From: Fragilariopsis cylindrus CCMP1102
Lineage: Eukaryota; Bacillariophyta; Bacillariophyceae; Bacillariales; Bacillariaceae
Length of the DNA stretch: 64,000 nucleotides
Direction: 5' to 3'
Assembly: GCA_900095095.1 (NCBI GenBank)
Contig: FMBT01000294.1
Coordinates: forward strand, 496,001 to 560,000
Shown here: positions 1 through 64,000 of the stretch, one piece after another
Position numbering within the stretch: position 1 is the stretch's first letter
Layout of the letters: every line of letters begins with the position of its first letter
Position numbers and translations under genes: made by a program
The notes under the pieces: generated by a model
The model's database searches: none
What the model saw: only the letters and a program-made list of their open reading frames with translations
Told to the model about the DNA's origin: nothing

Positions 1-1
1 C

Positions 2-592
2 GCCTACTTTTTGGGAGGAGGAAATGACAACAAATCCAATAAAATAGGTGTATTGGTCTGTTCGAAAAACAGTGCCCCGCCTTCCGCAACCGTGAGCGCA
101 TCGAGTGCGGGTGCATTAGAAGTTTTAGACGTCCACAGTACAAATAATTTGCCTCGTACATTAAACCAAGCAAATTTGGATGGGTTTCGTATTATCGGAG
201 CATCTTCTTCTATCCCTTCATCGTCATCGAAGAGCACTGGAAGCAACAACGTCGGTGAAGAAGGAGATGCGGGAGATGATTCCCTTCTACCACCACCATT
301 ATATGACTTGCAAGATTTGCCTGCTCGTAGCCCAGATGGTGACGATCGACCAATTTTACTCGTTTTAGGCTCTGAAGGTCATGGTTTACGGACTTTAGTT
401 GCAAAGGCTTGTACAGAATTTGTTCGCATCCCCTCTGGAATTGTAGGAGGTATGGGCGAAGAGCAGTCGGAGGATGATGACGATGATGACGATGACGATA
501 GTAATGGAGCGGGTGTCGACTCGCTCAACGTGAGTGTGACTGGTGGGATCATGCTATGGCATTTACTTCATAGAACAATTGGAAGTGATTAG
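2..592 (+). CDS. TrmH/SpoU-family RNA 2'-O-ribose methyltransferase, C-terminal part (5' end outside window)
   Basis: This is the C-terminal half of a SPOUT-class methyltransferase that would transfer a methyl group from S-adenosylmethionine to a ribose 2'-OH in rRNA or tRNA. The frame is open from base 2, where codons read AYFLGGG, typical of the region after SpoU motif 1; no real start codon is inside the window. Motif 2 (VLGSEGHGLR) lies near 364-393, and motif 3 (SLNVSVTGGIMLWHLL) lies at 523-570 just before the stop. These two form the knotted SAM-binding site. Asp- and Ser-rich inserts separate the motifs, as in many genes of this window. An organellar MRM1-like rRNA enzyme is the likeliest identity, but the targeting sequence is missing from view, so the target RNA is unknown. 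Confidence 0.85.
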   Translation, partial: AYFLGGGNDNKSNKIGVLVCSKNSAPPSATVSASSAGALEVLDVHSTNNLPRTLNQANLDGFRIIGASSSIPSSSSKSTGSNNVGEEGDAGDDSLLPPPLYDLQDLPARSPDGDDRPILLVLGSEGHGLRTLVAKACTEFVRIPSGIVGGMGEEQSEDDDDDDDDDSNGAGVDSLNVSVTGGIMLWHLLHRTIGSD

Positions 593-779
593 ACTAACTA
601 ATTTAACTAGTTAGGAAAAACCTAATGAATAGACCAGAACTGTTGATTTCTTATGCTTTCCGATTTATTGTTCTGACAAAGTTGACGTATAGAATGCCTG
701 TAACAAAAACATATGTTTTGTTAATGATTGCCTCGCATTATGACATATATTAAAGTACATAAAAGTATTCAGTGTTAAC

Positions 780-1484
780 TTAACTAACGGGGGTCTCAAC
801 AGGAGTACCCTTGATGACTGCTATGTGATTCTCTTGAACGGTTCCATCAATAGCATTTTGTGTGTACGTTACTGTTTGTTCTTGATGTAGATGTTCACGG
901 ATAACAAGTGGAGGTGGAAATACAAGCGCACAAACACCTGCTAATATCCACAACATAACAGATGCAATATTAACTTTAAATCCAATTGCCCATTCACATG
1001 TTTCTGGTAAAGTTTGAGCAAGATTTGGATTATTCACCTCAAGGTATTGTATAGCGGGATTGTCGTAACATATACTAGATGATTCGACCAGTAATGTAAT
1101 GCCCTGAAATATACTAAGTAAAAGGAACAACGCGCCCATACATTTCCATCGTGATGCGGAAGCCCCACATACTGGACCTAAACACGCACCAACGATTAAG
1201 ATACCACCAAATATTGGTGTCATAATCGAGAATGACCAAACAGTTTTCGTTTCTGCATCGGCAGTATAATCGTACCCTAAATTTTCATAACTACGACACG
1301 TCTGGTACGCAAACGTTGAATCGTTCCATTCGACCGATTCTGTAGTTCGATAAGTCCATGGCCCAGCATACAATGTTAGATCGTTATTTCCTGGAACTTG
1401 TGGAAATTTAATAGTTTCACAATAAAAATTTGCTCCTGTTCCTAGAATGATTGCACATATTGCGAAGATAGAAGGAAGAAATGA
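780..1484 (-). CDS. Four-TM membrane protein, main exon (5' exon uncertain)
   Basis: This exon encodes about 234 residues of an integral membrane protein of unknown function. The frame is open well past the first possible start: the segment SFLPSIFAICAIILGTGANF forms a first membrane span before the region beginning with YAGPWTY. Three more hydrophobic spans follow (around FSIMTPIFGGILIVG, ALFLLLSIFQGITLL and SVMLWILAGVCALVF), with a Cys-containing loop between spans 3 and 4 and a polar C-terminal tail. The layout recalls tetraspanin-like four-TM proteins, but no family motif is visible. A splice acceptor (TTTCCAG) sits at 1485-1491 on this strand in phase 0. A candidate upstream exon ends at 1652 with a GTGCGT donor in matching phase; its sequence (frame open to about 1851) has no ATG and is not convincing. 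The true start is unresolved. Confidence 0.6.
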   Translation of the reverse strand, partial: SFLPSIFAICAIILGTGANFYCETIKFPQVPGNNDLTLYAGPWTYRTTESVEWNDSTFAYQTCRSYENLGYDYTADAETKTVWSFSIMTPIFGGILIVGACLGPVCGASASRWKCMGALFLLLSIFQGITLLVESSSICYDNPAIQYLEVNNPNLAQTLPETCEWAIGFKVNIASVMLWILAGVCALVFPPPLVIREHLHQEQTVTYTQNAIDGTVQENHIAVIKGTPVETPVS

Positions 1485-1651
1485 CTGGAAACAACTTATA
1501 GGAGGGAAATGGAAAATGGGGGTACGTACAATGACGTGAACGAAAGAATCAGATTGGTTGATTTTATCATGAATAGGAAATTAAATACTTTATTAAATAT
1601 TCGACTTGACTCGTTTATTCGACCTCTCTCTAAAAATCACAATGAACGCAC

Positions 1652-1851
1652 CTGAGCTTTGTCATTTGTTGCCCGTCGAGTTGGGTCTCTTGCACAGTTG
1701 GATTCATATTTAAGAATGTTCGTTATCAAATCAATCGCTGGTCGTCTCAGAATAATGTCGTTGCCTTTGTCGTTGATGGTTGATGGTTGATATATGCTTA
1801 TGTGTCTTGTTTCCTTTACTTTTTGACTTTGAGATTGTAACACTGAAATAT
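1652..1851 (-). other. Possible upstream coding exon of the four-TM gene
   Basis: The frame is open over about 65 codons and ends at a GTGCGT donor (GCT CAG|GTGCGT) in the phase required by the acceptor at 1485. There is no in-frame ATG, and an acceptor-like TTTCAG precedes it, so it would have to be an internal exon or be non-coding. The encoded residues show no recognisable domain. Without it the start of the four-TM gene is unknown. Confidence 0.25.
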
Positions 1852-2296
1852 GTTTCGTTTACTTCACACGATCGCCGGTATGTGATATGTGATTGTTAAT
1901 ATTAATGTTAATGTAATTAATATATACCGTATATTAGAAGTATAGTGTAATAATAGAGATTACGTACAGTAACGTTATTGTACGTTGAACGTTGAATGTT
2001 GAATCGAATCGTTGATGCAGTAACTTAACGTGAAGCTTAACATTTTTTTTTAAAACGCGCGAATAGTTTCAGTCGTGTACCTTTTTTGGTTTGGTGTGAT
2101 GTGCATCATGTCCATAATGATTGATAATTTAATTTGTTGTTGATGTTTTTGAATTTTGCGATCCGCCATGAGGAATTCTTCGATTTTTATGCATTGCGTT
2201 ATTTGTCCGCAACAACAGTAGTAACCTATCTTTCCTAAGGTTAACTATTCTTCGCGGTATGCCACCTACTGTTGCAAGTGGGGAAGACATCGTATA
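1852..2296. other. Intergenic, no gene seen
   Basis: This AT-rich stretch has several near-palindromic TAATATTAATGTTAAT runs and one TACAGTA heptamer. It contains no open frame with coding character; short ATG frames at 2043 (minus) and 2169 (plus) end within 25 codons. Confidence 0.5.
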
Positions 2297-3299
2297 ATGG
2301 TGGGCGGTGTAGGGTGAAGTGTTAGTGTTGTACCTTCGATCGTCTCTCGCTCTGGATACTCTCTTCCCAAAAATTCGCGTTAAGGCTAAAGGAATTGCAC
2401 CGTGGGTCTACTGTGCCAATGCAATCTGTACTCCACCAGTTGATGGGTTCTCCAACTGCGAATGTTGGATCCAAGAAAGAAGTGAAAGTATCGGTCCCGG
2501 CAGTAAAGACAGTGGTGCTGGTTGTGTGGAAAATTTTCTTACGCTAGGAAATATAACAAATCTGTTCGGTGACGATTTATTTGAGAAGATGAACGAAGGT
2601 GAATTATACTCTACGTTTGGTGGAAAATTTGGAAATTCCAGCTTTCTTCCTGAAATTGCATTGGAATTATGTGAACCAAACACTCCATTTGGTAAGTATA
2701 TATATACATATACACATATATTGTCCCTGTATACTACACGTATAACTACTGTAGCGAGAGCTGAACTCGCATGGTCGGTACTTACCTACATTCTCTAATT
2801 CTCTCACACATATGTACTCTCTTTCTCTCAAAATTCCCTCCTCCTTCTTATGAAAAACGTTCTATCTATTTCAACACCTTCTATTTATATTATATTGCAC
2901 CAACGACAGTGTACTGCTGGGGTGCGAAATGTGAACCAGACCCGACCGATTCCACGATTGCTATCTGTCGTTGTCCGCAAGTAAATTCTCCCGCGGGATC
3001 AATTATTGGCGTTGATGCTACTGTACAATGTGCTGCACAAGAAGGCAATGTTTGTAACTACGTCCACAATGGAGGGAGTCGTAACTGGTAAGTTTTTCAA
3101 CAACAACAACAAAGCGAACATACGTACTATACAGTTGTTGCGTTGGCGCCAATATTTGGAAGTAGTAGGAATATTAGGATACTATATGTGTTACACGCAC
3201 GCCCGATCTCATTCTATATTTTCTCGTTTTTGTTCTCTTCGTTTACAATGAATTTTTGTTCCGTCACACATACATACACACACGCACGCACGCACACAC

Positions 3300-3330
<31 letters not shown>

Positions 3331-3461
3331 CGAAACTATATATTGTGAATAGGTCGGAATGGACTGCTCTTGAAGATTGGTATGACATTACTTATCCTGA
3401 TTCCGATGGCATTCCTAAAACTTGTAGTGGGGAGGCTACTCCAGTTGGACGGACCTGGTAA
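2297..3461 (+). CDS. Cys-rich protein with a duplicated module (three main exons, start tentative)
   Basis: Exons that can be joined in phase are 2385-2691, 2910-3087 and 3353-3461 (stop TAA); donors are GTAAGT and GTAAGT, acceptors CAG and TAG. Exon 1 carries a module WVYCANAIC...CECW...GAGC, and exon 2 carries a related one, VYCWGAKC...CRC...VQC...VC. The protein therefore holds two Cys-rich repeats, probably disulfide bonded. The 5' end is inferred: ATG at 2297 is followed directly by GTGGGC, and an AAG acceptor at 2382-2384 gives phase 0, producing a start M-AKGIAPWVYC. That product would lack a signal peptide, so another upstream exon is possible. The last exon ends CTGGTAATA, which also looks like a donor, so a further 3' exon cannot be excluded. 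No function can be assigned. Confidence 0.6.
3266..3332. repeat. (CA)n / (TA)n microsatellite in an intron
   Basis: A run of CACA/CGCACA repeats passes into about 12 consecutive TA units within the second intron of the Cys-rich gene. The stretch is likely length-polymorphic. Confidence 0.85.
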
Positions 3462-4303
3462 TATAATTCCTACCTAATGCACTCACATGCAGGTTCTAGT
3501 CCTGTTAACCAATAAATAAGACTATACTGGACTAGGTATTTTTGTATTTGAATGGATGTGAATATGAACAGTTAAAAAGAGAGAGGTCGCATCATACGAT
3601 ATGGGTGTGTGTGTGTTGTGCACCCGAAAATAAGTGAAGGTATGAGAGCAAATGATCTGGGAGAGAGAGAGAGAAATCATCGCTGCTGAGTGAAAATAAA
3701 TAAATAATAGTACTGTATTAAAATGGGTATATGGTGGAGAATGCAGAAAACCACCATCCCCCCATTCGTTTTAATTTGTCTAAGTTAATACCACACCATG
3801 TTGTTTGTTGATAGAGAGTCTTATTATTTCATTTATAGCTATCTACTGTAGTTGATGTATGTATGTAGATAGAGCTTGAGGTGAAACATCGGCAGGCAGG
3901 TGAAACAGAAGAAGATATAGTTGTTTCTAAATCAATTAAAAAAATGGGTGAATGACGTTCGAATGTACTGTACCGATAATAGATATGCTGTGACAGCGAA
4001 AAGAATTCAACTGTGTTCGATCCACGCAAAATTTAATTGATTTCTAAAATCATCGCAGGCTCCTTTTGAGACGTGTTGTCATTTTTGAATTCAAAAAAAA
4101 TCAAAAATGGAAACTTTATTATTACGATTACGTGTTTTGTGTTTTCAATCGACAACAATTATGTAAAAATAATCAAACATACAGTACTCTCAGTTAAATT
4201 GCCATCGTATGACCATGGCGGTTTCAAGCAAAAAATCGTAAAATTGTCTCATTTTATTCTAGCTAGAACTTTCCGATGCTAAAAGAAAGAAGAAAAGGAA
4301 ATT
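3462..4303. other. Intergenic, no gene seen
   Basis: The region contains a short GT run (3606-3618), a GA run (3661-3674), and TACTGTA/TACAGTA heptamers near 3708, 3965 and 4184. No frame looks coding. The last 100 bases are presumably the 5' UTR and promoter of the gene starting at 4304. Confidence 0.5.
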
Positions 4304-6850
4304 ATGGAAATTCAAAGCAATAGCACTCGTCGTCGACGAGTGACGGAAATTCGATCGGGAGACACCGATGATGAAAACGATGATGATAGTTGTGGGAGCA
4401 TCAAACAAGAACGACGACGAAGTCAACGCAACAACCAACGAAATCGACATCGACGACGTCGTCGACACGACGATGATGAGCCACCATTTTTTATTTTGTT
4501 CCTACAAGTTGGTACTGTACTTTTATTGGTGTGTCTCGCTACCTTTCACGTTTATCAATATTATACAACCTCCAATTCGAACGGGGTTGTGAGCACCAAC
4601 GATACGTACGGCGACGATGATGATTATGACTACGATGCAGTGAATGCGGCGAAACAACAAGATGATAAAAAGGAACTCAAATTGAACCAGCTTCTACATC
4701 CAATCAAACAAGAACAACAATCACAATCACAAAATAATAATGATATAGACGAAGAAACTATTATAATAAAAGCTCCTGTACGAAAAACAGCACCGCCCTT
4801 ACCGAATTTTGAGCTTTCGAAATCAGCTGAATGGGATGTATACAGTACATATGATAGATTTTCACCATTATTGCCGAACGAGAACAACAGCAACAGCAAC
4901 AACAACAACAACAAACCTTTTTGGCAGGCAGTTCGAAAATTACAAAAGAATTTTACAGAAACATATGGAGGTGAAAATGCTGCTCGGATGTTACTCGATC
5001 GAGGTATGACTACCTTTCGTAGTAGTAGTAGTAATAGTAATAGTTTTACTAATACCAGTACAAGTACACCACCAATAGATATTATTGTTACTGCCTGTCG
5101 TCTTCGACAAGCAAAATTAGAGAAACGACCGTTCCGTTTAGCATTTGGTGGGTATAGTGTAACAACCGGTCATGGTAATCGACATAGTGATTCATATCCA
5201 TTTCAATTGAAAGAATTTCTAGAACCAATCATAAAACTCGCAGGCATAGTATCCCTTAAAGTTAATAACGCCGCAATAGGAGGAGTACCGAGTTTTCCGT
5301 ATGGATGGTGTATGAAAGAATTTTGGGGAGGAGAAACAAAGACGACAGCAATAAATGATGCACAATCGATTCCTGATGTCGTGAGTTGGGACTTTGGAAT
5401 GAACGAGCCAGGAGGGCCAGAAGGATTAGAAGCCTACGTTAGGCATTTGCTTTCTACCTACAATAGTAATATTGGTCCGCCACCGAAACTTATCGTCAAG
5501 GATTATTTTGCCGCTGATCATAGGAAAGATGTGTTAGCAAAGTATTCGTCACTTTTACGAGATCCGATTATCTTGCACACGGATGTTGCTGCGAAACCGT
5601 TTCTGGCGAGAGAAGAAGAGTTTCGACCGTTAGGGTTTCAAAAATGGAGAGAATGGGGTGCACCCAAGGGATCTCCGGGTCAGGCATCTCATCATCCGGC
5701 AGTTCAAGAACACAAACTGGACGGATATATACTTGCAATGCATTTCGTTACGGCACTTGAATATATGATATATATGGAGGAACGAGAAAATGAGAAACGA
5801 AAAAGTGAAGATACCAATTGGTGCCAACAACATTCCTCGACTACAACGTCAGAATCACTGTCTTCTGGTGATGTGTCCTCTTTAACTCCTTTTTTCTCGC
5901 TGCCACCACCGGAATCGAAAAGAATTGCTAATGATACCAAATTACACTACGATGGTATTCTATTCGGAAATCCTATCATGGATCAAAGCATCAGCAACAA
6001 CAACATCAATAACGTCACATCTACGCAAAACGGTACTTTCGTATCTTGGATAATGAATCCGGTTCGTTGTAGGACGACATTTGAGCCAAAGGTATCTGGT
6101 GATCTCAGTGAAATTATTGTTAGTGGGAGTATTGGAGAAGACTTAGATGTACTCCTGCCAAAATCCCAATATTATTATAACAAAGGATGGACCTTTGATT
6201 TGTCAGAGGCAGAAAAGACAGCAAAGAAAAAATTGAGTACTTATCCCGATGGTTTAGGTTTTCGTGATTCCAAGGAGGCATATTACGGTATTTACGAATC
6301 CTCAACAATGACACTTCTATTGCCGTATGAAATGACGGAGATTGATTTGGAAGTAGAACAAAACTCATCGTTGCTACCAAAAGCTGGTGACTCTGCGTCC
6401 GAATTCTATGGATCAGTTGTCATATGCCAAGTTAACGAAAAGTCCCTAAATTCTTTTGATCCAGATAGTTGTAATTTTGATACCGATGTGGGAGTTCGGA
6501 TCGGAGGTATCAATGTTACTCAAAATAATACAAAAATGTTTGATACGATTGGAAGTGTGTATCTTGGTAAACCCATTTGTAAACACATAACCATTCCTTC
6601 TGAGGCTCTATTGACATCGCACAACACATTATTGAATGAGGGAGATGACCCTAGTCTTGGCGTTGTTGGACAAAGCGACCATATCAAACTTTTGGAGGAG
6701 GATCAAACGGGCTTGTTAGTTGAAGTTTTCGTTTCTAATCCACATATTGTCCATATAAATCAAGCTTGTTCAATCTCTCATGTTGTTTGGGAAGAAAAGG
6801 CAACTAAGTTCATCGAATACCGAAAGATCCAATCAACAACTAAGAAATGA
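4304..6850 (+). CDS. Type II membrane protein with SGNH/GDSL-hydrolase-like domain
   Basis: This is an 848-residue intronless gene starting at an ATG in an A-rich context. Residues 1-60 are basic and Asp-rich; residues 62-84 form a single hydrophobic anchor (FFILFLQVGTVLLLVCLA), predicting a cytosolic N-terminus and lumenal or extracellular body. From about residue 275 the sequence shows an SGNH-like layout: a Ser in GGYSVTTGHGN (block I position), an Asn in SWDFGMNEPGG (about 364, block III) and a His pair in SHHP (about 463, block V). The GDSL signature itself is not intact (GGYS), so hydrolase activity on esters or glycan O-acetyl groups is inference. Poly-Asn and poly-Ser inserts interrupt the domain. 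The C-terminal 300 residues form a separate, possibly beta-rich region with no motif that I recognise. Confidence 0.7.
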   Translation: MEIQSNSTRRRRVTEIRSGDTDDENDDDSCGSIKQERRRSQRNNQRNRHRRRRRHDDDEPPFFILFLQVGTVLLLVCLATFHVYQYYTTSNSNGVVSTNDTYGDDDDYDYDAVNAAKQQDDKKELKLNQLLHPIKQEQQSQSQNNNDIDEETIIIKAPVRKTAPPLPNFELSKSAEWDVYSTYDRFSPLLPNENNSNSNNNNNKPFWQAVRKLQKNFTETYGGENAARMLLDRGMTTFRSSSSNSNSFTNTSTSTPPIDIIVTACRLRQAKLEKRPFRLAFGGYSVTTGHGNRHSDSYPFQLKEFLEPIIKLAGIVSLKVNNAAIGGVPSFPYGWCMKEFWGGETKTTAINDAQSIPDVVSWDFGMNEPGGPEGLEAYVRHLLSTYNSNIGPPPKLIVKDYFAADHRKDVLAKYSSLLRDPIILHTDVAAKPFLAREEEFRPLGFQKWREWGAPKGSPGQASHHPAVQEHKLDGYILAMHFVTALEYMIYMEERENEKRKSEDTNWCQQHSSTTTSESLSSGDVSSLTPFFSLPPPESKRIANDTKLHYDGILFGNPIMDQSISNNNINNVTSTQNGTFVSWIMNPVRCRTTFEPKVSGDLSEIIVSGSIGEDLDVLLPKSQYYYNKGWTFDLSEAEKTAKKKLSTYPDGLGFRDSKEAYYGIYESSTMTLLLPYEMTEIDLEVEQNSSLLPKAGDSASEFYGSVVICQVNEKSLNSFDPDSCNFDTDVGVRIGGINVTQNNTKMFDTIGSVYLGKPICKHITIPSEALLTSHNTLLNEGDDPSLGVVGQSDHIKLLEEDQTGLLVEVFVSNPHIVHINQACSISHVVWEEKATKFIEYRKIQSTTKK

Positions 6851-7236
6851 TAATATTTTATTTTGAATCTTGTAGTAATCTAAAAGAAGTTGATGATCGT
6901 CTTCGTTGTCCACTCGAAAGATAATTGAAAAACCAGCGAAACGTTTATCTAAAGTTCTTCTAAATTACTTCTAAATTATTTAGCCTATGTTAGTTTCCAG
7001 ACAATTCTTTAGAAAAAAATCGCGGGACTAAAATTCCAAACGTGGATGATCTATCTTACACGTGGAATGTGGAGGAATTTGAATTTCATCAAAAATAAGG
7101 ACGATGATGGGAGAAATTAAAAATAATGATAGCATTGAACATACAGTAGCACAATTAGCATTAGCATCAAAACTTAAATACAAGTTTATACAAGGCTATT
7201 GTCATTACGTTAGGCGAGGAGGAGTCAAGGAATCCG
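6851..7236. other. Intergenic / promoter region
   Basis: No open frame of note; AT-rich. It separates two plus-strand genes and must hold the 3' UTR of the SGNH gene and the promoter of the helicase gene. Confidence 0.4.
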
Positions 7237-10200
7237 ATGGGCAAGTCAAAGCAAAAGAAGGATAAGGGCGGGAACGCTGCTGCTGCTGCCATCAAAAAAT
7301 GCACATGTGAACATCCGTTTACTTGCGAATGTGGGAACCGTCCAGAAAGACCAACAAGAGGTGTACGTTAGTAGCTCACTGCGTCATCAACATCCAGCAA
7401 AAATAACTTAAATAATCAAATAATAATTCTAACTTTTCTTTCATTGTATTTCTATTTACTTCTTTAGCACAAATGGGATCCGGAATCTCAACAATGGGGA
7501 GGTAAGGGTCACAAACAAAAAGGTGGTTCAGGACAAACATCTCAAGTTGGAACGTTCCAAGAAGCAAAGGTGACCGAAAAAGGAAGGACACAAGTCGCTC
7601 AATGGCAAAAATTACCTTCCGGGATTTTACGAGAATACTGTGAGAAACAACGTCGTCCTCCTCCGAAATTCAAAGAGCTATTGAATGGCAAAACATCATT
7701 TAAGTGTCGTGTTATCTGTCCAGATCCAAAAAAGAAACCCGACAAAGATTTGATTATAATACCTGCAAAGCCAGTACAAAACGAGGAGCAAGCCAAAGAG
7801 GAGGCAGCCCTTTTGGCATTACTGCATCTAACACCCAAACTCCCTCACGAACGTAAATTACCTGAACCATACAAAACGACATGGTTGGCAGCAGTTGCGC
7901 AACAAAAAGCTGATGCTATTGCTGCCAGAACGAAAGAACAAAGCGACAACAACAGAAACAACAGCAGCAGCAGTAACAAAGTTCAAAAGGATCTCGGTAG
8001 TAGTACTGTCAGCAACAGTAGTAATTTGGCAAGAAAGGCGGGTGCATCCAGTAACACTCATTTAACTCTCGGTACTGCTTTCACGTCCCACTCAGAAAAA
8101 CGTAAATTAACTGATCAAAAACGCCAGGTTCGAAATGCAAGAATCCGTAAACATGAAGCTGTTCGAATGGCGAACCGCGACCATCCTGTCTTTTTGTCGG
8201 CTCGATTAAGGAACAGTATTCAAAAAATTCTCCGTGGTGATTTCGCAGGCTTACTCACTAATAATAACGACGATGAAAACGATGAAGACAATCCAGAATT
8301 GAATGAATTCGGTTCCGACTTGCAATGTTGCGTAGAAGAACGACTCCATGGTGAGGGATTTACCAAACGACAAGCTCGAACGGTATTTGACCAGAAGGGA
8401 AAAGGAAAAGAAACAATCGACGAAGAATATTGGGAACAAGTATACGACGATTGTTTACAATGGTTATGTGTCCATTTGGATGAAGATCAGCTACCGGAAG
8501 GGTTTGATCCGAGAGGCTCAACTCTAGAAGTTGTTGCAGCTCCGAATTCTACTAGTACTGGTGCTGTTGGTAACAATACCGGCGAGGCCTTGAGAATTGC
8601 AGAAAAATTTGGAATATCTATTCGTGACGCGAGCTGGTTGTTGCAACAGAAACAGGAAAAAGATTCGACAACCGAAAAGTCATTGGAAGTGATATTTTGG
8701 AACCAAATTTGCAAGATTGCCAACGTCGACGTCTCTGAAGAAATCTGCGAAAGCCATGGTGACGAGAATGAAAACAAGGAAATGGTTCAAGATGAATTCG
8801 AAGCAATTGAAGCAATGTTTCAATCGGATTGCGCATTAAAAACTGATGTAGATGGCAAATCATCTACCATTGACATCAAAACACCGGAGATGATGGATAT
8901 TCGTTTTACCTTTTCTCAAATATATCCTTCTGTCTTTCCAACACGTATACTCTTTCTTGAGAAATGGGAACGACCTGTTGGAGTAGCATTTCACGTGAAG
9001 ATAGCGCAATATCTATCGACTCTAACATTGGGTGATCCAATGCTATTTGAAATTTATGGTGAAGCACAAAGCATAATACAAAGCCTTGAAGATTTGCCTT
9101 TTCTGCCGCTGTCAGCCACTTCGGTTCCCGCAACTATCGACAAGGAGTCATCGGGTACACATTCTTCATCTTCGTCATTTAAAAAAGAAACATCGAAAGA
9201 AACAACAAAAGCGAAATCAATCAAAAGACGACCCAGAACTCGTAGTGCTTTCTGGTCTACTCCGCCTGAAAAAACTACTCCTGCAACTCCTTTTTGTTGG
9301 AGCAAATCGATGGAGCGGCAAAGGAAGAGCCTTCCAGCATGGAAAGCTCGCGACGACTTCTTAGCAAAATTAGACGAATCTTGCAAGTCTGGTAATAGAG
9401 TAGTGCTCGTAACGGGTGATACGGGGTGTGGGAAAACCACACAAATTCCTCAGTTTATTCTGGAAGAAAATCCAACATCTGCCAAAATTGTTATTGCCCA
9501 ACCTCGTCGATTAGCTGTAAGTTTTGCTGTGATTATGGGCACTTCGTGTCGCGATATATCGACTTTAATTCTTGAATATTCGACTCACTCACGCTTGATG
9601 ATTTTCCTTCCCTTCTTTTTTGCTTTATACGACAGGCCACTGGAGTTGCTGGACGAGTAGCCGATGAACGAGGCGAACACCAGGCTGGTAGAGCTAGTGT
9701 TGGTTATGTTGTCAGAGGCGATTCTGCTTTTTGTAAAGATACACGGTTATTGTTTTGCACGTTTGGAATCTTGCTGAGACAACTTCAATCGGAGGGAGCC
9801 TTAGATTCCATAACGCATATTGTCATCGATGAGGTCCACGAGAGAAACTTGGATGGTGATATTTTGATGGGGTTGCTACGAAAAAGTCTCAAGACTGTAC
9901 CTCACCTTAAGGTCATCCTCATGAGTGCCACTCTTGATGCGGATCGTTTTGCAGCATATTGGGGGAATGCTCCACGGCTCCATATCCCGGGTCGCACATT
10001 CCCAGTCCAAGATTTTATGTTGGAGGACGTCCTTGAATTAACCGGCTACAATCCTCCGAAGAGAAAGAGAAAGCAAGGTGGCTTTAATAATTATCATCAA
10101 CAAAATCGTAGAGCATCACCATGGAATGATTCAGAAAAATCGGATGACGAGACGGATAATGTTGAGGAGGAGGATGCATCAACTACAGAGAAGAATACAG

Positions 10201-12037
10201 ACGGTAGTGAAACGAAAGAAGAACAACCACAGGTTTCCCTGGAGGACAGAGTGAAGCGAGTTGACCAAACGAGTGTTGACTATTTTCTGCTTGCTTTTCT
10301 TGTAAAATATATCGTCCAGTCGAATCAGATGGGAAGTGACGGATCGATCTTGGTCTTTTTGCAAGGAGTCGGGGAAATTTCGCAAGCCCAAAAAATCGTC
10401 GAATCGATCACGCAGGGGATGTCGATCCTTTTGCTCCCCCTTCATGGATCATTACAACCACAGGAACAAAGTAAAATTTTCAGAAACACACCTGGTCAAG
10501 TTAAAGTAATTCTGAGTACCAATGTGGCAGAAACATCAATAACCATACCTGACTGTACCGTCGTGATTGATTCATGTCGAGAGAAGCAATCTTCATACGA
10601 CCCTATCAATCGAATGCCAATGCTGCTCGATCAGTTTGCATCGAAAGCCTCGTTAAAACAGCGCCGAGGCCGAGCTGGTCGTGTAAGAAGCGGTAAATGT
10701 TATAAGCTTATCTCCAAAGCTACCTTCTCAAAACTGAACGATCACACTGCTCCAGAGATAAGTCGATGTGCCCTCGACCAGACTCTGCTGTCGTTACTTT
10801 TTCTCGGAGCCGAAGACGGCACCGGGAGGTTTCTTCAAAGACTTTTGGACCCTCCCAGTCAGGCATCTGTGAATGCCGCTACATCGAGTCTTCAGAAAAT
10901 GGGTGCATTGGAACAAGCTGAAGCAGGCAAACTCCGTCTTTCACCGTTGGGGATGCATTTGGCAGGCATTCCGGCTAACCCTTCAATTGGAAAATGTAAG
11001 TTGCTGTATAGTTATTGTTGCCGTCAAATAAGATATTGGGGATTCGTGTGGAATTCACTAATGCAGTTTTTGTTTTTCTTAAATATATAGTACTCGTTAT
11101 GGGTTCTATTTTAGGTTGTCGAACAGGAGCCCTGGCAATGGCTGCAGGGCTGAGCGTAGGACGTTCGCCTTTTCTACGGGTTGACGGACGACCAAATAGA
11201 AATAGTGAAGACAATGGCAAAAACCAGCTAATCTTGGAAGAGCGATCGAAACTTTTTGAAACATGTGGTAACAGTGACCACAGTATGATTGCAGCGGCGT
11301 TCATGAATTGGAATAACTTGCCAGCTGGTGGTGGCAGAAGAAAACGGTACTGTGAATCCCTCGGTTTGAGCTTTAATGGGATGAGAGACATTGCACAACT
11401 AGTGAATCAGTACGGATCTTCCCTATCAATATCTGGATTTCCATCCTCGGTTGAGTCAGATAGGAATGCTCAATCATGGCGAGTACTTCGGACATGCGCT
11501 ATATCAGCTATGGCTCCTGATCAATTGGTTAGAGTCTATCGTCCGTCAACAAAATATGAAGACACAGCCGAGGGTGCCAAATTGAAAGAAGGGGAAGCAA
11601 GAGGCCACAAATTCTACATACGAGTGGACAACGCCGATGGTGTCAACGCTGATACCGAAAAGCGATCAGAAGAAAGGGTGTTTATACATCCTTCATCGAA
11701 CATGTTTTCAGTTGGAACGTATAGTTGCCCCTGGCTTGTTTTCCATTCTATGATAAGAACGTCAAAGCCATTTCTACGTGAGGCGACAGAATGCAGTGCT
11801 TACTCTCTGCTCCTTTTCGGGGGACCACTTACAGTTGAAGCTAGAAATAGTGTTATTCACATAGATGGATGGGTTCGTTTATCTGCTAACGCTAAGATTG
11901 GAGCGCTTATCCAGGGTCTGAGATCGAAGATGGATGATTTGCTACGAAAGAAAATCGACAATCCAACTATTTCGATTTCTGACACACCAGAAATGCAGCT
12001 AATAGTAAAATTGCTCGTAACCGATGGTCTAGGATAA
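7237..12037 (+). CDS. DExH-box RNA helicase, DHX29/DHX57-like, with RWD domain
   Basis: Coding exons are 7237-7362, 7468-9516, 9636-10995 and 11091-12037, all joining in phase (GTACGT, GTAAGT, GTAAGT donors) to give 1493 residues. The first exon encodes the start MGKSKQKKDKGG and a Cys-rich stretch. An Ala/Lys-rich region, a UBA-like segment (ALRIAEKFGISIRDASWLL) and an RWD domain (about residues 481-610, opening EFEAIEAMF) follow. The helicase core shows motif I GDTGCGKT (about 690), motif II DEVH (about 790), motif III SAT and motif VI QRRGRAGR (about 1065). Then come the HA2/ratchet region and an OB-fold C-terminus. Walker A and DEVH lie in different exons, with the second intron falling between them. 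This architecture matches the DHX29/DHX57 group, which unwinds structured RNA, DHX29 on the small ribosomal subunit. A role in translation initiation is inferred from family only. An acidic insert lies after the SAT motif. Confidence 0.92.
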
Positions 12038-12276
12038 CAAACGTACTGAGAAAAAAATACTTATCTTTACTCAATAATAACTAATATAATTTCAAATTGT
12101 GTATAATTTACTAATAAACTCAGATTTTCCCACTACTTATTCCATTGTATATGTATTATTATGTTCTTTTAAAGTAAGTTATTAGTGCTGGCATAATATA
12201 GTGCAATGTACTGTAGTTTCACCACTCTTTATTGCGCGATTAAAAAGGCCACTTTTATAACTCGGTGGCAAGTTAA

Positions 12277-12450
12277 TTATAGTACTACTCCACATGCACC
12301 AGTACAAAAAGCTTCAGCTTTAGCACATGCAGCTTCACAAGGATTGGTGTAGAAAATACGCCCTGTAGCTTGCAAACTGTTATAGTCATGATGTTGAGAG
12401 GCAACTAATGGGGATAATGTGAAGTGCCATCGGCCAGAGTAAATACACAA
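12277..12450 (-). CDS. Small Cys-rich ORF or 3' coding fragment (57 codons)
   Basis: An open frame of 57 codons plus stop has clear coding character (SGRWHFTLSPLVASQ, then NPCEAACAKAEAFCTGAC) but no ATG; a TGA at 12451-12453 closes it upstream and no plausible splice acceptor is seen. The C-terminal half has a C-x3-C-x6-C-x3-C pattern, which could form a disulfide hairpin or bind metal. It may be the last exon of an unrecognised gene, a gene starting at a non-ATG codon (the frame opens with TTG), or a decaying remnant. It lies between the 3' ends of the helicase and the multi-TM gene. I do not recognise the family. Confidence 0.4.
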   Translation of the reverse strand: MCIYSGRWHFTLSPLVASQHHDYNSLQATGRIFYTNPCEAACAKAEAFCTGACGVVL

Positions 12451-12533
12451 TCATTAACAATAAATTAAAATAATAATATCAAAAATAAATTCAATTCAAA
12501 ATAAGCATTAAGGTTCTCTTTGTTTCGCCGTTC

Positions 12534-13145
12534 TCAAGTCATTGACTCATATGTTTGTAGCTCTTCGTCTTTTTTGTGCTCGTCACTGTTGTCTTCTAAT
12601 GAAATTGGAATTTGATCTTCCATTGCAACGAACCAGTTGGAAACCGCCAGGACAACTAAACAGATGGTTTCTAACCCTTCTAGAATATCATCTTTTTCGA
12701 TAACAGCAGATCCATACCCCACATTGATTGCTACTACTATCAGGATAATGACGTAAAAAATAGCCCCGAAGAGAGACCACCCAAAGACAAACCATGTGAC
12801 TCTATAAAAGAATGTCCGAGCAGATTCGTCGTTTTGCGTCTTATTTTGTAGCCCCAACCATAGGACATATAAACCCGCAAACACGAAAAACATCAAACGC
12901 AAGATTTGTGCATCGATAAAGTATCGTACAGCTGAGATAAAAATGTAGAGAGCCACGGCTACGTAACACAAGATTTCGCCGCGGGGCTCCACTTTTGCCA
13001 AGACAACACTCGCTCCGCCAAGACACATGAACAGTAGGTCTATCGCTCCAAAGACGTCATCCGTACTATCCACCACCAAAATGGCTGCCAAAACAAGAAA
13101 GGTTAGGATGCTGATAGCAGCGGCAATGCTACTCCTTTCCGCCAT
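12534..13145 (-). CDS. Multi-TM membrane protein of unknown function
   Basis: This single-exon gene encodes 203 residues from an ATG at 13145. The hydrophobicity pattern suggests six membrane spans: an N-terminal one (AAAISILTFLVLAAILVV), then spans around IDLLFMCLGGASVVLA, LCYVAVALYIFISAV, LMFFVFAGLYVLWLG, a long span near VFGWSLFGAIFYVIILIVV, and one near LETICLVVLAVSNWFV. The C-terminal 25 residues are acidic and Lys-containing and probably cytosolic. There is no clear signal for plastid import. No enzyme or transporter motif is visible, so function is unknown. Confidence 0.7.
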   Translation of the reverse strand: MAERSSIAAAISILTFLVLAAILVVDSTDDVFGAIDLLFMCLGGASVVLAKVEPRGEILCYVAVALYIFISAVRYFIDAQILRLMFFVFAGLYVLWLGLQNKTQNDESARTFFYRVTWFVFGWSLFGAIFYVIILIVVAINVGYGSAVIEKDDILEGLETICLVVLAVSNWFVAMEDQIPISLEDNSDEHKKDEELQTYESMT

Positions 13146-13870
13146 GGCAATGAAGCGAATAAAGAATGAAGTTGCTTTGACACAAGTATCTCCCGATTAA
13201 TGTGTTCCCTCTGGAGCTTTATTGAGGATGGATGACAAATATAATTTGAAACACGACCTAGATTGCCGCCCGTGTGGGGGAAACGGGAATCTTGTCCGAA
13301 GACTTATATTAAAATAAGGGGGCACCTTTATTTATTTTAGGGGACATAAATTTTGGTCGCAATCTATGTACAGTAGAGATATAAAGCGGACATCGACCCG
13401 GTACTTCCTCCGGGCAACGGATAATATTCAAAATTATATAGAGTCAAATTTCCATCCAATAAAAGCCCTGAGCCTGAGACGAAAACATCAAAATCTTCAT
13501 TTTATTTTTTAATTTCCTTCGATTGTAGGTAGATTTGTTAAGGTTTTCCAACCTTTTATAGCGTGGAAATTTCAAGCGATAAGCGTCGTTCGTAATATCC
13601 GTTGCACGGAGGAAGTAAAAGCGAATGGCTGACTACTGTATTGAACATTTTGAACCTTGTTCCGATTGATTCATAAGCCATAACGCTGACAGCATACAGT
13701 ACAGTATATCGAATTGTGGTTTGCACAGTAGCCTCTCAAGCAATAGTAGACTATCGAGATGATAGTACGTTCAAAAATAAGTCTCTGCTAGTAAAATGAT
13801 GCCACCAATCTTACATGGGCTGGCGATACAAATTCATTTTGATAGATGACGACTAATTGTAGTGATAACA
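13146..13870. other. Intergenic region containing a MITE
   Basis: This divergent intergenic interval lies between a minus-strand and a plus-strand gene. It holds the Stowaway-like element at 13404-13615 and, near 13688-13703, a TACAGTACAGTA motif about 170 bases before the JMJD4-like start. Nothing else is recognisable. Confidence 0.5.
13404..13615. mobile_element. Stowaway/Tc1-mariner-like MITE with TA target duplication
   Basis: Two inverted ends face each other: CTTCCTCCGGGCAACGGAT at 13404-13422 and its near-complement ATCCGTTGCACGGAGGAAG ending at 13615, with one mismatch. Both are flanked by TA (13402-13403 and 13616-13617). TA duplication plus a C(T/C)CCTCCG-type end is the hallmark of Stowaway MITEs, moved by Tc1/mariner transposases. 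The 212-bp interior has no coding capacity. A single related end (GTGCACGGAGGAAG then TA) recurs at 61637-61652, so the family has more than one copy. Confidence 0.7.
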
Positions 13871-15886
13871 ATGACGATAACTACAAACGACGACGACGAC
13901 GACGGCGGCGGCGACGACGACGAAAACAATAATATCTCGGACCACACCCGATCGATGAGGAATGCTAGTAAATTTTGCATGGATCTCATTAACCGACTCG
14001 TACTACATACTGCGACTACTACGTCAGATTGTTTGGAAATAGAGAATTGCACTTCAAATGACGAAGACGTGGTTGATGACGATCCATCATCACGACAACA
14101 ACAACAACAACGACGACAGAAATTTCGAATTGAACAATGCGTATCGGTACGATGTGATATTAATGCTGTGCGTATTGCATCCAACGAGCATCGAGTTCGA
14201 CGAAATGATTCTCATCGTAATTTTTGGTCTACTAATGATAATGCTCCTTTCGACACCACTACCACCACTATAGATAGGATCGATATGAATTTGGTACACA
14301 TCAATACTACTAATAATCATAATCATAATAGTAATAGTAATAATGATGAAATTAATATTGCCGAAAAGGTAGATCATCAAGAACAAATTTGGTCCTTCAA
14401 AGATAAATTCCAAAATCTCAATGTACCGTGTTTAATAACAGGACTAGATCGTTCGTCACATTTTGATTTTGTTAATAAGAATTGGAGGAATAACAGGAAT
14501 GATGATGATACTGATAAAAATAAAAATGAAAATAATAGTAGGAAGAATTCAAAAGTGAATCGAAAATGGTTTGTAGATGAGTTAGGAAAAGATCTTCTTG
14601 TACCTCTTCGTTACACCCCTCGTAGTAGTAGTACCGATATCAACAACAACAATGACAATGACGGTGAAGATACTAGTACTACTACTACTACTGCACCACC
14701 ATTGGATGAAGATGGACGAGCTATAGAATGTGAAACTCGTGAGGTTACTATGAAAGAATGGATAAAATTACTGGCCGAGGAGGATTTGTTGTCGTCGTCG
14801 TTGTCGTCGTCGTTGTCGTCTCCGTCGTCACAGTCGCAACACGTATCTGAGAATAATCAATCTCATAAAAAGAAAAAAGAATCATCGATTTTATATTATC
14901 TCAAAGATTGGCATTTACAACAAATTTATCCATTATCATCATCATCATCATCATCATCACTAAATTCAAAGTTAGACGAAAACAAGACACAGCAGGCCCT
15001 CGATGATGATTCATCTTATACTTCTCTGTATTCATGTCCGGAGATATTTGATTATGATATATTGAATTCTTTTCTTAGCAAATTTACCAAAGGTGATTAT
15101 CGATTTTGTTATTGGGGTCCCGCTCGATCGTATACCGCACTACATTCTGATGTCTTACATTCATTTTCGTGGAGTTACAACGTCGTGGGTACGAAAGAAT
15201 GGACATTTTTCCATCGAGATATTCAATCTATCAAAAACGACGACGATCACGATCACGACAATAGTAATACCAAGAACAGTAAAGATTCGAATCATACTCG
15301 TTACAAGACATTCACGGTTATCCAAAAGACTGGAGATACCATGTTCGTACCGGCGACGTGGCAACATCAAGTGGTGAATATAGAAGAAACTATCTCAATC
15401 AATCACAATTGGATCACTTCATCAAATCTTGACCTTACTTGGGATTGCCTACAGGTAGAAATGATAGCAGTGCAAAAGGAATTACGAGGATGGGGACTTG
15501 ATCAGAATATGGAAGCTTGTGAAAATATGTTACGCGGATGTATCGGATTAGATGTTACTACGTTTGTTTTGATGACACTCGTTCGAGTACTTGAGGTTAT
15601 AATAGAGTTACAATCATTATTACTAGTATCGAATGAGTACAGTAATCACGAAGAAATCAATGATACCGACGATGATGAATGTGCTAGTAGCTTGATTCAT
15701 ATTAAGCAACAAGAAAGACTATTATTTGATGTATTTCGATTGACTTCAGTCCTTCGAGATGTTGCTTTGACTATCGAACCACATTTGGTGCAGTTCCGAA
15801 ATAGATTGAAAGCCATTCTACAGAATGATAAAATGTCAGATAACGTAGAAATGATTGTGATAGATGTCATTGAATGGGTACAATAA
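13871..15886 (+). CDS. JmjC-domain 2-oxoglutarate oxygenase, JMJD4-like
   Basis: The gene encodes 671 residues from the ATG at 13871; an in-frame GTG nine bases upstream is not needed. After an Asp/Asn-rich N-terminus comes a cupin-like domain. The segment before the metal site (GDYRFCYWGP) matches JMJD4. The Fe(II) ligands can be seen as H-x-D in LHSDVLHSFSWS (about residue 425) and the distal His in WQHQVVN (about 496), followed by ISINHNW. JMJD4 hydroxylates a lysine of the translation termination factor eRF1, and that is the best guess for the substrate, by family only. Long Ser and Asn/Asp codon runs (TCATCA..., GATGAT...) split the domain without breaking motifs. The C-terminal 150 residues are helical and unassigned. 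Confidence 0.8.
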   Translation: MTITTNDDDDDGGGDDDENNNISDHTRSMRNASKFCMDLINRLVLHTATTTSDCLEIENCTSNDEDVVDDDPSSRQQQQQRRQKFRIEQCVSVRCDINAVRIASNEHRVRRNDSHRNFWSTNDNAPFDTTTTTIDRIDMNLVHINTTNNHNHNSNSNNDEINIAEKVDHQEQIWSFKDKFQNLNVPCLITGLDRSSHFDFVNKNWRNNRNDDDTDKNKNENNSRKNSKVNRKWFVDELGKDLLVPLRYTPRSSSTDINNNNDNDGEDTSTTTTTAPPLDEDGRAIECETREVTMKEWIKLLAEEDLLSSSLSSSLSSPSSQSQHVSENNQSHKKKKESSILYYLKDWHLQQIYPLSSSSSSSSLNSKLDENKTQQALDDDSSYTSLYSCPEIFDYDILNSFLSKFTKGDYRFCYWGPARSYTALHSDVLHSFSWSYNVVGTKEWTFFHRDIQSIKNDDDHDHDNSNTKNSKDSNHTRYKTFTVIQKTGDTMFVPATWQHQVVNIEETISINHNWITSSNLDLTWDCLQVEMIAVQKELRGWGLDQNMEACENMLRGCIGLDVTTFVLMTLVRVLEVIIELQSLLLVSNEYSNHEEINDTDDDECASSLIHIKQQERLLFDVFRLTSVLRDVALTIEPHLVQFRNRLKAILQNDKMSDNVEMIVIDVIEWVQ

Positions 15887-16536
15887 TAATAATAATAATA
15901 ATAAAGACTACAATCATGAAAATAGTAATGATCTCTTTATTTCCTTCTTCCTTCAGAAACGTAAAAAACTTCAATATTGAGCGATCCAATTCTTTACGAA
16001 TGTCGTATGCTTCTCTTTTTTTTTCTAGTGTAAAAGGAGTGCACTTTAGATGTCTGCCCATAATATGATATTTCTGTACACTCTATATAGAACTAGCTAT
16101 TACAGACAATATTAAGACGGTACTGGAATAGATTTTTTTTTTATGCCAACTAATGTTGTTAAATGTCGTAAATAAAGGAATCAGTCTAAAGGAATGGGGC
16201 TGCAGTCTATGTAACCAAACAATGCCTGATTATATGACCGTGGCAAAATAACTAATGAAAAGAACTGAGATAAGTTTTTGTAACTGTAGGTATTCATACC
16301 ACTTACGTTAATGTCGTAAGTGTTCGTATCGCATCGCATCGTATCGTAGTGACTGTGCGTGAGATGCGGTGTGGTGTAGCGTGCGATATAGTAGAATATT
16401 TGATTCGTTCGTTCATACTTTTATAGGGTATTTTTGATAGTGTATGAAATACGAAGTGACGGGGATGGTGTGGTAATGTGCTGTGACGATGAATAAAGTA
16501 AATGAACTGAAGCGAATGCGAGGCTGCTTAAAAAAA
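15887..16536. other. Intergenic, convergent 3' ends
   Basis: The region lies between two convergent genes. It starts with an (AAT)n run at about 15884-15902 and contains repeats of the type CGCATCGCATCGTATCG near 16329-16348. No coding frame was supported. Confidence 0.45.
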
Positions 16537-17268
16537 TTAATCAAGTTTCTCCTGGTTCTCATCATGTAGTTCATATTTCTGTCCCTTTTTGATCGTTTGA
16601 GCTTCCCGTAATGATTCCTGTCGTTCCTGGAACTTTTCACTGCGTTCTCGACGTTTTTCACTTAATCGTATACGTAACTCTTTTGACACAGTCGTTGTAC
16701 TATCCGTCTTGCTCCTTGCCTGGAATTCACCATCTAATTCCTCTAACGCATTCAATAATACATCTGTTAATGTATTAAGACGTTCCGCTTCGATTTCGTT
16801 TTTCTCTCCACTAACACTAACGAATTTATCATTTTTCGCTTGTACGTGTTTATTTCCTAATGCAACGTCTCTTTGGTAGTCTAATCTGTCTACAAGTTTC
16901 TCCAATGTATCCAAGGACGGTTTCTTTTTTCGTAGACGTTCAACAACGCTCGATTGTCTATATACATTCCCAGAACTATCACATAAGTGGTCAATCAATC
17001 CATCGATTTTCCCATCACGACCGGCCTTCTTACCAGCGAGTTCTACGTGTATTTCTTTTTCACTTTCTTCAGCCTGGGCTCTCAACTTTTTCGCCATCCT
17101 TAAGAGTTTTTCTACTTCTGTTTCACCGGTGGTACTCATCAACATTTTAGTAGTGGCCGTGACACTACATTTCGTCGACGTGACAAAGGCAGTCGTGGTT
17201 CTTGCCACGCACATCAAAGCGACAACAAACACGACGAGTGACAAAAAGGGAAATATAAAGTACTTCAT
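16537..17268 (-). CDS. Plastid-targeted coiled-coil protein of unknown function
   Basis: The gene encodes 243 residues in a single exon, with an ATG at 17268. Residues 1-27 are a clear signal peptide (ISP-type hydrophobic core LSLVVFVVALMCVA) that ends in TTTAFVT. An Ala-Phe at the signal-peptide cleavage site followed by a Ser/Thr/Lys-rich stretch is the known bipartite presequence for import into complex plastids of diatoms. The mature part is rich in Glu, Lys and Arg with heptad-like spacing (KLLRMAKKLRAQAEESEKEI and later SEKRRERSEKFQERQESLRE), suggesting coiled coils. No catalytic motif is present; a structural or chaperone-like role in the stroma is only a guess. Confidence 0.75.
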   Translation of the reverse strand: MKYFIFPFLSLVVFVVALMCVARTTTAFVTSTKCSVTATTKMLMSTTGETEVEKLLRMAKKLRAQAEESEKEIHVELAGKKAGRDGKIDGLIDHLCDSSGNVYRQSSVVERLRKKKPSLDTLEKLVDRLDYQRDVALGNKHVQAKNDKFVSVSGEKNEIEAERLNTLTDVLLNALEELDGEFQARSKTDSTTTVSKELRIRLSEKRRERSEKFQERQESLREAQTIKKGQKYELHDENQEKLD

Positions 17269-17888
17269 GATGATGATGTAATAGGGTCGATTGGTCGATT
17301 TATATGTCTACGTGAACTTTTGTTGTACTGATAGTTAGAGATACGATTAAGATCGATTGCTGGTTTTCTATTGCTGTTTGGACCGAGTTATTTCTTTGTT
17401 CTTTATTTTCGTGTCTTTGGTACATTTATGTTAGAGAAACAGATGACAGGTAGCAGTCTCCAGTCCTGTGATCCAATCTGCCTGTTACAATTTCGCCTCT
17501 GCTTGATTGAATTCGATTGGGTGGTGTCAACCGTAACAAAAAAACTTCGTTGAAGCCCAACACCCGATCTTCGAGCCAGTTTTGTGATCTTATAAAAAAA
17601 GCATGATATGTCGTCGCGCACGACATTCTGTAGAACAAATCAATATAAGTATGACGTAGTACCGAAGGATGAATAATGGGAGTGTTGACGGTCAGACCTA
17701 TTAGAAAATCTCTCCAAAGAAAAAGAACAATTACATAAGCAAATAGCAAATATATAACAAATATATCGATGTAGCTACTAAAAAATATGGAACTGCACTG
17801 CTAGCAATTTAAGGTCCGTCTATCTTTTGGTTTGAAACACTTTTGGGTAATTTGCAATAACAATAACAAATATATTACACTTTTAATG
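17269..17888. other. Intergenic, no gene seen
   Basis: About 620 bases lie between two minus-strand genes. The short open frames on both strands here have AT-rich, non-coding composition. Confidence 0.4.
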
Positions 17889-20609
17889 TTAACGCGGTTC
17901 AATGACGAAAAATCCTTGAGGAGGGGTTGATGACAATGAGCTCTTATTGTTTGATCCCTCCCAATTCCTTGTGTCAACCAAATTTGTTTGTAATGATTCT
18001 TTGATGTCAAATCCTCTTGGTCCAATGTAAACATAGTTGTCTTTGTGAGTTAATGCAACAGAATATTTCACAATTGATTCAGGGAGTGTACTTGAAGTGG
18101 TTCCATACTCTTCTCCTGATCCCTTAAATGCTCCAGAATAGGACAAGGCAGATAAGTATGCATAATCAGTGCCATTGGGGATCGTGGTATAGTATACAAT
18201 CACTGTATCACCTCTAGCAGCTAGTGCAAAGCCTGTATCTATCTTAGAAATCCAAGATGATCCATAAAGTAGACCCTCGCCATAACCAAATACAGTTCCG
18301 GCTAAAACTTTATCAGGTAAAGTCAGACTTATTGTTCCTTCATTTGATGCAAATGAGTTACCGTTGTACGCATTATCAGTCATATGAATAGTCAAACCAG
18401 AAGGTAAGTTTACAAGAGTCACCAATTCAACTAGGTCGGGATTATCCGAATAGACTGCTGTAATCATTACATCTCCTGGTATAGGTAACTTCTTCGGCGA
18501 TTGTTTTTCTTTTTCCGGTGATGGCAATGAGCTCTTACTATTTGATCCCTCCCAATTTCTTGTGTCGACTAAGTTTTTTTGTGATGATTCTTTGATGTCA
18601 AATCCTCTTGGTCCAATGTAAACATAGTTGTCTTTGTGAGTTAATGCAACAGAATATTTCACAATTGATTCAGGGAGTGTACTTGAAGTGGTTCCATACT
18701 CTTCTCCTGATCCCTTAAATGCTCCAGAATAGGACAAGGCAGATAAGTATGCATAATCAGTGCCATTGGGGATCGTGGTATAGTATACAATCACTGTATC
18801 ACCTCTAGCAGCTAGTGCAAAGCCTGTATCTATCTTAGAAATCCAAGATGATCCATAAAGTAGACCCTCGCCATAACCAAATACAGTTCCGGCTAAAACT
18901 TTATCAGGTAAAGTCAGACTTATTGTTCCTTCATTTGATGCAAATGAGTTACCGTTGTACGCATTATCAGTCATATGAATAGTCAAACCAGAAGGTAAGT
19001 TTACAAGAGTCACCAATTCAACTAGGTCGGGATTATCCGAATAGACTGCTGTAATCATTACATCTCCCGGTATCGGCGGTTGTGTTTCTTTTTCCTTGTC
19101 ATCATTGTGATCATTATTGCTATTACACCTAATCGATCGGTCGGATTCTTCGTGGGGCTTTCCGTATATGATTGTAGCGAGATCAGGATAATCAACAAAT
19201 GGGTTACGATTACCCTGCCACCGAGAGCAAACTCGATCGTTTCGAAGTCGTTCCATTTCTGTCGGTGGATCAAGTTCGTGCCAAGTGAGGAGTGTAGATA
19301 GATATGCCATCTGATTTTTGGGATCTTCATTATCTGGACAATCTGTGAGTTCAAGATCAGGATACCTTAAATCCATATAGAATATCGCTCGTGCTATATC
19401 ACCACGAACCCCCTTCGGGGGTTGGAATACGTCACCTCCAAATAAGGCAACATCATCTCCATTAATGTTTTCGTTGTCTTGTAATGCGGATGGTGGACGG
19501 CACACGGACTGATCAGTACACGTATCAAAGTATCGATTGCTTCTAGCCGTATTGACACTCGCATCCGAAGGGAACAGATGATGTATATCTGTATAGTCAG
19601 GACCAGATTTTCCAACGCCAAGTGATTTCGGCCACGTATGTTCACGATTCCAAGTGTCGAATGTTCCTTTTGGTTCAGATGGAACATCCTTCTGCGAATA
19701 AATTAAACGAACCGATCCAGCGTTAATACCTCGATCAATATCTTTGAGTGCTTTCCAAACATCATCCCCGTCCTTGTCAGTATATGGTAGCGATCTATGT
19801 GTCTTTTCTAAAAGCGGCTGCAACATTTCTCTCGTCCACGAAGACACGTCGTATTTAGTGTCCAATGATGAAGGCGAAAGGATCGAATCGTAATACACGG
19901 CTGGATCACACAAAGAAAAAATCAACGTTCCTTCTCTTTCTACGTCATTAAGTTTTCTATTTCCATCTTTTATTGCTCCTCGCTTCTCTAATGCTACGTT
20001 ATTCTGTGCAGCATCAATCTCAACGCTATTGAGGCGATGTTCATTAACTTCGATCACAACAAGTCTTGTGCCGTCATCCTCGTCATCATCACGAGAGTTG
20101 TTCGGACTGTTGTTGATATTGTTGTCTTCTTCTTCCAGTTCATCAATAGTAGTAATATTTTCTTCGATGGGAACTTCCGTAGTAATAAAAATAGGACCCC
20201 CATTTATGTCTTCGTCCTCTTCGATGCTGCTGCTGATAATGCTGCTGCTATTGTTGCTGTTTTTGGGAGAGAACGTAACTCCAAGTATCGTTGCGATCGC
20301 GACCAAACAGATAATCATTAAGAATACACCGATACGACGAAACGGTAGGAGCGTCAATTTTCTTCTTCGGGCGATATTCTTTTCATCGTCCTTCGGTTCG
20401 GAGAATTTTTCTGCATCCGTAGTGCGCTCACTGGTTGATGTTGTCGCCTGCCGTACATAGTAATGTAGGTCAGAGGTAATTGGCATGTCGTTGTTGTCGT
20501 TGTCGTCGTTGTCGTCGTTGACGTCGATGCCTCCGACGCCAGCACCCTCGATATCGTTTAGATGGGATTTTTCATACAATTCATTATTGTCTCGGTGGAC
20601 TACGGACAT
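17889..20609 (-). CDS. Membrane-anchored endonuclease I (EndA/NucM-like) with duplicated C-terminal domain
   Basis: The first ATG of the frame is at 20609, giving 906 residues. A TM anchor (about residues 93-115, RIGVFLMIICLVAIATILGV) follows an acidic cytosolic tail, so the body is lumenal or extracellular. The catalytic domain (about 245-480) carries endonuclease I signatures: WNREHTWPKSLG with the catalytic His, DIHHLFPSDASVNTARSN, and GDIARAIFYMDLRY. Members cleave DNA and sometimes RNA without base specificity, usually outside the cell, often for nucleic-acid scavenging. Two copies of a roughly 197-residue domain (opening PGDVMITAVYSDNPDLVELV) follow, identical over most of their length. 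Such a domain resembles beta-sandwich, lamin-tail-like modules attached to secreted bacterial proteins, but the assignment is tentative. No introns are seen in the frame. Confidence 0.85.
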   Translation of the reverse strand: MSVVHRDNNELYEKSHLNDIEGAGVGGIDVNDDNDDNDNNDMPITSDLHYYVRQATTSTSERTTDAEKFSEPKDDEKNIARRRKLTLLPFRRIGVFLMIICLVAIATILGVTFSPKNSNNSSSIISSSIEEDEDINGGPIFITTEVPIEENITTIDELEEEDNNINNSPNNSRDDDEDDGTRLVVIEVNEHRLNSVEIDAAQNNVALEKRGAIKDGNRKLNDVEREGTLIFSLCDPAVYYDSILSPSSLDTKYDVSSWTREMLQPLLEKTHRSLPYTDKDGDDVWKALKDIDRGINAGSVRLIYSQKDVPSEPKGTFDTWNREHTWPKSLGVGKSGPDYTDIHHLFPSDASVNTARSNRYFDTCTDQSVCRPPSALQDNENINGDDVALFGGDVFQPPKGVRGDIARAIFYMDLRYPDLELTDCPDNEDPKNQMAYLSTLLTWHELDPPTEMERLRNDRVCSRWQGNRNPFVDYPDLATIIYGKPHEESDRSIRCNSNNDHNDDKEKETQPPIPGDVMITAVYSDNPDLVELVTLVNLPSGLTIHMTDNAYNGNSFASNEGTISLTLPDKVLAGTVFGYGEGLLYGSSWISKIDTGFALAARGDTVIVYYTTIPNGTDYAYLSALSYSGAFKGSGEEYGTTSSTLPESIVKYSVALTHKDNYVYIGPRGFDIKESSQKNLVDTRNWEGSNSKSSLPSPEKEKQSPKKLPIPGDVMITAVYSDNPDLVELVTLVNLPSGLTIHMTDNAYNGNSFASNEGTISLTLPDKVLAGTVFGYGEGLLYGSSWISKIDTGFALAARGDTVIVYYTTIPNGTDYAYLSALSYSGAFKGSGEEYGTTSSTLPESIVKYSVALTHKDNYVYIGPRGFDIKESLQTNLVDTRNWEGSNNKSSLSSTPPQGFFVIEPR
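17937..19076. repeat. Tandem 591-bp repeat inside the endonuclease gene
   Basis: Two direct copies are offset by 591 bp: 17937-18485 and 18528-19076. A core of 482 bp (17995-18476 and 18586-19067) is identical by eye, whereas the edges (for example 17937-17994 against 18528-18585) differ at about one base in eight. The unit is a whole number of codons (197) and preserves the frame. Confidence 0.9.
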
Positions 20610-21131
20610 TATTACGGATGATGGTTTAGACAATGTTTCTTCATTCAATTATAGCTATTCTCTTAGTCGCTGGAGGTTGCATATAAAGTTAAACTTGCCT
20701 GGAGGTTGCATAAGTTACTGTTCGACTTTGTAAGTTATTACCTATCTCTATCTCTTGTCGTTCCTTAGACGCACAATAAATTGATCGACGATTGATCGAC
20801 GATGATCGACGTTAATTAATGTTTTCGCCGAACCTTTCAATCTTGGTTGGTTTTACTCGTGGCATTACACATGGCATATTTTATCTATGCAAACGTGTTG
20901 GGCATAGATAGTTTTTAATATATTTTATATTATTATTATGTTTTATTTTGTTTTGTTATACACTCCTGTATTATCGAGCATAGTCTACTTATTGTTCAGA
21001 AAAAACATGAGGAGTTTGAAAAGTATCTATCTTGATCGGTGAAAAGAAGAAGTAATGACAAGTAAAATCCAGGTAGTTTATTTGACAAAATAATAAGTAC
21101 AATAATATTATATTAGGGAAACATCACATAA
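20610..21131. other. Intergenic, no gene seen
   Basis: A short duplication (GGAGGTTGCATA twice, near 20674 and 20701) and GATCGACG repeats near 20785-20810 are the only visible features. The 5' part must hold the endonuclease promoter. Confidence 0.4.
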
Positions 21132-24100
21132 TCACTTAAAACTCCCCTGAGTTTTCTTTGCCAACTTTTTCTGATAACGTTGATGCACAGACCATAAATT
21201 TGTTAGATCTGAATCATCCAGTTTCATTATTTCCGTCAGTATACGCTGCCGTCGGTTACTCGATTCGAATATGCTATCACGTGGCAGTGAGGCATAATTA
21301 CTCGACCTTCGCTTGCTTATTATATTCTTCGAATTTCGTTTCACAATCTTTTTGGCCGTCCTCAGAATGGCCTTGTCAACTGCCTTAATACGACGAAAAG
21401 AGTTCTTTTCTTTTTTGACATCGAAAGCCTTCTCGAGAGAGGAAAGATCTTCGAGACAGAATAAGATATGCATACGTGCACTTTCTGGTAGTCGAGCTAT
21501 CTGAGGTAACGATAGGCAACCACCCTTTTTCGTCCTTGGCTCTTTTGTTCCGTGGGAAAATTCCATTTTTTCTAACAACGCCTCAATAGAGAATCCAGCG
21601 AGCGAAGACCGTTCACCATAAAAACGCGTCATGGGCATTTTCACTTCAACTAAAGGATAAAGTGAGATATTACCACTGTCAATTTGAATGGTATAAGTCA
21701 TCAAAGACTTTGGTAGAGGATTCGCATTCTCTTCGTCTACCTCCTCTGACTTGGTTTCGTCGCATTTCTGAAGATCATCCGCCGACTTACTTTCTGTTCC
21801 TGATCCATCTTTCGTACGAACAATGTTGTTCATAATTTCACTGACGATGAGGGTGATTTCTTTTCTCACTGTCCAAGGAGAATCAACGGCGGTCACACCT
21901 AGCCTCAAATTAATAAGTGATTTCGACTTTGGATCTACCCCAGCGACAGATGGTAGATTAATGAAACGAAATTGAAGCCCGTGACCTTCACGATTTTTGT
22001 AGTCCAGGCTCTCAAGTGGAGGTGGAATATCTAGAAGGGCACATGCAGTTGATGGCCAGGGTTTGCTGTTTTGCGCATGATCTTCAATCATTGATGAGAC
22101 GGAAGTGTGCGAATCGCATCGCTGTCTATTACTATGCAATTGGAGTAAACCAAAAGACGCAACATTCTTTTCATTATTTGTTCCACAAAATTCATTCCAC
22201 GCAAACTGTCCAATATCAAGTTCAAGATCTTGAAAGATTTTTTCGGATGTATTTAAAGACTGACAGTCGATGGTCAAACATTTCGTCTCAATCTGCCAGT
22301 AGCAAAACGAGAGGTCTCTATCATCCCTGTCTTCTCGCATAACATGTACACGGATTGTAGTCTCGGCAAAGTAGACTCCCAGCACGGTTATATTTTCTGG
22401 TTGCATATAACTTTCATAAGAATCTAACAACTCTTCTTCCTGTACTGCCTCTTCTTTCTTGCCATACAGTAAACCAGAAAAGAATCCGGTGGAGGAAGAT
22501 GTTGCTTGCGTAGTATCTTCTGTATTCGAAGGTACAACTACGTTCGCAGCGGCTACTTTCTTCTTTGCACTATCTTTTTCTGGGTCGAAATCTTTCGGAG
22601 GTGGAGTTGATTTTGTAAAAATTGACCTCAATAATCCTATTGTTTCGAGGTTGTTTCGGTCTATATTGATTTCCAAAGGATCTCGAATACTGAATTGCAA
22701 TGTTAGTCCGGGCATGGGTATGGAATAATCAAGAGGGGATTCCAAATTTATGTCGGAGTTGGGAGCTTCCCAACACAAATCACATACTTCAGAAGGCAGA
22801 TGTTTGCAATCCTTGCATGAACTGAGCTCCATCCCTCGGGAGACACGATGGAATAAACTTGGTACATTACAACTTTGTACACCATTTGCATCAACGTGAT
22901 AAACATCCACTCCCGGATGTATTGATGTGGACTGTACATTTTCAATATTTGTTTCCATAGCAGCCACGATTTCTTTGTCAAAAGACTCTAAATCACTCTT
23001 ATTTGGCGTTGTTCCGCGACTGATACGAGGTTCCATAGGCGCGAGAGGAAGTGGGCCTGGAGCAATCGTATCCATGCCTCCACCAAAGAGAATAATGGAA
23101 TCGTAGTCTGATTCATCTCCTTCCTCGAAGTCTTCACCAAAGAACCATGAGTAGCTAGTCGCCATTTCTACTGTTTTTGTTCCCATGTAAATTCGGGCTT
23201 GAATATCTAAACCAGAACACCTAAGCAAATGATTTTCAGTAGACGCTACCCACTTTTGACGTGCCCAGATCACTTCTGATGACGAAGCATTTCGTGTCGC
23301 AATCTTAGAAAATTGCGAGTTTGGAACAAAGAGCTCAACAAATATACCTGCAGAGGGTCCCCTTCCTGTTCGAATATGACGAATTAGATATTCGTTTTTG
23401 TGCTCTACTACATTGGCATCGCCGATATTGTTTGATGGGATTCTTAGAAGAGAAGGTGGTTTGATGGAAGTTTCTGCAAAAGAAACGGAACTGCTGTTCC
23501 CATCGAAATTGTTGTTATTATGATAATCATCTTCGGTTGTCTGATTTTGGAAGTGTGAAAAAATGTCTCCTCCGCTGTCCACGGACAAAAAGTCAATTCC
23601 AACTTCAACCATCGTGTCTTTTGAGCTGGATTGTGGTTTTCTATAACCACCCTTACTGCTGGTATTATTCGCCTCACTTTCTGTTGATGGGGTCATTGGC
23701 TCGTCTCTAACAATGAGTCGAATACGAATATCGCGCAGAAACAAATGTGGTATGGCCGAAATAATTCTAGCAAGTGCATTATCAGCCAATACTCGATCAC
23801 CTACAGTATCGCGTTTGGGTTCTGGTTTTGGCTCGGTAGCGCCATTCTTCTGGTTGCTATTGGAAGAAGCGTCAGTGAAGGTATCGTCACCATTGGATGC
23901 GTTTTGAGTGTTATCATCGATTTCGGATTCAGCGCTAGTACTGTGCTTTATCGTAGTATCGTCACAAGACTGGTCATCCTCATCAGTATAATTTTTCGGT
24001 TTTATAGGTATCGCTTCAATTGTAACTTCGGCGTCTTCGACCATGACATGGAGTTCCTTTCCAATCAGACGAACATCGATCGTGCCGATTCGACCATCTT

Positions 24101-24935
24101 CTCCTAGACAAAGTCGAACAGGATATTCATAGTCTTCCTCATAGTCTTCTTCCTCTTCGAAATATTCATACACATAATTGGCGTCGTCGTCGTCATTGTC
24201 GTTAATGGTGGGTATATTATTGTTCTCGCCTTCCGTAGGAAGCGAAGAAGAGGATCCCTTATCATTTGTGAAGGAATCTTGGTTCTCATATTCTCCCGTA
24301 ATATTTTCATTTTGATCACCCATGTGTCGTTGCTGTTGCTGCTGCTGCTGTTGGTGGAACGAATCGTCATATTTGTTTTTACCTTCAGTACTGCTCCCAT
24401 TATTGGTACCATTACGGTTGGAGAAGCACGAAAACATTCTCGATGTTTGTACAGGCGTCGAAGGTCTTCTTGTTGGTAATGGGTATCCGCTGCTATCGTA
24501 TTTGATATCCTCATCTGAGTAATATTCCGGCAGAGCGTCCAACTCGGCTTCTGTCGATGTGGTCTTTGTGTTGTCGCCGTAGCTCTCCTCTCCGACAGAA
24601 AATCGTTTGGTCTGGGTGGTATCATTTTCTCGTATCGTACTTATAGGTTCCTTATTCTCTATTATTCTTTCCTGGGATGACATTTTTTGTTTTCTTCGTC
24701 TAACTCTTCTTCTTCTGCGTATTTTTCGCTTCTTGACAATCTTTCCAGGCATTACCTCCATGAGTTGAACGCCCTCTCTCAACTTGACGTTTTTTAATCG
24801 AACACCCCACCCTGACCCATCGTAACTCGGTAACGTAACCGCCTCCACATCAACGTCGCTTAAATATTTCGTGAGAAAAGTTTGGAGCGTCTTTGATAGT
24901 AGCGACATTGCCGCCGTCTTCAAATAAGTCGACAT
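21132..24935 (-). CDS. Large protein with chorein-like N-terminus, possible bridge-like lipid-transfer protein
   Basis: The gene encodes 1267 residues in one exon from an ATG at 24935. The first 60 residues (SLLSKTLQTFLTKYLSDVDV, then WGVRLKNVKLREG) follow the pattern of chorein N-terminal domains of VPS13/ATG2-type proteins: an amphipathic helix ending in KYL, then a strand pair with a W-G and an L-x-N-x-x-L motif. Those proteins carry phospholipids between membranes in a long groove. The rest alternates beta-rich segments (such as VRLCLGEDGRIGTIDVRLIG, then IRIRLIVRDEP) with long acidic or Ser-rich linkers, which fits repeated-groove proteins but is not diagnostic. A CxxC-type cluster (SSCKDCKHLPSEVCDLCWEA) lies near the middle. 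The C-terminus is basic. Family assignment is by pattern only. Confidence 0.5.
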   Translation of the reverse strand: MSTYLKTAAMSLLSKTLQTFLTKYLSDVDVEAVTLPSYDGSGWGVRLKNVKLREGVQLMEVMPGKIVKKRKIRRRRRVRRRKQKMSSQERIIENKEPISTIRENDTTQTKRFSVGEESYGDNTKTTSTEAELDALPEYYSDEDIKYDSSGYPLPTRRPSTPVQTSRMFSCFSNRNGTNNGSSTEGKNKYDDSFHQQQQQQQQRHMGDQNENITGEYENQDSFTNDKGSSSSLPTEGENNNIPTINDNDDDDANYVYEYFEEEEDYEEDYEYPVRLCLGEDGRIGTIDVRLIGKELHVMVEDAEVTIEAIPIKPKNYTDEDDQSCDDTTIKHSTSAESEIDDNTQNASNGDDTFTDASSNSNQKNGATEPKPEPKRDTVGDRVLADNALARIISAIPHLFLRDIRIRLIVRDEPMTPSTESEANNTSSKGGYRKPQSSSKDTMVEVGIDFLSVDSGGDIFSHFQNQTTEDDYHNNNNFDGNSSSVSFAETSIKPPSLLRIPSNNIGDANVVEHKNEYLIRHIRTGRGPSAGIFVELFVPNSQFSKIATRNASSSEVIWARQKWVASTENHLLRCSGLDIQARIYMGTKTVEMATSYSWFFGEDFEEGDESDYDSIILFGGGMDTIAPGPLPLAPMEPRISRGTTPNKSDLESFDKEIVAAMETNIENVQSTSIHPGVDVYHVDANGVQSCNVPSLFHRVSRGMELSSCKDCKHLPSEVCDLCWEAPNSDINLESPLDYSIPMPGLTLQFSIRDPLEINIDRNNLETIGLLRSIFTKSTPPPKDFDPEKDSAKKKVAAANVVVPSNTEDTTQATSSSTGFFSGLLYGKKEEAVQEEELLDSYESYMQPENITVLGVYFAETTIRVHVMREDRDDRDLSFCYWQIETKCLTIDCQSLNTSEKIFQDLELDIGQFAWNEFCGTNNEKNVASFGLLQLHSNRQRCDSHTSVSSMIEDHAQNSKPWPSTACALLDIPPPLESLDYKNREGHGLQFRFINLPSVAGVDPKSKSLINLRLGVTAVDSPWTVRKEITLIVSEIMNNIVRTKDGSGTESKSADDLQKCDETKSEEVDEENANPLPKSLMTYTIQIDSGNISLYPLVEVKMPMTRFYGERSSLAGFSIEALLEKMEFSHGTKEPRTKKGGCLSLPQIARLPESARMHILFCLEDLSSLEKAFDVKKEKNSFRRIKAVDKAILRTAKKIVKRNSKNIISKRRSSNYASLPRDSIFESSNRRQRILTEIMKLDDSDLTNLWSVHQRYQKKLAKKTQGSFK

Positions 24936-25930
24936 ATTTATATATCTAGATAGCGACGGCGATAGCAGCGGCGACAGGGAGACAAAGGAATATTTTTTCG
25001 GAACAGATTAGAAGATATTATGTGTGTTTTTGTTTGTGGTCTCTGCTGTACTGGCTATTTTAGAGCTGCAGCATTATGAGTCTTCGTTCTGGAAGAATGT
25101 ATATATCTTGTTATTATCAATATGGATATTTCTTATCACTACGATTTGCATTTGTTCATTGACGAACATAAAACATTGATGCATACCGGTACTGTAGCAT
25201 CAATAATGGTCATTGATGATCATTTGATCTGTAATAATTTTTTAAATTTGCTCTTTCGATACAACGAATTGATTTTCGTTCTTAAACAAATTGAGAAGGA
25301 ATTGATCAATTTCTCGGACACTCCATTTTCGCCATAATAATTATACCTTGAAAATATTTACTGATCTTGTACTACTACTACTACTATCTCATATCATTGA
25401 GATATCCGTGTAGACATTTCAGTAACTATACGCTCCATGGCTTGATTCAGCTTCAGCAGCAAATTTTTCTACAGAGTTTGCACCTTACTTCTAGGTAGAC
25501 TGTAAGATATACAGAAGAAAGAATTGGTTGTAGCTTTAACAGATAGGAAAATAGTCATCATCGCTCATCAGTCATGTTTTGAATTGCAGCCAATCAGTTG
25601 TATAGTTGAAGTTACAATTGTAAGCAAGGACAAGGCTGATGAAAAACAGGAAGTGATACAGCTTAAATTGTTTTGCTTTATACCTAAATATAAAAATATC
25701 TTCTAAATACCATCAAAGAATATTAGCTATGATGTGGTAACAATAATGCTCAACATGGCATTAAGTACTATTCCTATTGTGATCAGTATCATATATTATA
25801 TTGAATGGTATGCTGCTACTTAGTACCTGAACATACTATATATTTAAATGATACTATAAAATAATTGGTGTGTACTACTAGATTACCTTTTTAGTAGTAG
25901 ACATATGGTATATATCATCATCCTGCATCA
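24936..25930. other. Intergenic, about 1 kb, no gene supported
   Basis: The region is AT-rich. A 71-codon plus-strand frame at 25122-25337 has no domain and non-coding-like composition. A (CTA)n run lies at about 25371-25386. Confidence 0.4.
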
Positions 25931-26862
25931 TCAAACTAGGAGAATCACAGCAGCGGCACCTAACAAGCCGATTGCGATGGTGACGACTGAATTTTGATGA
26001 CTACAAGTGCTGCTAACGATGATAGCATCAGTGTCGAAGCTTGGGGCATCGGTTGCGTTGCCATCGGTTGCGTTCCCAAAATCGTCGTCGAAGATGAGGT
26101 CAGTAATGTTGCTAGTATCTTCGAACTCAATAGGGGCATCAGATGGAGTGTCAGTAGTAGAATCAGTACCATCGGAAGTATTCATATCAGTTGTTCCTGA
26201 TGATGTTGGAACAGTTGCTCCTGATGTCGGTGGAATAGTAATAGGAATATCAGTAGTAAGATCCTCACCAGAAAGACCACCATCATCAGAATATACTGTA
26301 ACAATCAGGTTTTGTCCTATTTATCGAACACGATCATTGCGGAAAGGAGACAAGACAAAAAAAAAACGAGTTTTTGAGTGTAAGTGTCAAAACATCCATA
26401 GAAAAGATAGATGCAAACAAACAAACAAACACATAGAATACTAGATAAGATACACGAAAGGGGAAAAAGTCATATTATTCGAATCCTCCTTAACTTATTT
26501 TACGTACCTGCACGACAGTGTCCTCCGTTCCCGATATCACATGCAAAAAACATATTAGTTCCTTCAAGACTACCATCAGCGTCTGTAAATGTATATTCTG
26601 TTGGACTTTTATCGCCTACGAATATCTGACCATCGAGTCCACAGTCCATTGTTGGATGAACATAAACATTATGTCCAGTATTCCATTTAAAAATAATAGT
26701 ATCACCTACATTGGCGTCAACTTCTTTTGGTCCACTATATGGTAAATACCAATTATCAATTTCAATCAGCTCTGCTGCTGCTGCTACTGATGTTGCCGTA
26801 AAAGCCAGAGTAGCAGCAGTGAATAGGACGATCGTTGACAAGAAAGTGGTAGAAGATGCCAT
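25931..26862 (-). CDS. Secreted phytocyanin-like cupredoxin with complete copper site and C-terminal anchor
   Basis: Two exons, 26508-26862 and 25931-26316, join in phase 1 (donor GTACGT, acceptor TAG) and give 246 residues. An N-terminal signal peptide (LSTIVLFTAATLAFTATSVA) precedes the blue-copper domain. The expected ligands are present: His in TGHNVYVHP, Cys in MFFACD, His in GGHC and an axial Gln in GQN, which is supplied across the splice junction. The Cys in MDC and the one in GGHC would form the conserved disulfide. A Thr/Ser/Asp-rich stalk and a hydrophobic C-terminus (VVTIAIGLLGAAAVILLV) suggest a GPI anchor or membrane tail, as in plant phytocyanins. Electron transfer at the cell surface or wall-related binding is the family role. 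A paralogue with the same intron position lies at 35541-36200. Confidence 0.85.
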
Positions 26863-27513
26863 TGTAGATTGATTGTGTGGTCGAGTGTGGTTTGGATTTT
26901 GTGACTCTTTGTTTTGATGTACATACTCGTAACTCGTAATACAGTAGAGAGAGCGTAAAGAATATTCCCAACTTTTGCCGATCAAATTTTTAACATTCTG
27001 GCGCGTTTTGTATCAGTTAAGATACTCCGTCGCGTCCGCAAATGATCCTACGAACGTTTGTTTAGTATCACCAGGTATCATGGGCCATATCTTTTTTTTT
27101 TTTAAAGAGTTGGCCTGCCCCGCACGAATGGAAAATATTTTGTCATTGCCCCTCCTCCTTTATATCCCCCTTTTCTTTCGCACCCTCAACGAACAACGTT
27201 GAACGTGTAAGCAAACCTCAATGAATGAAAAACGACGTCAAGAGGAAGAAAGGCTAAATTCCGTTCCGATACACAAGATAAGTAGGCAGAACAGATCATA
27301 GATGAAGAAAGTGAAGAATTGAAGAATGAAAAAGTAGTCACCTCGAGATAGTTTAACATAAGGTATCTTAAGAAGTTTTAAGTCTTTAACCATTTTCATT
27401 ACCTATACTGTTTATCTTGTCTTATTGTTTGGCTGTATCCCACGTACTAGTACGACGTTGCTGATGCAGAGACCTAATCAATTTTAAAACTGGACCCGGT
27501 CATAAAACCGATA
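26863..27513. other. Divergent intergenic region
   Basis: It separates the minus-strand cupredoxin from the plus-strand PNGase-like gene and holds both promoters. No open frame looks coding. Confidence 0.45.
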
Positions 27514-30500
27514 ATGAAAGAGAGAAGAAGACCTGTTATACATGTACGGAATCATTCGGTTTTAATATCATCATCATCGTCTTTATCATCAACATTAACA
27601 TCAACATCATCGTCAGCAGCAGAAATAGCAACAACAGCAGCAACAACAATAACAACATCATTAGGAGCATCATCGCCGCGTCATCAGAATATATTTATTT
27701 TACTTCGTCGGTTGTTGATTCCATTTTTCGTCCTTGTTTCTACCACTTGCTGTACCACAACTACTTCTCTATCAACGTTTGGCAATAATAAAGGTATAGT
27801 CGAAAAAAATTCCAACTGTAAAACAGGTAGTGGTATTAGTAGTAGTAGTAGTAGTAGTAGTATCGCCAGCAATCAAAACAAGAACAACATTCAGCACGCC
27901 ATAAAAAGCAACAACAACAAAATTGTTGGCAGTAGTATTCATAAAAACAAAGCAGATATAACAAAAGAAAATACTGCCCATAATATACCGCATACTAGTA
28001 AAAACAAACAAACAGACTGCAATAAAGTTGACAACAATAATACGCTGTCACAAAAAGAAGATCATATTCACAACAGCATCAAGAACGGAACAAATAATAC
28101 CAATAATAACAACGGCATTAATAATAATAATAATAATAATAACGACGACGACGACGACGACGATATGGCGGCACGTTCTCTTATTCCTGGTCTAGCAGAA
28201 GAAGATCAAAAGTTTCTTGATCGAGTTCAAGGATCTCTTCGTACGGTAATACGTTGGGAGGAGGACAAGGATCTATTCAAAGAGTGTCGAGCACAAATCC
28301 CATGGAAGGAACTTGTCGACGATTATGATTATGAAATGAATAATAACAACGAAATTAATGAGAAATACTTGAATTATGACGTTGATCGATTATTACGTGG
28401 AACTGGTGGTGATTCAAGTGCATTGTTTTTACAACGATTATGCCGATGGTTTCCTACATTTATGAGTTGGGTCAATGCACCACCCTGTAAGGTATGTGGA
28501 TGTGAAGATATGGAAATGAAGACCGTACGAGGGCCAGAAACTCCAGAAGAATTAGAAGGACAGGCAAAGCGAGTAGAAGTTTATTACTGTCCTGAGTGCA
28601 AGGACAATACAACAACTTTTCCCCGTTATAACTTAGCAAAAAAGTTACTTGAAACTCGTCAGGGTCGTTGTGGAGAATATTCGAACCTATTCGGATTATT
28701 TTGTAGATCGGTCGGATTTGAAACGCGACTGGTATTAGATTGGAGTGATCACTTATGGACGGAGGTACGATTAGGTGATTCTTGGATCATGGCGGATGGA
28801 TGTGAGGGAATTATTGACAAACCAAGTATGTATGAACACGGTTGGGGCAAGGACGGACTCTGTTATATGGTCGGTATTGGACGAGATCATGTCGTTGACG
28901 TCACACCACGATATACGCGTCAATTCATGACAGAAGACTTCCAAACAAGACGGCGAGGACATACATCGTCAGAAGAGAGTAGTGATAGAATACTCCATAA
29001 ACTGAACGACCATTTGAGACCGACTGTGGCTAGAACTCGAGCGGAAGAATTGATAAATCGTCAAAAATTAGAAGAAGCCGAATTGCAACAATGTAAGCAG
29101 GGTACTGGATGGACTGATCAAGAAATTTACGGTAGCGGACGCATTAGCGGATCTCTTGCTTGGAAACAATCCCGTCAAGAAGCGGGTGGTACGAATCAAC
29201 CTACCGAGGAGGAATCGAATAATAATATTGTTGAAGAAGAAGATGGCGAGGCCGGTGGTGATCAAAATGTGACTAAGAGTCGAACTCAAGAGGTGGCGGG
29301 ATTTCCCGTTGAGGCCTTTATCCCCCCAACATTGGAGAACGGGAAAGTTATATTTCAGATTCATCCCCGCCCTTCAAGTCGTCATGATGGAATTATCGTT
29401 TCGAATACGCCATGTGCCGTGGGAGTAACAAATTCCATATCAGTGGTAGTAGTTGATAACGACAAATCGTTAGGGTGCATCCTACAATCGAAGTCGTTTG
29501 TTGATTGGTCAAGACTTATTGATTTCGTCAATGAACTTCCTACAGGCAGAATTGTCCTAATGAATGGAAAAATTGACGTCGGAAATGAAACCAAGGCGGA
29601 AGATAGTATTTATAAAGAAGTTAATATAGCTAGACTTGGTGGATGGGATGGAAAAGAGGCTATGGAAAAGGGGGTCATTTTTGTAGGTCAGATAGATGCA
29701 AATCCTGATTGGATGGTTTGTACAACTTTAGATGATGATACTGTCATTAATGGATATGAAATTGAGATTGAAACAGGAAACGGTGGAGATAGGAGAATAC
29801 TATCAGTGAAACGTCGATTGCGAACTGAACGCGCATTCATGCCCCAGCGCATTGCAGGTCGTTTACCTGAAGCTTTTATGCCATTGAGTCAACAGGTCAA
29901 AGCAGACGAAAAAGATAAGCGGAAGGCGTATCTTAAATTCACAGAATCTCATACCGGTCGATATTGTGGTTATACTACGAAGAAAAATTATCCAGTCTAT
30001 TTACTTGATTCTTCATCATATCCGTTACAGCGTATCGAACCAGTCGCTGCAGAGATTTTGGGAAAAGAAAATACGTGGAACACTTTCTTGGAATTACCAG
30101 AACCTCTTGTACCAAAGAATGATTGTGGGATCGATAATGCCCCACCAGATACCGCATCAAGTCCACTTTATGACGTACCATTGGATTCAAGCTTTTTCAA
30201 TTCTTCTTTCGGACCGAATCTTCTTTCAAATGTCAATCTCAAAAGAGATACAGCAGATACTTTGACTAATGCTCGTTTGATAGGTCTATATTTTTCTGCC
30301 CATTGGTGTGGACCATGTCGACAATTCACACCTATGCTAGCGGAAATGTATGACCACCTCAAAGAAAAATCTCCCACCCATGGTATCGAGATTGTTTTTG
30401 TCAGTGGCGATCGGGATGAGCAAAGTTTCAACCAATATTACGAAACCATGCCATGGAAGGCCATTCCCTTTGATCAATCACAATTCGTTAAACAGGCATT

Positions 30501-31344
30501 GAATGTGACGTACGGCGTTCGGGGCATCCCCGCCTTTGTGGTTCTAGACGCAGTTTCTGGTCAAGTTGTTGTGTCAGCGAATGAGAGCCGACAAGAGGTA
30601 GTAACTGCTTGTAGAGGTGGAGAGCTTCGAATCGATGCAATGCTTCAATCGTGGCTTGGTCGTACACCGGCTTCTACCAAGGAATTTATTTCGATGCTAG
30701 AGTTGTCTGCCCGTGAAATGGAGCCAAGCACAGATGCGAAGTACATAGATCCTGACGATAACCCTTATCTGAAGAAATTACTCGATACTTCCAAACAAGA
30801 TGATAACAATAATCCTCCCAACGATAGGGATATTTCGACACGAATTAAGATTGAGTTTGAAAAGTTAGTGAAGGCTGGTAACGATCCTAACTCGGCAGCC
30901 GCCGCCGCCCTCACCATGGTTACGAAAAATTCAAAAGGAAAAAAATTGGAATCGATTACTCCGGGAGCACTCGATGGGAAAGCAACATATATGGGAAAAT
31001 CTAGACCGAAATCGAAAGATACTGTTGTTGACCAAGCATTGGCCAACGTTCTGGAACTGAATTCTGAATCTGCGGTATCCGACGTACTATCTACCGCATT
31101 CAAGTATCTGAAGAATTCTAAAAACGAACCAAGTGAACCGAAATTTCGGAGTTTCAAACTCAGTAATAAGATCGCTGATACAGTTACCCGAGTCGAAGGT
31201 GGATTGGGCCTCATGCAGGCGCTTGGTTTTGAAGTAATCGGGACGTACCAAGACTTCAAAGCGAGTATTCCTGTGACAACTAACTTGGTAGCCATGGAAA
31301 AGAGGATAACGCGATTGATCGAAGAAACGGAGTCGAAATCGTAG
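27514..31344 (+). CDS. Peptide:N-glycanase-like protein fused to a thioredoxin domain and a PUB-like domain
   Basis: The frame is open for 1276 codons in one exon. Residues 1-217 are Ser/Thr/Asn/Lys-rich with a hydrophobic segment (LLIPFFVLVSTTCC); an internal ATG at 28165 (MAARSLIPG) would give a cytosolic protein, so the start is uncertain. The transglutaminase-like PNGase core shows a zinc site (CKVCGC near 325, YYCPEC near 358) and the triad Cys in GRCGEYSNLF (about 384), His in DHLWTEV (about 412) and Asp in MADGCEG (about 426), followed by DKPSMYEHGWGK and VVDVTPRY as in NGLY1. PNGase strips N-glycans from misfolded glycoproteins in ERAD. Near 630-735 a segment (LGCILQSKSFVDWSRLIDFV) resembles ILEI/FAM3 domains. 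A nucleoredoxin-like thioredoxin domain with WCGPC lies near 931. The last 85 residues fit a PUB domain, which binds p97/Cdc48 and is N-terminal in animal enzymes. Confidence 0.85.
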   Translation: MKERRRPVIHVRNHSVLISSSSSLSSTLTSTSSSAAEIATTAATTITTSLGASSPRHQNIFILLRRLLIPFFVLVSTTCCTTTTSLSTFGNNKGIVEKNSNCKTGSGISSSSSSSSIASNQNKNNIQHAIKSNNNKIVGSSIHKNKADITKENTAHNIPHTSKNKQTDCNKVDNNNTLSQKEDHIHNSIKNGTNNTNNNNGINNNNNNNNDDDDDDDMAARSLIPGLAEEDQKFLDRVQGSLRTVIRWEEDKDLFKECRAQIPWKELVDDYDYEMNNNNEINEKYLNYDVDRLLRGTGGDSSALFLQRLCRWFPTFMSWVNAPPCKVCGCEDMEMKTVRGPETPEELEGQAKRVEVYYCPECKDNTTTFPRYNLAKKLLETRQGRCGEYSNLFGLFCRSVGFETRLVLDWSDHLWTEVRLGDSWIMADGCEGIIDKPSMYEHGWGKDGLCYMVGIGRDHVVDVTPRYTRQFMTEDFQTRRRGHTSSEESSDRILHKLNDHLRPTVARTRAEELINRQKLEEAELQQCKQGTGWTDQEIYGSGRISGSLAWKQSRQEAGGTNQPTEEESNNNIVEEEDGEAGGDQNVTKSRTQEVAGFPVEAFIPPTLENGKVIFQIHPRPSSRHDGIIVSNTPCAVGVTNSISVVVVDNDKSLGCILQSKSFVDWSRLIDFVNELPTGRIVLMNGKIDVGNETKAEDSIYKEVNIARLGGWDGKEAMEKGVIFVGQIDANPDWMVCTTLDDDTVINGYEIEIETGNGGDRRILSVKRRLRTERAFMPQRIAGRLPEAFMPLSQQVKADEKDKRKAYLKFTESHTGRYCGYTTKKNYPVYLLDSSSYPLQRIEPVAAEILGKENTWNTFLELPEPLVPKNDCGIDNAPPDTASSPLYDVPLDSSFFNSSFGPNLLSNVNLKRDTADTLTNARLIGLYFSAHWCGPCRQFTPMLAEMYDHLKEKSPTHGIEIVFVSGDRDEQSFNQYYETMPWKAIPFDQSQFVKQALNVTYGVRGIPAFVVLDAVSGQVVVSANESRQEVVTACRGGELRIDAMLQSWLGRTPASTKEFISMLELSAREMEPSTDAKYIDPDDNPYLKKLLDTSKQDDNNNPPNDRDISTRIKIEFEKLVKAGNDPNSAAAAALTMVTKNSKGKKLESITPGALDGKATYMGKSRPKSKDTVVDQALANVLELNSESAVSDVLSTAFKYLKNSKNEPSEPKFRSFKLSNKIADTVTRVEGGLGLMQALGFEVIGTYQDFKASIPVTTNLVAMEKRITRLIEETESKS

Positions 31345-31572
31345 GGCTGTATTGCGATAGCAATAGCAATAGCAATAACCATGATGATAATATTGAACGA
31401 AAACAACCATTTAAATGCTCGCGCTGGAAGGAAGTAACTACACAAGACAATAAACCAATAAAAGAATGGAACAATACTCCCAGACCCAGTGATCGAACGA
31501 GCTCATTGCTATAAAATAACAACAACAACAGCCATACTTAGATCTATTTTTTTGTATTATTGTTTTTATATT

Positions 31573-32878
31573 TTATAAGCCTATCCATAGACTTTGTACG
31601 GTGACATCGTATGTCTGATCTTCATCAATGATCACTCCTGATCCTTTAAATTTTTGCATTGTCTGCACTTTCCATGCCGCTAATGCCATACCTTCGTCGT
31701 CCTTATTCTCGTTGTTAACGTGCGAAGATACTTGTACTCGTTTCAAGGCCTCATTTAGTTCGTCAATAAAATCCGGCACGAATCGTTGCGAATCGGTAAT
31801 CAATATTCGAATATTTGGATTCTTTTCTAATGCCTCAGCACATCTTCGACAAACCTGACTAGCTAATATTTCGCTGTATAGAACGTCAGCTACGATTAAT
31901 AAATCACAAGGAGGGATAGGTTGTTCTCGTTCTGTTGCGAATAAGTCTAAGATTTCAGTCTGTACTACTACGTTATCGTCAATTCGATCATTTCGTGAAA
32001 TTCCATATTCTAGTTGTTGAAGTGTTGTTGGGTGGATATCGGTTGCTACTACTCGCTTAGCGCCTAACATAGCTGCAGTCTGAGTTTCTACTCCAACACC
32101 CTACAGAATGAATGGAGAAGAAAGGAAACTCATTAAGGTGAGTTGTAACAAACTCCTAGTAGGCATAGCTCATTTATAGGATAGAATAAATATCGAAAAA
32201 AATGATGACGATGACGATGATGGAAAGAGTAAAAATAAAAAAATTAAAAATAAATCAACTCACTGCTCCAAGTACAACAACGTTCTTATTTTTTACTGCG
32301 ATTTCGGCGTGTTTACAAAGTTCTCGTGCTGCCAATACAGACCCTGGCCAAGAAACCAACCCAAAAGGATCCAGTAATGATTTTTGTTGGGTTGTCCCAA
32401 ACGATGTCATAACTTGTCCTTGTGCTTCCCAATATGCATTCACGACTTCGGCTGAATTTTTCCATTCCCAAACAGTTACTGAAAAATTAAGGATAGGAAC
32501 AGTTCGAGATATCAACGTCACCTCCTTTCCACTATCAGTTAAGCGGATGGTTGCTTCTTTTGGTTTTTGTTCTTCTTGTTCTTGGTGTTGGTGTTTCTCT
32601 AGTTGTGAATTGTTGTTGTTTATGTTGTTAAAAGATGACGATGATTTTGATTTTGATTTTAATTTCATCCCTAATAATCTTCTTCCTCTTCGACTTCCTG
32701 TGTTTCCTACATTTGAGGCTGTTATTTGTCGTCGGTGGGAAGAATCTAACAGAAAAGCCATGTTGTTCTTCGTCGGGTGGTTTACATGTTGTTGACAGCA
32801 ATGAAATGCAGATATTATATGCACCATGATCAAGCAGCCGATACTCAAAAGAAGTATCGATCGAAGTATCGTCGTCAT
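31573..32878 (-). CDS. Seven-beta-strand protein-lysine methyltransferase-like protein (METTL21/23 type)
   Basis: Exons 32264-32878 and 31573-32100 join in phase 0 (donor GTGAGT, acceptor TAG) to give 380 residues. The join restores the SAM-binding motif I, VVVLGAGVGVET, exactly across the intron. Downstream are ATDIHPTTLQQLEYGI (post I) and LLIVADVLYSE (the DVLY-type motif), and W at WPGSVLAARELC precedes motif I, as in lysine methyltransferases of the METTL21/23 family. The N-terminus has a hydrophobic signal (SILLLSIGCLIMVHIISA) followed by FHCC, which could be a signal peptide ending in an Ala-Phe plastid motif, so plastid or ER routing is possible. A poly-Ser/Asn/Gln linker follows. The substrate is unknown. 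Confidence 0.8.
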
Positions 32879-33239
32879 TGTAGAGATCGCTCGAATATTC
32901 TATGCAAAGAGTATAGTCACAGTGTTCATTATTATTGTGTCACCCAATATTCGAAGATACCAATACTCCTGTAGCTAGAACTTCTTGATTGTGCTTTGTG
33001 ATGCTTGTTTGATTGTACGAAAAATTGTTGGATGCAGTTTTTGAAAAATCATCAATCGAAGCAATAAGCAACAATATAAATCCAAAAAAAGATCAAACTT
33101 TATTCGAGGGACAGACGTAATCTTCAAGAATCTTCCAATCTCAACATTCTCTCAAAAAAGTGATGAACGACGAAGTTGGAGAGCTATTCTTGACAACTCA
33201 ACAAATCTCTATATACTATAGCAGTGACAACCATCAATA
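32879..33239. other. Divergent intergenic region
   Basis: It holds the promoters of the methyltransferase-like gene (minus) and the lumenal protein gene (plus). No gene is seen. Confidence 0.45.
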
Positions 33240-33815
33240 ATGACAAAAAGCGTATCGTCTTTCGGTGTCATATTCCTGCTAAATGCACTATTAGTACCAG
33301 CGTTGCTAATCGGATTCGTCTCGGCATATTCACCGACGACATCACGTCGAACTTTCTTCACCAAGACACTTGCTACAGTGACAACGGCGGCGGCGACGAC
33401 GACGACGACTGCTGTTGTTGTGGTCACTACCGTAGTTACACCATTCGATGAGGCTCATGCCATTGATGGTGTAATATCGAGTAAATATTGTGCATACGGT
33501 CAGGGTGAAGATTGTGAAGATTTAGCAGAGGGCAATACATACATACAAGAATTACAACGAAAAAGTGCAGCCAATAAGGATGTTAATGTACGGGATGCGG
33601 AGAATGCATATTACGCAAAGAATTATCCAGGTTGGTTTGAAACTGTAGGTAAAACAATGATTAGAAAAGAAAGTGATGGATCTTTTATAATTGTTGATGA
33701 CGTTGAATTGGCAAAGCTTAAAGCACAAAATTTGATTGGTACAGTCCAACCAAGAACGTTGGGAGGGAGGGTCGTTGATATGACACAAAAACCTACGTTG
33801 GTACTGAGAGAATAA
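33240..33815 (+). CDS. Predicted thylakoid-lumen protein imported through the Tat pathway
   Basis: The gene encodes 191 residues in a single exon with an ATG at 33240. The N-terminus is tripartite: an ER signal peptide (IFLLNALLVPALLIGFVSA), a short Ser/Thr/Arg transit segment (YSPTTSRR), and a second hydrophobic stretch after twin arginines (RRTFFTKTLATV...) ending in AHA before IDGVISSKYC. Twin Arg plus a hydrophobic core plus AxA is the signature for Tat transport into the thylakoid lumen. The mature protein, about 115 residues, has two Cys (KYC and DC) close together that could form a disulfide, and no known cofactor motif. A photosystem-associated extrinsic protein is possible, but I do not recognise the family. 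Confidence 0.75.
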   Translation: MTKSVSSFGVIFLLNALLVPALLIGFVSAYSPTTSRRTFFTKTLATVTTAAATTTTTAVVVVTTVVTPFDEAHAIDGVISSKYCAYGQGEDCEDLAEGNTYIQELQRKSAANKDVNVRDAENAYYAKNYPGWFETVGKTMIRKESDGSFIIVDDVELAKLKAQNLIGTVQPRTLGGRVVDMTQKPTLVLRE

Positions 33816-35540
33816 ATTGTAGAAATAAGAAGAAGATGAAGAAGAAGAGGAAAGAAATTTAAAGAAAAATTGACAATATAATCGCTACAAAAGCAATGAG
33901 TTTGAGGATAAAAACTATATAGTAAGACATCATATCAGACATCAGTGTCGCAAAATTGTGCCCTCTCGTTGAGGAACAACGTATGCATAAAAATTGTTAG
34001 GTCAAGTTGTGTAATAGAATAAGGCAATAACAATAAAGAATATAGTTCCCATCATATGGTAGCTGGAAAGATTTATTTGTCCATGTATACTGAAAATCAT
34101 TATTTGGTCGTAAGTAGTTCTAGTAAATGAATCAGTGCATAATATGATACATATTTTGTGTCTTCTATTAATGTAATTCTCCAAGAAGTTAGTCAAAAGA
34201 TATATGTGGTCTTGAAAATTTTGTATTCGGCACTGGATTAAATAATTATATGCATCATTCTTTAAAAAGAAAGGACTGAGATGCTTCATCACATGGTTGC
34301 TATTGCAACAACTTGGCACAGCAAAAACACTACTGAAGATGCCCAAAAAATACAGTTTTTGGTGTTGTTGTTATTATACTGCTCACTTAATCTAATTGTA
34401 TCTAACACAATGACGCGCTTATTAATTGTGTAGGAATAGCCATATATGCGGGTGTTGCCCGTGATGTGTAGGTTCGCTCACTCTTTATCCTGGTGTTTGG
34501 GATCAGCAACTTATATCTAACTATATAAATTATGTCTCTATGCTGAATAGTAGGAAGGGAAGTTTGCTAAGCTCATCAATTGTCATATGAATATATGTGG
34601 ATGAAGATAGTTGAAAAGTATGATGATTTCTGGTGAGAAAAATATCAGATGTACCCTCAATTGAGGAAGAACAAGGCAGCATCACTCCTTTGAATGATTG
34701 GGTGTGGTTGAGGACTATATAAAATGTTGTTTGTGGATATCAATCAATCAAACGGGTGGATTTTTATATCAAAATATGATATGCCAGATACTTTCATTGT
34801 CTCCACACTCTTGTCTCATGGCTGAGATACTGCATTGTGGTTTGAAAAAGGCTCCTACTATGTTTGTTGAGGATTGTTGTATGAACACAATGAAGTCCAG
34901 TCATACAATTTGGCCTCTCCAATAAATAATGTTAAAAGTAGGAGAGGAAAAAGGAGCACTAGAAGGAAGGAACTGCTCCATATAACATACATTGAGCTAA
35001 TATGGAAAGAATCAGGATGGTGCTGGTAGAATTAATATTGCCTTCCGCATTAGGCACTCCATCAACTAGTTTCTCAAACGAGGAGCTTATTCTTAGTGCT
35101 GTAGGACCTACACTATTGCTGGTTGGGGGCATATGTTTCAAGTTACATAAAACGCCCTCCTAAAATTCAACTCATCATTTATTGCCTAAATATATCGCCA
35201 GAAACGTTAGTTATGTCGTTATGAGAAAGTGAGCGAATCTATCTTTTTAAAAGAAAACATTCGTCGCTCTTTGCACGCATTATTAGTCCTCCGTACATAC
35301 TACTATGGTCATTGATCATAGTAGATTACAAACTGTTGATTAGATTTGATTTGATTTGATTCAATAACCAATCTGTTGAGCTAAACTTATCATACAGTAC
35401 TACAAGTAGACCTATTTGTCGAAGCATCAATCAAGCTTGAGATCTACTTCCTACACCATTTTCTCCAATTAAATTATTCTTCCTCGCAGAAATATAATAC
35501 CTAAACAACTCAATCAACAGAACAACTATATAATATAACC
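33816..35540. other. Gene-poor 1.7-kb interval, possibly decayed mobile DNA
   Basis: No frame longer than 115 codons exists and none has a recognisable domain. From about 34560 to 35160 the composition is less simple-sequence-rich than ordinary intergenic DNA here and resembles degraded coding sequence with many stops, but I found no ends or motifs that identify an element. A palindrome (CTACTATGGTCATTGATCATAGTAG) spans about 35299-35323, and GATTTGATTTGATTTGATT repeats lie at 35344-35362. The last 100 bases carry the cupredoxin-like promoter, with a TATATAA at 35527-35533. Confidence 0.4.
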
Positions 35541-36200
35541 ATGAAATTTCTACTCCTATTATGCGGCTTGCTCTGCGTGGCCATTGTTTCTGGAGCTGAT
35601 TTAGATGTATCCGATTGGATCGTCCCCCCAGAAAGTGAGCAGTCTTATTATCCTGATATGGATGCTAATGTTGGTGATACAATAATTTTTTCCTGGTCCG
35701 AGGGGATGATAACTGATGTTTTTATCCATCCAACAGGAACTTGTGAAGAAGATGAAGCTATACTAGTTGGATATACATCAGGATCCTCATATACGTTTCA
35801 AGATGAAGATAACGGGAAAGAACTTTTCTTTGCAGCCGACGTTGGTCGTCGATGCGAGTCTGGTAAGTGTTAAGGAAATAACAATAATAATTGATAAAAT
35901 GATTTGTAAGCGCTTGATAATAAGTGTCTTTATGGATCACCCAAAAATCCTAACTTTTTATTTATTTATTTTTTTGTGATCTTTGCATCTCTATCTCATC
36001 ATCAATCATGAACAAATTAATACATGAAATTTAAAATTTATAATATTAAAAAATTAGGACAAAACGTCAAAGTAAAGGTTTCTGCAGCTGATGCCCAAAA
36101 ATCCGTAGACTCTGCGGCTCAAGGTGCAACAATAAGTGGAAGAAGATTGATTTTCTCCTTAATGGTGTTGGCTGGTGGGTTCTTCGCAACGATTATGTAG
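35541..36200 (+). CDS. Phytocyanin-like protein that has lost its copper ligands
   Basis: Exons 35541-35862 and 36058-36200 join in phase 1 (donor GTAAGT, acceptor TAG) to give 154 residues. A signal peptide (LLLLCGLLCVAIVSGA), the motif DANVGDTIIFSW and the joined GQN at the intron make it an obvious paralogue of the cupredoxin at 25931-26862, and the intron sits at the same codon and phase. The copper positions are replaced: the first His is lost (GMITDVFIHP instead of GHNVYVHP), Cys becomes Ala (FFAADV) and the second His becomes Arg (GRRC). The two disulfide Cys (TC and RRC) remain. As with plant early-nodulin-like proteins, it probably binds something other than copper. A short hydrophobic C-terminus (RRLIFSLMVLAGGFFATIM) suggests an anchor. 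Confidence 0.8.
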
Positions 36201-36466
36201 CTGTAAAAAGACATTCTCTTATCTACTAGCTAGACGACAGCTATTTTTGATAATTGGATTATGCTATACTGTTAGAAGCTCGTACAATTTTCAAAAATCA
36301 TAGTATATGAATAGTATTAATTTAATAATCATGATTTTCGCATTCAAAAAAAACACAATCTCTACTACAGTACCTAACAGTAATAGAACACAATATTTTT
36401 AACAAGTAGCTTTATACATGATTTCTGAACTATAATATTCGCATTATGAATTAGCTCTTTAGTTTT

Positions 36467-39400
36467 TTAGAGCGTCCCAGCTTCCTTTTGTTCTAGGTAA
36501 TCGGACAAACTCAAACCCTTCCTTACACGCTTCTTCGTATTCTTCTTCGATGTGAGACCCCCAATTCCACTAAGAAATGATGTTTGTGCCAATGTTTCTT
36601 CGTCGATAGCAAATTGATGCGACTGGCTAAGAGCTGCTGCCTTCCCTTGCTGCTCTTGGACAAGTGGAGGAGCATGCACGTCCCCGTTAATTTGTCCAGT
36701 CCCATCCTTTGTATTCGCGGGTACCTCCGAATCTTTCTTTTCTTCAACTTCCTTTTTTTCATCTCCCTGACCAACTTGCCAAAGATTTTTTGGTTTCACC
36801 TTACGTCGTGCATATGGGTTGAACGTGTCCTTACCGGTAGGACTCTTGTCAGTAGATTTGCCTTTTGGTTTATAAAAACCATTATCAGTCATTTGATTCA
36901 TCTTGATTGCTCTTTGATTGACATCAGCCCAGTGATTAGACCTGCTTTTGTTACGGTCCGCTCGCGACTTGACCTTTTTCAGAATTCGTTTCTCTTCATC
37001 TGATCGCAACTTCAAGTATTTCTCCGCAGCTTTTACATCAGATTCTGCCTCGTTAATTTCCGTACTACCTCTGGCATCTTTGAGTCGCGCCTTGGCGTCT
37101 TCTAAAGCACCATTGGCTGCCTGTACTGCATTGGCTGCACGAGTTTGCTGCAACCCAAAATTGGTAGTGGACTGACCCTTCTGCTTCAGGTCTTTTACTT
37201 TGTTCTCGATATCTTTGGATGTATAGATAAAGTTTTCAATAAGTTCGTCTCGTTTTCGTCGAATCTTAATCGCTTCAACTTTACCAACCAATTCATCTTG
37301 TTTACGAGCGGTCTTCACGGCTGTCTCGTATTGGGTCAAATCAATTTGTGTTATCTTCGCGTCGGAGACTAATCTCAACGGAAAAAGTTTTCTGGTACCA
37401 GCAAAGTCAAGCTCAAGCATTTTATCAGTCATAATAGATTTTTGCTTTGTCACGGCAGTTCTCGCGGCAGGTAAGGCATATGGTTTTTCTGACGTATCGA
37501 CATTAACAATACGACAAAGGCGGTAGCATCGCTTCCCTTCCTCGTTTTCACCGACAAATAGCTTCACATAGCAATTTAAAACAGCCGTTTCAAAATAGGG
37601 TTCGTTGCACCACATACCCAATCTAGCTCTAGATAAAGTTATCAACAAGTAATCTTCGAGTTCTGCTGGTTTTACGGTCTTAGAACTTGTCTTTTGAGCT
37701 CTACCCATTCCTTCATCCTCGTCTTCGTCGTCAAGCTCATCGAGTTGCGATTTAGTTTTCTTCTTCGATCTAGCTTCCTGAGCTTTCTTTTGCCACGGTT
37801 TCAATGCTCCTGCTTCTTCGTAATCGTCGTCGTCATCGGAATCCTCGTCGTCGTCTCCGAAATCTGACTCACTTTCGTCTGAATCCTTTGGTGCAACCGT
37901 CTTCCGTTTCTAATAATAAAGAGTTAACAAAAGAAAACAAAGCATTAGTTTTTTGTAACACTCTCAACAGTACAGCAGTAAGAATAGAGAATACAAACAA
38001 TATGGATCAAAACGTAAATAAATACTTACTTCACGAAGTGCTGCCAAAGCTTTAGCCTTCGAATCTTTCTTCCCTGTAGCATCGCGATCTCTGGTGGAAG
38101 ATCTTCGCGATGATGACGACATTTCTAGGGCAATTTTCTCATCTTTGGATGTATCGTCTTTGCTTTTCTTCGTAGACTTCTTGACTGAAGTTGATGTCTT
38201 CCGCTTTTTGCCTTTCTGGCCCAACGCCTTCTTCTCTTCGCGGTCTTTCCGTTTCTCTTCCCGTAGAGCTTGTCTCATATCATGTTCTGCCTTACGTTTA
38301 TCAAAACGTTCAGCAAGAATAGCCTCACGCTCAAATTCAGGCATAGCTTCTAGCTTTTTCCTGTCCTCTTCGTCCGTTATCAACTGACTCTGGTCTAATG
38401 TTCCCAACTCAGTGTCCATTTCTTCTTCACTGCTTTCATCGTCAGATTCGTCAGATTCCTCCATATCATCGGGTTCAGGCGTTGGCTTTTTGGTAGCTGC
38501 GCGACCACGTGGGCGTCCCGGCTTCTTTTTTTCGGGTCTAAAGTGAGATAATTTAGGAAACAAAAAGAAAAGGAAAAGCAATAGGAAATGAGTTAGCAAG
38601 CATTAAAAACATTTTTTGCTTTTTATTGTTCGATTGAGCGAATATATTATGTTATGAATGACTCACTCTTCTTGATATTCTTCTTCGTCGTCATCATCGT
38701 CGTCGTCGTCCGAATCTAATTCCATATCATCATCATCGTCGTCTTCTTCCTTGGGTTTAGATTTTAAATTCTCAGTTTCAGCTGCCTGTGGAGTCTTTTC
38801 TTCCGCTTTTTCCTCTGCTGCGGGTTGTTCGTCTTCGTCTTCTTCGTCGGGAGCAGCAGCTTCCATCATCTGATCTTTCTCTTCATCGTCATCGTCATCA
38901 TCGTCATCGTCTGCAATTGAAGGACGCAATGATTTACCTCCCATGTTAAATACTTTCCCACCACCCCTTTGAACCGCACGGACGGGTTGGACTGCTTGAT
39001 CCTCCTCCTCGTCGTCGTCATCATCGAAACGACGTAATTGCTTCCCACCACTAGGTAGCGCCCTCAACTGCTTTCCACCACTAGGTGGCGCCCTCAACTG
39101 CTTTCCACCACTAGGTGGCGCCCTCAACTGCTTTCCACCACTAGGTGGTGCCCTCAACTGCTTTCCACCGCCTCCACTTGACATGACTGCCGGTGTCGCT
39201 TTTTCCTCTTCGACGTCATCGTCATCATCATCATCATCATCATCGTTGTCGTCATCATCGCTCTCATCTGGACGACGCAATTGCTTACCCCCACTAGAAG
39301 AGGGAGGTCGCAGCTGTTTTCCGCCGCCCCCTTGTGGCATTATTCCTGTAGCAGCAGCAGCGGCCGGTGGTTGTGGTGGTGTAGGATCTTCCTCTTCATC

Positions 39401-40353
39401 TTCATCATCCTCGTCATCGTCGCTATCATCTTCTTCGTCGGAAGGTGCCCGCATTCGCGACAGAGCTTTTCCTCCTCCGCGTTGAACCGGACGAATCGGC
39501 ATGGGCGCAGCAGGCTCGTCATCGTCATCATCGTCATCATCGTCATCATCATCATCCTCCAATTCATCATCATCGCTATCATCAGCGTCGTCATCATTAT
39601 CTTGTGGTCTGTTCATAAGATGTATGTATTGTAAAATTTGTAAACCACCCAGATAGGATAAACGAAGTTTTAGACATGGTTTTCAGTTTTTACAGTAGTT
39701 AAGGTAACAGGAAAAATAAAAGAAACGAAAGGAAGAAATACCATTTATTCATCACTGGTTCATTCTATTCGCGTGTAGTACTTACGGTGGTCGAAGTTGC
39801 TTTCCACCCGAGGGTCGTAACTGTTTCCCACCTCCTCCTCCTCGTGCAGCAGCGACGATGGGACGAGCCGGTTCGTCGTCTTCTACCTCCTCATCGCTAT
39901 CATCGTCATCGTCATCGTCGTCGCTATCATCATCGTCGTCGTCATCATCATCATCATCGCTATCGTCGTCGTCTCCGCCATTCGGAACGGAACGAAGCTG
40001 CTTACCCATACCCTTTCCACCCGGTGCACGTAGTCCCTTTCCACCCCCACGCATCGGTGCAGTATATTCCTCTTCATCTTCTGAGTCGGAATCGTCGTCG
40101 TCGTCGGATGGATCATCGTCGGCGAAACGTCGTTTGATATTAGGCTGTTTGTGTTTGCATTTTATTTTTTGAATAGGAAACAAAGTAAGGAAAAAAATCA
40201 GATGATACATACAGAATTATGATGAACAAGTCATCGGTATTTATTGAATTACGACGTGCGTGGATAATATCAAAGAAGCAAGCTTCTCTCGCTCTCCAAT
40301 GCCTCGCATCACTCGGATATAATTTATATCGTTTCTATTAATTAACCTACCAT
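36467..40353 (-). CDS. RTF1: RTF1, Paf1-complex subunit with Plus3 domain
   Basis: Coding exons are 39786-40144, 38667-39608, 38030-38537 and 36467-37909, all matching in phase (GTAAGT/GTGAGT donors). A first exon consisting only of ATG at 40351-40353 followed by GTAGGT would give the start M-PNIKRRF in phase 0; that step is inference. RTF1 is the Paf1-complex subunit that promotes H2B ubiquitination and transcript elongation. The Plus3 domain is in the last exon (from about PAELEDYLLITLSRARLGMW to LPLRLVSDAKI), which binds phosphorylated SPT5. Before it come an AT-hook-like KKKPGRPRGR and acidic segments. A coiled-coil region (AAEKYLKLRSDEEKRILKKV) and a conserved NPYARRKVKPKNLW follow. The N-terminal 430 residues are extraordinarily acidic, with Asp runs and about a dozen GGGKxLR motifs. 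Confidence 0.85.
39045..39172. repeat. 30-bp tandem repeat coding SGGKQLRAPP units in RTF1
   Basis: Four to five head-to-tail copies of a 30-bp unit (GGTGGCGCCCTCAACTGCTT plus TCCACCACTA) encode the ten-residue unit GGKQLRAPPS. Individual copies differ by single bases. Isolated GGGKQLR motifs occur elsewhere in the same two exons. Confidence 0.9.
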
Positions 40354-40458
40354 ATTCGATTACTTCTGTTCCTAAGGAAAATGGGTAAATATGAGAAAAA
40401 TAAATACCGTGTTCGGACAGATATATCACTGTATTTGTACAAGTATCTAAGTATGAAG

Positions 40459-40573
40459 TCACGATGTGGAGTTTTTCGAGTTACTTTGTAAAACTTCACG
40501 AAATATACCGAACGCAAAATCGATGTCTTCCGTTGTCAATCCGAGATTCAATTCCTTCGTTCTTTCGTATAGG
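40459..40573 (-). CDS. Possible short 3' coding exon, gene model unresolved
   Basis: A frame ending in a TGA at 40459-40461 encodes KSTKRLYERTKELNLG followed by LTTEDIDFAFGIFREVLQSN, which has clear protein-like composition. It is closed upstream by a TGA at 40585-40587, and a CCCCAG acceptor just before the AAG codon could start it as an exon. Another frame with ATG at 40700 (MTSSIYKQLRHNITIP...) overlaps its 5' side and stops at 40548-40550, so a frameshift is the alternative. I do not recognise a family. Confidence 0.3.
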
Positions 40574-41017
40574 CGCTTAGTAGACTTCTGGGGTGTTCCC
40601 GATCAGATATCTTATTCAGGGTCTTAGATTGTATTGTTGTTGCTGATGCTTGTGGTATTGTGATGTTGTGTCTTAATTGCTTGTAAATACTCGATGTCAT
40701 TCATTTTTGATTTTGTCAGCGTTAAATAATTTGCACGGTGCTGGAGGAGTACTGTATCATGAAATCAAGGATGTAGTCTGTCCCCGTGATCAAATCCAGT
40801 CCCGCATAACCATCCCCCTTTATTAGAATATTAATAGGGTAGTTGATTGATTCGTGAATGAAGATTTTGCGAAAATAGACCCTTTCAAAGAGAGCGAATT
40901 CATCAAAATAAATACAAAAAAATCTAAAAAAATCAAATCTACTACTATCGATAACCAAAACACATAGTATAATATCAAATAGAAGTAATTTTAATTATAT
41001 AATAATCTAGTATAAAT

Positions 41018-42822
41018 TTACAAATGCGAAATTGATGTAGCATAATCGCTAATAAATTTCTCAAATTTCCCCTTCAGACCTCCATGGATTTTTTTTTCTC
41101 TGTGTGCATCATATGGAAGAACAAAATTCACAATTGTGAATAAACCTTCTTCACACTTGTGGTTGCACAGACCTGCATGTGCCATCATTATCAACAATTC
41201 TCCTTTTTCAATTCGAATCGAAAACTTCTTCTTATCAGGTTCTCTGAAAAACTGGAGGATACCTCCGCCAGGTTTTTCTAGGACTCTACAAAGAAGGAGA
41301 GACCTCTTAGGTATGCCAAGTAGTGGCTTCCTAATGATGTGTTTGAATTTATCGTCACAGTGCTCTCCCCCGGGTCCTTTGTACTTATTTACTTTGAGGT
41401 TATCAGTTTTGGATATTGTCTCTCCAAAGAGGGTACCAGTTTTAGCTACCACAACACGATTAGCCAAAAAAGGTTGAGGTAGTGTGGAGGGAAACTCACC
41501 TACTACTGTCAGACTGGAAGTTGCTGCCTTAGGATTACGATAAACGCAATTTTCGATGGAATCACATTGGTGAAGTATAGAATTTGCTGTAGCTTCACCA
41601 TTGGGAATCTTGAACTTGAACAACCCAGAGGAACTCATGTTAGTTCCATCTATAGCAAATGCTATTGATAAACCTTCTGGTTTCCCCGCTGATTCCTCCA
41701 CAAAGTCCTTCACTTCATTTCTGAGAGTATTGAAGGGATCCAACCAGGGATGATTACCAGTGGAAAGTGTGATGCCGTCCTTGCTTAGTTTTGTTAGGGT
41801 ATCTACTACCTTCCAATCCACGGCGTCTTGTTTCTTGGAAACAACAACAACAACAACAAAAGAATATAATATAATATAATATGGATTAGAGTATAATATG
41901 GATTACAGTATAATACATATGATACACAAACATTCACTACAATAATTTGTATTACATTGACTTACCTTTTGTTCATTTTCTTCTGCTCTTTTTCTTTTCT
42001 CTTCCTTCCGATCCGCCGCTACGTCTTGTTTCTTTTGTTCTTTTTCTTCTGCTCTTTTTCTTTTCTCTTCCTTCCGATCCGCCGCTACGTCTTGTTTCTT
42101 GGAAACAATAACAACAACAACAATAAAAACAAAAGAATATAATATAATATGGATTAGAGTATAATACCGATTGGAGTATAATACATATGATACACAAACA
42201 TTCACTACAATAATTTGTATTACATTGAATTACCTTTTGTTCTTTTTCTTCTGCTCTTTTTCTTTTCTCTTCCTTCCGATCCGCCGCTACGTCTTGTTTC
42301 TTGGAAACAATAACAACAACAACAATAAAAACAAAAGAATATAATATAATATGGATTAGAGTATAATACCGATTGGAGTATAATACATATGATACACAAA
42401 CATTCACTACAATAATTTGTATTACATTGACTTACCTTTTGTTCTTTTTCTTCTACTCTTTTTCTTTTCTTTTCCTTCCGCTCCGCCACTACCTCTGCTT
42501 TCTTTGCTCTCTTGTCGTCCTGGATTTTCTCTTTTTCTGCTATTCTTCTTTCCGTCTCTGCTTTCTGTTGCTTCCTCTTCTTCGCTGCATTATTAATCGC
42601 TCCATTATTATCTGCTACCCATTTGAATCCAATTGAATTCAAAAGGGCTAATCGATTCGGATTCAGTACATTCTTGTTGTAAAACCAACGTTGAGTACTG
42701 ACCCATGTGCCAAATTGAGGATCCTCCATATAATTCCGTGGTACTTGTGTTGATTTGTAGTGTATATTGTACTCAACAAGTTTCTGAAAATTTCCCATCC
42801 ATTTCTGATCATAGACTGTCAT
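41018..42822 (-). CDS. Helicase-associated (HA) domain protein with tandemly duplicated Lys/Glu exons
   Basis: Exons 42436-42822, 42234-42299, 41966-42097 and 41018-41833 all join in phase 0 to give 466 residues. Exon 1, from ATG 42822, encodes a helicase-associated domain (WMGNFQKLVEYN, VPRNY, FGTWVSTQRWF, RLALLNSIGFKW), a three-helix module, probably nucleic-acid binding, found in many copies in diatom genomes. A Lys/Glu/Arg helix follows, extended by repeats of a 22-residue unit (KQDVAADRKEEKRKRAEEKE + QK): one copy in exon 2 and two fused in exon 3. The last exon encodes a 271-residue domain that I cannot place (VVDTLTKLSKDGITLSTGNH to DYATSISHL), with CNHKCEEG near its end. Introns are 132-136 bp and nearly identical to each other. 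Confidence 0.8.
41834..42501. repeat. Tandem exon+intron duplication, 202-bp unit
   Basis: The segment 42098-42299 (intron plus 66-bp exon) repeats at 42300-42501 (intron plus end of exon 1). The two 136-bp introns differ at one base by eye (GACTTAC against GAATTAC, at the donor). A third, more diverged intron copy lies at 41834-41965. The exon at 41966-42097 holds two units with no intron between them. Confidence 0.9.
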
Positions 42823-43397
42823 GTTACTGCTGGCGTTGTAGGAAGAATAGTCGACCGATCGATGGATGAAGAAGAAGCAAGAAGCGACAACGTTGTCGAT
42901 GACGTTGATATGGCTGCCGCTGTTGTTGATGTTGTCGCCTTCTTCTTCTTTTTTGTCGTAAAAATGATCGTCGTTAGTGTTATTTTTATTGTTAGTCGTC
43001 GTCGTCGTCTACTCCCGAAGAAGTGTTGTTGTTGTTGTTGTTCTGTTATTATTATTGTTTCTGTTGAGAAGTAACAGTCTTCGTCTTTCGAATGAATGAA
43101 TGAATGAATAAAGAAGAAGAGTCCAGAAACGACAATGGATTGCGTTTTGCAGAGTGATCGGCAATATTATTTTCATCATCGATCACGATTAGTGACTGAT
43201 TTCAGTCACACGCCCTCATCTTTAACTTAATGGACTTAATGGTACCATTGTACGGTACCAAATGGTACCACCATACATACGTGTAGGACCTATACAATCA
43301 TACATTTTATGAGTATTGGCAGCATACCTTCGAAGTTATGTGCATTAAGAAGAAGAAGAAGAGAGAATCCCGACGATGGGATTCCTCACTCTTTTTC
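42823..43397. other. Intergenic, simple-sequence rich
   Basis: The interval contains GTT, GAA and GTC runs and a cluster of GGTACCA/TGGTACC palindromes at 43240-43268. No gene is supported. Confidence 0.4.
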
Positions 43398-43565
43398 TTA
43401 ATAGTAGTAGTAATAACTGTTGACTTCATCATATGACGCGCCATGGAGATTGTTGGGAGATGTGCGGAACGATCGAAGATCCTTTCCAGCAAACTGTACA
43501 TCCTTCTTATCCCCAATAGCATTCACGAATTTGCTGCTAGCAAACTCAGCTCTGTCATATGACAT
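43398..43565 (-). CDS. Small ORF of 55 codons, unknown
   Basis: An ATG at 43565 opens a frame ending at a TAA at 43398-43400. The product begins MSYDRAEFASSKFVNAIGDK and continues DVQFAGKDLRSFRTSP, which has balanced, protein-like composition, and ends in five Tyr from a TAC run. It could be a short protein or a first exon. No family is recognised, and (AAC)n repeats lie just upstream. Confidence 0.3.
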   Translation of the reverse strand: MSYDRAEFASSKFVNAIGDKKDVQFAGKDLRSFRTSPNNLHGASYDEVNSYYYYY

Positions 43566-43765
43566 GTTGTTGTTGTTGTGTTATGTTGTTGTTGCGTTGT
43601 TGTTGCGTTGTTGTTGTTATTATTATTATTAGCTTCATGATACTGTCCTTATACAAACAACCAACTGAATCGTCGTACAGTACTCGTTGTTTCGTATTAG
43701 GAATTTGTGAGTGTTGTTGTGTTGTTGTGGTTGTGTTGTGTTGTGTTGTGTTGTGTTGTGTTCGA
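43566..43765. repeat. (GTT)n / (GTTGT)n simple repeats
   Basis: The stretch consists of interrupted GTT and GTTGTGTT repeats at 43566-43632 and 43709-43761, separated by unique sequence. Open frames across it are repeat artefacts. Confidence 0.85.
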
Positions 43766-43874
43766 CAACCTGTACCGGTCACGATGAAAAAAGAAAAAGA
43801 AGAAAAATAGCTTCAGTTGAATTTTCATATTGACCGTTGAACGTGTGGTTTAGGTTTTGTGTCTTGTAATCATA

Positions 43875-44222
43875 CAGTATTCAGTACCTTATTTTCAGTA
43901 CAGTAAAGTACTCAGTAACGTATTCAGTACAGTACCGTATTCAGTACAGTAAATATAAAAGGTATTTAGTAACCACGTAATATGGCATTTCATTTTGAAA
44001 ATTTTGACACGCGCAACACAAAGGAACATTATGTGTAAGAATACGTCATTAAAAATAAAAGGTCGCTCTTCAACCCACGTGATCATTATTTAGTTGACAA
44101 TGATGTATATCATCAAACGTAGTCCATCATACGGTACAGTAATATTATATTTAAAATAGTAATAATAGTACCTTCGATATCAATCTCAGCCTTCAGCCTA
44201 ATTTCATCTACAGTACAGTATC
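43875..44222. promoter_or_regulatory. Cluster of CAGTA/TACAGTA motifs upstream of the amidase gene
   Basis: Within 43877-43950 the core CAGTA occurs about ten times, often as CAGTACAGTA; more copies lie at 44133-44141 and 44211-44220, just before the amidase gene. The same heptamer (TACTGTA/TACAGTA) is scattered in other intergenic regions of the window. It may be a regulatory or repeat-derived motif; this is inference. Confidence 0.4.
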
Positions 44223-44320
44223 GACTCTTGTCGTCATTCAGGGCCTGTACTTACTACACATGCACGAAGTCTTGTAATGTTATAATAGAGATATCATTAA
44301 GAAAGAATTCGTTAGCAACA

Positions 44321-45454
44321 ATGCCTAGCCCTCCTGTGTATTCATACGCTCCCGAAAAACTGCTGGAATCCTTTCGCAAACTGAAATCGAGAGAAGAGAA
44401 GGAACTAGCAACCAGTAAGACGGAGGATGACAACGAAGAAAACAATAAAAAGGATGACAAAAGATATTCATCATCATCCTCATCGTCGGCTTTTGTTGTG
44501 GCGGCCGTCCAATTAACCGCAGGAGGGTTGTCTGATAACGATTTACAGGGATTTATGGATCGTGCTGAAGAGGCAGTTCGAATCGCCGTCGAAGAAAAGA
44601 ATGCTGATTTAGTGTTGTTGCCCGAATTATTCATCGGTCCATATTTTTGTCAATCACAAGAAGGGTGTCTAATGAACTTGGCGATGGAGATCAAAGACGA
44701 TGATGAAGAAGAGGAGGGAGGAAGCAGGAGTGGTTTTAATTTCTTGATTGAAAAAATGAGGATCCTTGCCAAGCGTCATCGTGTGGTCTTACCGATATCA
44801 CTCTTCGAACGCAAACGTAACGCACTCTTTAATTCTGTCGTTATGATCGACGCAGATGGATGTGTTTCGCCCGATATATATCGCAAGTCACATATTCCCG
44901 ATGGAACTGGCTATCAAGAAAAGTTCTACTTCAGTCCCGGTGATACAGGATTTAAGGTGTGGCACACATTTGTCGGTCGAGTCGGTGTAGCGATTTGCTG
45001 GGATCAATGGTTCCCCGAAGCTGCAAGAATTATGGCACTCAAAGGTGCAGACGTAATACTATATCCAACAGCAATTGGGACTGAACCCCAAGATCCAACA
45101 TTGAACTCGGCAGATCATTGGCAGCGGGTAATGCAAGGACATTCTGCTGCTAATATGGTACCGGTCGTGGCGAGTAACCGCTACGGTACCGAAATCTTAC
45201 TAGATGAGGATGGAACTGAACGCCAGCGTATTACATTTTACGGACGATCCTTTATTACAGATGAGACAGGCGCCAAGGTTGCCGAAGCTGTAATGGATGA
45301 CAACGAAAACAACGTATCTATGAATCCGATTTCTATAATAACATCAACCATTGATTCCGAGGCCAATCGTTCCACGCGTCTAGCCTGGGGCATGTTTCGA
45401 GATCGTCGACCGGATTTATATGGGACTTTGCTCACTAAGGACGGTGGAGTTTGA
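44321..45454 (+). CDS. N-carbamoylputrescine amidase (nitrilase superfamily)
   Basis: The gene encodes 377 residues in one exon. The in-frame ATG at 44321 (MPSPPVYSYAPEK) is chosen over a TTG 93 bases upstream. The enzyme hydrolyses N-carbamoylputrescine to putrescine, CO2 and ammonia, the last step of the arginine decarboxylase route to polyamines. The nitrilase triad is intact: Glu in LLPELFIGPYFCQ (about 101), Lys in YRKSHIPDGTGYQEKFYF (about 188) and Cys in VAICWDQWFPEAAR (about 226). The phrases around the catalytic Lys and Cys are those of plant and bacterial N-carbamoylputrescine amidases (AguB/CPA). An acidic-Ser insert (residues 30-65) lies before the first strand, and another acidic insert follows the catalytic Glu. 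There is no targeting peptide, so a cytosolic location is likely. Confidence 0.92.
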   Translation: MPSPPVYSYAPEKLLESFRKLKSREEKELATSKTEDDNEENNKKDDKRYSSSSSSSAFVVAAVQLTAGGLSDNDLQGFMDRAEEAVRIAVEEKNADLVLLPELFIGPYFCQSQEGCLMNLAMEIKDDDEEEEGGSRSGFNFLIEKMRILAKRHRVVLPISLFERKRNALFNSVVMIDADGCVSPDIYRKSHIPDGTGYQEKFYFSPGDTGFKVWHTFVGRVGVAICWDQWFPEAARIMALKGADVILYPTAIGTEPQDPTLNSADHWQRVMQGHSAANMVPVVASNRYGTEILLDEDGTERQRITFYGRSFITDETGAKVAEAVMDDNENNVSMNPISIITSTIDSEANRSTRLAWGMFRDRRPDLYGTLLTKDGGV

Positions 45455-45876
45455 TGGAAAAAGATCTTCGAAATTTGATGATAATCAATTAGTATAAGTA
45501 TAAATATAAGTCTAGATTAGAAAAACTGAAAGTTTCCCCGTTTATACGAAGTACTGATAGTTTATAGATCCTTTTAGATACAAAAGTATGTACGATAACA
45601 TCCTTCATCCCAATGCCTCGTATATTCACCTTCATCTCTTCTTTCCTTGAAAAGTTTAGATCGTTCATCAATATAATCATGTCAACAAATAAATACTGTA
45701 GATGGAATTAAATAATCATCGTGTTTAGAAATAGTTGATTTAGCGTTAAGCGACAAAACTACTTCTTGATATAATTACTGTTGTCAAAGAATACATTTTT
45801 CTTAGAACAAACAGTATCATTTTTTTACGGAATGTGCTACTCTTGTAGCATTGAAAAGTGAGTCTTCATTGCTTAG
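45455..45876. other. Convergent intergenic region
   Basis: It lies between the amidase (plus) and poly(A) polymerase (minus) 3' ends. It is AT-rich and nothing is recognised. Confidence 0.4.
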
Positions 45877-48804
45877 TTAATAGGCGGTATTGGAGGGCAC
45901 TACAACCTTCTTTCCAGTTCGATAGTATCCAATACCTCGCTCGCCCAACTTGAATTCGAATCCAGCTTTACGACCTGTCCATGTTTTAGAAGGAGCAAAG
46001 TCTTGGTCTCCCTTATCAATAACATGTCCGAACACGTCCAATTCTACTATATCGAATTTGGTTCGAAACTTGATGTTGACTTTCGGTTTTTTCTTAATTA
46101 TATTGACAGCCAACGATTTTCCCTCTTCATCATCATTGCTGCCGTTATCGGCGTTGTCGCTTCTGCTGCGAAACGGATTAGGCAAATTTCCGCCTATAAT
46201 TTTACTCTCTGTTTCGGCATCACTTACGACAGTGAACCCGGCTTGTTTGAGTAGTTCCGCTTCTTCCTCTCGCATTGGTAAGGCCCGAATGTCTTTGTAC
46301 ACTTTCGTTTGATCTTCAAGATGCAATCGAGACTTAGATTTGTTGACAACAAAACTCCGTCTGCCATCTCCGTCCTCGCCGGTATAATCGAGTTCTTCCT
46401 CGTCGTCGCTAAGAACGTCTGCACCTTCGACTAATAATTCCCCTGACAGCAATTTTTTTCTATCTGCCTCGGCATCCTCTCGCGTTTTTCTTTCACCAGC
46501 CTCACTCTCTTGAATCGTATCCAACGCATTCTCAAGTAGGTCTTCTTCTTCCTCCTCCTCTTTCTCGCCATCATTTCCACCATCATTGTCACCATTATCG
46601 ACGACTTCTGGAGGAGAATAATCTTCCTCCTTCACCGCCACTACTGTATCGTTTGCTTCATCTTCGTCTTCGTCTTTGGAATCTGATCGTTTTCGTTTTT
46701 TGTTATCTTCTTCGTCGTTCTCTGCTTTTATTACTTCATCTCCCCCAGCGGCGGCCACAGCCTTCCGTTGTATTTTTGCTGCTAATCGCGCCTTCATCTC
46801 CGCGAGTTTGTCTTTGCGTCTCCGCTCCTGTCGCTTGGGATCGTCGTCTCTGAGTTTTCGTCGACGCTTCATCGCACCTTGTTTCCCCCCGTCGTACATT
46901 TCGAAACAAATGTTCGGCAAATTTTTGCATGTAAATGTCTTGGCCATGATGTCCATTCCGGGAATAAGTGGTGAGAACTTAGCGAGTTGCCAATCTCGGA
47001 AATGTTGCATTTGTAACTCGATGTTGAGTTGCGACCCACGCATCCGCAATTTGGCCACTTGAAATCCTACCATGAAGGTGACACTATTTCTTCTTTGATC
47101 CATTGTCAACATGGCAGATCGATCAGCAATGCATCCCTCAATCTTCTTAGGCCACAATTGAATCTTGGATAGGGGAAGAGACTTACCCAACATATCCGAG
47201 ACTAGATTTTTTAATCTCGATTCAACAAACCCAGACCACGCTTGTGCATCCGTCTGAGTCGGACCGACGATGCACAAACTCAAGTAGTACGGATACGAGA
47301 CAAAGAAGTCGGAGGGTCGAAATAGTTCTGTCCAGTCTAACGGATCAGAATTTTTGTTATTTTGGTGTTGCTTCCACAACCGATCGACGATTTCGTGTCC
47401 CCTGCAAAATTCTTCATGCATGATTTGTAAAGTTTGTCGCGAAACGGATAACGTCGAATTCATAGAGGGGTATGCAGGCGTTAACATAGGCGCACACTGT
47501 CGATTGGTCTGTGGACCCGCTGTCCAAATCTGCATTCCATAACCTGCATCGTAATTTTTCGTCAACATCATGGGTTTCGGCCATCTCCTTTTATTTGCGT
47601 GCGTGTGTGTGTGTGTGTGTGCGTGCGTGTGTGACGAGAGTGTTAGATATATCTATCTAGATGTGTGTTTACTTTTCAAACTAGATAATACGGCGTATCA
47701 ATAATGTCGACACCCTGTTATAAAATAAAATAGACTTACCATGTTTTGAATACAAGAAAAAATTTACGTAGTAGACTCGCCGGGCATGTATTAGGATAAA
47801 GCTGTACGCACAATGCAACAGCGATGTTGATATTAACTCCACCCCAGTATCCCATTTTATTCGAATACAATCCTCTAGCCTTAGCCCACTTACGGACACA
47901 TCGAACAACTGTTAAAAATGTTTGATAACGTTCCTTCGTACCTGATACTAAGGCTGCAATTAAGTTCGTAACACGTGTTGCATTCATTGTTCGACTGGTT
48001 GTCATATCAATTCCGTCTAAGATAACATCATTATCTATATCAAAATCGGTTGGGACACTCGCAGTATTTAATTTCGCAAAGAGTAAATCGATATTAACAC
48101 CCTCCCAATCAAATGTCAATATAGGAACGGCTGCAGTCTCAACAGGAACGAAATTGGTAACATCCGGATGTCTTCGTACCCTCTCAGATAAGGAATCAGG
48201 ATCTCTCGGTGGTGGTGGATTATTATTATTTTCTTCGTTATCTGCAGATGATACGGTACCGAAGATATCGTGACGCGTAATAATCGAGGGATACACCAAC
48301 AACGTGTCTATATATTTATTTAATTTAGTCAGTATAATTGTTTCAATCATAATGATAGCATATATAAGACAGACGAGTTAGAAATTAATTTATTTTTTAA
48401 TGAGCATCATGCATGATAAAAGTACATGATAACATAGTAACTTCCTAGATGTGGGGAAAAAAAAACTTACCAATATCAGCTCCTGGTTCATGAATACCTA
48501 AACGGTACGATCCGGCAGTAAACAATTGCCCTCCAGCTGCATCAACAACATCTTTGGGCAATCCCCTTTTCCTGCAAACACTTTTAATCCAATCTCTACA
48601 TAAAACACCCATCCGACTCAACACACGTTCCCTAGTTTGTATCCCATCAGTACTTTCAAGTGGTATATTACCCTTAACGAAAGCCTGCAATGATGTATTG
48701 AAACTTAATTCATTTGCTTTTGTCGATGGTTGTCCATCCACGACGGGAAGAGCTGGAGAAACAAGACGTCCACCAATCTTGACGGAAAGAGTATTGTCGG
48801 CCAT
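45877..48804 (-). CDS. Poly(A) polymerase
   Basis: Exons 48471-48804, 47740-48307 and 45877-47587 join in phases 1 and 2 to give 870 residues. The nucleotidyltransferase domain shows FTAGSYRLGIHEPGADIDTL, where the DxD metal ligands are rebuilt across the first intron, and the third Asp in WEGVNIDLLFAKL. TSRTMNATRVTNLI, KWAKARGLYSNKMGYWGGVN and, across the second intron, FKTWRWPKPMMLT follow, all canonical for eukaryotic nuclear poly(A) polymerase. It adds poly(A) tails to cleaved pre-mRNA. The RNA-binding domain follows, then a long Lys/Glu-rich, NLS-like tail (from about residue 540), much longer than in animals; the last 60 residues (VNIKFRTKFDIVELDVFG) look folded. The second intron carries a (GT)n microsatellite. 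Confidence 0.92.
47598..47632. repeat. (GT)n microsatellite in a poly(A) polymerase intron
   Basis: A run of GT/GC dinucleotides lies about 10 bases upstream of the exon 3 acceptor (in gene direction), close enough to influence splicing if its length varies. Confidence 0.8.
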
Positions 48805-49275
48805 ATTGTTATAAATTGTTTTATGTAATAGTCTAATGCCGGTTTCTGTCTGATGATGTGTGAGTGCTATTTATTGGTGCCTTTGATTATGTTGACTGTT
48901 GCGGTGTTTCTTCCTATTGACGTTACCCTAATGTATTTTTATTGTTTGTAATGATAGGCTTCAATACAATTGTTTTATTGTTAAACTAAAATCAAAATCT
49001 TGTGCTCATCATCGCAATTTTGAACGTTTTTGAAGACGACTTTTCAACATACTTTTCCTTTTTTTATATATTTAGTCGAACGGGTCGGTTTAAGGCGCGC
49101 CAACAATTTTTGAAATTATTTACAGTAAAAGTTATGCATCTGAAAATATATATCCTACTGTACCAAGTTAGCAGTGTATTATGATCATAATCAATCATCA
49201 ATCATCAATCATCGGCAAAATCTTATTACAGCACATACCATCACAAAAGTCCTTCGTTGATGTTGTGATCTCTTC
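48805..49275. other. Divergent intergenic region
   Basis: It holds the promoters of poly(A) polymerase (minus) and the flavin monooxygenase (plus). ATCAATC repeats lie at 49189-49212. No gene is seen. Confidence 0.4.
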
Positions 49276-52194
49276 ATGTCGTTGTCGCTGTCTCTATCGC
49301 CCCTTTATGTGTTACTGCTGCTGTCATGCATAGACGACAAGACAAGAATCAGCAAAACGATGGCATTCGTCGTACCCACCGCCGCCACTATTAAACCGGA
49401 ACAACGAACTCGATACAACACTGATTATACAAAACCGTCACTATTATCAACGACAACCGCATCGATGACGAAAACCACCATAACCACTACTGTCAGCTCA
49501 AAAGAAATGACTGCCAACGACAACGTCGACGGAAACGATAACGATAACGATGATGATGATGACGATGATGATGATGCGGGGGACTTGTTAGCGACTGCCA
49601 CAACCATTGCTAATAATTGGATTCGTGATTTTTCTGGAGCACTTTCGGATGGTAGAGTCGACGATGTACTCGAGTTGTTCGTATCCGATTCCAATGAAGG
49701 TCATGATCCAGAACAATCACCACCAAAAATATCACAACAACAAAATGATGATAATGGAGGAAAGCAACAAAAGCAGAAGCAATTCCCACCTTTCTGGAGA
49801 GATATGATCGCGTATACGTGGAACATTGTCACTCTAGAGGGACAGGATGCAATCCGAGACATGTTACAAAATACACTCCTTGACGTCATTCCGGATGATG
49901 ATAATAATAATGATAAAGAAGAAAGATGCAACGACGCAACAACAAAGACGATAACAACTACTTGGAAACTGGCAAAACCTAGAAGATCGGGGACTTCAGA
50001 TTTTCCACCACCACTGAAGCACATTATTGATGATAACGAAAACTCATCGATGTGCGAGTTTTGGTGTGATATTAGTACTACTATGGGAACGGTAAGTTTG
50101 TGTTTTCTTTCAATTCTATTTTAGATGAATTACGTGGGTTGGAAAATCAACTTTTGTTGTAAAGAGTTTTTCTGATGGATACTTCAAAAATAAATAATAC
50201 CTCCATATCATATAGGGATACGCCCACGTTCGATTGGATTTGACAACAAAACGTGCGACAAGCCTGATGACAACCCTGACAGAACTCCATGATCGACCTT
50301 TTCAAATAGGTCCTAATAGGCCACGAGGGACGACCTCCGGTCCTGTAAAGGGACGACAATATTTTCGTACTACCGATAATGAATCGTCTTTAAAAGTACC
50401 AGATGATGATGAAGAAGAGTTTCATGTTGTTATCGTTGGAGCCGGTCAAGCTGGACTGAGCTTAGCTGCGCGTCTTGAAGCTATGAAAATTCCTTATGTT
50501 CTTTTCGAGGCAGGTTCTTCTCCTGGATGGACTTGGAGAAAGTCTCGATATCCTAGCTTACATTTACATGATCCAGTTTGGTATCAGCATATGCCATATA
50601 TAGACTTTCCAAAGACTTGGCCTATTTTCACTCCAAAAGATAAACTCGCTGATTGGTTCGATGCGTACGCTACTATCTTGGATTTAAATATTCGAACCGA
50701 CACGAAAGTAGTGCGAGCCATTGAACAGTACTATAAAGGCGAAAACAACAATGAATGGCGAATTGAAACGATGACGATGATCGACGACGGGGACGGCGAA
50801 AATCAAAAACGGTCAGTTGTCCGCGCAAAAAATGTTGTGTTCGCCACAGGAAATTCTTCTCGTCCTAGAATTCCTAACTTTGCAGGAGCATCGTCAAAGT
50901 TTTGTGGCGCTCAATTGCACACGTCTCGATACAAAGGTGGAGCTGCCTTCCAAGGGCGTTCTATTGTTGTGATCGGAAGTAACAATTCCGGATTCGATAT
51001 ATGTCAAGATCTGTGGGAACAAGGGGCTAGTTCAGTTACTATGATTCAGCGAACGGGATCGATGATCGTGTCTAGCGAATCAGTCTTAACCTACGGGTTA
51101 TTTCTATTTAATGAATTTCCACAATACCACCACGAACACGCCGATTTACTACTAACAACGACACCGTACAGAATACTAGTCGAAGGTGGCGCTTGGAAGC
51201 AAACCACAAACAAAATGAAAGAAAATGATGCCGACTTAATCGCACGGGTAGAAGCCAGTGGGTACAAATTCGATTATGGGTATGACGGAACTGGATTATT
51301 CGCTAAAAGCGCTACAGAAGGCGGTGGTTTCTATATCGACGTGGGTTGTGCCGAACTACTTGCTCGGGGAGATGTTCAAGTTCGATACGCCAATGTGGAA
51401 CGATTGGAATCAGACGCCGTCGTAGTCTTTAACAAGGATACTCGCCAAGAAGAGCGATTGCCCGCAGACGTTGTTATATACGCTACAGGTTTTGATACAA
51501 TGGAATCCCATGTCAAGGAGATTTGTGGTACGGATGTTGCCACACGAGTGGGAACGGTAAGTAATCGAAATCAAAAAGTGGAAGAGTACAAATCACTTTG
51601 TAGCAACCGCAGTCGTGCTGCGTGTGCGATGGAATCAGATGGAAATAATCAACTGTCAATCTCATGGAGCATTACAATGGCAATTGAACAATCTAACACA
51701 AACTCTCTTTTTCTTTCCTTTTCGTCGCCATGGTCGTCGTTGTCGTCTGATTTAAATTATAACGACTAAAAATAAATATAAAAGACTTGGGGTTTGGGAT
51801 TGAACTACAAACCTGACAAAGATCCTTCCCCTTGGACGGGAGAACTGAGAAATATGTGGAAGCCCACAAATGTTGATGGTCTGTGGTTTCACGGGGGTGA
51901 GTATCCTTCATCTTTTATACATTATTGGATATTGATATGAAAACTACTACTGTCTCACCATCACTTTTATAAACATACTCCCCCACAGGTAACCTAGCTC
52001 AATGCAGACATTACTCTTTGTTGCTGTCATTGCAATTGGCGGCCCGTTACGTGACCGAATTCAGGGCGGACGGCACTTGTACAGACGAAGTGTCGTCAAC
52101 GGCCATGCCGGAGCAACCCCGAGTATATGGAATTCCTCCTTCTACCGTTGTCGAGATATCTTCTGAACAAAGATTGGATTCTGTGTCTTCGTAG
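49276..52194 (+). CDS. Flavin-dependent monooxygenase (FMO/YUCCA-like) with N-terminal NTF2-like domain
   Basis: Exons 49276-50091, 50216-51556, 51785-51896 and 51989-52194 join in phase (0, 0, 1) to give 824 residues. The N-terminus has a hydrophobic stretch (LYVLLLLSC), then an Asp-rich linker and an NTF2/SnoaL-like segment (IANNWIRDFSGALSDGRVDD, then FWRDMIAYTWNIVTLEG). The FMO part shows the FAD motif VVIVGAGQAGLSLAARL (about 348), WRKSRYPSLHLH, the ATG motif FATGNSSRPRIP, the NADPH site VVIGSNNSGFDIC (about 530) and IYATGFD. It ends in GGNLAQCRHYSLLLSLQLAAR, as in class B flavin monooxygenases. Similar NTF2-FMO fusions occur in bacteria and fungi. The substrate cannot be read from sequence; YUCCA-type indole-3-pyruvate activity is only one option. 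Confidence 0.88.
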
Positions 52195-54736
52195 ATATCT
52201 TGTTGACTTCGCTGGTCTTGTTGATGATTTGAAATGACTGTAGTTATCTTTCACTAGTAGTGTAAATAATAGTGTGCCACGAATCGAGGACTGGTAACTA
52301 TACTGTTCTAGACCCTCGGTCTTTCGTTGTGCAAGTATCACGAAGTCCATTATTAACATCCTTTATACATGTGCACTTATGTAGTCCAATTTAAGTACAA
52401 TGTAGTGTTACATGTAATGTGATAGGTCGAGAAGAAAGAACTATGGCATATGCTATCTTTAATCTATCTAATAATTTTACATGACTGATGCACTTCAGTT
52501 ATTGTATCTTAAAATTTTTGTTACTGTAGATAATAAACCTCTAAGTAGTGAATAATTCAATCTACTGTATCTGATTTGATCACTTCAATTTCGAACTATG
52601 TCCTACAGTAGATTTCTATCTTTGATACTATTTTTGATAGACATAGTATGATTGCTTAATGTAGATTTTCCACAGTTATATCAACAGATTTGCATAATGT
52701 GCACTGGTATCACCATGTCTTATTATTTCAGGAGATCCTCCTACATCATGCCTACATCTAGAGACCATGATATCCTAGCTAAGCATCTTGATCAAAATCT
52801 AGGGAGGCATTTTTAAAAAAGATAACAAAAATATTAGCTTTTCTACTATGAATTCTGCAACTGCTAATAGGATGACAGCCTTTTTATATACTGACTTGCA
52901 ATGCTAGCAAAATAATTTAATATTCCTTTATTCTCTGTAGAATTATGGTATATTGTCATTATTGAAACAATTCAATTTTTGTCACTGTAGTGATAATTTG
53001 TGTGTGTGACAGCTATTGAACCAAACAGTAAGTTATACACATACTACACTTTAAAGTTAACTCACTACTGTATGAGATTTACAAGACATGTTTTCTTCCT
53101 TGGAAAATCTTGATGACAACATGCAGTAACATGTGGAAAATTACTAAGGTGATAAAATCCACTATGATTCATCCATTCATGATGGAAAAAGTTAACAGCA
53201 AAATTGAAATTTCTCCATCTAAATATAAAATGCTTGCCATACAACCTTCAAAAATGGTTGATATTATTGCGTTAAAATCTTCCTAGGACAATATTTCTGA
53301 AATCCTGGCTTCAATGTTCTGGTATGCACAACAATGCAGGCACTCACCACTAAGAACTATCCAAATAGGACAACCCACCATCTAAACAATTACAGCCAGC
53401 AGAGCCAAAAAGATGATACTGCACATTCTAGATAGTTTGATAAGCCCACAACGGTTAAAGACAACGTAAGCAACAACAATCTATCTCTACTACATTCTGT
53501 TTCAACAAAGAGAAAGTAGCCGTAGAGAACACCCATATGTCATTCAAATGATGTCCATGGGGAACTCTATTCATGGAGTCATGATTCAGATTAGTTATAT
53601 TCTCAACCAGTTGAGAACAAAAAATAGGCATGTTGCAACAACAACAAAAAGGCACTGCAAAGTAGTTGTAAGCTGGTAGGAATTGATCTGAAATCCCTAG
53701 TAGCCACTTACAATATAAACAAGTTATATATTACAGTTACTACTAATGTAGTATGTTTTTAATAATTATGAGGCAGGTTCCATGAGTAACATAAACTGTT
53801 GGCTAGGGCATTATTACGTCATGCCCCCAAATAGTGAGAATCAGTCACCTCCATAGAAATGGGAAATGATTGTGATATCATTTTGTTCATTATGAAAATC
53901 TGGTCCTAGAGTCAGCAGAATACAGGCAAGCATCATTTAATGATTGGTGAAAAGTCCCTTCAAAAGGCTAACTGTAGGAGAGATTCAAGTGGCTCTCAAA
54001 TCATACACTGCAATGTACTTGCAACTTGGCTGGTTGGGTGCTACTACAGCAAGCAAACCATAGAAAAGATACTACATGCGTTACAAAGTGCCCACAAGCA
54101 CAAAATTATTTTGAACTGAAGGTCATCATGTTGTTTTAAAAGGTAGCCCAATAGAAACCATCTCTCTGCTCCATCATCCTTTCAAGATTGAGGTGTAGAT
54201 GGGAGATAAAGTCACCCCAACTTGGACCCTATGATCTCTGGCATCAGAGACACTATCAACGAACAATACTACAATGATTTGGAGATTCAAATACTATTTC
54301 CTCCTAGAAAGATAGAAGAAAACAGTGAGTGTCAGCTGTTGGAATCATCATGTAGGAGGCGATGATTATTACCTTTCCATCAATGCTCATTCAATCAGTG
54401 CACCATTAACAGGAGGAACGAAACATATATGACCACGCAGGATCAATTTTGGAACTTCTTTGGTGAAAAATTATATGTATGTCAATTGCAAGCCAGTTGA
54501 ATTTTTTTTCTACCAAGTGCCACCCCGCAGCAGACAAATACCACCGGAATATTATCCAAAAGCAATAGCCAAAGATCTTTGATTGAATCAATCTGGTCCC
54601 AATTCAGAATTTCCGCTCCCAGCTTTTTGTCAATGTAAGAAATGAATGGATACAAGCAACAATGAATACAGTTTTGATTTTGCTTGACCATGGAAAAGAA
54701 TGAAACAAAAAGAAGATTTCAAATCACTTCCGTACT
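52195..54736. other. Gene-poor 2.5-kb interval, probably decayed mobile DNA
   Basis: No frame over 90 codons is present. Between about 52,700 and 54,700 the sequence has balanced codon-like composition with frequent stops (for example, plus-strand readings such as LQLGWLGATTASKP and LKGSPIETISLLHHPFKIEV near 54,020-54,200), which suggests an old, heavily mutated coding element. No terminal repeats, target duplications or diagnostic transposase motifs were identified. Confidence 0.4.
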
Positions 54737-55414
54737 CTTATCTGCAGGGGTAATAATCTATACGGGGTGCGACACGATCCGCGCGCCGCGTATAATTCGT
54801 CGCACAAATAAATTTACTATGATGTACCCAAATAAGGAAATTGGACCCCAATTAATTTTTTCACAATTTTTTCAACTAGATATTACTAGTTAACTATACC
54901 ATTTTGGACCACATATAACATACAAAAAAAACATAAAATAAAGAGATTCAAAACACTTTTCTAGACCGTATTTCAATGCTGATTCTGAAAATATCCTTTA
55001 TTCATGGCTAACTTGTTGCAAAAATTATGCAGTTGTTTTTTACAGTGAGTTTAGTTTTGAGTCCCACGAACTTAAGTCATGATTTGGTTCATAAAACTCC
55101 CTGTAAAAACAACTGTATAATTTTTGCAATCTTCAAGGAGTAGATCAACTCAAGTTAGCCATGAATAGAGGATATTTTCAGAAGCAGCATTGAAATACGG
55201 TCTATAAATGTGCTTTGAATTTTTTTATTTTATGTTTTTTTTGTATGTTATATGTGGTCCAAGTTGGTATAGTTAACTAGTAATATCTAGTTGAAAAAAT
55301 TGTGAAAAAATTAATTGGGGTCCAATTTCCTTATTTGGGTACATCTTAGTGAATTTCGAAATCGCGCAGTGACGCACCCCGTACTGTATATAGATTATTA
55401 CCCCTGCTTATCTG
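54737..55414. mobile_element. hAT-like non-autonomous fold-back element (MITE) with 8-bp target duplication
   Basis: The element spans 54745-55406 (662 bp). Its ends are CAGGGGTAATAATCTATACG and the inverted copy finishing TAGATTATTACCCCTG. It is flanked by the 8-bp direct repeat CTTATCTG (54737-54744 and 55407-55414). CAGGG ends with an 8-bp duplication are typical of hAT superfamily elements. Nearly the whole sequence is an inverted repeat: GGACCCCAATTAATTTTTTC, ACTAGATATTACTAGTTAAC and ATACGGTCTA/TAGACCGTAT segments match across a centre near 55,060-55,080, so a transcript would form one long hairpin. There is no coding frame. An uninterrupted copy of the insertion site exists at 58614-58677. 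Confidence 0.85.
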
Positions 55415-55466
55415 TGTATTGAACTGTCGCTTTCACGGACAAAGAAAAAACGGGCAATAAACGGTT
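55415..55466. repeat. Filled copy of a 64-bp duplicated block (right part)
   Basis: These 52 bases, joined to 54733-54744, equal the block at 58614-58677 without mismatch by eye. It ends just before the truncated helicase frame. Confidence 0.85.
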
Positions 55467-55504
55467 CGATGGGAACAATCTCTTCGATGTATGTCTCATG
55501 AAAT

Positions 55505-56589
55505 TTGCTGGGAATCAATCAACAAACATTGCGAGACCATTTCCGGTGTCCATCAGATGGGATGTCATGGAGCAACAAGACAATGTATGCATCACAAATG
55601 AATTTATGCAAGCCATCGAGAACACATTCCACGAAGGAACTAATAATTACAAAGAACCCCAATGAGGATATGGCGCAATATGTCTATGACATAGTAAATG
55701 GGGCACTTTCTTCAGGCATCGATAATCGTGCCGTTCTCACGCTTGGTGTCATAATGATGGGGCCAAGGACTGAAGTTAAAAACTTTAAGGATATGCTCGA
55801 TGAGAAGCTTACGCCTTTGGAAAACCAGTACGGAACTGAAGCGGTTGATCGTCACTTTATCAAGGTGACTACAGCAGAAGACTTTCAAGGCGATCAGAGA
55901 GATATTATTTTGATTGGATGCGTGTCTGAAAAGGTTCCTCACGAGACAGATCCTGACCACGGGCAGAAATGGAAGTAGCGACAGGTCGACACAAAGAAAA
56001 GTCAGTCATCTTTTCGCGCCATGGTAGAGATAAGATCAAGAAAGGTGATTACAAACATGAAATAATTTTTAACTACGATCATGGCCGGTCAAGTCTCAGT
56101 GTCAGTGACTTCAAGAAGGGAGAACATGATATTCGGTCAATGGCAGAGGAAAGTCTGGTTGTTGAACTTGATAAATGGGGCTACGAAGCTTGTAGTAATG
56201 AAGCAGCATTATGGACTAATGCTCTCTCTATTGGACTCAAAGATGGCAAAATCTCTGACAACTGTGCGCTTATTGCCATTGAAAACTATGGCGAAACTCT
56301 CGAGGAATGGCACAAGATTGTTCATGAACAGGTGGGTTTGGAAGAAGCTGGAATTACCTGTCTTCGTGTGGATGCTCTGGCGTTGTCACTTTATCCTGAG
56401 GCAGTCTTTAACGATGTTTCAACATTCCTAGAAGACAAAGCAGGGCTTTCTCCTCCAACCAACATGGATTCAGACGAGTCAGATGCTTCTCGGAATCTTG
56501 ATGCAAAACCACCTCCTTTATCAAAGCAACGAAAACGCCCTGCGAACGTAATCCCAAACAAGACTATCAAGCAAGGAAGGAATCGTTAA
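55505..56589 (+). pseudogene. 5'-truncated, frameshifted SF1 helicase with restriction-endonuclease-like C-terminus
   Basis: Frame 1 (55505-55978) carries LRDHFRCPSDGMSWSNKTMY, the motif IV region of UPF1/DNA2-like SF1 helicases (usually L-x-EHFRC...FSN...Y), and later TAEDFQGDQRDIILIGCVSE (motif V). It stops at 55976-55978. Frame 2 (55969-56589) resumes at EVATGRHKEKSVIFSR, a degenerate motif VI, so a frameshift or small deletion separates them. The C-terminal region (SLVVELDKWGYEA, DNCALIAIENYGETLEEWHK, LEEAGITCLRVDALAL) resembles the Vsr-like nuclease domain (DUF559/MTES_1575 type) often fused to such helicases, with IENYG in place of the usual IE-x-DG. Motifs I-III are absent upstream, where the repeat block and the fold-back element lie. 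It is probably a dead fragment, unless a spliced chimeric transcript exists. Confidence 0.65.
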
Positions 56590-57618
56590 CTGGCTACTTG
56601 TACCGCTTTTTTTGTGGGACACCGCACTTTTTCATCTGAAAAATGTGTTGCGGATTTGGTGTGAAAATCTATCAAAATATATCAGCAAAACTGGTTTCAC
56701 ACCGAAATGCGGTCACAAGGATTCTAGAAAGATTCAAAAAATCGCAACTGCTTACTTCTTTTCGTCGGCTGCTCTACTGGCGGTGTGAAGCAACTAGACA
56801 TCTTGTAAAAACCATTTATCCAACAAGCGTGTGGTTTGTATTCATCTCTCTATACTCATAGGAAATTGATTTAGGAACTCAACTATTTTATGTAGAAGCA
56901 AGTGACACACGAAAGATTGCATTTTTTGTTACTAGTTTTGCCGATACAGTTGTTCTACTACCCATAAAGTGAATTGATGCCAGCTGATTACAAAAAAATA
57001 AGTTAAGTGGTAACGTCTACACTGTAGTAGTACTACTAGCTCATCTACAACAGAACAATACTCTGGGTAATACGAAGATATTACTCATTCATTTGCTCAC
57101 GAGTCTTTAGGTAATACGACTAAAGCGTTCAAATTCCTATTGCGCACGATGTGCAGTTTTAAATTGTTCATACTACGTATTGCAGAATTGCTATCACAAC
57201 ATTATTCTTTCTCAACTTCGATGAACCCCTCATCGTTGGAGTTAACCTCTTCGTTGGCGTGGGTTCTTGGTTCCATGGGCTGCGTCATGGTGGTCATCTC
57301 CATTACCGGAATAGCTTGTTGGGTATGATCAGGAACGTAAGGGACAAATACATAACTTTGTTGGTGATAATGAGCGGGAATTTGGCGAACAAACAAAAAC
57401 ATATTATAGGACTTAAATCTAGTATCCTTTTCATCACCTAAACTTATTCACTGTCCTTTAGTTTCATCGTTTTGTAGATAGGATCTTCTTTCTTTGTCTA
57501 CTTTCAACTGCAAGAACTCACGAAGCCTGTACCATCAATAAATGTATTCGTTTTTACGTCGCCCCACACAGCTTCTTCCCCAACTAATATTCTGTTGTCA
57601 TCAATCAAGAAGGTTGTT
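56590..57618. other. Intergenic, one doubtful ORF
   Basis: The interval is AT-rich with short ORFs only. A minus-strand frame at 57202-57402 is listed separately. Nothing else is supported. Confidence 0.35.
57202..57402 (-). CDS. Doubtful C-terminal exon or small ORF
   Basis: This 66-codon frame with an ATG at 57402 reads RQIPAHYHQQSYVFVPYVPD then HTQQAIPVMEMTTMTQPMEP and an acidic end, which looks like protein. The neighbouring gene (57619-58308, same strand) ends GPNVVA with a GTAGTG within its last codons, so this could be its spliced 3' exon. The join is not proven. Confidence 0.25.
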   Translation of the reverse strand: MFLFVRQIPAHYHQQSYVFVPYVPDHTQQAIPVMEMTTMTQPMEPRTHANEEVNSNDEGFIEVEKE

Positions 57619-58308
57619 CTACGCCACTACGTTTGGCCCTGCTGGAGGTGGAGGCCCGCCGTTGTTTAAATTGTTACCTTTATTAACGACTTCGGTAGTA
57701 CTCTGCCAATTCTTTTGCCGTTTGTGTTTTCTCTGTGTTCTGCTATCATCTGATGACGATCCATCGGTAACAGGTTCAGCCGGGAGCACTCCTTCGAATT
57801 CCTTGACGAACAACGCGTTTATCGACAGACCTTTCACGGCCTCTTCCTGGTCGCCCGATAATGTCTCGTAGGTAAGATTTGAGTTTTGGAGCTGCACAAA
57901 TTTTTGTTGAAAGTCCGTATCTCCATTCTGATATCCGATGATCACGTGTAAGTGAAATATCAGATGAAGCTGGCCAGGTTCTGCTTCAGCGTTGTACAAC
58001 TTCTTGATTTGATCGTACTTGTTCGGGTCCTTCAAAATGCGAAGGACTGACTTCCGCCGTTCCGTTGCTACATCTCTCGCCATCTTTTTCTGGTGTTGTC
58101 GTTCGCGTCTTGCTGCGGAACCACGGAATGATTTTTCTTCCTCGATGGACCAATTCAATGATGGATCAAAATGAACACGTCCACGTTTTTGCCGTCGCTT
58201 CACACCGGAAGGTTTTGAACGTAAGCCTTCAGTGGTGGAAATAGCATAACCTGGGCCGACGTAGACTCTCCTGTTAGAAGTCGTAGTATAAGTCGCAGTG
58301 GTAGACAT
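57619..58308 (-). CDS. Hypothetical basic protein, 229 residues
   Basis: ATG at 58308. The N-terminal half contains YVGPGYAISTTEGLRSKPSG, a basic patch (GVKRRQKRGRVHFDP) and SLNWSIEEEKSFRGSAARRE, which fits a nuclear protein with a localisation signal. A helical middle region (RKSVLRILKDPNKYDQIKKL) follows, and the C-terminus is Ser/Asp-rich and then Lys/Arg-rich before a Gly/Pro tail. No signal peptide, membrane span or enzyme motif is present. The family is not recognised; a lineage-specific nucleic-acid-associated protein is a guess. Confidence 0.6.
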   Translation of the reverse strand: MSTTATYTTTSNRRVYVGPGYAISTTEGLRSKPSGVKRRQKRGRVHFDPSLNWSIEEEKSFRGSAARRERQHQKKMARDVATERRKSVLRILKDPNKYDQIKKLYNAEAEPGQLHLIFHLHVIIGYQNGDTDFQQKFVQLQNSNLTYETLSGDQEEAVKGLSINALFVKEFEGVLPAEPVTDGSSSDDSRTQRKHKRQKNWQSTTEVVNKGNNLNNGGPPPPAGPNVVA

Positions 58309-58903
58309 TATTGAATACGAGATAGCCGTTGTTTTATTAATATTTGTATTGGGTGCTTTAGACTTGCTGGAGGTAAACTTTTTGAGTTGTGTTTGAGTTA
58401 GGTGAAAGTTTGTTCTTTTTGCCGTGAGTCCTCTCCTTCGATCGTGTCGTTGCCTTCTTCATGGTTTCAAGCCTTCTGCTAGATATAACGTGATTCTGCA
58501 GATCAGCCAGTTATTACATAAAATGCGCGCCCGGCGCGCTCCGCGCGCAAACCTAAACACTATTCGACTAAGTGTGTGGGTATAACATTAACTTTAATTT
58601 AATTAGGAAATTATACTCTTATCTGTGTATTGAACTGTCGCTTTCACGGACAAAGAAAAAACGGGCAATAAACGGTTGGTTAATTGATAGAATATGTATT
58701 ATAGCCGCCGGCGGCAGCGCGAAAGCGGCAATTTTAAATCCATCGGAATGAGGAAGGCAGGCACGACACATTCCGCCACATTTTCAACTAGCAAGTCAAC
58801 AAAACTGAAACTGAAACATACACTGTATCTTTCTTCCTTCAAGAAGAAAGTAGTTTGTGCTTTTAGTGCATTAGCTTAGACTAAGCACATCAAGAATTTT
58901 GCA
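58309..58903. other. Intergenic with GC-rich blips and the intact 64-bp block
   Basis: The interval includes a palindromic GC-rich patch (GCGCGCCCGGCGCGCTCCGC then GCGC, 58527-58550) and another (CCGCCGGCGGCAGCGCG, 58705-58721), out of keeping with the AT-rich surroundings, and the empty-site block at 58614-58677. Confidence 0.5.
58614..58677. repeat. 64-bp duplicated block, uninterrupted (empty-site) copy
   Basis: It starts TACTCTTATCTGTGTATTGA and ends CAATAAACGGTT. The only other copy in the window is split by the fold-back element (54733-54744 plus 55415-55466). Both copies lie upstream of a plus-strand coding frame. Confidence 0.9.
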
Positions 58904-61501
58904 ATGAAAATCATCGACATTAAAAGTAGCAGGTCCACTAGAACAAGGCATAACGCCGTTGATAGCATGGACACTGGGGAGAGATCGTTCGACGTTTTCA
59001 ATAAAAGCGACGACATGACTAACGACGAACCGATCATTCGCAACGACAACGATAGATTCATCCTTGGTGCCGGAGGAAACAGCACCCAGGACAAGAAAGT
59101 CGAAGAGCCTATCATCAACTCTCAAAGCGTGTGGTTTCCTTCTTTTTCATCCCATGGTGGGTTCCAGGGAGACGATCCTTTCACCAAGTCCTGCGTTGAG
59201 TCTACAGAAAGTCCAACTAAAGTAACAGAATTCGACGAAGGAAAGTCACCGGGGTTTGTGGGTTCCTCTCATCTTCCCGGCGACAGTATAGACTCCAATC
59301 CCTTTCACGACTCATCCGTGGTATCCTCTCATATCTCCGACCCACCCGTGATATCCTCCCATATTTCCGACAACAATATGGACTTCAATCTCTTTCTCGA
59401 CCCATATAAATTTGAACATCAACGAGGTCTGGATAATGACTTACCATCACAGAATGACGAGCTTAATGTGAAAATCTTATTTCCGGAAAGCAAGAAAGAT
59501 ATGAGCAACAAAGGACGTTCGAATACTGGGAATGTAAATCCTGTCGAAGAATCAGATTTTCACGACCCATCTGTGGTATCCTCTCATATTGCCGACAACA
59601 ATATTGTAGACTTCAATCCCTTTCACGACCCATGGACGGATGCAGAAGACGATAAGTTCGAACATCAACGAGGTCTCGATAATGATCTGCCATCACTGAA
59701 TGACAAGCTTAAAGGAAAAATCTTACTTCCGGAAAGTAAGAAACATGCAAGTAGCTGTTCGAATACTGGGAATATATATTCTGCCGAAGAAACAGAAGCC
59801 TGGTGGGATCCACTGGATAAAGACTTTTTTGAGAAGGTTGTGAAAGATGACATAATCGAACCTGATCAGAGATATATTGATTGCGGTAGTATAGAGGAAC
59901 GGAATAAGCAACATAATCATCATCATAATCTTCTACAGAAAATATCAAACGATTGCCCCAAAAAGGAAGTCAAATCCGCAGTTCAGGATTTTTCGTTGTG
60001 CACTCCCATACGAGGACATCACAAGCCACTTCAAACAAGTGTCAACAATCCTACAGGAAGCGATTGTAGTAACGACAACACTCAAACCAAAAAGACTTCA
60101 AATCAAAAGTATGAAAATAATAGGAAAGAAAAAATCTTTCACTGGGAGCGTTATATAGGTGATTTCCAAATAGGGACAAACATAACAAACACCATTTTCG
60201 AGGCTCGAAGACGGATAATGGAATGTCAGGAACGTAGTAATCGACACGAACCTTCAGATGTCGGCGTTTCTTATTTTGGTACTTCTCCCAGTAACGAATT
60301 CAGCAAGAGCACTATCAATGATAGAATGTTTTCATATACATCTTGTCAAGCTTTTTCAACTTCGACCGGCCACGGGGCAATGAGTATTCGTTCCGATCAT
60401 TCGTCACCACGCCGAAAGCTGCCCGTTAACTCGACGGTTGAAGCTATCCGAAAAAGTAATTTAGAGCGGCATAACTTTAACGATTGCGCGTCCACACTAA
60501 AGTTATGTATCGATAACTACAGTCAACGCGCATTTACAACACTGATGTTGGAACTGAAGGGCAACGTACGAGTCGTAGAACTTCATGTCTTTCGTCCATG
60601 GGAGGAAAATGTGGAGCGATTAAGGAATACGCAAGACATCGACATTCTTTTCCAGACAATCAGATCGCTTCCAAATCTGAAAATCCTTAACTTAGCTAAT
60701 TTTCTCATTGAAGAAATCCATGACATCGCATTGAGTCAATGGCAAAACGAGAGTTTGCATACGATACGAATTCATCTATGTACGGGGACCATTTCGGAGC
60801 GATTACTAACGGTTTTGGCAGGATTGCAAGCCCTACGAGATCTTACTCTGGAGATGAACGATAGTTTTCCTTTCCATATTCTTCTTTCTAGTCGTACGTT
60901 GGAATCGCTTTCCATCGTGGCGAATGACTTTCATGTAGACAACTTGCATGCGATGGAAATGATCACCAGGCTTCATAGGAATCGAATTCTAAAGAATCTT
61001 AGCATCGAGCCACCTCTGCAAGTTCGAGCAATCAAGTTTCTCGCTGCCGCCCTTCGAAAGAATATAGGAATCGAACGTCTTAAGTTTTCTATACTTCCAG
61101 GAAATTCTGCCGACAATAACAGTGTGATATGCGAGCTTGCCCATACGTTGACGTGTAATACTTTTCTAAAGAGTATTGTGAACATTAATTACTCTGCTCT
61201 TAATGTGAAGGAAAGGACCAGCGACCGTGTGATTAAAGCTCTCTCTAAGAATTTCACAATCAAAGAACTCCTATTGTTCAATGAGGTGCCATTGTTTCAC
61301 AGTAAAAAGAAAAGAATATTGGAGGAGAACAAAGGGGACGATATACTTGCCATTCCAGCTGTATTTAATTGTTCTGGAGATGATGGGGGATGTCACAACC
61401 GTGACGGAAACGAATGTGATTACGCGAGAATGGAATTGAAAATCGGTGATTGTTTTTCTAATACCCTACGCGAAAAAATGAAAGGAAAAACGCGCCGTTG
61501 A
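58904..61501 (+). CDS. Leucine-rich-repeat protein with repeated acidic N-terminal segments
   Basis: The gene encodes 865 residues in a single exon from ATG 58904. The first 350 residues are polar and disordered, and contain an internal duplication: a unit with SSHISD/SSHIADNN, then DFNPFHDP, KFEHQRGLDNDLPS, LLPESKK and SNTGN occurs twice (about residues 137-210 and 218-288). Residues about 540-830 form LRR-like repeats of the ribonuclease-inhibitor/RNI type (LPNLKILNLANFLIEEIHDI, LQALRDLTLEMNDSF, RTLESLSIVANDF, ILKNLSIEP, IGIERLKFSILPGN). Such repeats are protein-binding scaffolds. No kinase, F-box or transmembrane segment is seen, so no partner or pathway can be named. Expanded LRR families are common in diatoms. 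Confidence 0.75.
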   Translation: MKIIDIKSSRSTRTRHNAVDSMDTGERSFDVFNKSDDMTNDEPIIRNDNDRFILGAGGNSTQDKKVEEPIINSQSVWFPSFSSHGGFQGDDPFTKSCVESTESPTKVTEFDEGKSPGFVGSSHLPGDSIDSNPFHDSSVVSSHISDPPVISSHISDNNMDFNLFLDPYKFEHQRGLDNDLPSQNDELNVKILFPESKKDMSNKGRSNTGNVNPVEESDFHDPSVVSSHIADNNIVDFNPFHDPWTDAEDDKFEHQRGLDNDLPSLNDKLKGKILLPESKKHASSCSNTGNIYSAEETEAWWDPLDKDFFEKVVKDDIIEPDQRYIDCGSIEERNKQHNHHHNLLQKISNDCPKKEVKSAVQDFSLCTPIRGHHKPLQTSVNNPTGSDCSNDNTQTKKTSNQKYENNRKEKIFHWERYIGDFQIGTNITNTIFEARRRIMECQERSNRHEPSDVGVSYFGTSPSNEFSKSTINDRMFSYTSCQAFSTSTGHGAMSIRSDHSSPRRKLPVNSTVEAIRKSNLERHNFNDCASTLKLCIDNYSQRAFTTLMLELKGNVRVVELHVFRPWEENVERLRNTQDIDILFQTIRSLPNLKILNLANFLIEEIHDIALSQWQNESLHTIRIHLCTGTISERLLTVLAGLQALRDLTLEMNDSFPFHILLSSRTLESLSIVANDFHVDNLHAMEMITRLHRNRILKNLSIEPPLQVRAIKFLAAALRKNIGIERLKFSILPGNSADNNSVICELAHTLTCNTFLKSIVNINYSALNVKERTSDRVIKALSKNFTIKELLLFNEVPLFHSKKKRILEENKGDDILAIPAVFNCSGDDGGCHNRDGNECDYARMELKIGDCFSNTLREKMKGKTRR

Positions 61502-61975
61502 ATTTTTAGGTCTTTGGATATACAGTATTGACTATCTTTATACAACGAGTATGCTATGTCATAATATCTTCTTTCTACCAGGTACTAGTATGGATACAAG
61601 AATCTGTAGCATTAAATCTCCGTAGACACTTTCCGTGTGCACGGAGGAAGTAATGTGCTGAAAGAACTCTGATGATGATAGATATTGAAGTTAATGATGA
61701 GCAACTTCACCACTTGTAATAATTTCATCAAAATCATTCTCATTAAAACCTAATTTACGTAACATCTTAACACTATTTTTTTATCGTCGTTTCGATGAAT
61801 TAGAAAATGATATAATCAATTTCTTCTTTTTCTTGTTCTCATTATTTTGGTTCGTGTCGCGCGCGCGAAAAAAAAACATGAGAGGGATGCGCGTACTTAC
61901 ACGATTGGAATTCTCTTAGCTGTCGTGAACTCGAATATCGTAACAAGTTCTTTCCAATCAACAATCAACGCGAAC
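61502..61975. other. Intergenic with a solo Stowaway-like end
   Basis: GTGCACGGAGGAAG followed by TA (61637-61652) matches the right end of the element at 13404-13615. I found no matching left end nearby. The frame of the next gene is open through 61847-61975 without an ATG. Confidence 0.4.
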
Positions 61976-64000
61976 ATGCATTACCAATCATTACATGCTA
62001 GTACTGTATCACGTTCACAAATACGGACATCATCCTCCAGCACCTCTCTTAGACAAAATAGTATGGACTCCTCCGTTGAAGATAGCAATGGCGACACAAT
62101 AACAACCGCCACCCAGTTGTCATCAGATCCCAATCACATCGCGACTTCCGATGAATCTTTCGGCACGACACAAGAAAGTACGACGTCATCCACATCACCA
62201 ATCGAGCAATCCTCGGTTGCGGAACAACAGCCCCAGCAAGAACCTCTCTTGTTGCCAAATACCACTCCTACACCATCTTCGAACACGATGCGACAATTAG
62301 CTAATTTCGCCATGGCAGCTTCCACAGCTGCCACCACTGCCACGACATCGGCAATAAGCAACAGTCGCTTTCTTGCCCATCATTCGTCGTCGTCGCCGCC
62401 AACGTCATCAACATCAACATCAACATCAACGTACCCAACTTTGGCACGTTCACCGTCTATTCCATATTGGGCTAGGTTGCTCTTGCCGATATTATGTGTG
62501 GGGTGTCAAATCCTATTTTATTATGGCCAAACGGTATGTAACATTTCTAAAGGATTAAATAAATATTGATTCTGATGGATTAATGAATTAGCTCTTCATC
62601 CTTGAAATTCGAACTGATAGGCTAATTTCCTTTATTTTTTCATTTCTCTCCCTTTCACCTATCCGTTCGAACCAGGAGCCAATGTGGAAACTTCATGTTA
62701 ATGCGACCGTTGACGTTTGGGCAAATGCCACAGAATATACCGCTCGTCGAACTTTTGATGTGTTAGGATTAGACTACGACATCCCTATTAAAGTAAATGA
62801 AGCAAAGGATGTACAAACATTTACGTACATGTTTGCAATCACAGAATTATGGGAAGCAAAAAATTTACCCGGAACAGCATTACCAAGAACGGCTGCTATA
62901 TTGCTTATCATATTTTCAGGATTGTGGCCCCACCTTAAACTTATTATGTTGAACCTAACGTGGTTTTTTGGAAAGCACAAAATGCGTCGAACGACAACCT
63001 TGTCGTGGCTTGCAGCATTAGGAAGTACGTTTTTGTTGCTTGCTTGCTTGCTTGTTTCGTTCGTTCGTTCGTTCGTTCTTGCTGTCATTGCTACGGTTAT
63101 TTAATCCAATCCGTATCGATGCGAGCCGTCCATCTAAAATATTTCTTCTCTCTTTGTATCTGCTTTCAATACCATTACTTATACTATATCTCAATTAATC
63201 ATTACGTTGTGAAATTACGTTCAAGAATGGAGTTTGGCTGATGTACTCGTAGTTTGTGTTATGGTTGGTGTATTGAATTTAGATTGGGTTGTCGACCCTA
63301 GTGCCATCAAAGATGGGGTGGTTAATGATCTTCCAAGTATATTGCAAATCGCGAAAAGTTTGTACACGTCGGAACAAGTATGCGACAAGTTATTGAAAAT
63401 GGATTGCTCCACCCAAAAACGTGTAGCGAAAATTGCCAAATGCAAGGCCTGTAGGGGACTGGTAGGCGAGGCCTTCGGTCATCCCGAATGGGCAAGATCA
63501 ACTGGGAGAAAGATAGTAAACGGAATTTCTACTAATGGAGGAGGGATTGCAACGTTGCGAGTGGTCGGTATGAGAGGTATATATTATTTCTGTGGAGCTG
63601 TTATACTTTCAATTTTTTTGAGTTTGATAGTGGATATTTTTGACCATCGAGCTAAATTATTCGAACGAAAACGTGAAGAAGAAGAACGGGGCGGAGACAG
63701 ATATCGTGAACGCGGTGGATTGCTTTTGGGAGAGCGTCCGGTGCGTCACTTGACTGTAGCCGTGGGAAACGATAACAGTAACAATACCAACAACGGTGAT
63801 TTCGATATTCTCAACGATGACGGACGATTAGATACACCATTGTTGAGTGACGGAGCATCCGCCATTTCCGCCGCTTCTTCTTTGGAAATAGAACTACCGG
63901 AAGGTATAGAAAATGAAGCTATTACATCATCCAATCCGCTCAGAAATAACAACAGAAGTAGTAGGAAAATGTTTTCCATATGGTTCTTGGTCGGCACCTT
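61976..64000 (+). CDS. PqiA-like multi-TM membrane protein (3' end outside window)
   Basis: Exons 61976-62533, 62676-63024 and 63226 to beyond 64000 join in phases 0 and 1. The first in-frame ATG is 61976, although the frame is open back to 61847 and could carry a hydrophobic leader (TIGILLAVVNSNI) from an upstream exon. After a Ser/Thr/Gln-rich region comes a membrane span (ARLLLPILCVGCQILFYYG), a lumenal segment, then AAILLIIFSGLWPHLKLIML, the second-intron join ALG-KWSLADVLVVCVMVGVL, and a later span (YYFCGAVILSIFLSLIVDIF). The G-x-W/F-P-x-x-K-L and G-K/R-W-S-x-x-D-V signatures are those of PqiA/YebS proteins, bacterial partners of MCE-type lipid transport. A related lipid-trafficking role here is inference. 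A Cys cluster (CDKLLKMDCS, CKACRGL) lies between spans. Confidence 0.7.

Follow-up and report, generated by a model that had tools for sequence, protein, structure and literature searches.

A tandem exon-intron unit as the likely site of recombination among mosaic genes of the diatom Fragilariopsis cylindrus

The HA-T1 gene and its repeated unit

In the window, i.e., the whole 64,000-nucleotide stretch of Fragilariopsis cylindrus DNA analysed here, we found on the minus strand (contig C89) a gene for a predicted 466-aa protein composed of an HA domain (PF03457, E 9.9e-14 in a Pfam search), a charged linker and a C-terminal domain of 271 aa, T1, in this order. When its three predicted introns are removed, a single open frame of 466 codons runs from ATG 42822 to the stop codon at 41018. 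The parts of the gene, and a cassette upstream of it, are as follows:

43367-43667, minus strand: 5' cassette upstream of the HA-T1 gene, 91-94% alike upstream of the genes on C465, C418 and C675
42436..42822, minus strand: exon 1, with ATG 42822, the HA domain (about 42625-42810) and the start of the charged linker; its terminal 66 bp are unit E4 (Pfam and spliced frame)
42300..42435, minus strand: intron Ic, 136 bp, phase 0, GTAAGT...TTTCCAAG, 0/136 different from intron 1 of the gene on C675
42234..42299, minus strand: exon unit E3, 66 bp, KQDVAADRKEEKRKRAEEKEQK
42098..42233, minus strand: intron Ib, 136 bp, phase 0, donor GTAATT, one base off Ic
41966..42097, minus strand: fused exon E2+E1, 132 bp, two 66-bp units with an intron-free junction
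42032..42097, minus strand: unit E2, 66 bp
41834..41965, minus strand: intron Ia, 132 bp, a diverged homologue, placed where the C-terminal domain is joined on
41018..41833, minus strand: last exon, the 271-aa domain T1 and the stop codon

Retention of Ic or Ib (each 3n+1 in length) would put the reading out of frame, and that of Ia (3n) would bring in an in-frame stop; the reading frame thus appears to support splicing of all three. Each intron carries a 17-bp tandem repeat of the TATAATACCGATTAGAG type (41875-41915, 42143-42184 and 42345-42386) and a TTG run ahead of its acceptor, and the splice junctions, inspected by eye, have only AAG in common. The exon unit is symmetric (66 bp, phase 0-0) and encodes 22 codons of a K/E/R-rich linker; thus, the frame is kept if a unit is added, removed or skipped. 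Charged residues account for 63/88 positions of the linker. A stiff single-helix linker was considered and rejected, as i/i+4 salt-bridge pairs are not in excess over shuffles (P 0.34).

The 202-bp unit, a 66-bp exon plus a 136-bp phase-0 intron, is present twice in tandem in this assembly (42234-42435 and 42032-42233), as the initial annotation had proposed, and the two copies match at 201 of 202 bases, which leaves no room for chance. Their sole difference (42229 versus 42431) is the +5 base of the donor, GTAAGT in Ic and GTAATT in Ib. E3 and E2 thus differ at 0/66 positions and the introns at 1/136, which bears out the single-base change reported there. Ia, described as a diverged third copy, is indeed one: its alignment to Ic (~91% alike) has 8 mismatches in 132 aligned bases, plus 4 gap columns. 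The adjacent exon had been read as two units joined without an intron, and its halves are 65/66 alike, the end of one abutting the start of the other exactly. E4 (42436-42501), at the end of exon 1, differs from E3 at 7/66 positions; its differences from E3 and E2 fall at unit positions 4, 5, 9, 14, 21, 31 and 47, and positions 48 to 66 are identical. Tandem Repeats Finder scored the 202-bp array at 890 and the 66-bp array at 263.

The Ib/Ic pair upholds the view that the intron number of this HA-domain gene rose when an entire exon-intron unit was duplicated in tandem. In the AGGT model, a new intron arises from duplicated exon sequence; here, the duplicated 202 bp include a complete intron, which is also found in other genes and was not built from exon sequence. 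The array may have started as E4-I-E2E1-Ia, with the fused exon predating the duplication. A misaligned exchange between E4 and E2 (59/66 alike, last 19 bp identical) would then add one unit and one intron and give E4-Ic-E3-Ib-E2E1-Ia, the donor base change coming afterwards. As this one exchange would yield the array, no intron loss is required: of the gain and the absence or loss that had been seen side by side, gain by duplication is supported and loss is not, the array being explicable without it. Alternatively, the fused exon could stem from a precise deletion between the AAG present at both splice junctions. The available parts of a Drosophila study describe introns gained through tandem duplication and introns lost when genomic DNA between direct repeats is deleted (PMC3296678). 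As in that account, duplication can raise the intron count in the diatom gene, and splice-junction repeats could allow precise intron loss in the fused exon; unlike in that account, a whole pre-existing intron was duplicated and none was newly carved from an exon. Exon-only duplication also alters linkers in the family, with three 66-bp units fused in a single exon of the C675 paralogue and a fused internal repeat on C317.

Elsewhere in the window, a 30-bp tandem repeat (39039-39169; 4.4 copies, 97%) lies within a putatively coding 339-codon open frame on the minus strand (38666-39682); a Plus-3 domain is encoded by an ORF close by (36470-37909). The product of a long minus-strand ORF (17892-20648) matches the Endonuclease I family (PF04231, E 1e-33), which is mainly bacterial.

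The intron family and the modules at its sides

In the genome (67.9 Mb, 818 contigs), we found at least 21 matches with the window intron as query and at least 33 with a diverged copy from C159; these counts are lower bounds, since the search omits simple repeats and common words, so that copies in unrelated genes might escape it. The flanks of 32 matches were inspected by eye, and each of the 32 belongs to a gene or gene fragment that carries K/E/R-rich linkers or family modules; the 33rd (C536:61700) is probably a duplicate of the match on C188, because their scores are equal. A 35-base intron core (up to 3 mismatches) gave 12 matches and its reversed control 0; the 66-bp unit protein gave 4. 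The joints with both sides readable are all phase 0. Introns of the Ic type differ at 0-3/136 positions among C89 (Ic and Ib), C675 (both), C62 and intron 1 of C337/C412, and two-intron arrays occur on C675 and C337/C412 too. The HTH-bearing loci have only diverged homologues of the intron. The duplication had been presented for one gene. The process is not confined to that gene, as the intron (once at 136/136) recurs in other genes, and the C89 array thus appears as one visible step in family-wide shuffling, which the sequence of the window by itself could not reveal.

The introns are more alike between genes than the exons at their sides. After removal of 10 within-locus or C337/C412 pairs from 78, intron mismatches per base were fewer than in the upstream 66 bp in 68/68 between-gene pairs and fewer than in the downstream 66 bp in 66/68; taken over all 78 pairs, the median is 3.3% for the intron, 15% upstream and 29% downstream, for pairs that are not independent and with mismatches only counted, up to 46 gap columns being left aside. 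Rapid change in repetitive linker exons could exaggerate this contrast. The synonymous divergence of T1 among C89, C185 and C317 (dS 0.095-0.121) lies above the intron differences of Ic from the C317 intron (4/136) and of Ia from those of C317 and C185 (8/132). In 4 T1 and 4 T2 copies, drawn from 11 contigs with matches for each, dN/dS is 0.52-0.77 for T1 and 0.48-1.37 for T2 (few changes), which suggests that these sequences are under weak constraint at best. Broken family members are found on C412, C337, C159 and C439. C412 and C337 are 97.6% alike over 5 kb with T1 stops on both contigs and, be they alleles or paralogues, are probably decaying.

Close intron copies are located at module junctions of about 20 related loci. 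On the N side, the HA domain is represented by the window gene and DUF6824 by C675, C62, C317 and the T2 gene on C37. HTH families score above the Pfam cut-off on C108, C536, C356 and C618 and below it on C81; weak Zf_WRKY19 matches, also under the cut-off, are found on C62 and C356. A Cys-rich motif without a Pfam name occurs on C675, C185, C317, C465 and C182, in partial or looser form in the C37 T2 gene and on C159. On the C side, T1 was found on 11 contigs and T2 likewise on 11, uninterrupted on 9, with the other 8 of these copies 97-98% identical in amino acids to the query copy; T3 (assigned by eye and from one 123-bp match) is on C341, C418, C188 and C439. The combinations, read from predicted multi-exon gene models, are HA-T1, DUF6824-T1, DUF6824-T2, HTH-T1, Cys-T1 and Cys-T2. 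T1 and T2 exhibit no detectable relationship with each other and no Pfam match above the cut-off. Among PDB entries, T1 has one unconvincing match (E 0.75) and T2 none, and an AlphaFold model of T1 from the single sequence is unusable (pLDDT 33.6). Genome-wide, HA and DUF6824 have 150 scored matches each (150 of 583 and 150 of 319 candidates scored). The silicon-transporter family PF03842 has 27 matches in this genome and a hit, under the cut-off, in 1 of 14 control genomes; together, these three families point to a diatom.

Very similar introns thus link different N parts (HA, DUF6824, Cys-rich) to the unrelated C parts T1 and T2. We compared 17 of 20 loci (C408, C493 and C412, which seem to duplicate C37, C83 and C337, were excluded), which form 136 pairs that are not statistically independent. 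With all available upstream DNA included and the introns masked, 29 pairs share the N side, 29 the C side and 4 both; within a 1350-bp N window and a threshold of at least 100 bp of N-side DNA, the numbers are 24, 29 and 3 (N matches 71-75%). C675 and C317 are 98.5% alike over 717 bp of the N side, with the unit exon adjoining the intron 79/79 identical, and their C sides (T2 versus T1) do not match. In turn, C675 and C62 are 98.7% alike on the C side (intron plus T2 97-99%) and have no N-side match, either in the 1350-bp window or in all upstream DNA. The strongest of the four pairs alike on both sides, C675-C465 (N 827 bp at 82%, C 98.6%), was added by the wider window; such pairs indicate that some of the family members arose simply by duplication. 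Two features expected of exon shuffling are present, i.e., the same exon-intron unit joined to differing partner modules, and flanking introns of the same phase around an exon whose length is a multiple of three (66 bp, 0-0).

A chimeric intron and the ends of the modules

T2 has an intron of its own, which we found in six T2 genes (100-105 bp in these) and in the broken member on C439; the exons upstream of it differ, with a stretch in common between C592 and C182. The intron of C675 and C62 is chimeric: it opens with about the first 130 bases of the window intron family, the next 19 bases are exactly those of the T2 intron, and a third piece follows. The longest such match in 2000 Markov-resampled introns was 14 bases. 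The two chimeric introns are 2/166 apart and so probably go back to one event. The 5' joint of T2 falls in different exons; on C439, a T3 exon encloses the T2 unit. Seven T2 joints are at T2's own intron, outside the window intron family, which is therefore not the sole joint.

At the far side, the distance from the stop codon to the end of the homology is about 30, 50 and 70-75 bp for T2 (four copies, by eye); T1 homology stops about 20-35 bp beyond the codon. These variable ends suggest that C modules are joined through homology at the intron side and by end joining at the other. Retroposition of the C-terminal modules was rejected, as T2 copies retain their intron; in the four T2 3' ends read, there is no consistent poly(A). 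The 5' cassette has a possible 48-codon frame (MSYDRAEFASSKFVNAIGDKK...), broken on C418, and the genes on C465, C418 and C675 that share it carry other modules and other C-terminal parts. It is a third part shared among genes, its tie to the HA-T1 gene being putative.

Explanations, known systems and meaning

We consider it likely that the 202-bp unit serves as the joint at which the genes of a mosaic family recombine, through unequal exchange within genes and ectopic exchange between them. Within a gene, the unit would offer a homologous substrate, and unequal exchange would set the unit number. Between genes, we infer that about 200 bp of homology could seed ectopic recombination or one-sided conversion, whereby N-terminal modules of DNA-binding type (HA, DUF6824, HTH, Cys-rich) would be swapped against C-terminal ones (T1, T2, T3). 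Transfer of a C module would proceed by homology at the intron side and end joining at the far side, and the product would be a protein in which a linker of variable length separates a module of DNA-binding type from a putative effector domain.

Another, unlikely, account is that T1, T2 and T3 are themselves mobile parts moved by a transposon or capture, with the intron riding at their edge. The nine uninterrupted T2 copies, 97-98% identical in amino acids behind varied upstream exons, would fit, as would T2's own intron in six of them and in broken C439. Yet the distance of the 3' end from the stop varies (~30, 50, 70-75 bp), and several genes also have N-side modules or the 5' cassette in common, which argues that both sides move.

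We regard it as rather improbable that ordinary exon duplication alone is at work, with a local accident in the window gene and similar introns elsewhere inherited through gene duplication. Tandem exon-intron duplication is already well known, the T1 genes of C89, C185, C317 and C337 are paralogues (92-95% alike over the C-terminal exon), and C675 and C465 are alike on both sides. Inheritance alone, however, does not yield near-alike introns between genes with unmatched N and C parts, nor a chimera of two types of intron.

An assembly artefact, in which collapsed or chimeric contigs produce the tandem unit or the mosaics, is very unlikely. Some of the 818 contigs do look like duplicates of one another (C493/C83 show no difference over 3275 bp, C37/C408 are nearly alike), and the tandem units are themselves 201/202 identical; but the shared T1 and T2 parts are about 1% or more apart between loci, and are thus not a single sequence placed twice, and two-intron arrays exist on C675 and C337/C412 too.

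Introners and introner-like elements are very similar introns found at many positions, and a mobile intron that inserts into genes, making introns, would account for the many loci with closely similar copies and for an intron less diverged than its flanking exons; we set this highly improbable reading aside because every locus with inspected flanks (32 of at least 33 matches, by eye) looks like one linker-bearing family or its fragments, with the intron adjoining homologous exons, and because the 35-base core has just 12 matches against 0 for the reversed control.

The proposed recombination joint has its closest parallels in Tetrahymena and brown algae. In the accessible portions of a Tetrahymena study, LRR genes have exons of exactly 90 bp, phase 2, nearly 50,000 of them over ten species (PMC6564038). 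These genes resemble the diatom family in their short symmetric exons, which form tandem exon-intron units of similar nucleotide sequence and varying number; young units have characteristic intron lengths, some repeats are fused to other domains, and ectopic recombination within and between genes is proposed. The differences, as far as these portions go, lie in the LRR unit, phase 2 and an adjacent LINE-like element (PMC6564038), compared with a charged linker, phase 0 and about 20 loci in the diatom; moreover, they mention one possible two-exon fusion only, whereas fused units are found in at least two genes of the diatom family. The brown-algal LRR-ROCO genes, in the sections available of PMC11378527, are likewise from a stramenopile, with one fixed-length repeat per exon, symmetric phase and strong shuffling; they differ in their 72-bp phase-2 LRR exons and as a GTPase family, and those sections describe no module swaps via near-identical introns, unlike the diatom family. 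The diatom unit (KQDVAADRKEEKRKRAEEKEQK) has no leucine-rich repeat; thus, judged by sequence, the family works like the Tetrahymena and brown-algal systems and is a member of neither. In open-licence PubMed Central, we found no paper on DUF6824, none on a diatom genome with ectopic recombination and introns, and none on the gene family described here; the accessible text of a Seminavis paper mentions exon shuffling in passing (PMC7335047).

The family provides a fresh and useful example of exon shuffling, a known process. Exon shuffling has mostly been inferred from old genes; here, some of the swapped modules are still 97-99% alike, and, from the chimeric intron, one breakpoint can be placed with a precision of a few bases. 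Changes in intron number and the exchange of modules both appear to be driven by one repeat. A bolder version, which we find doubtful, is that the family is a combinatorial factory for DNA-binding-type proteins, with the intron conserved beyond its exons as a dedicated joint, through which N-terminal recognition modules and C-terminal effector modules would be brought into ever new combinations, and tandem units tuning linker length, perhaps polymorphically within the species. What homologous introns contribute to recombination, and in which order introns were gained and lost, can be tested in strains of this unicellular alga.
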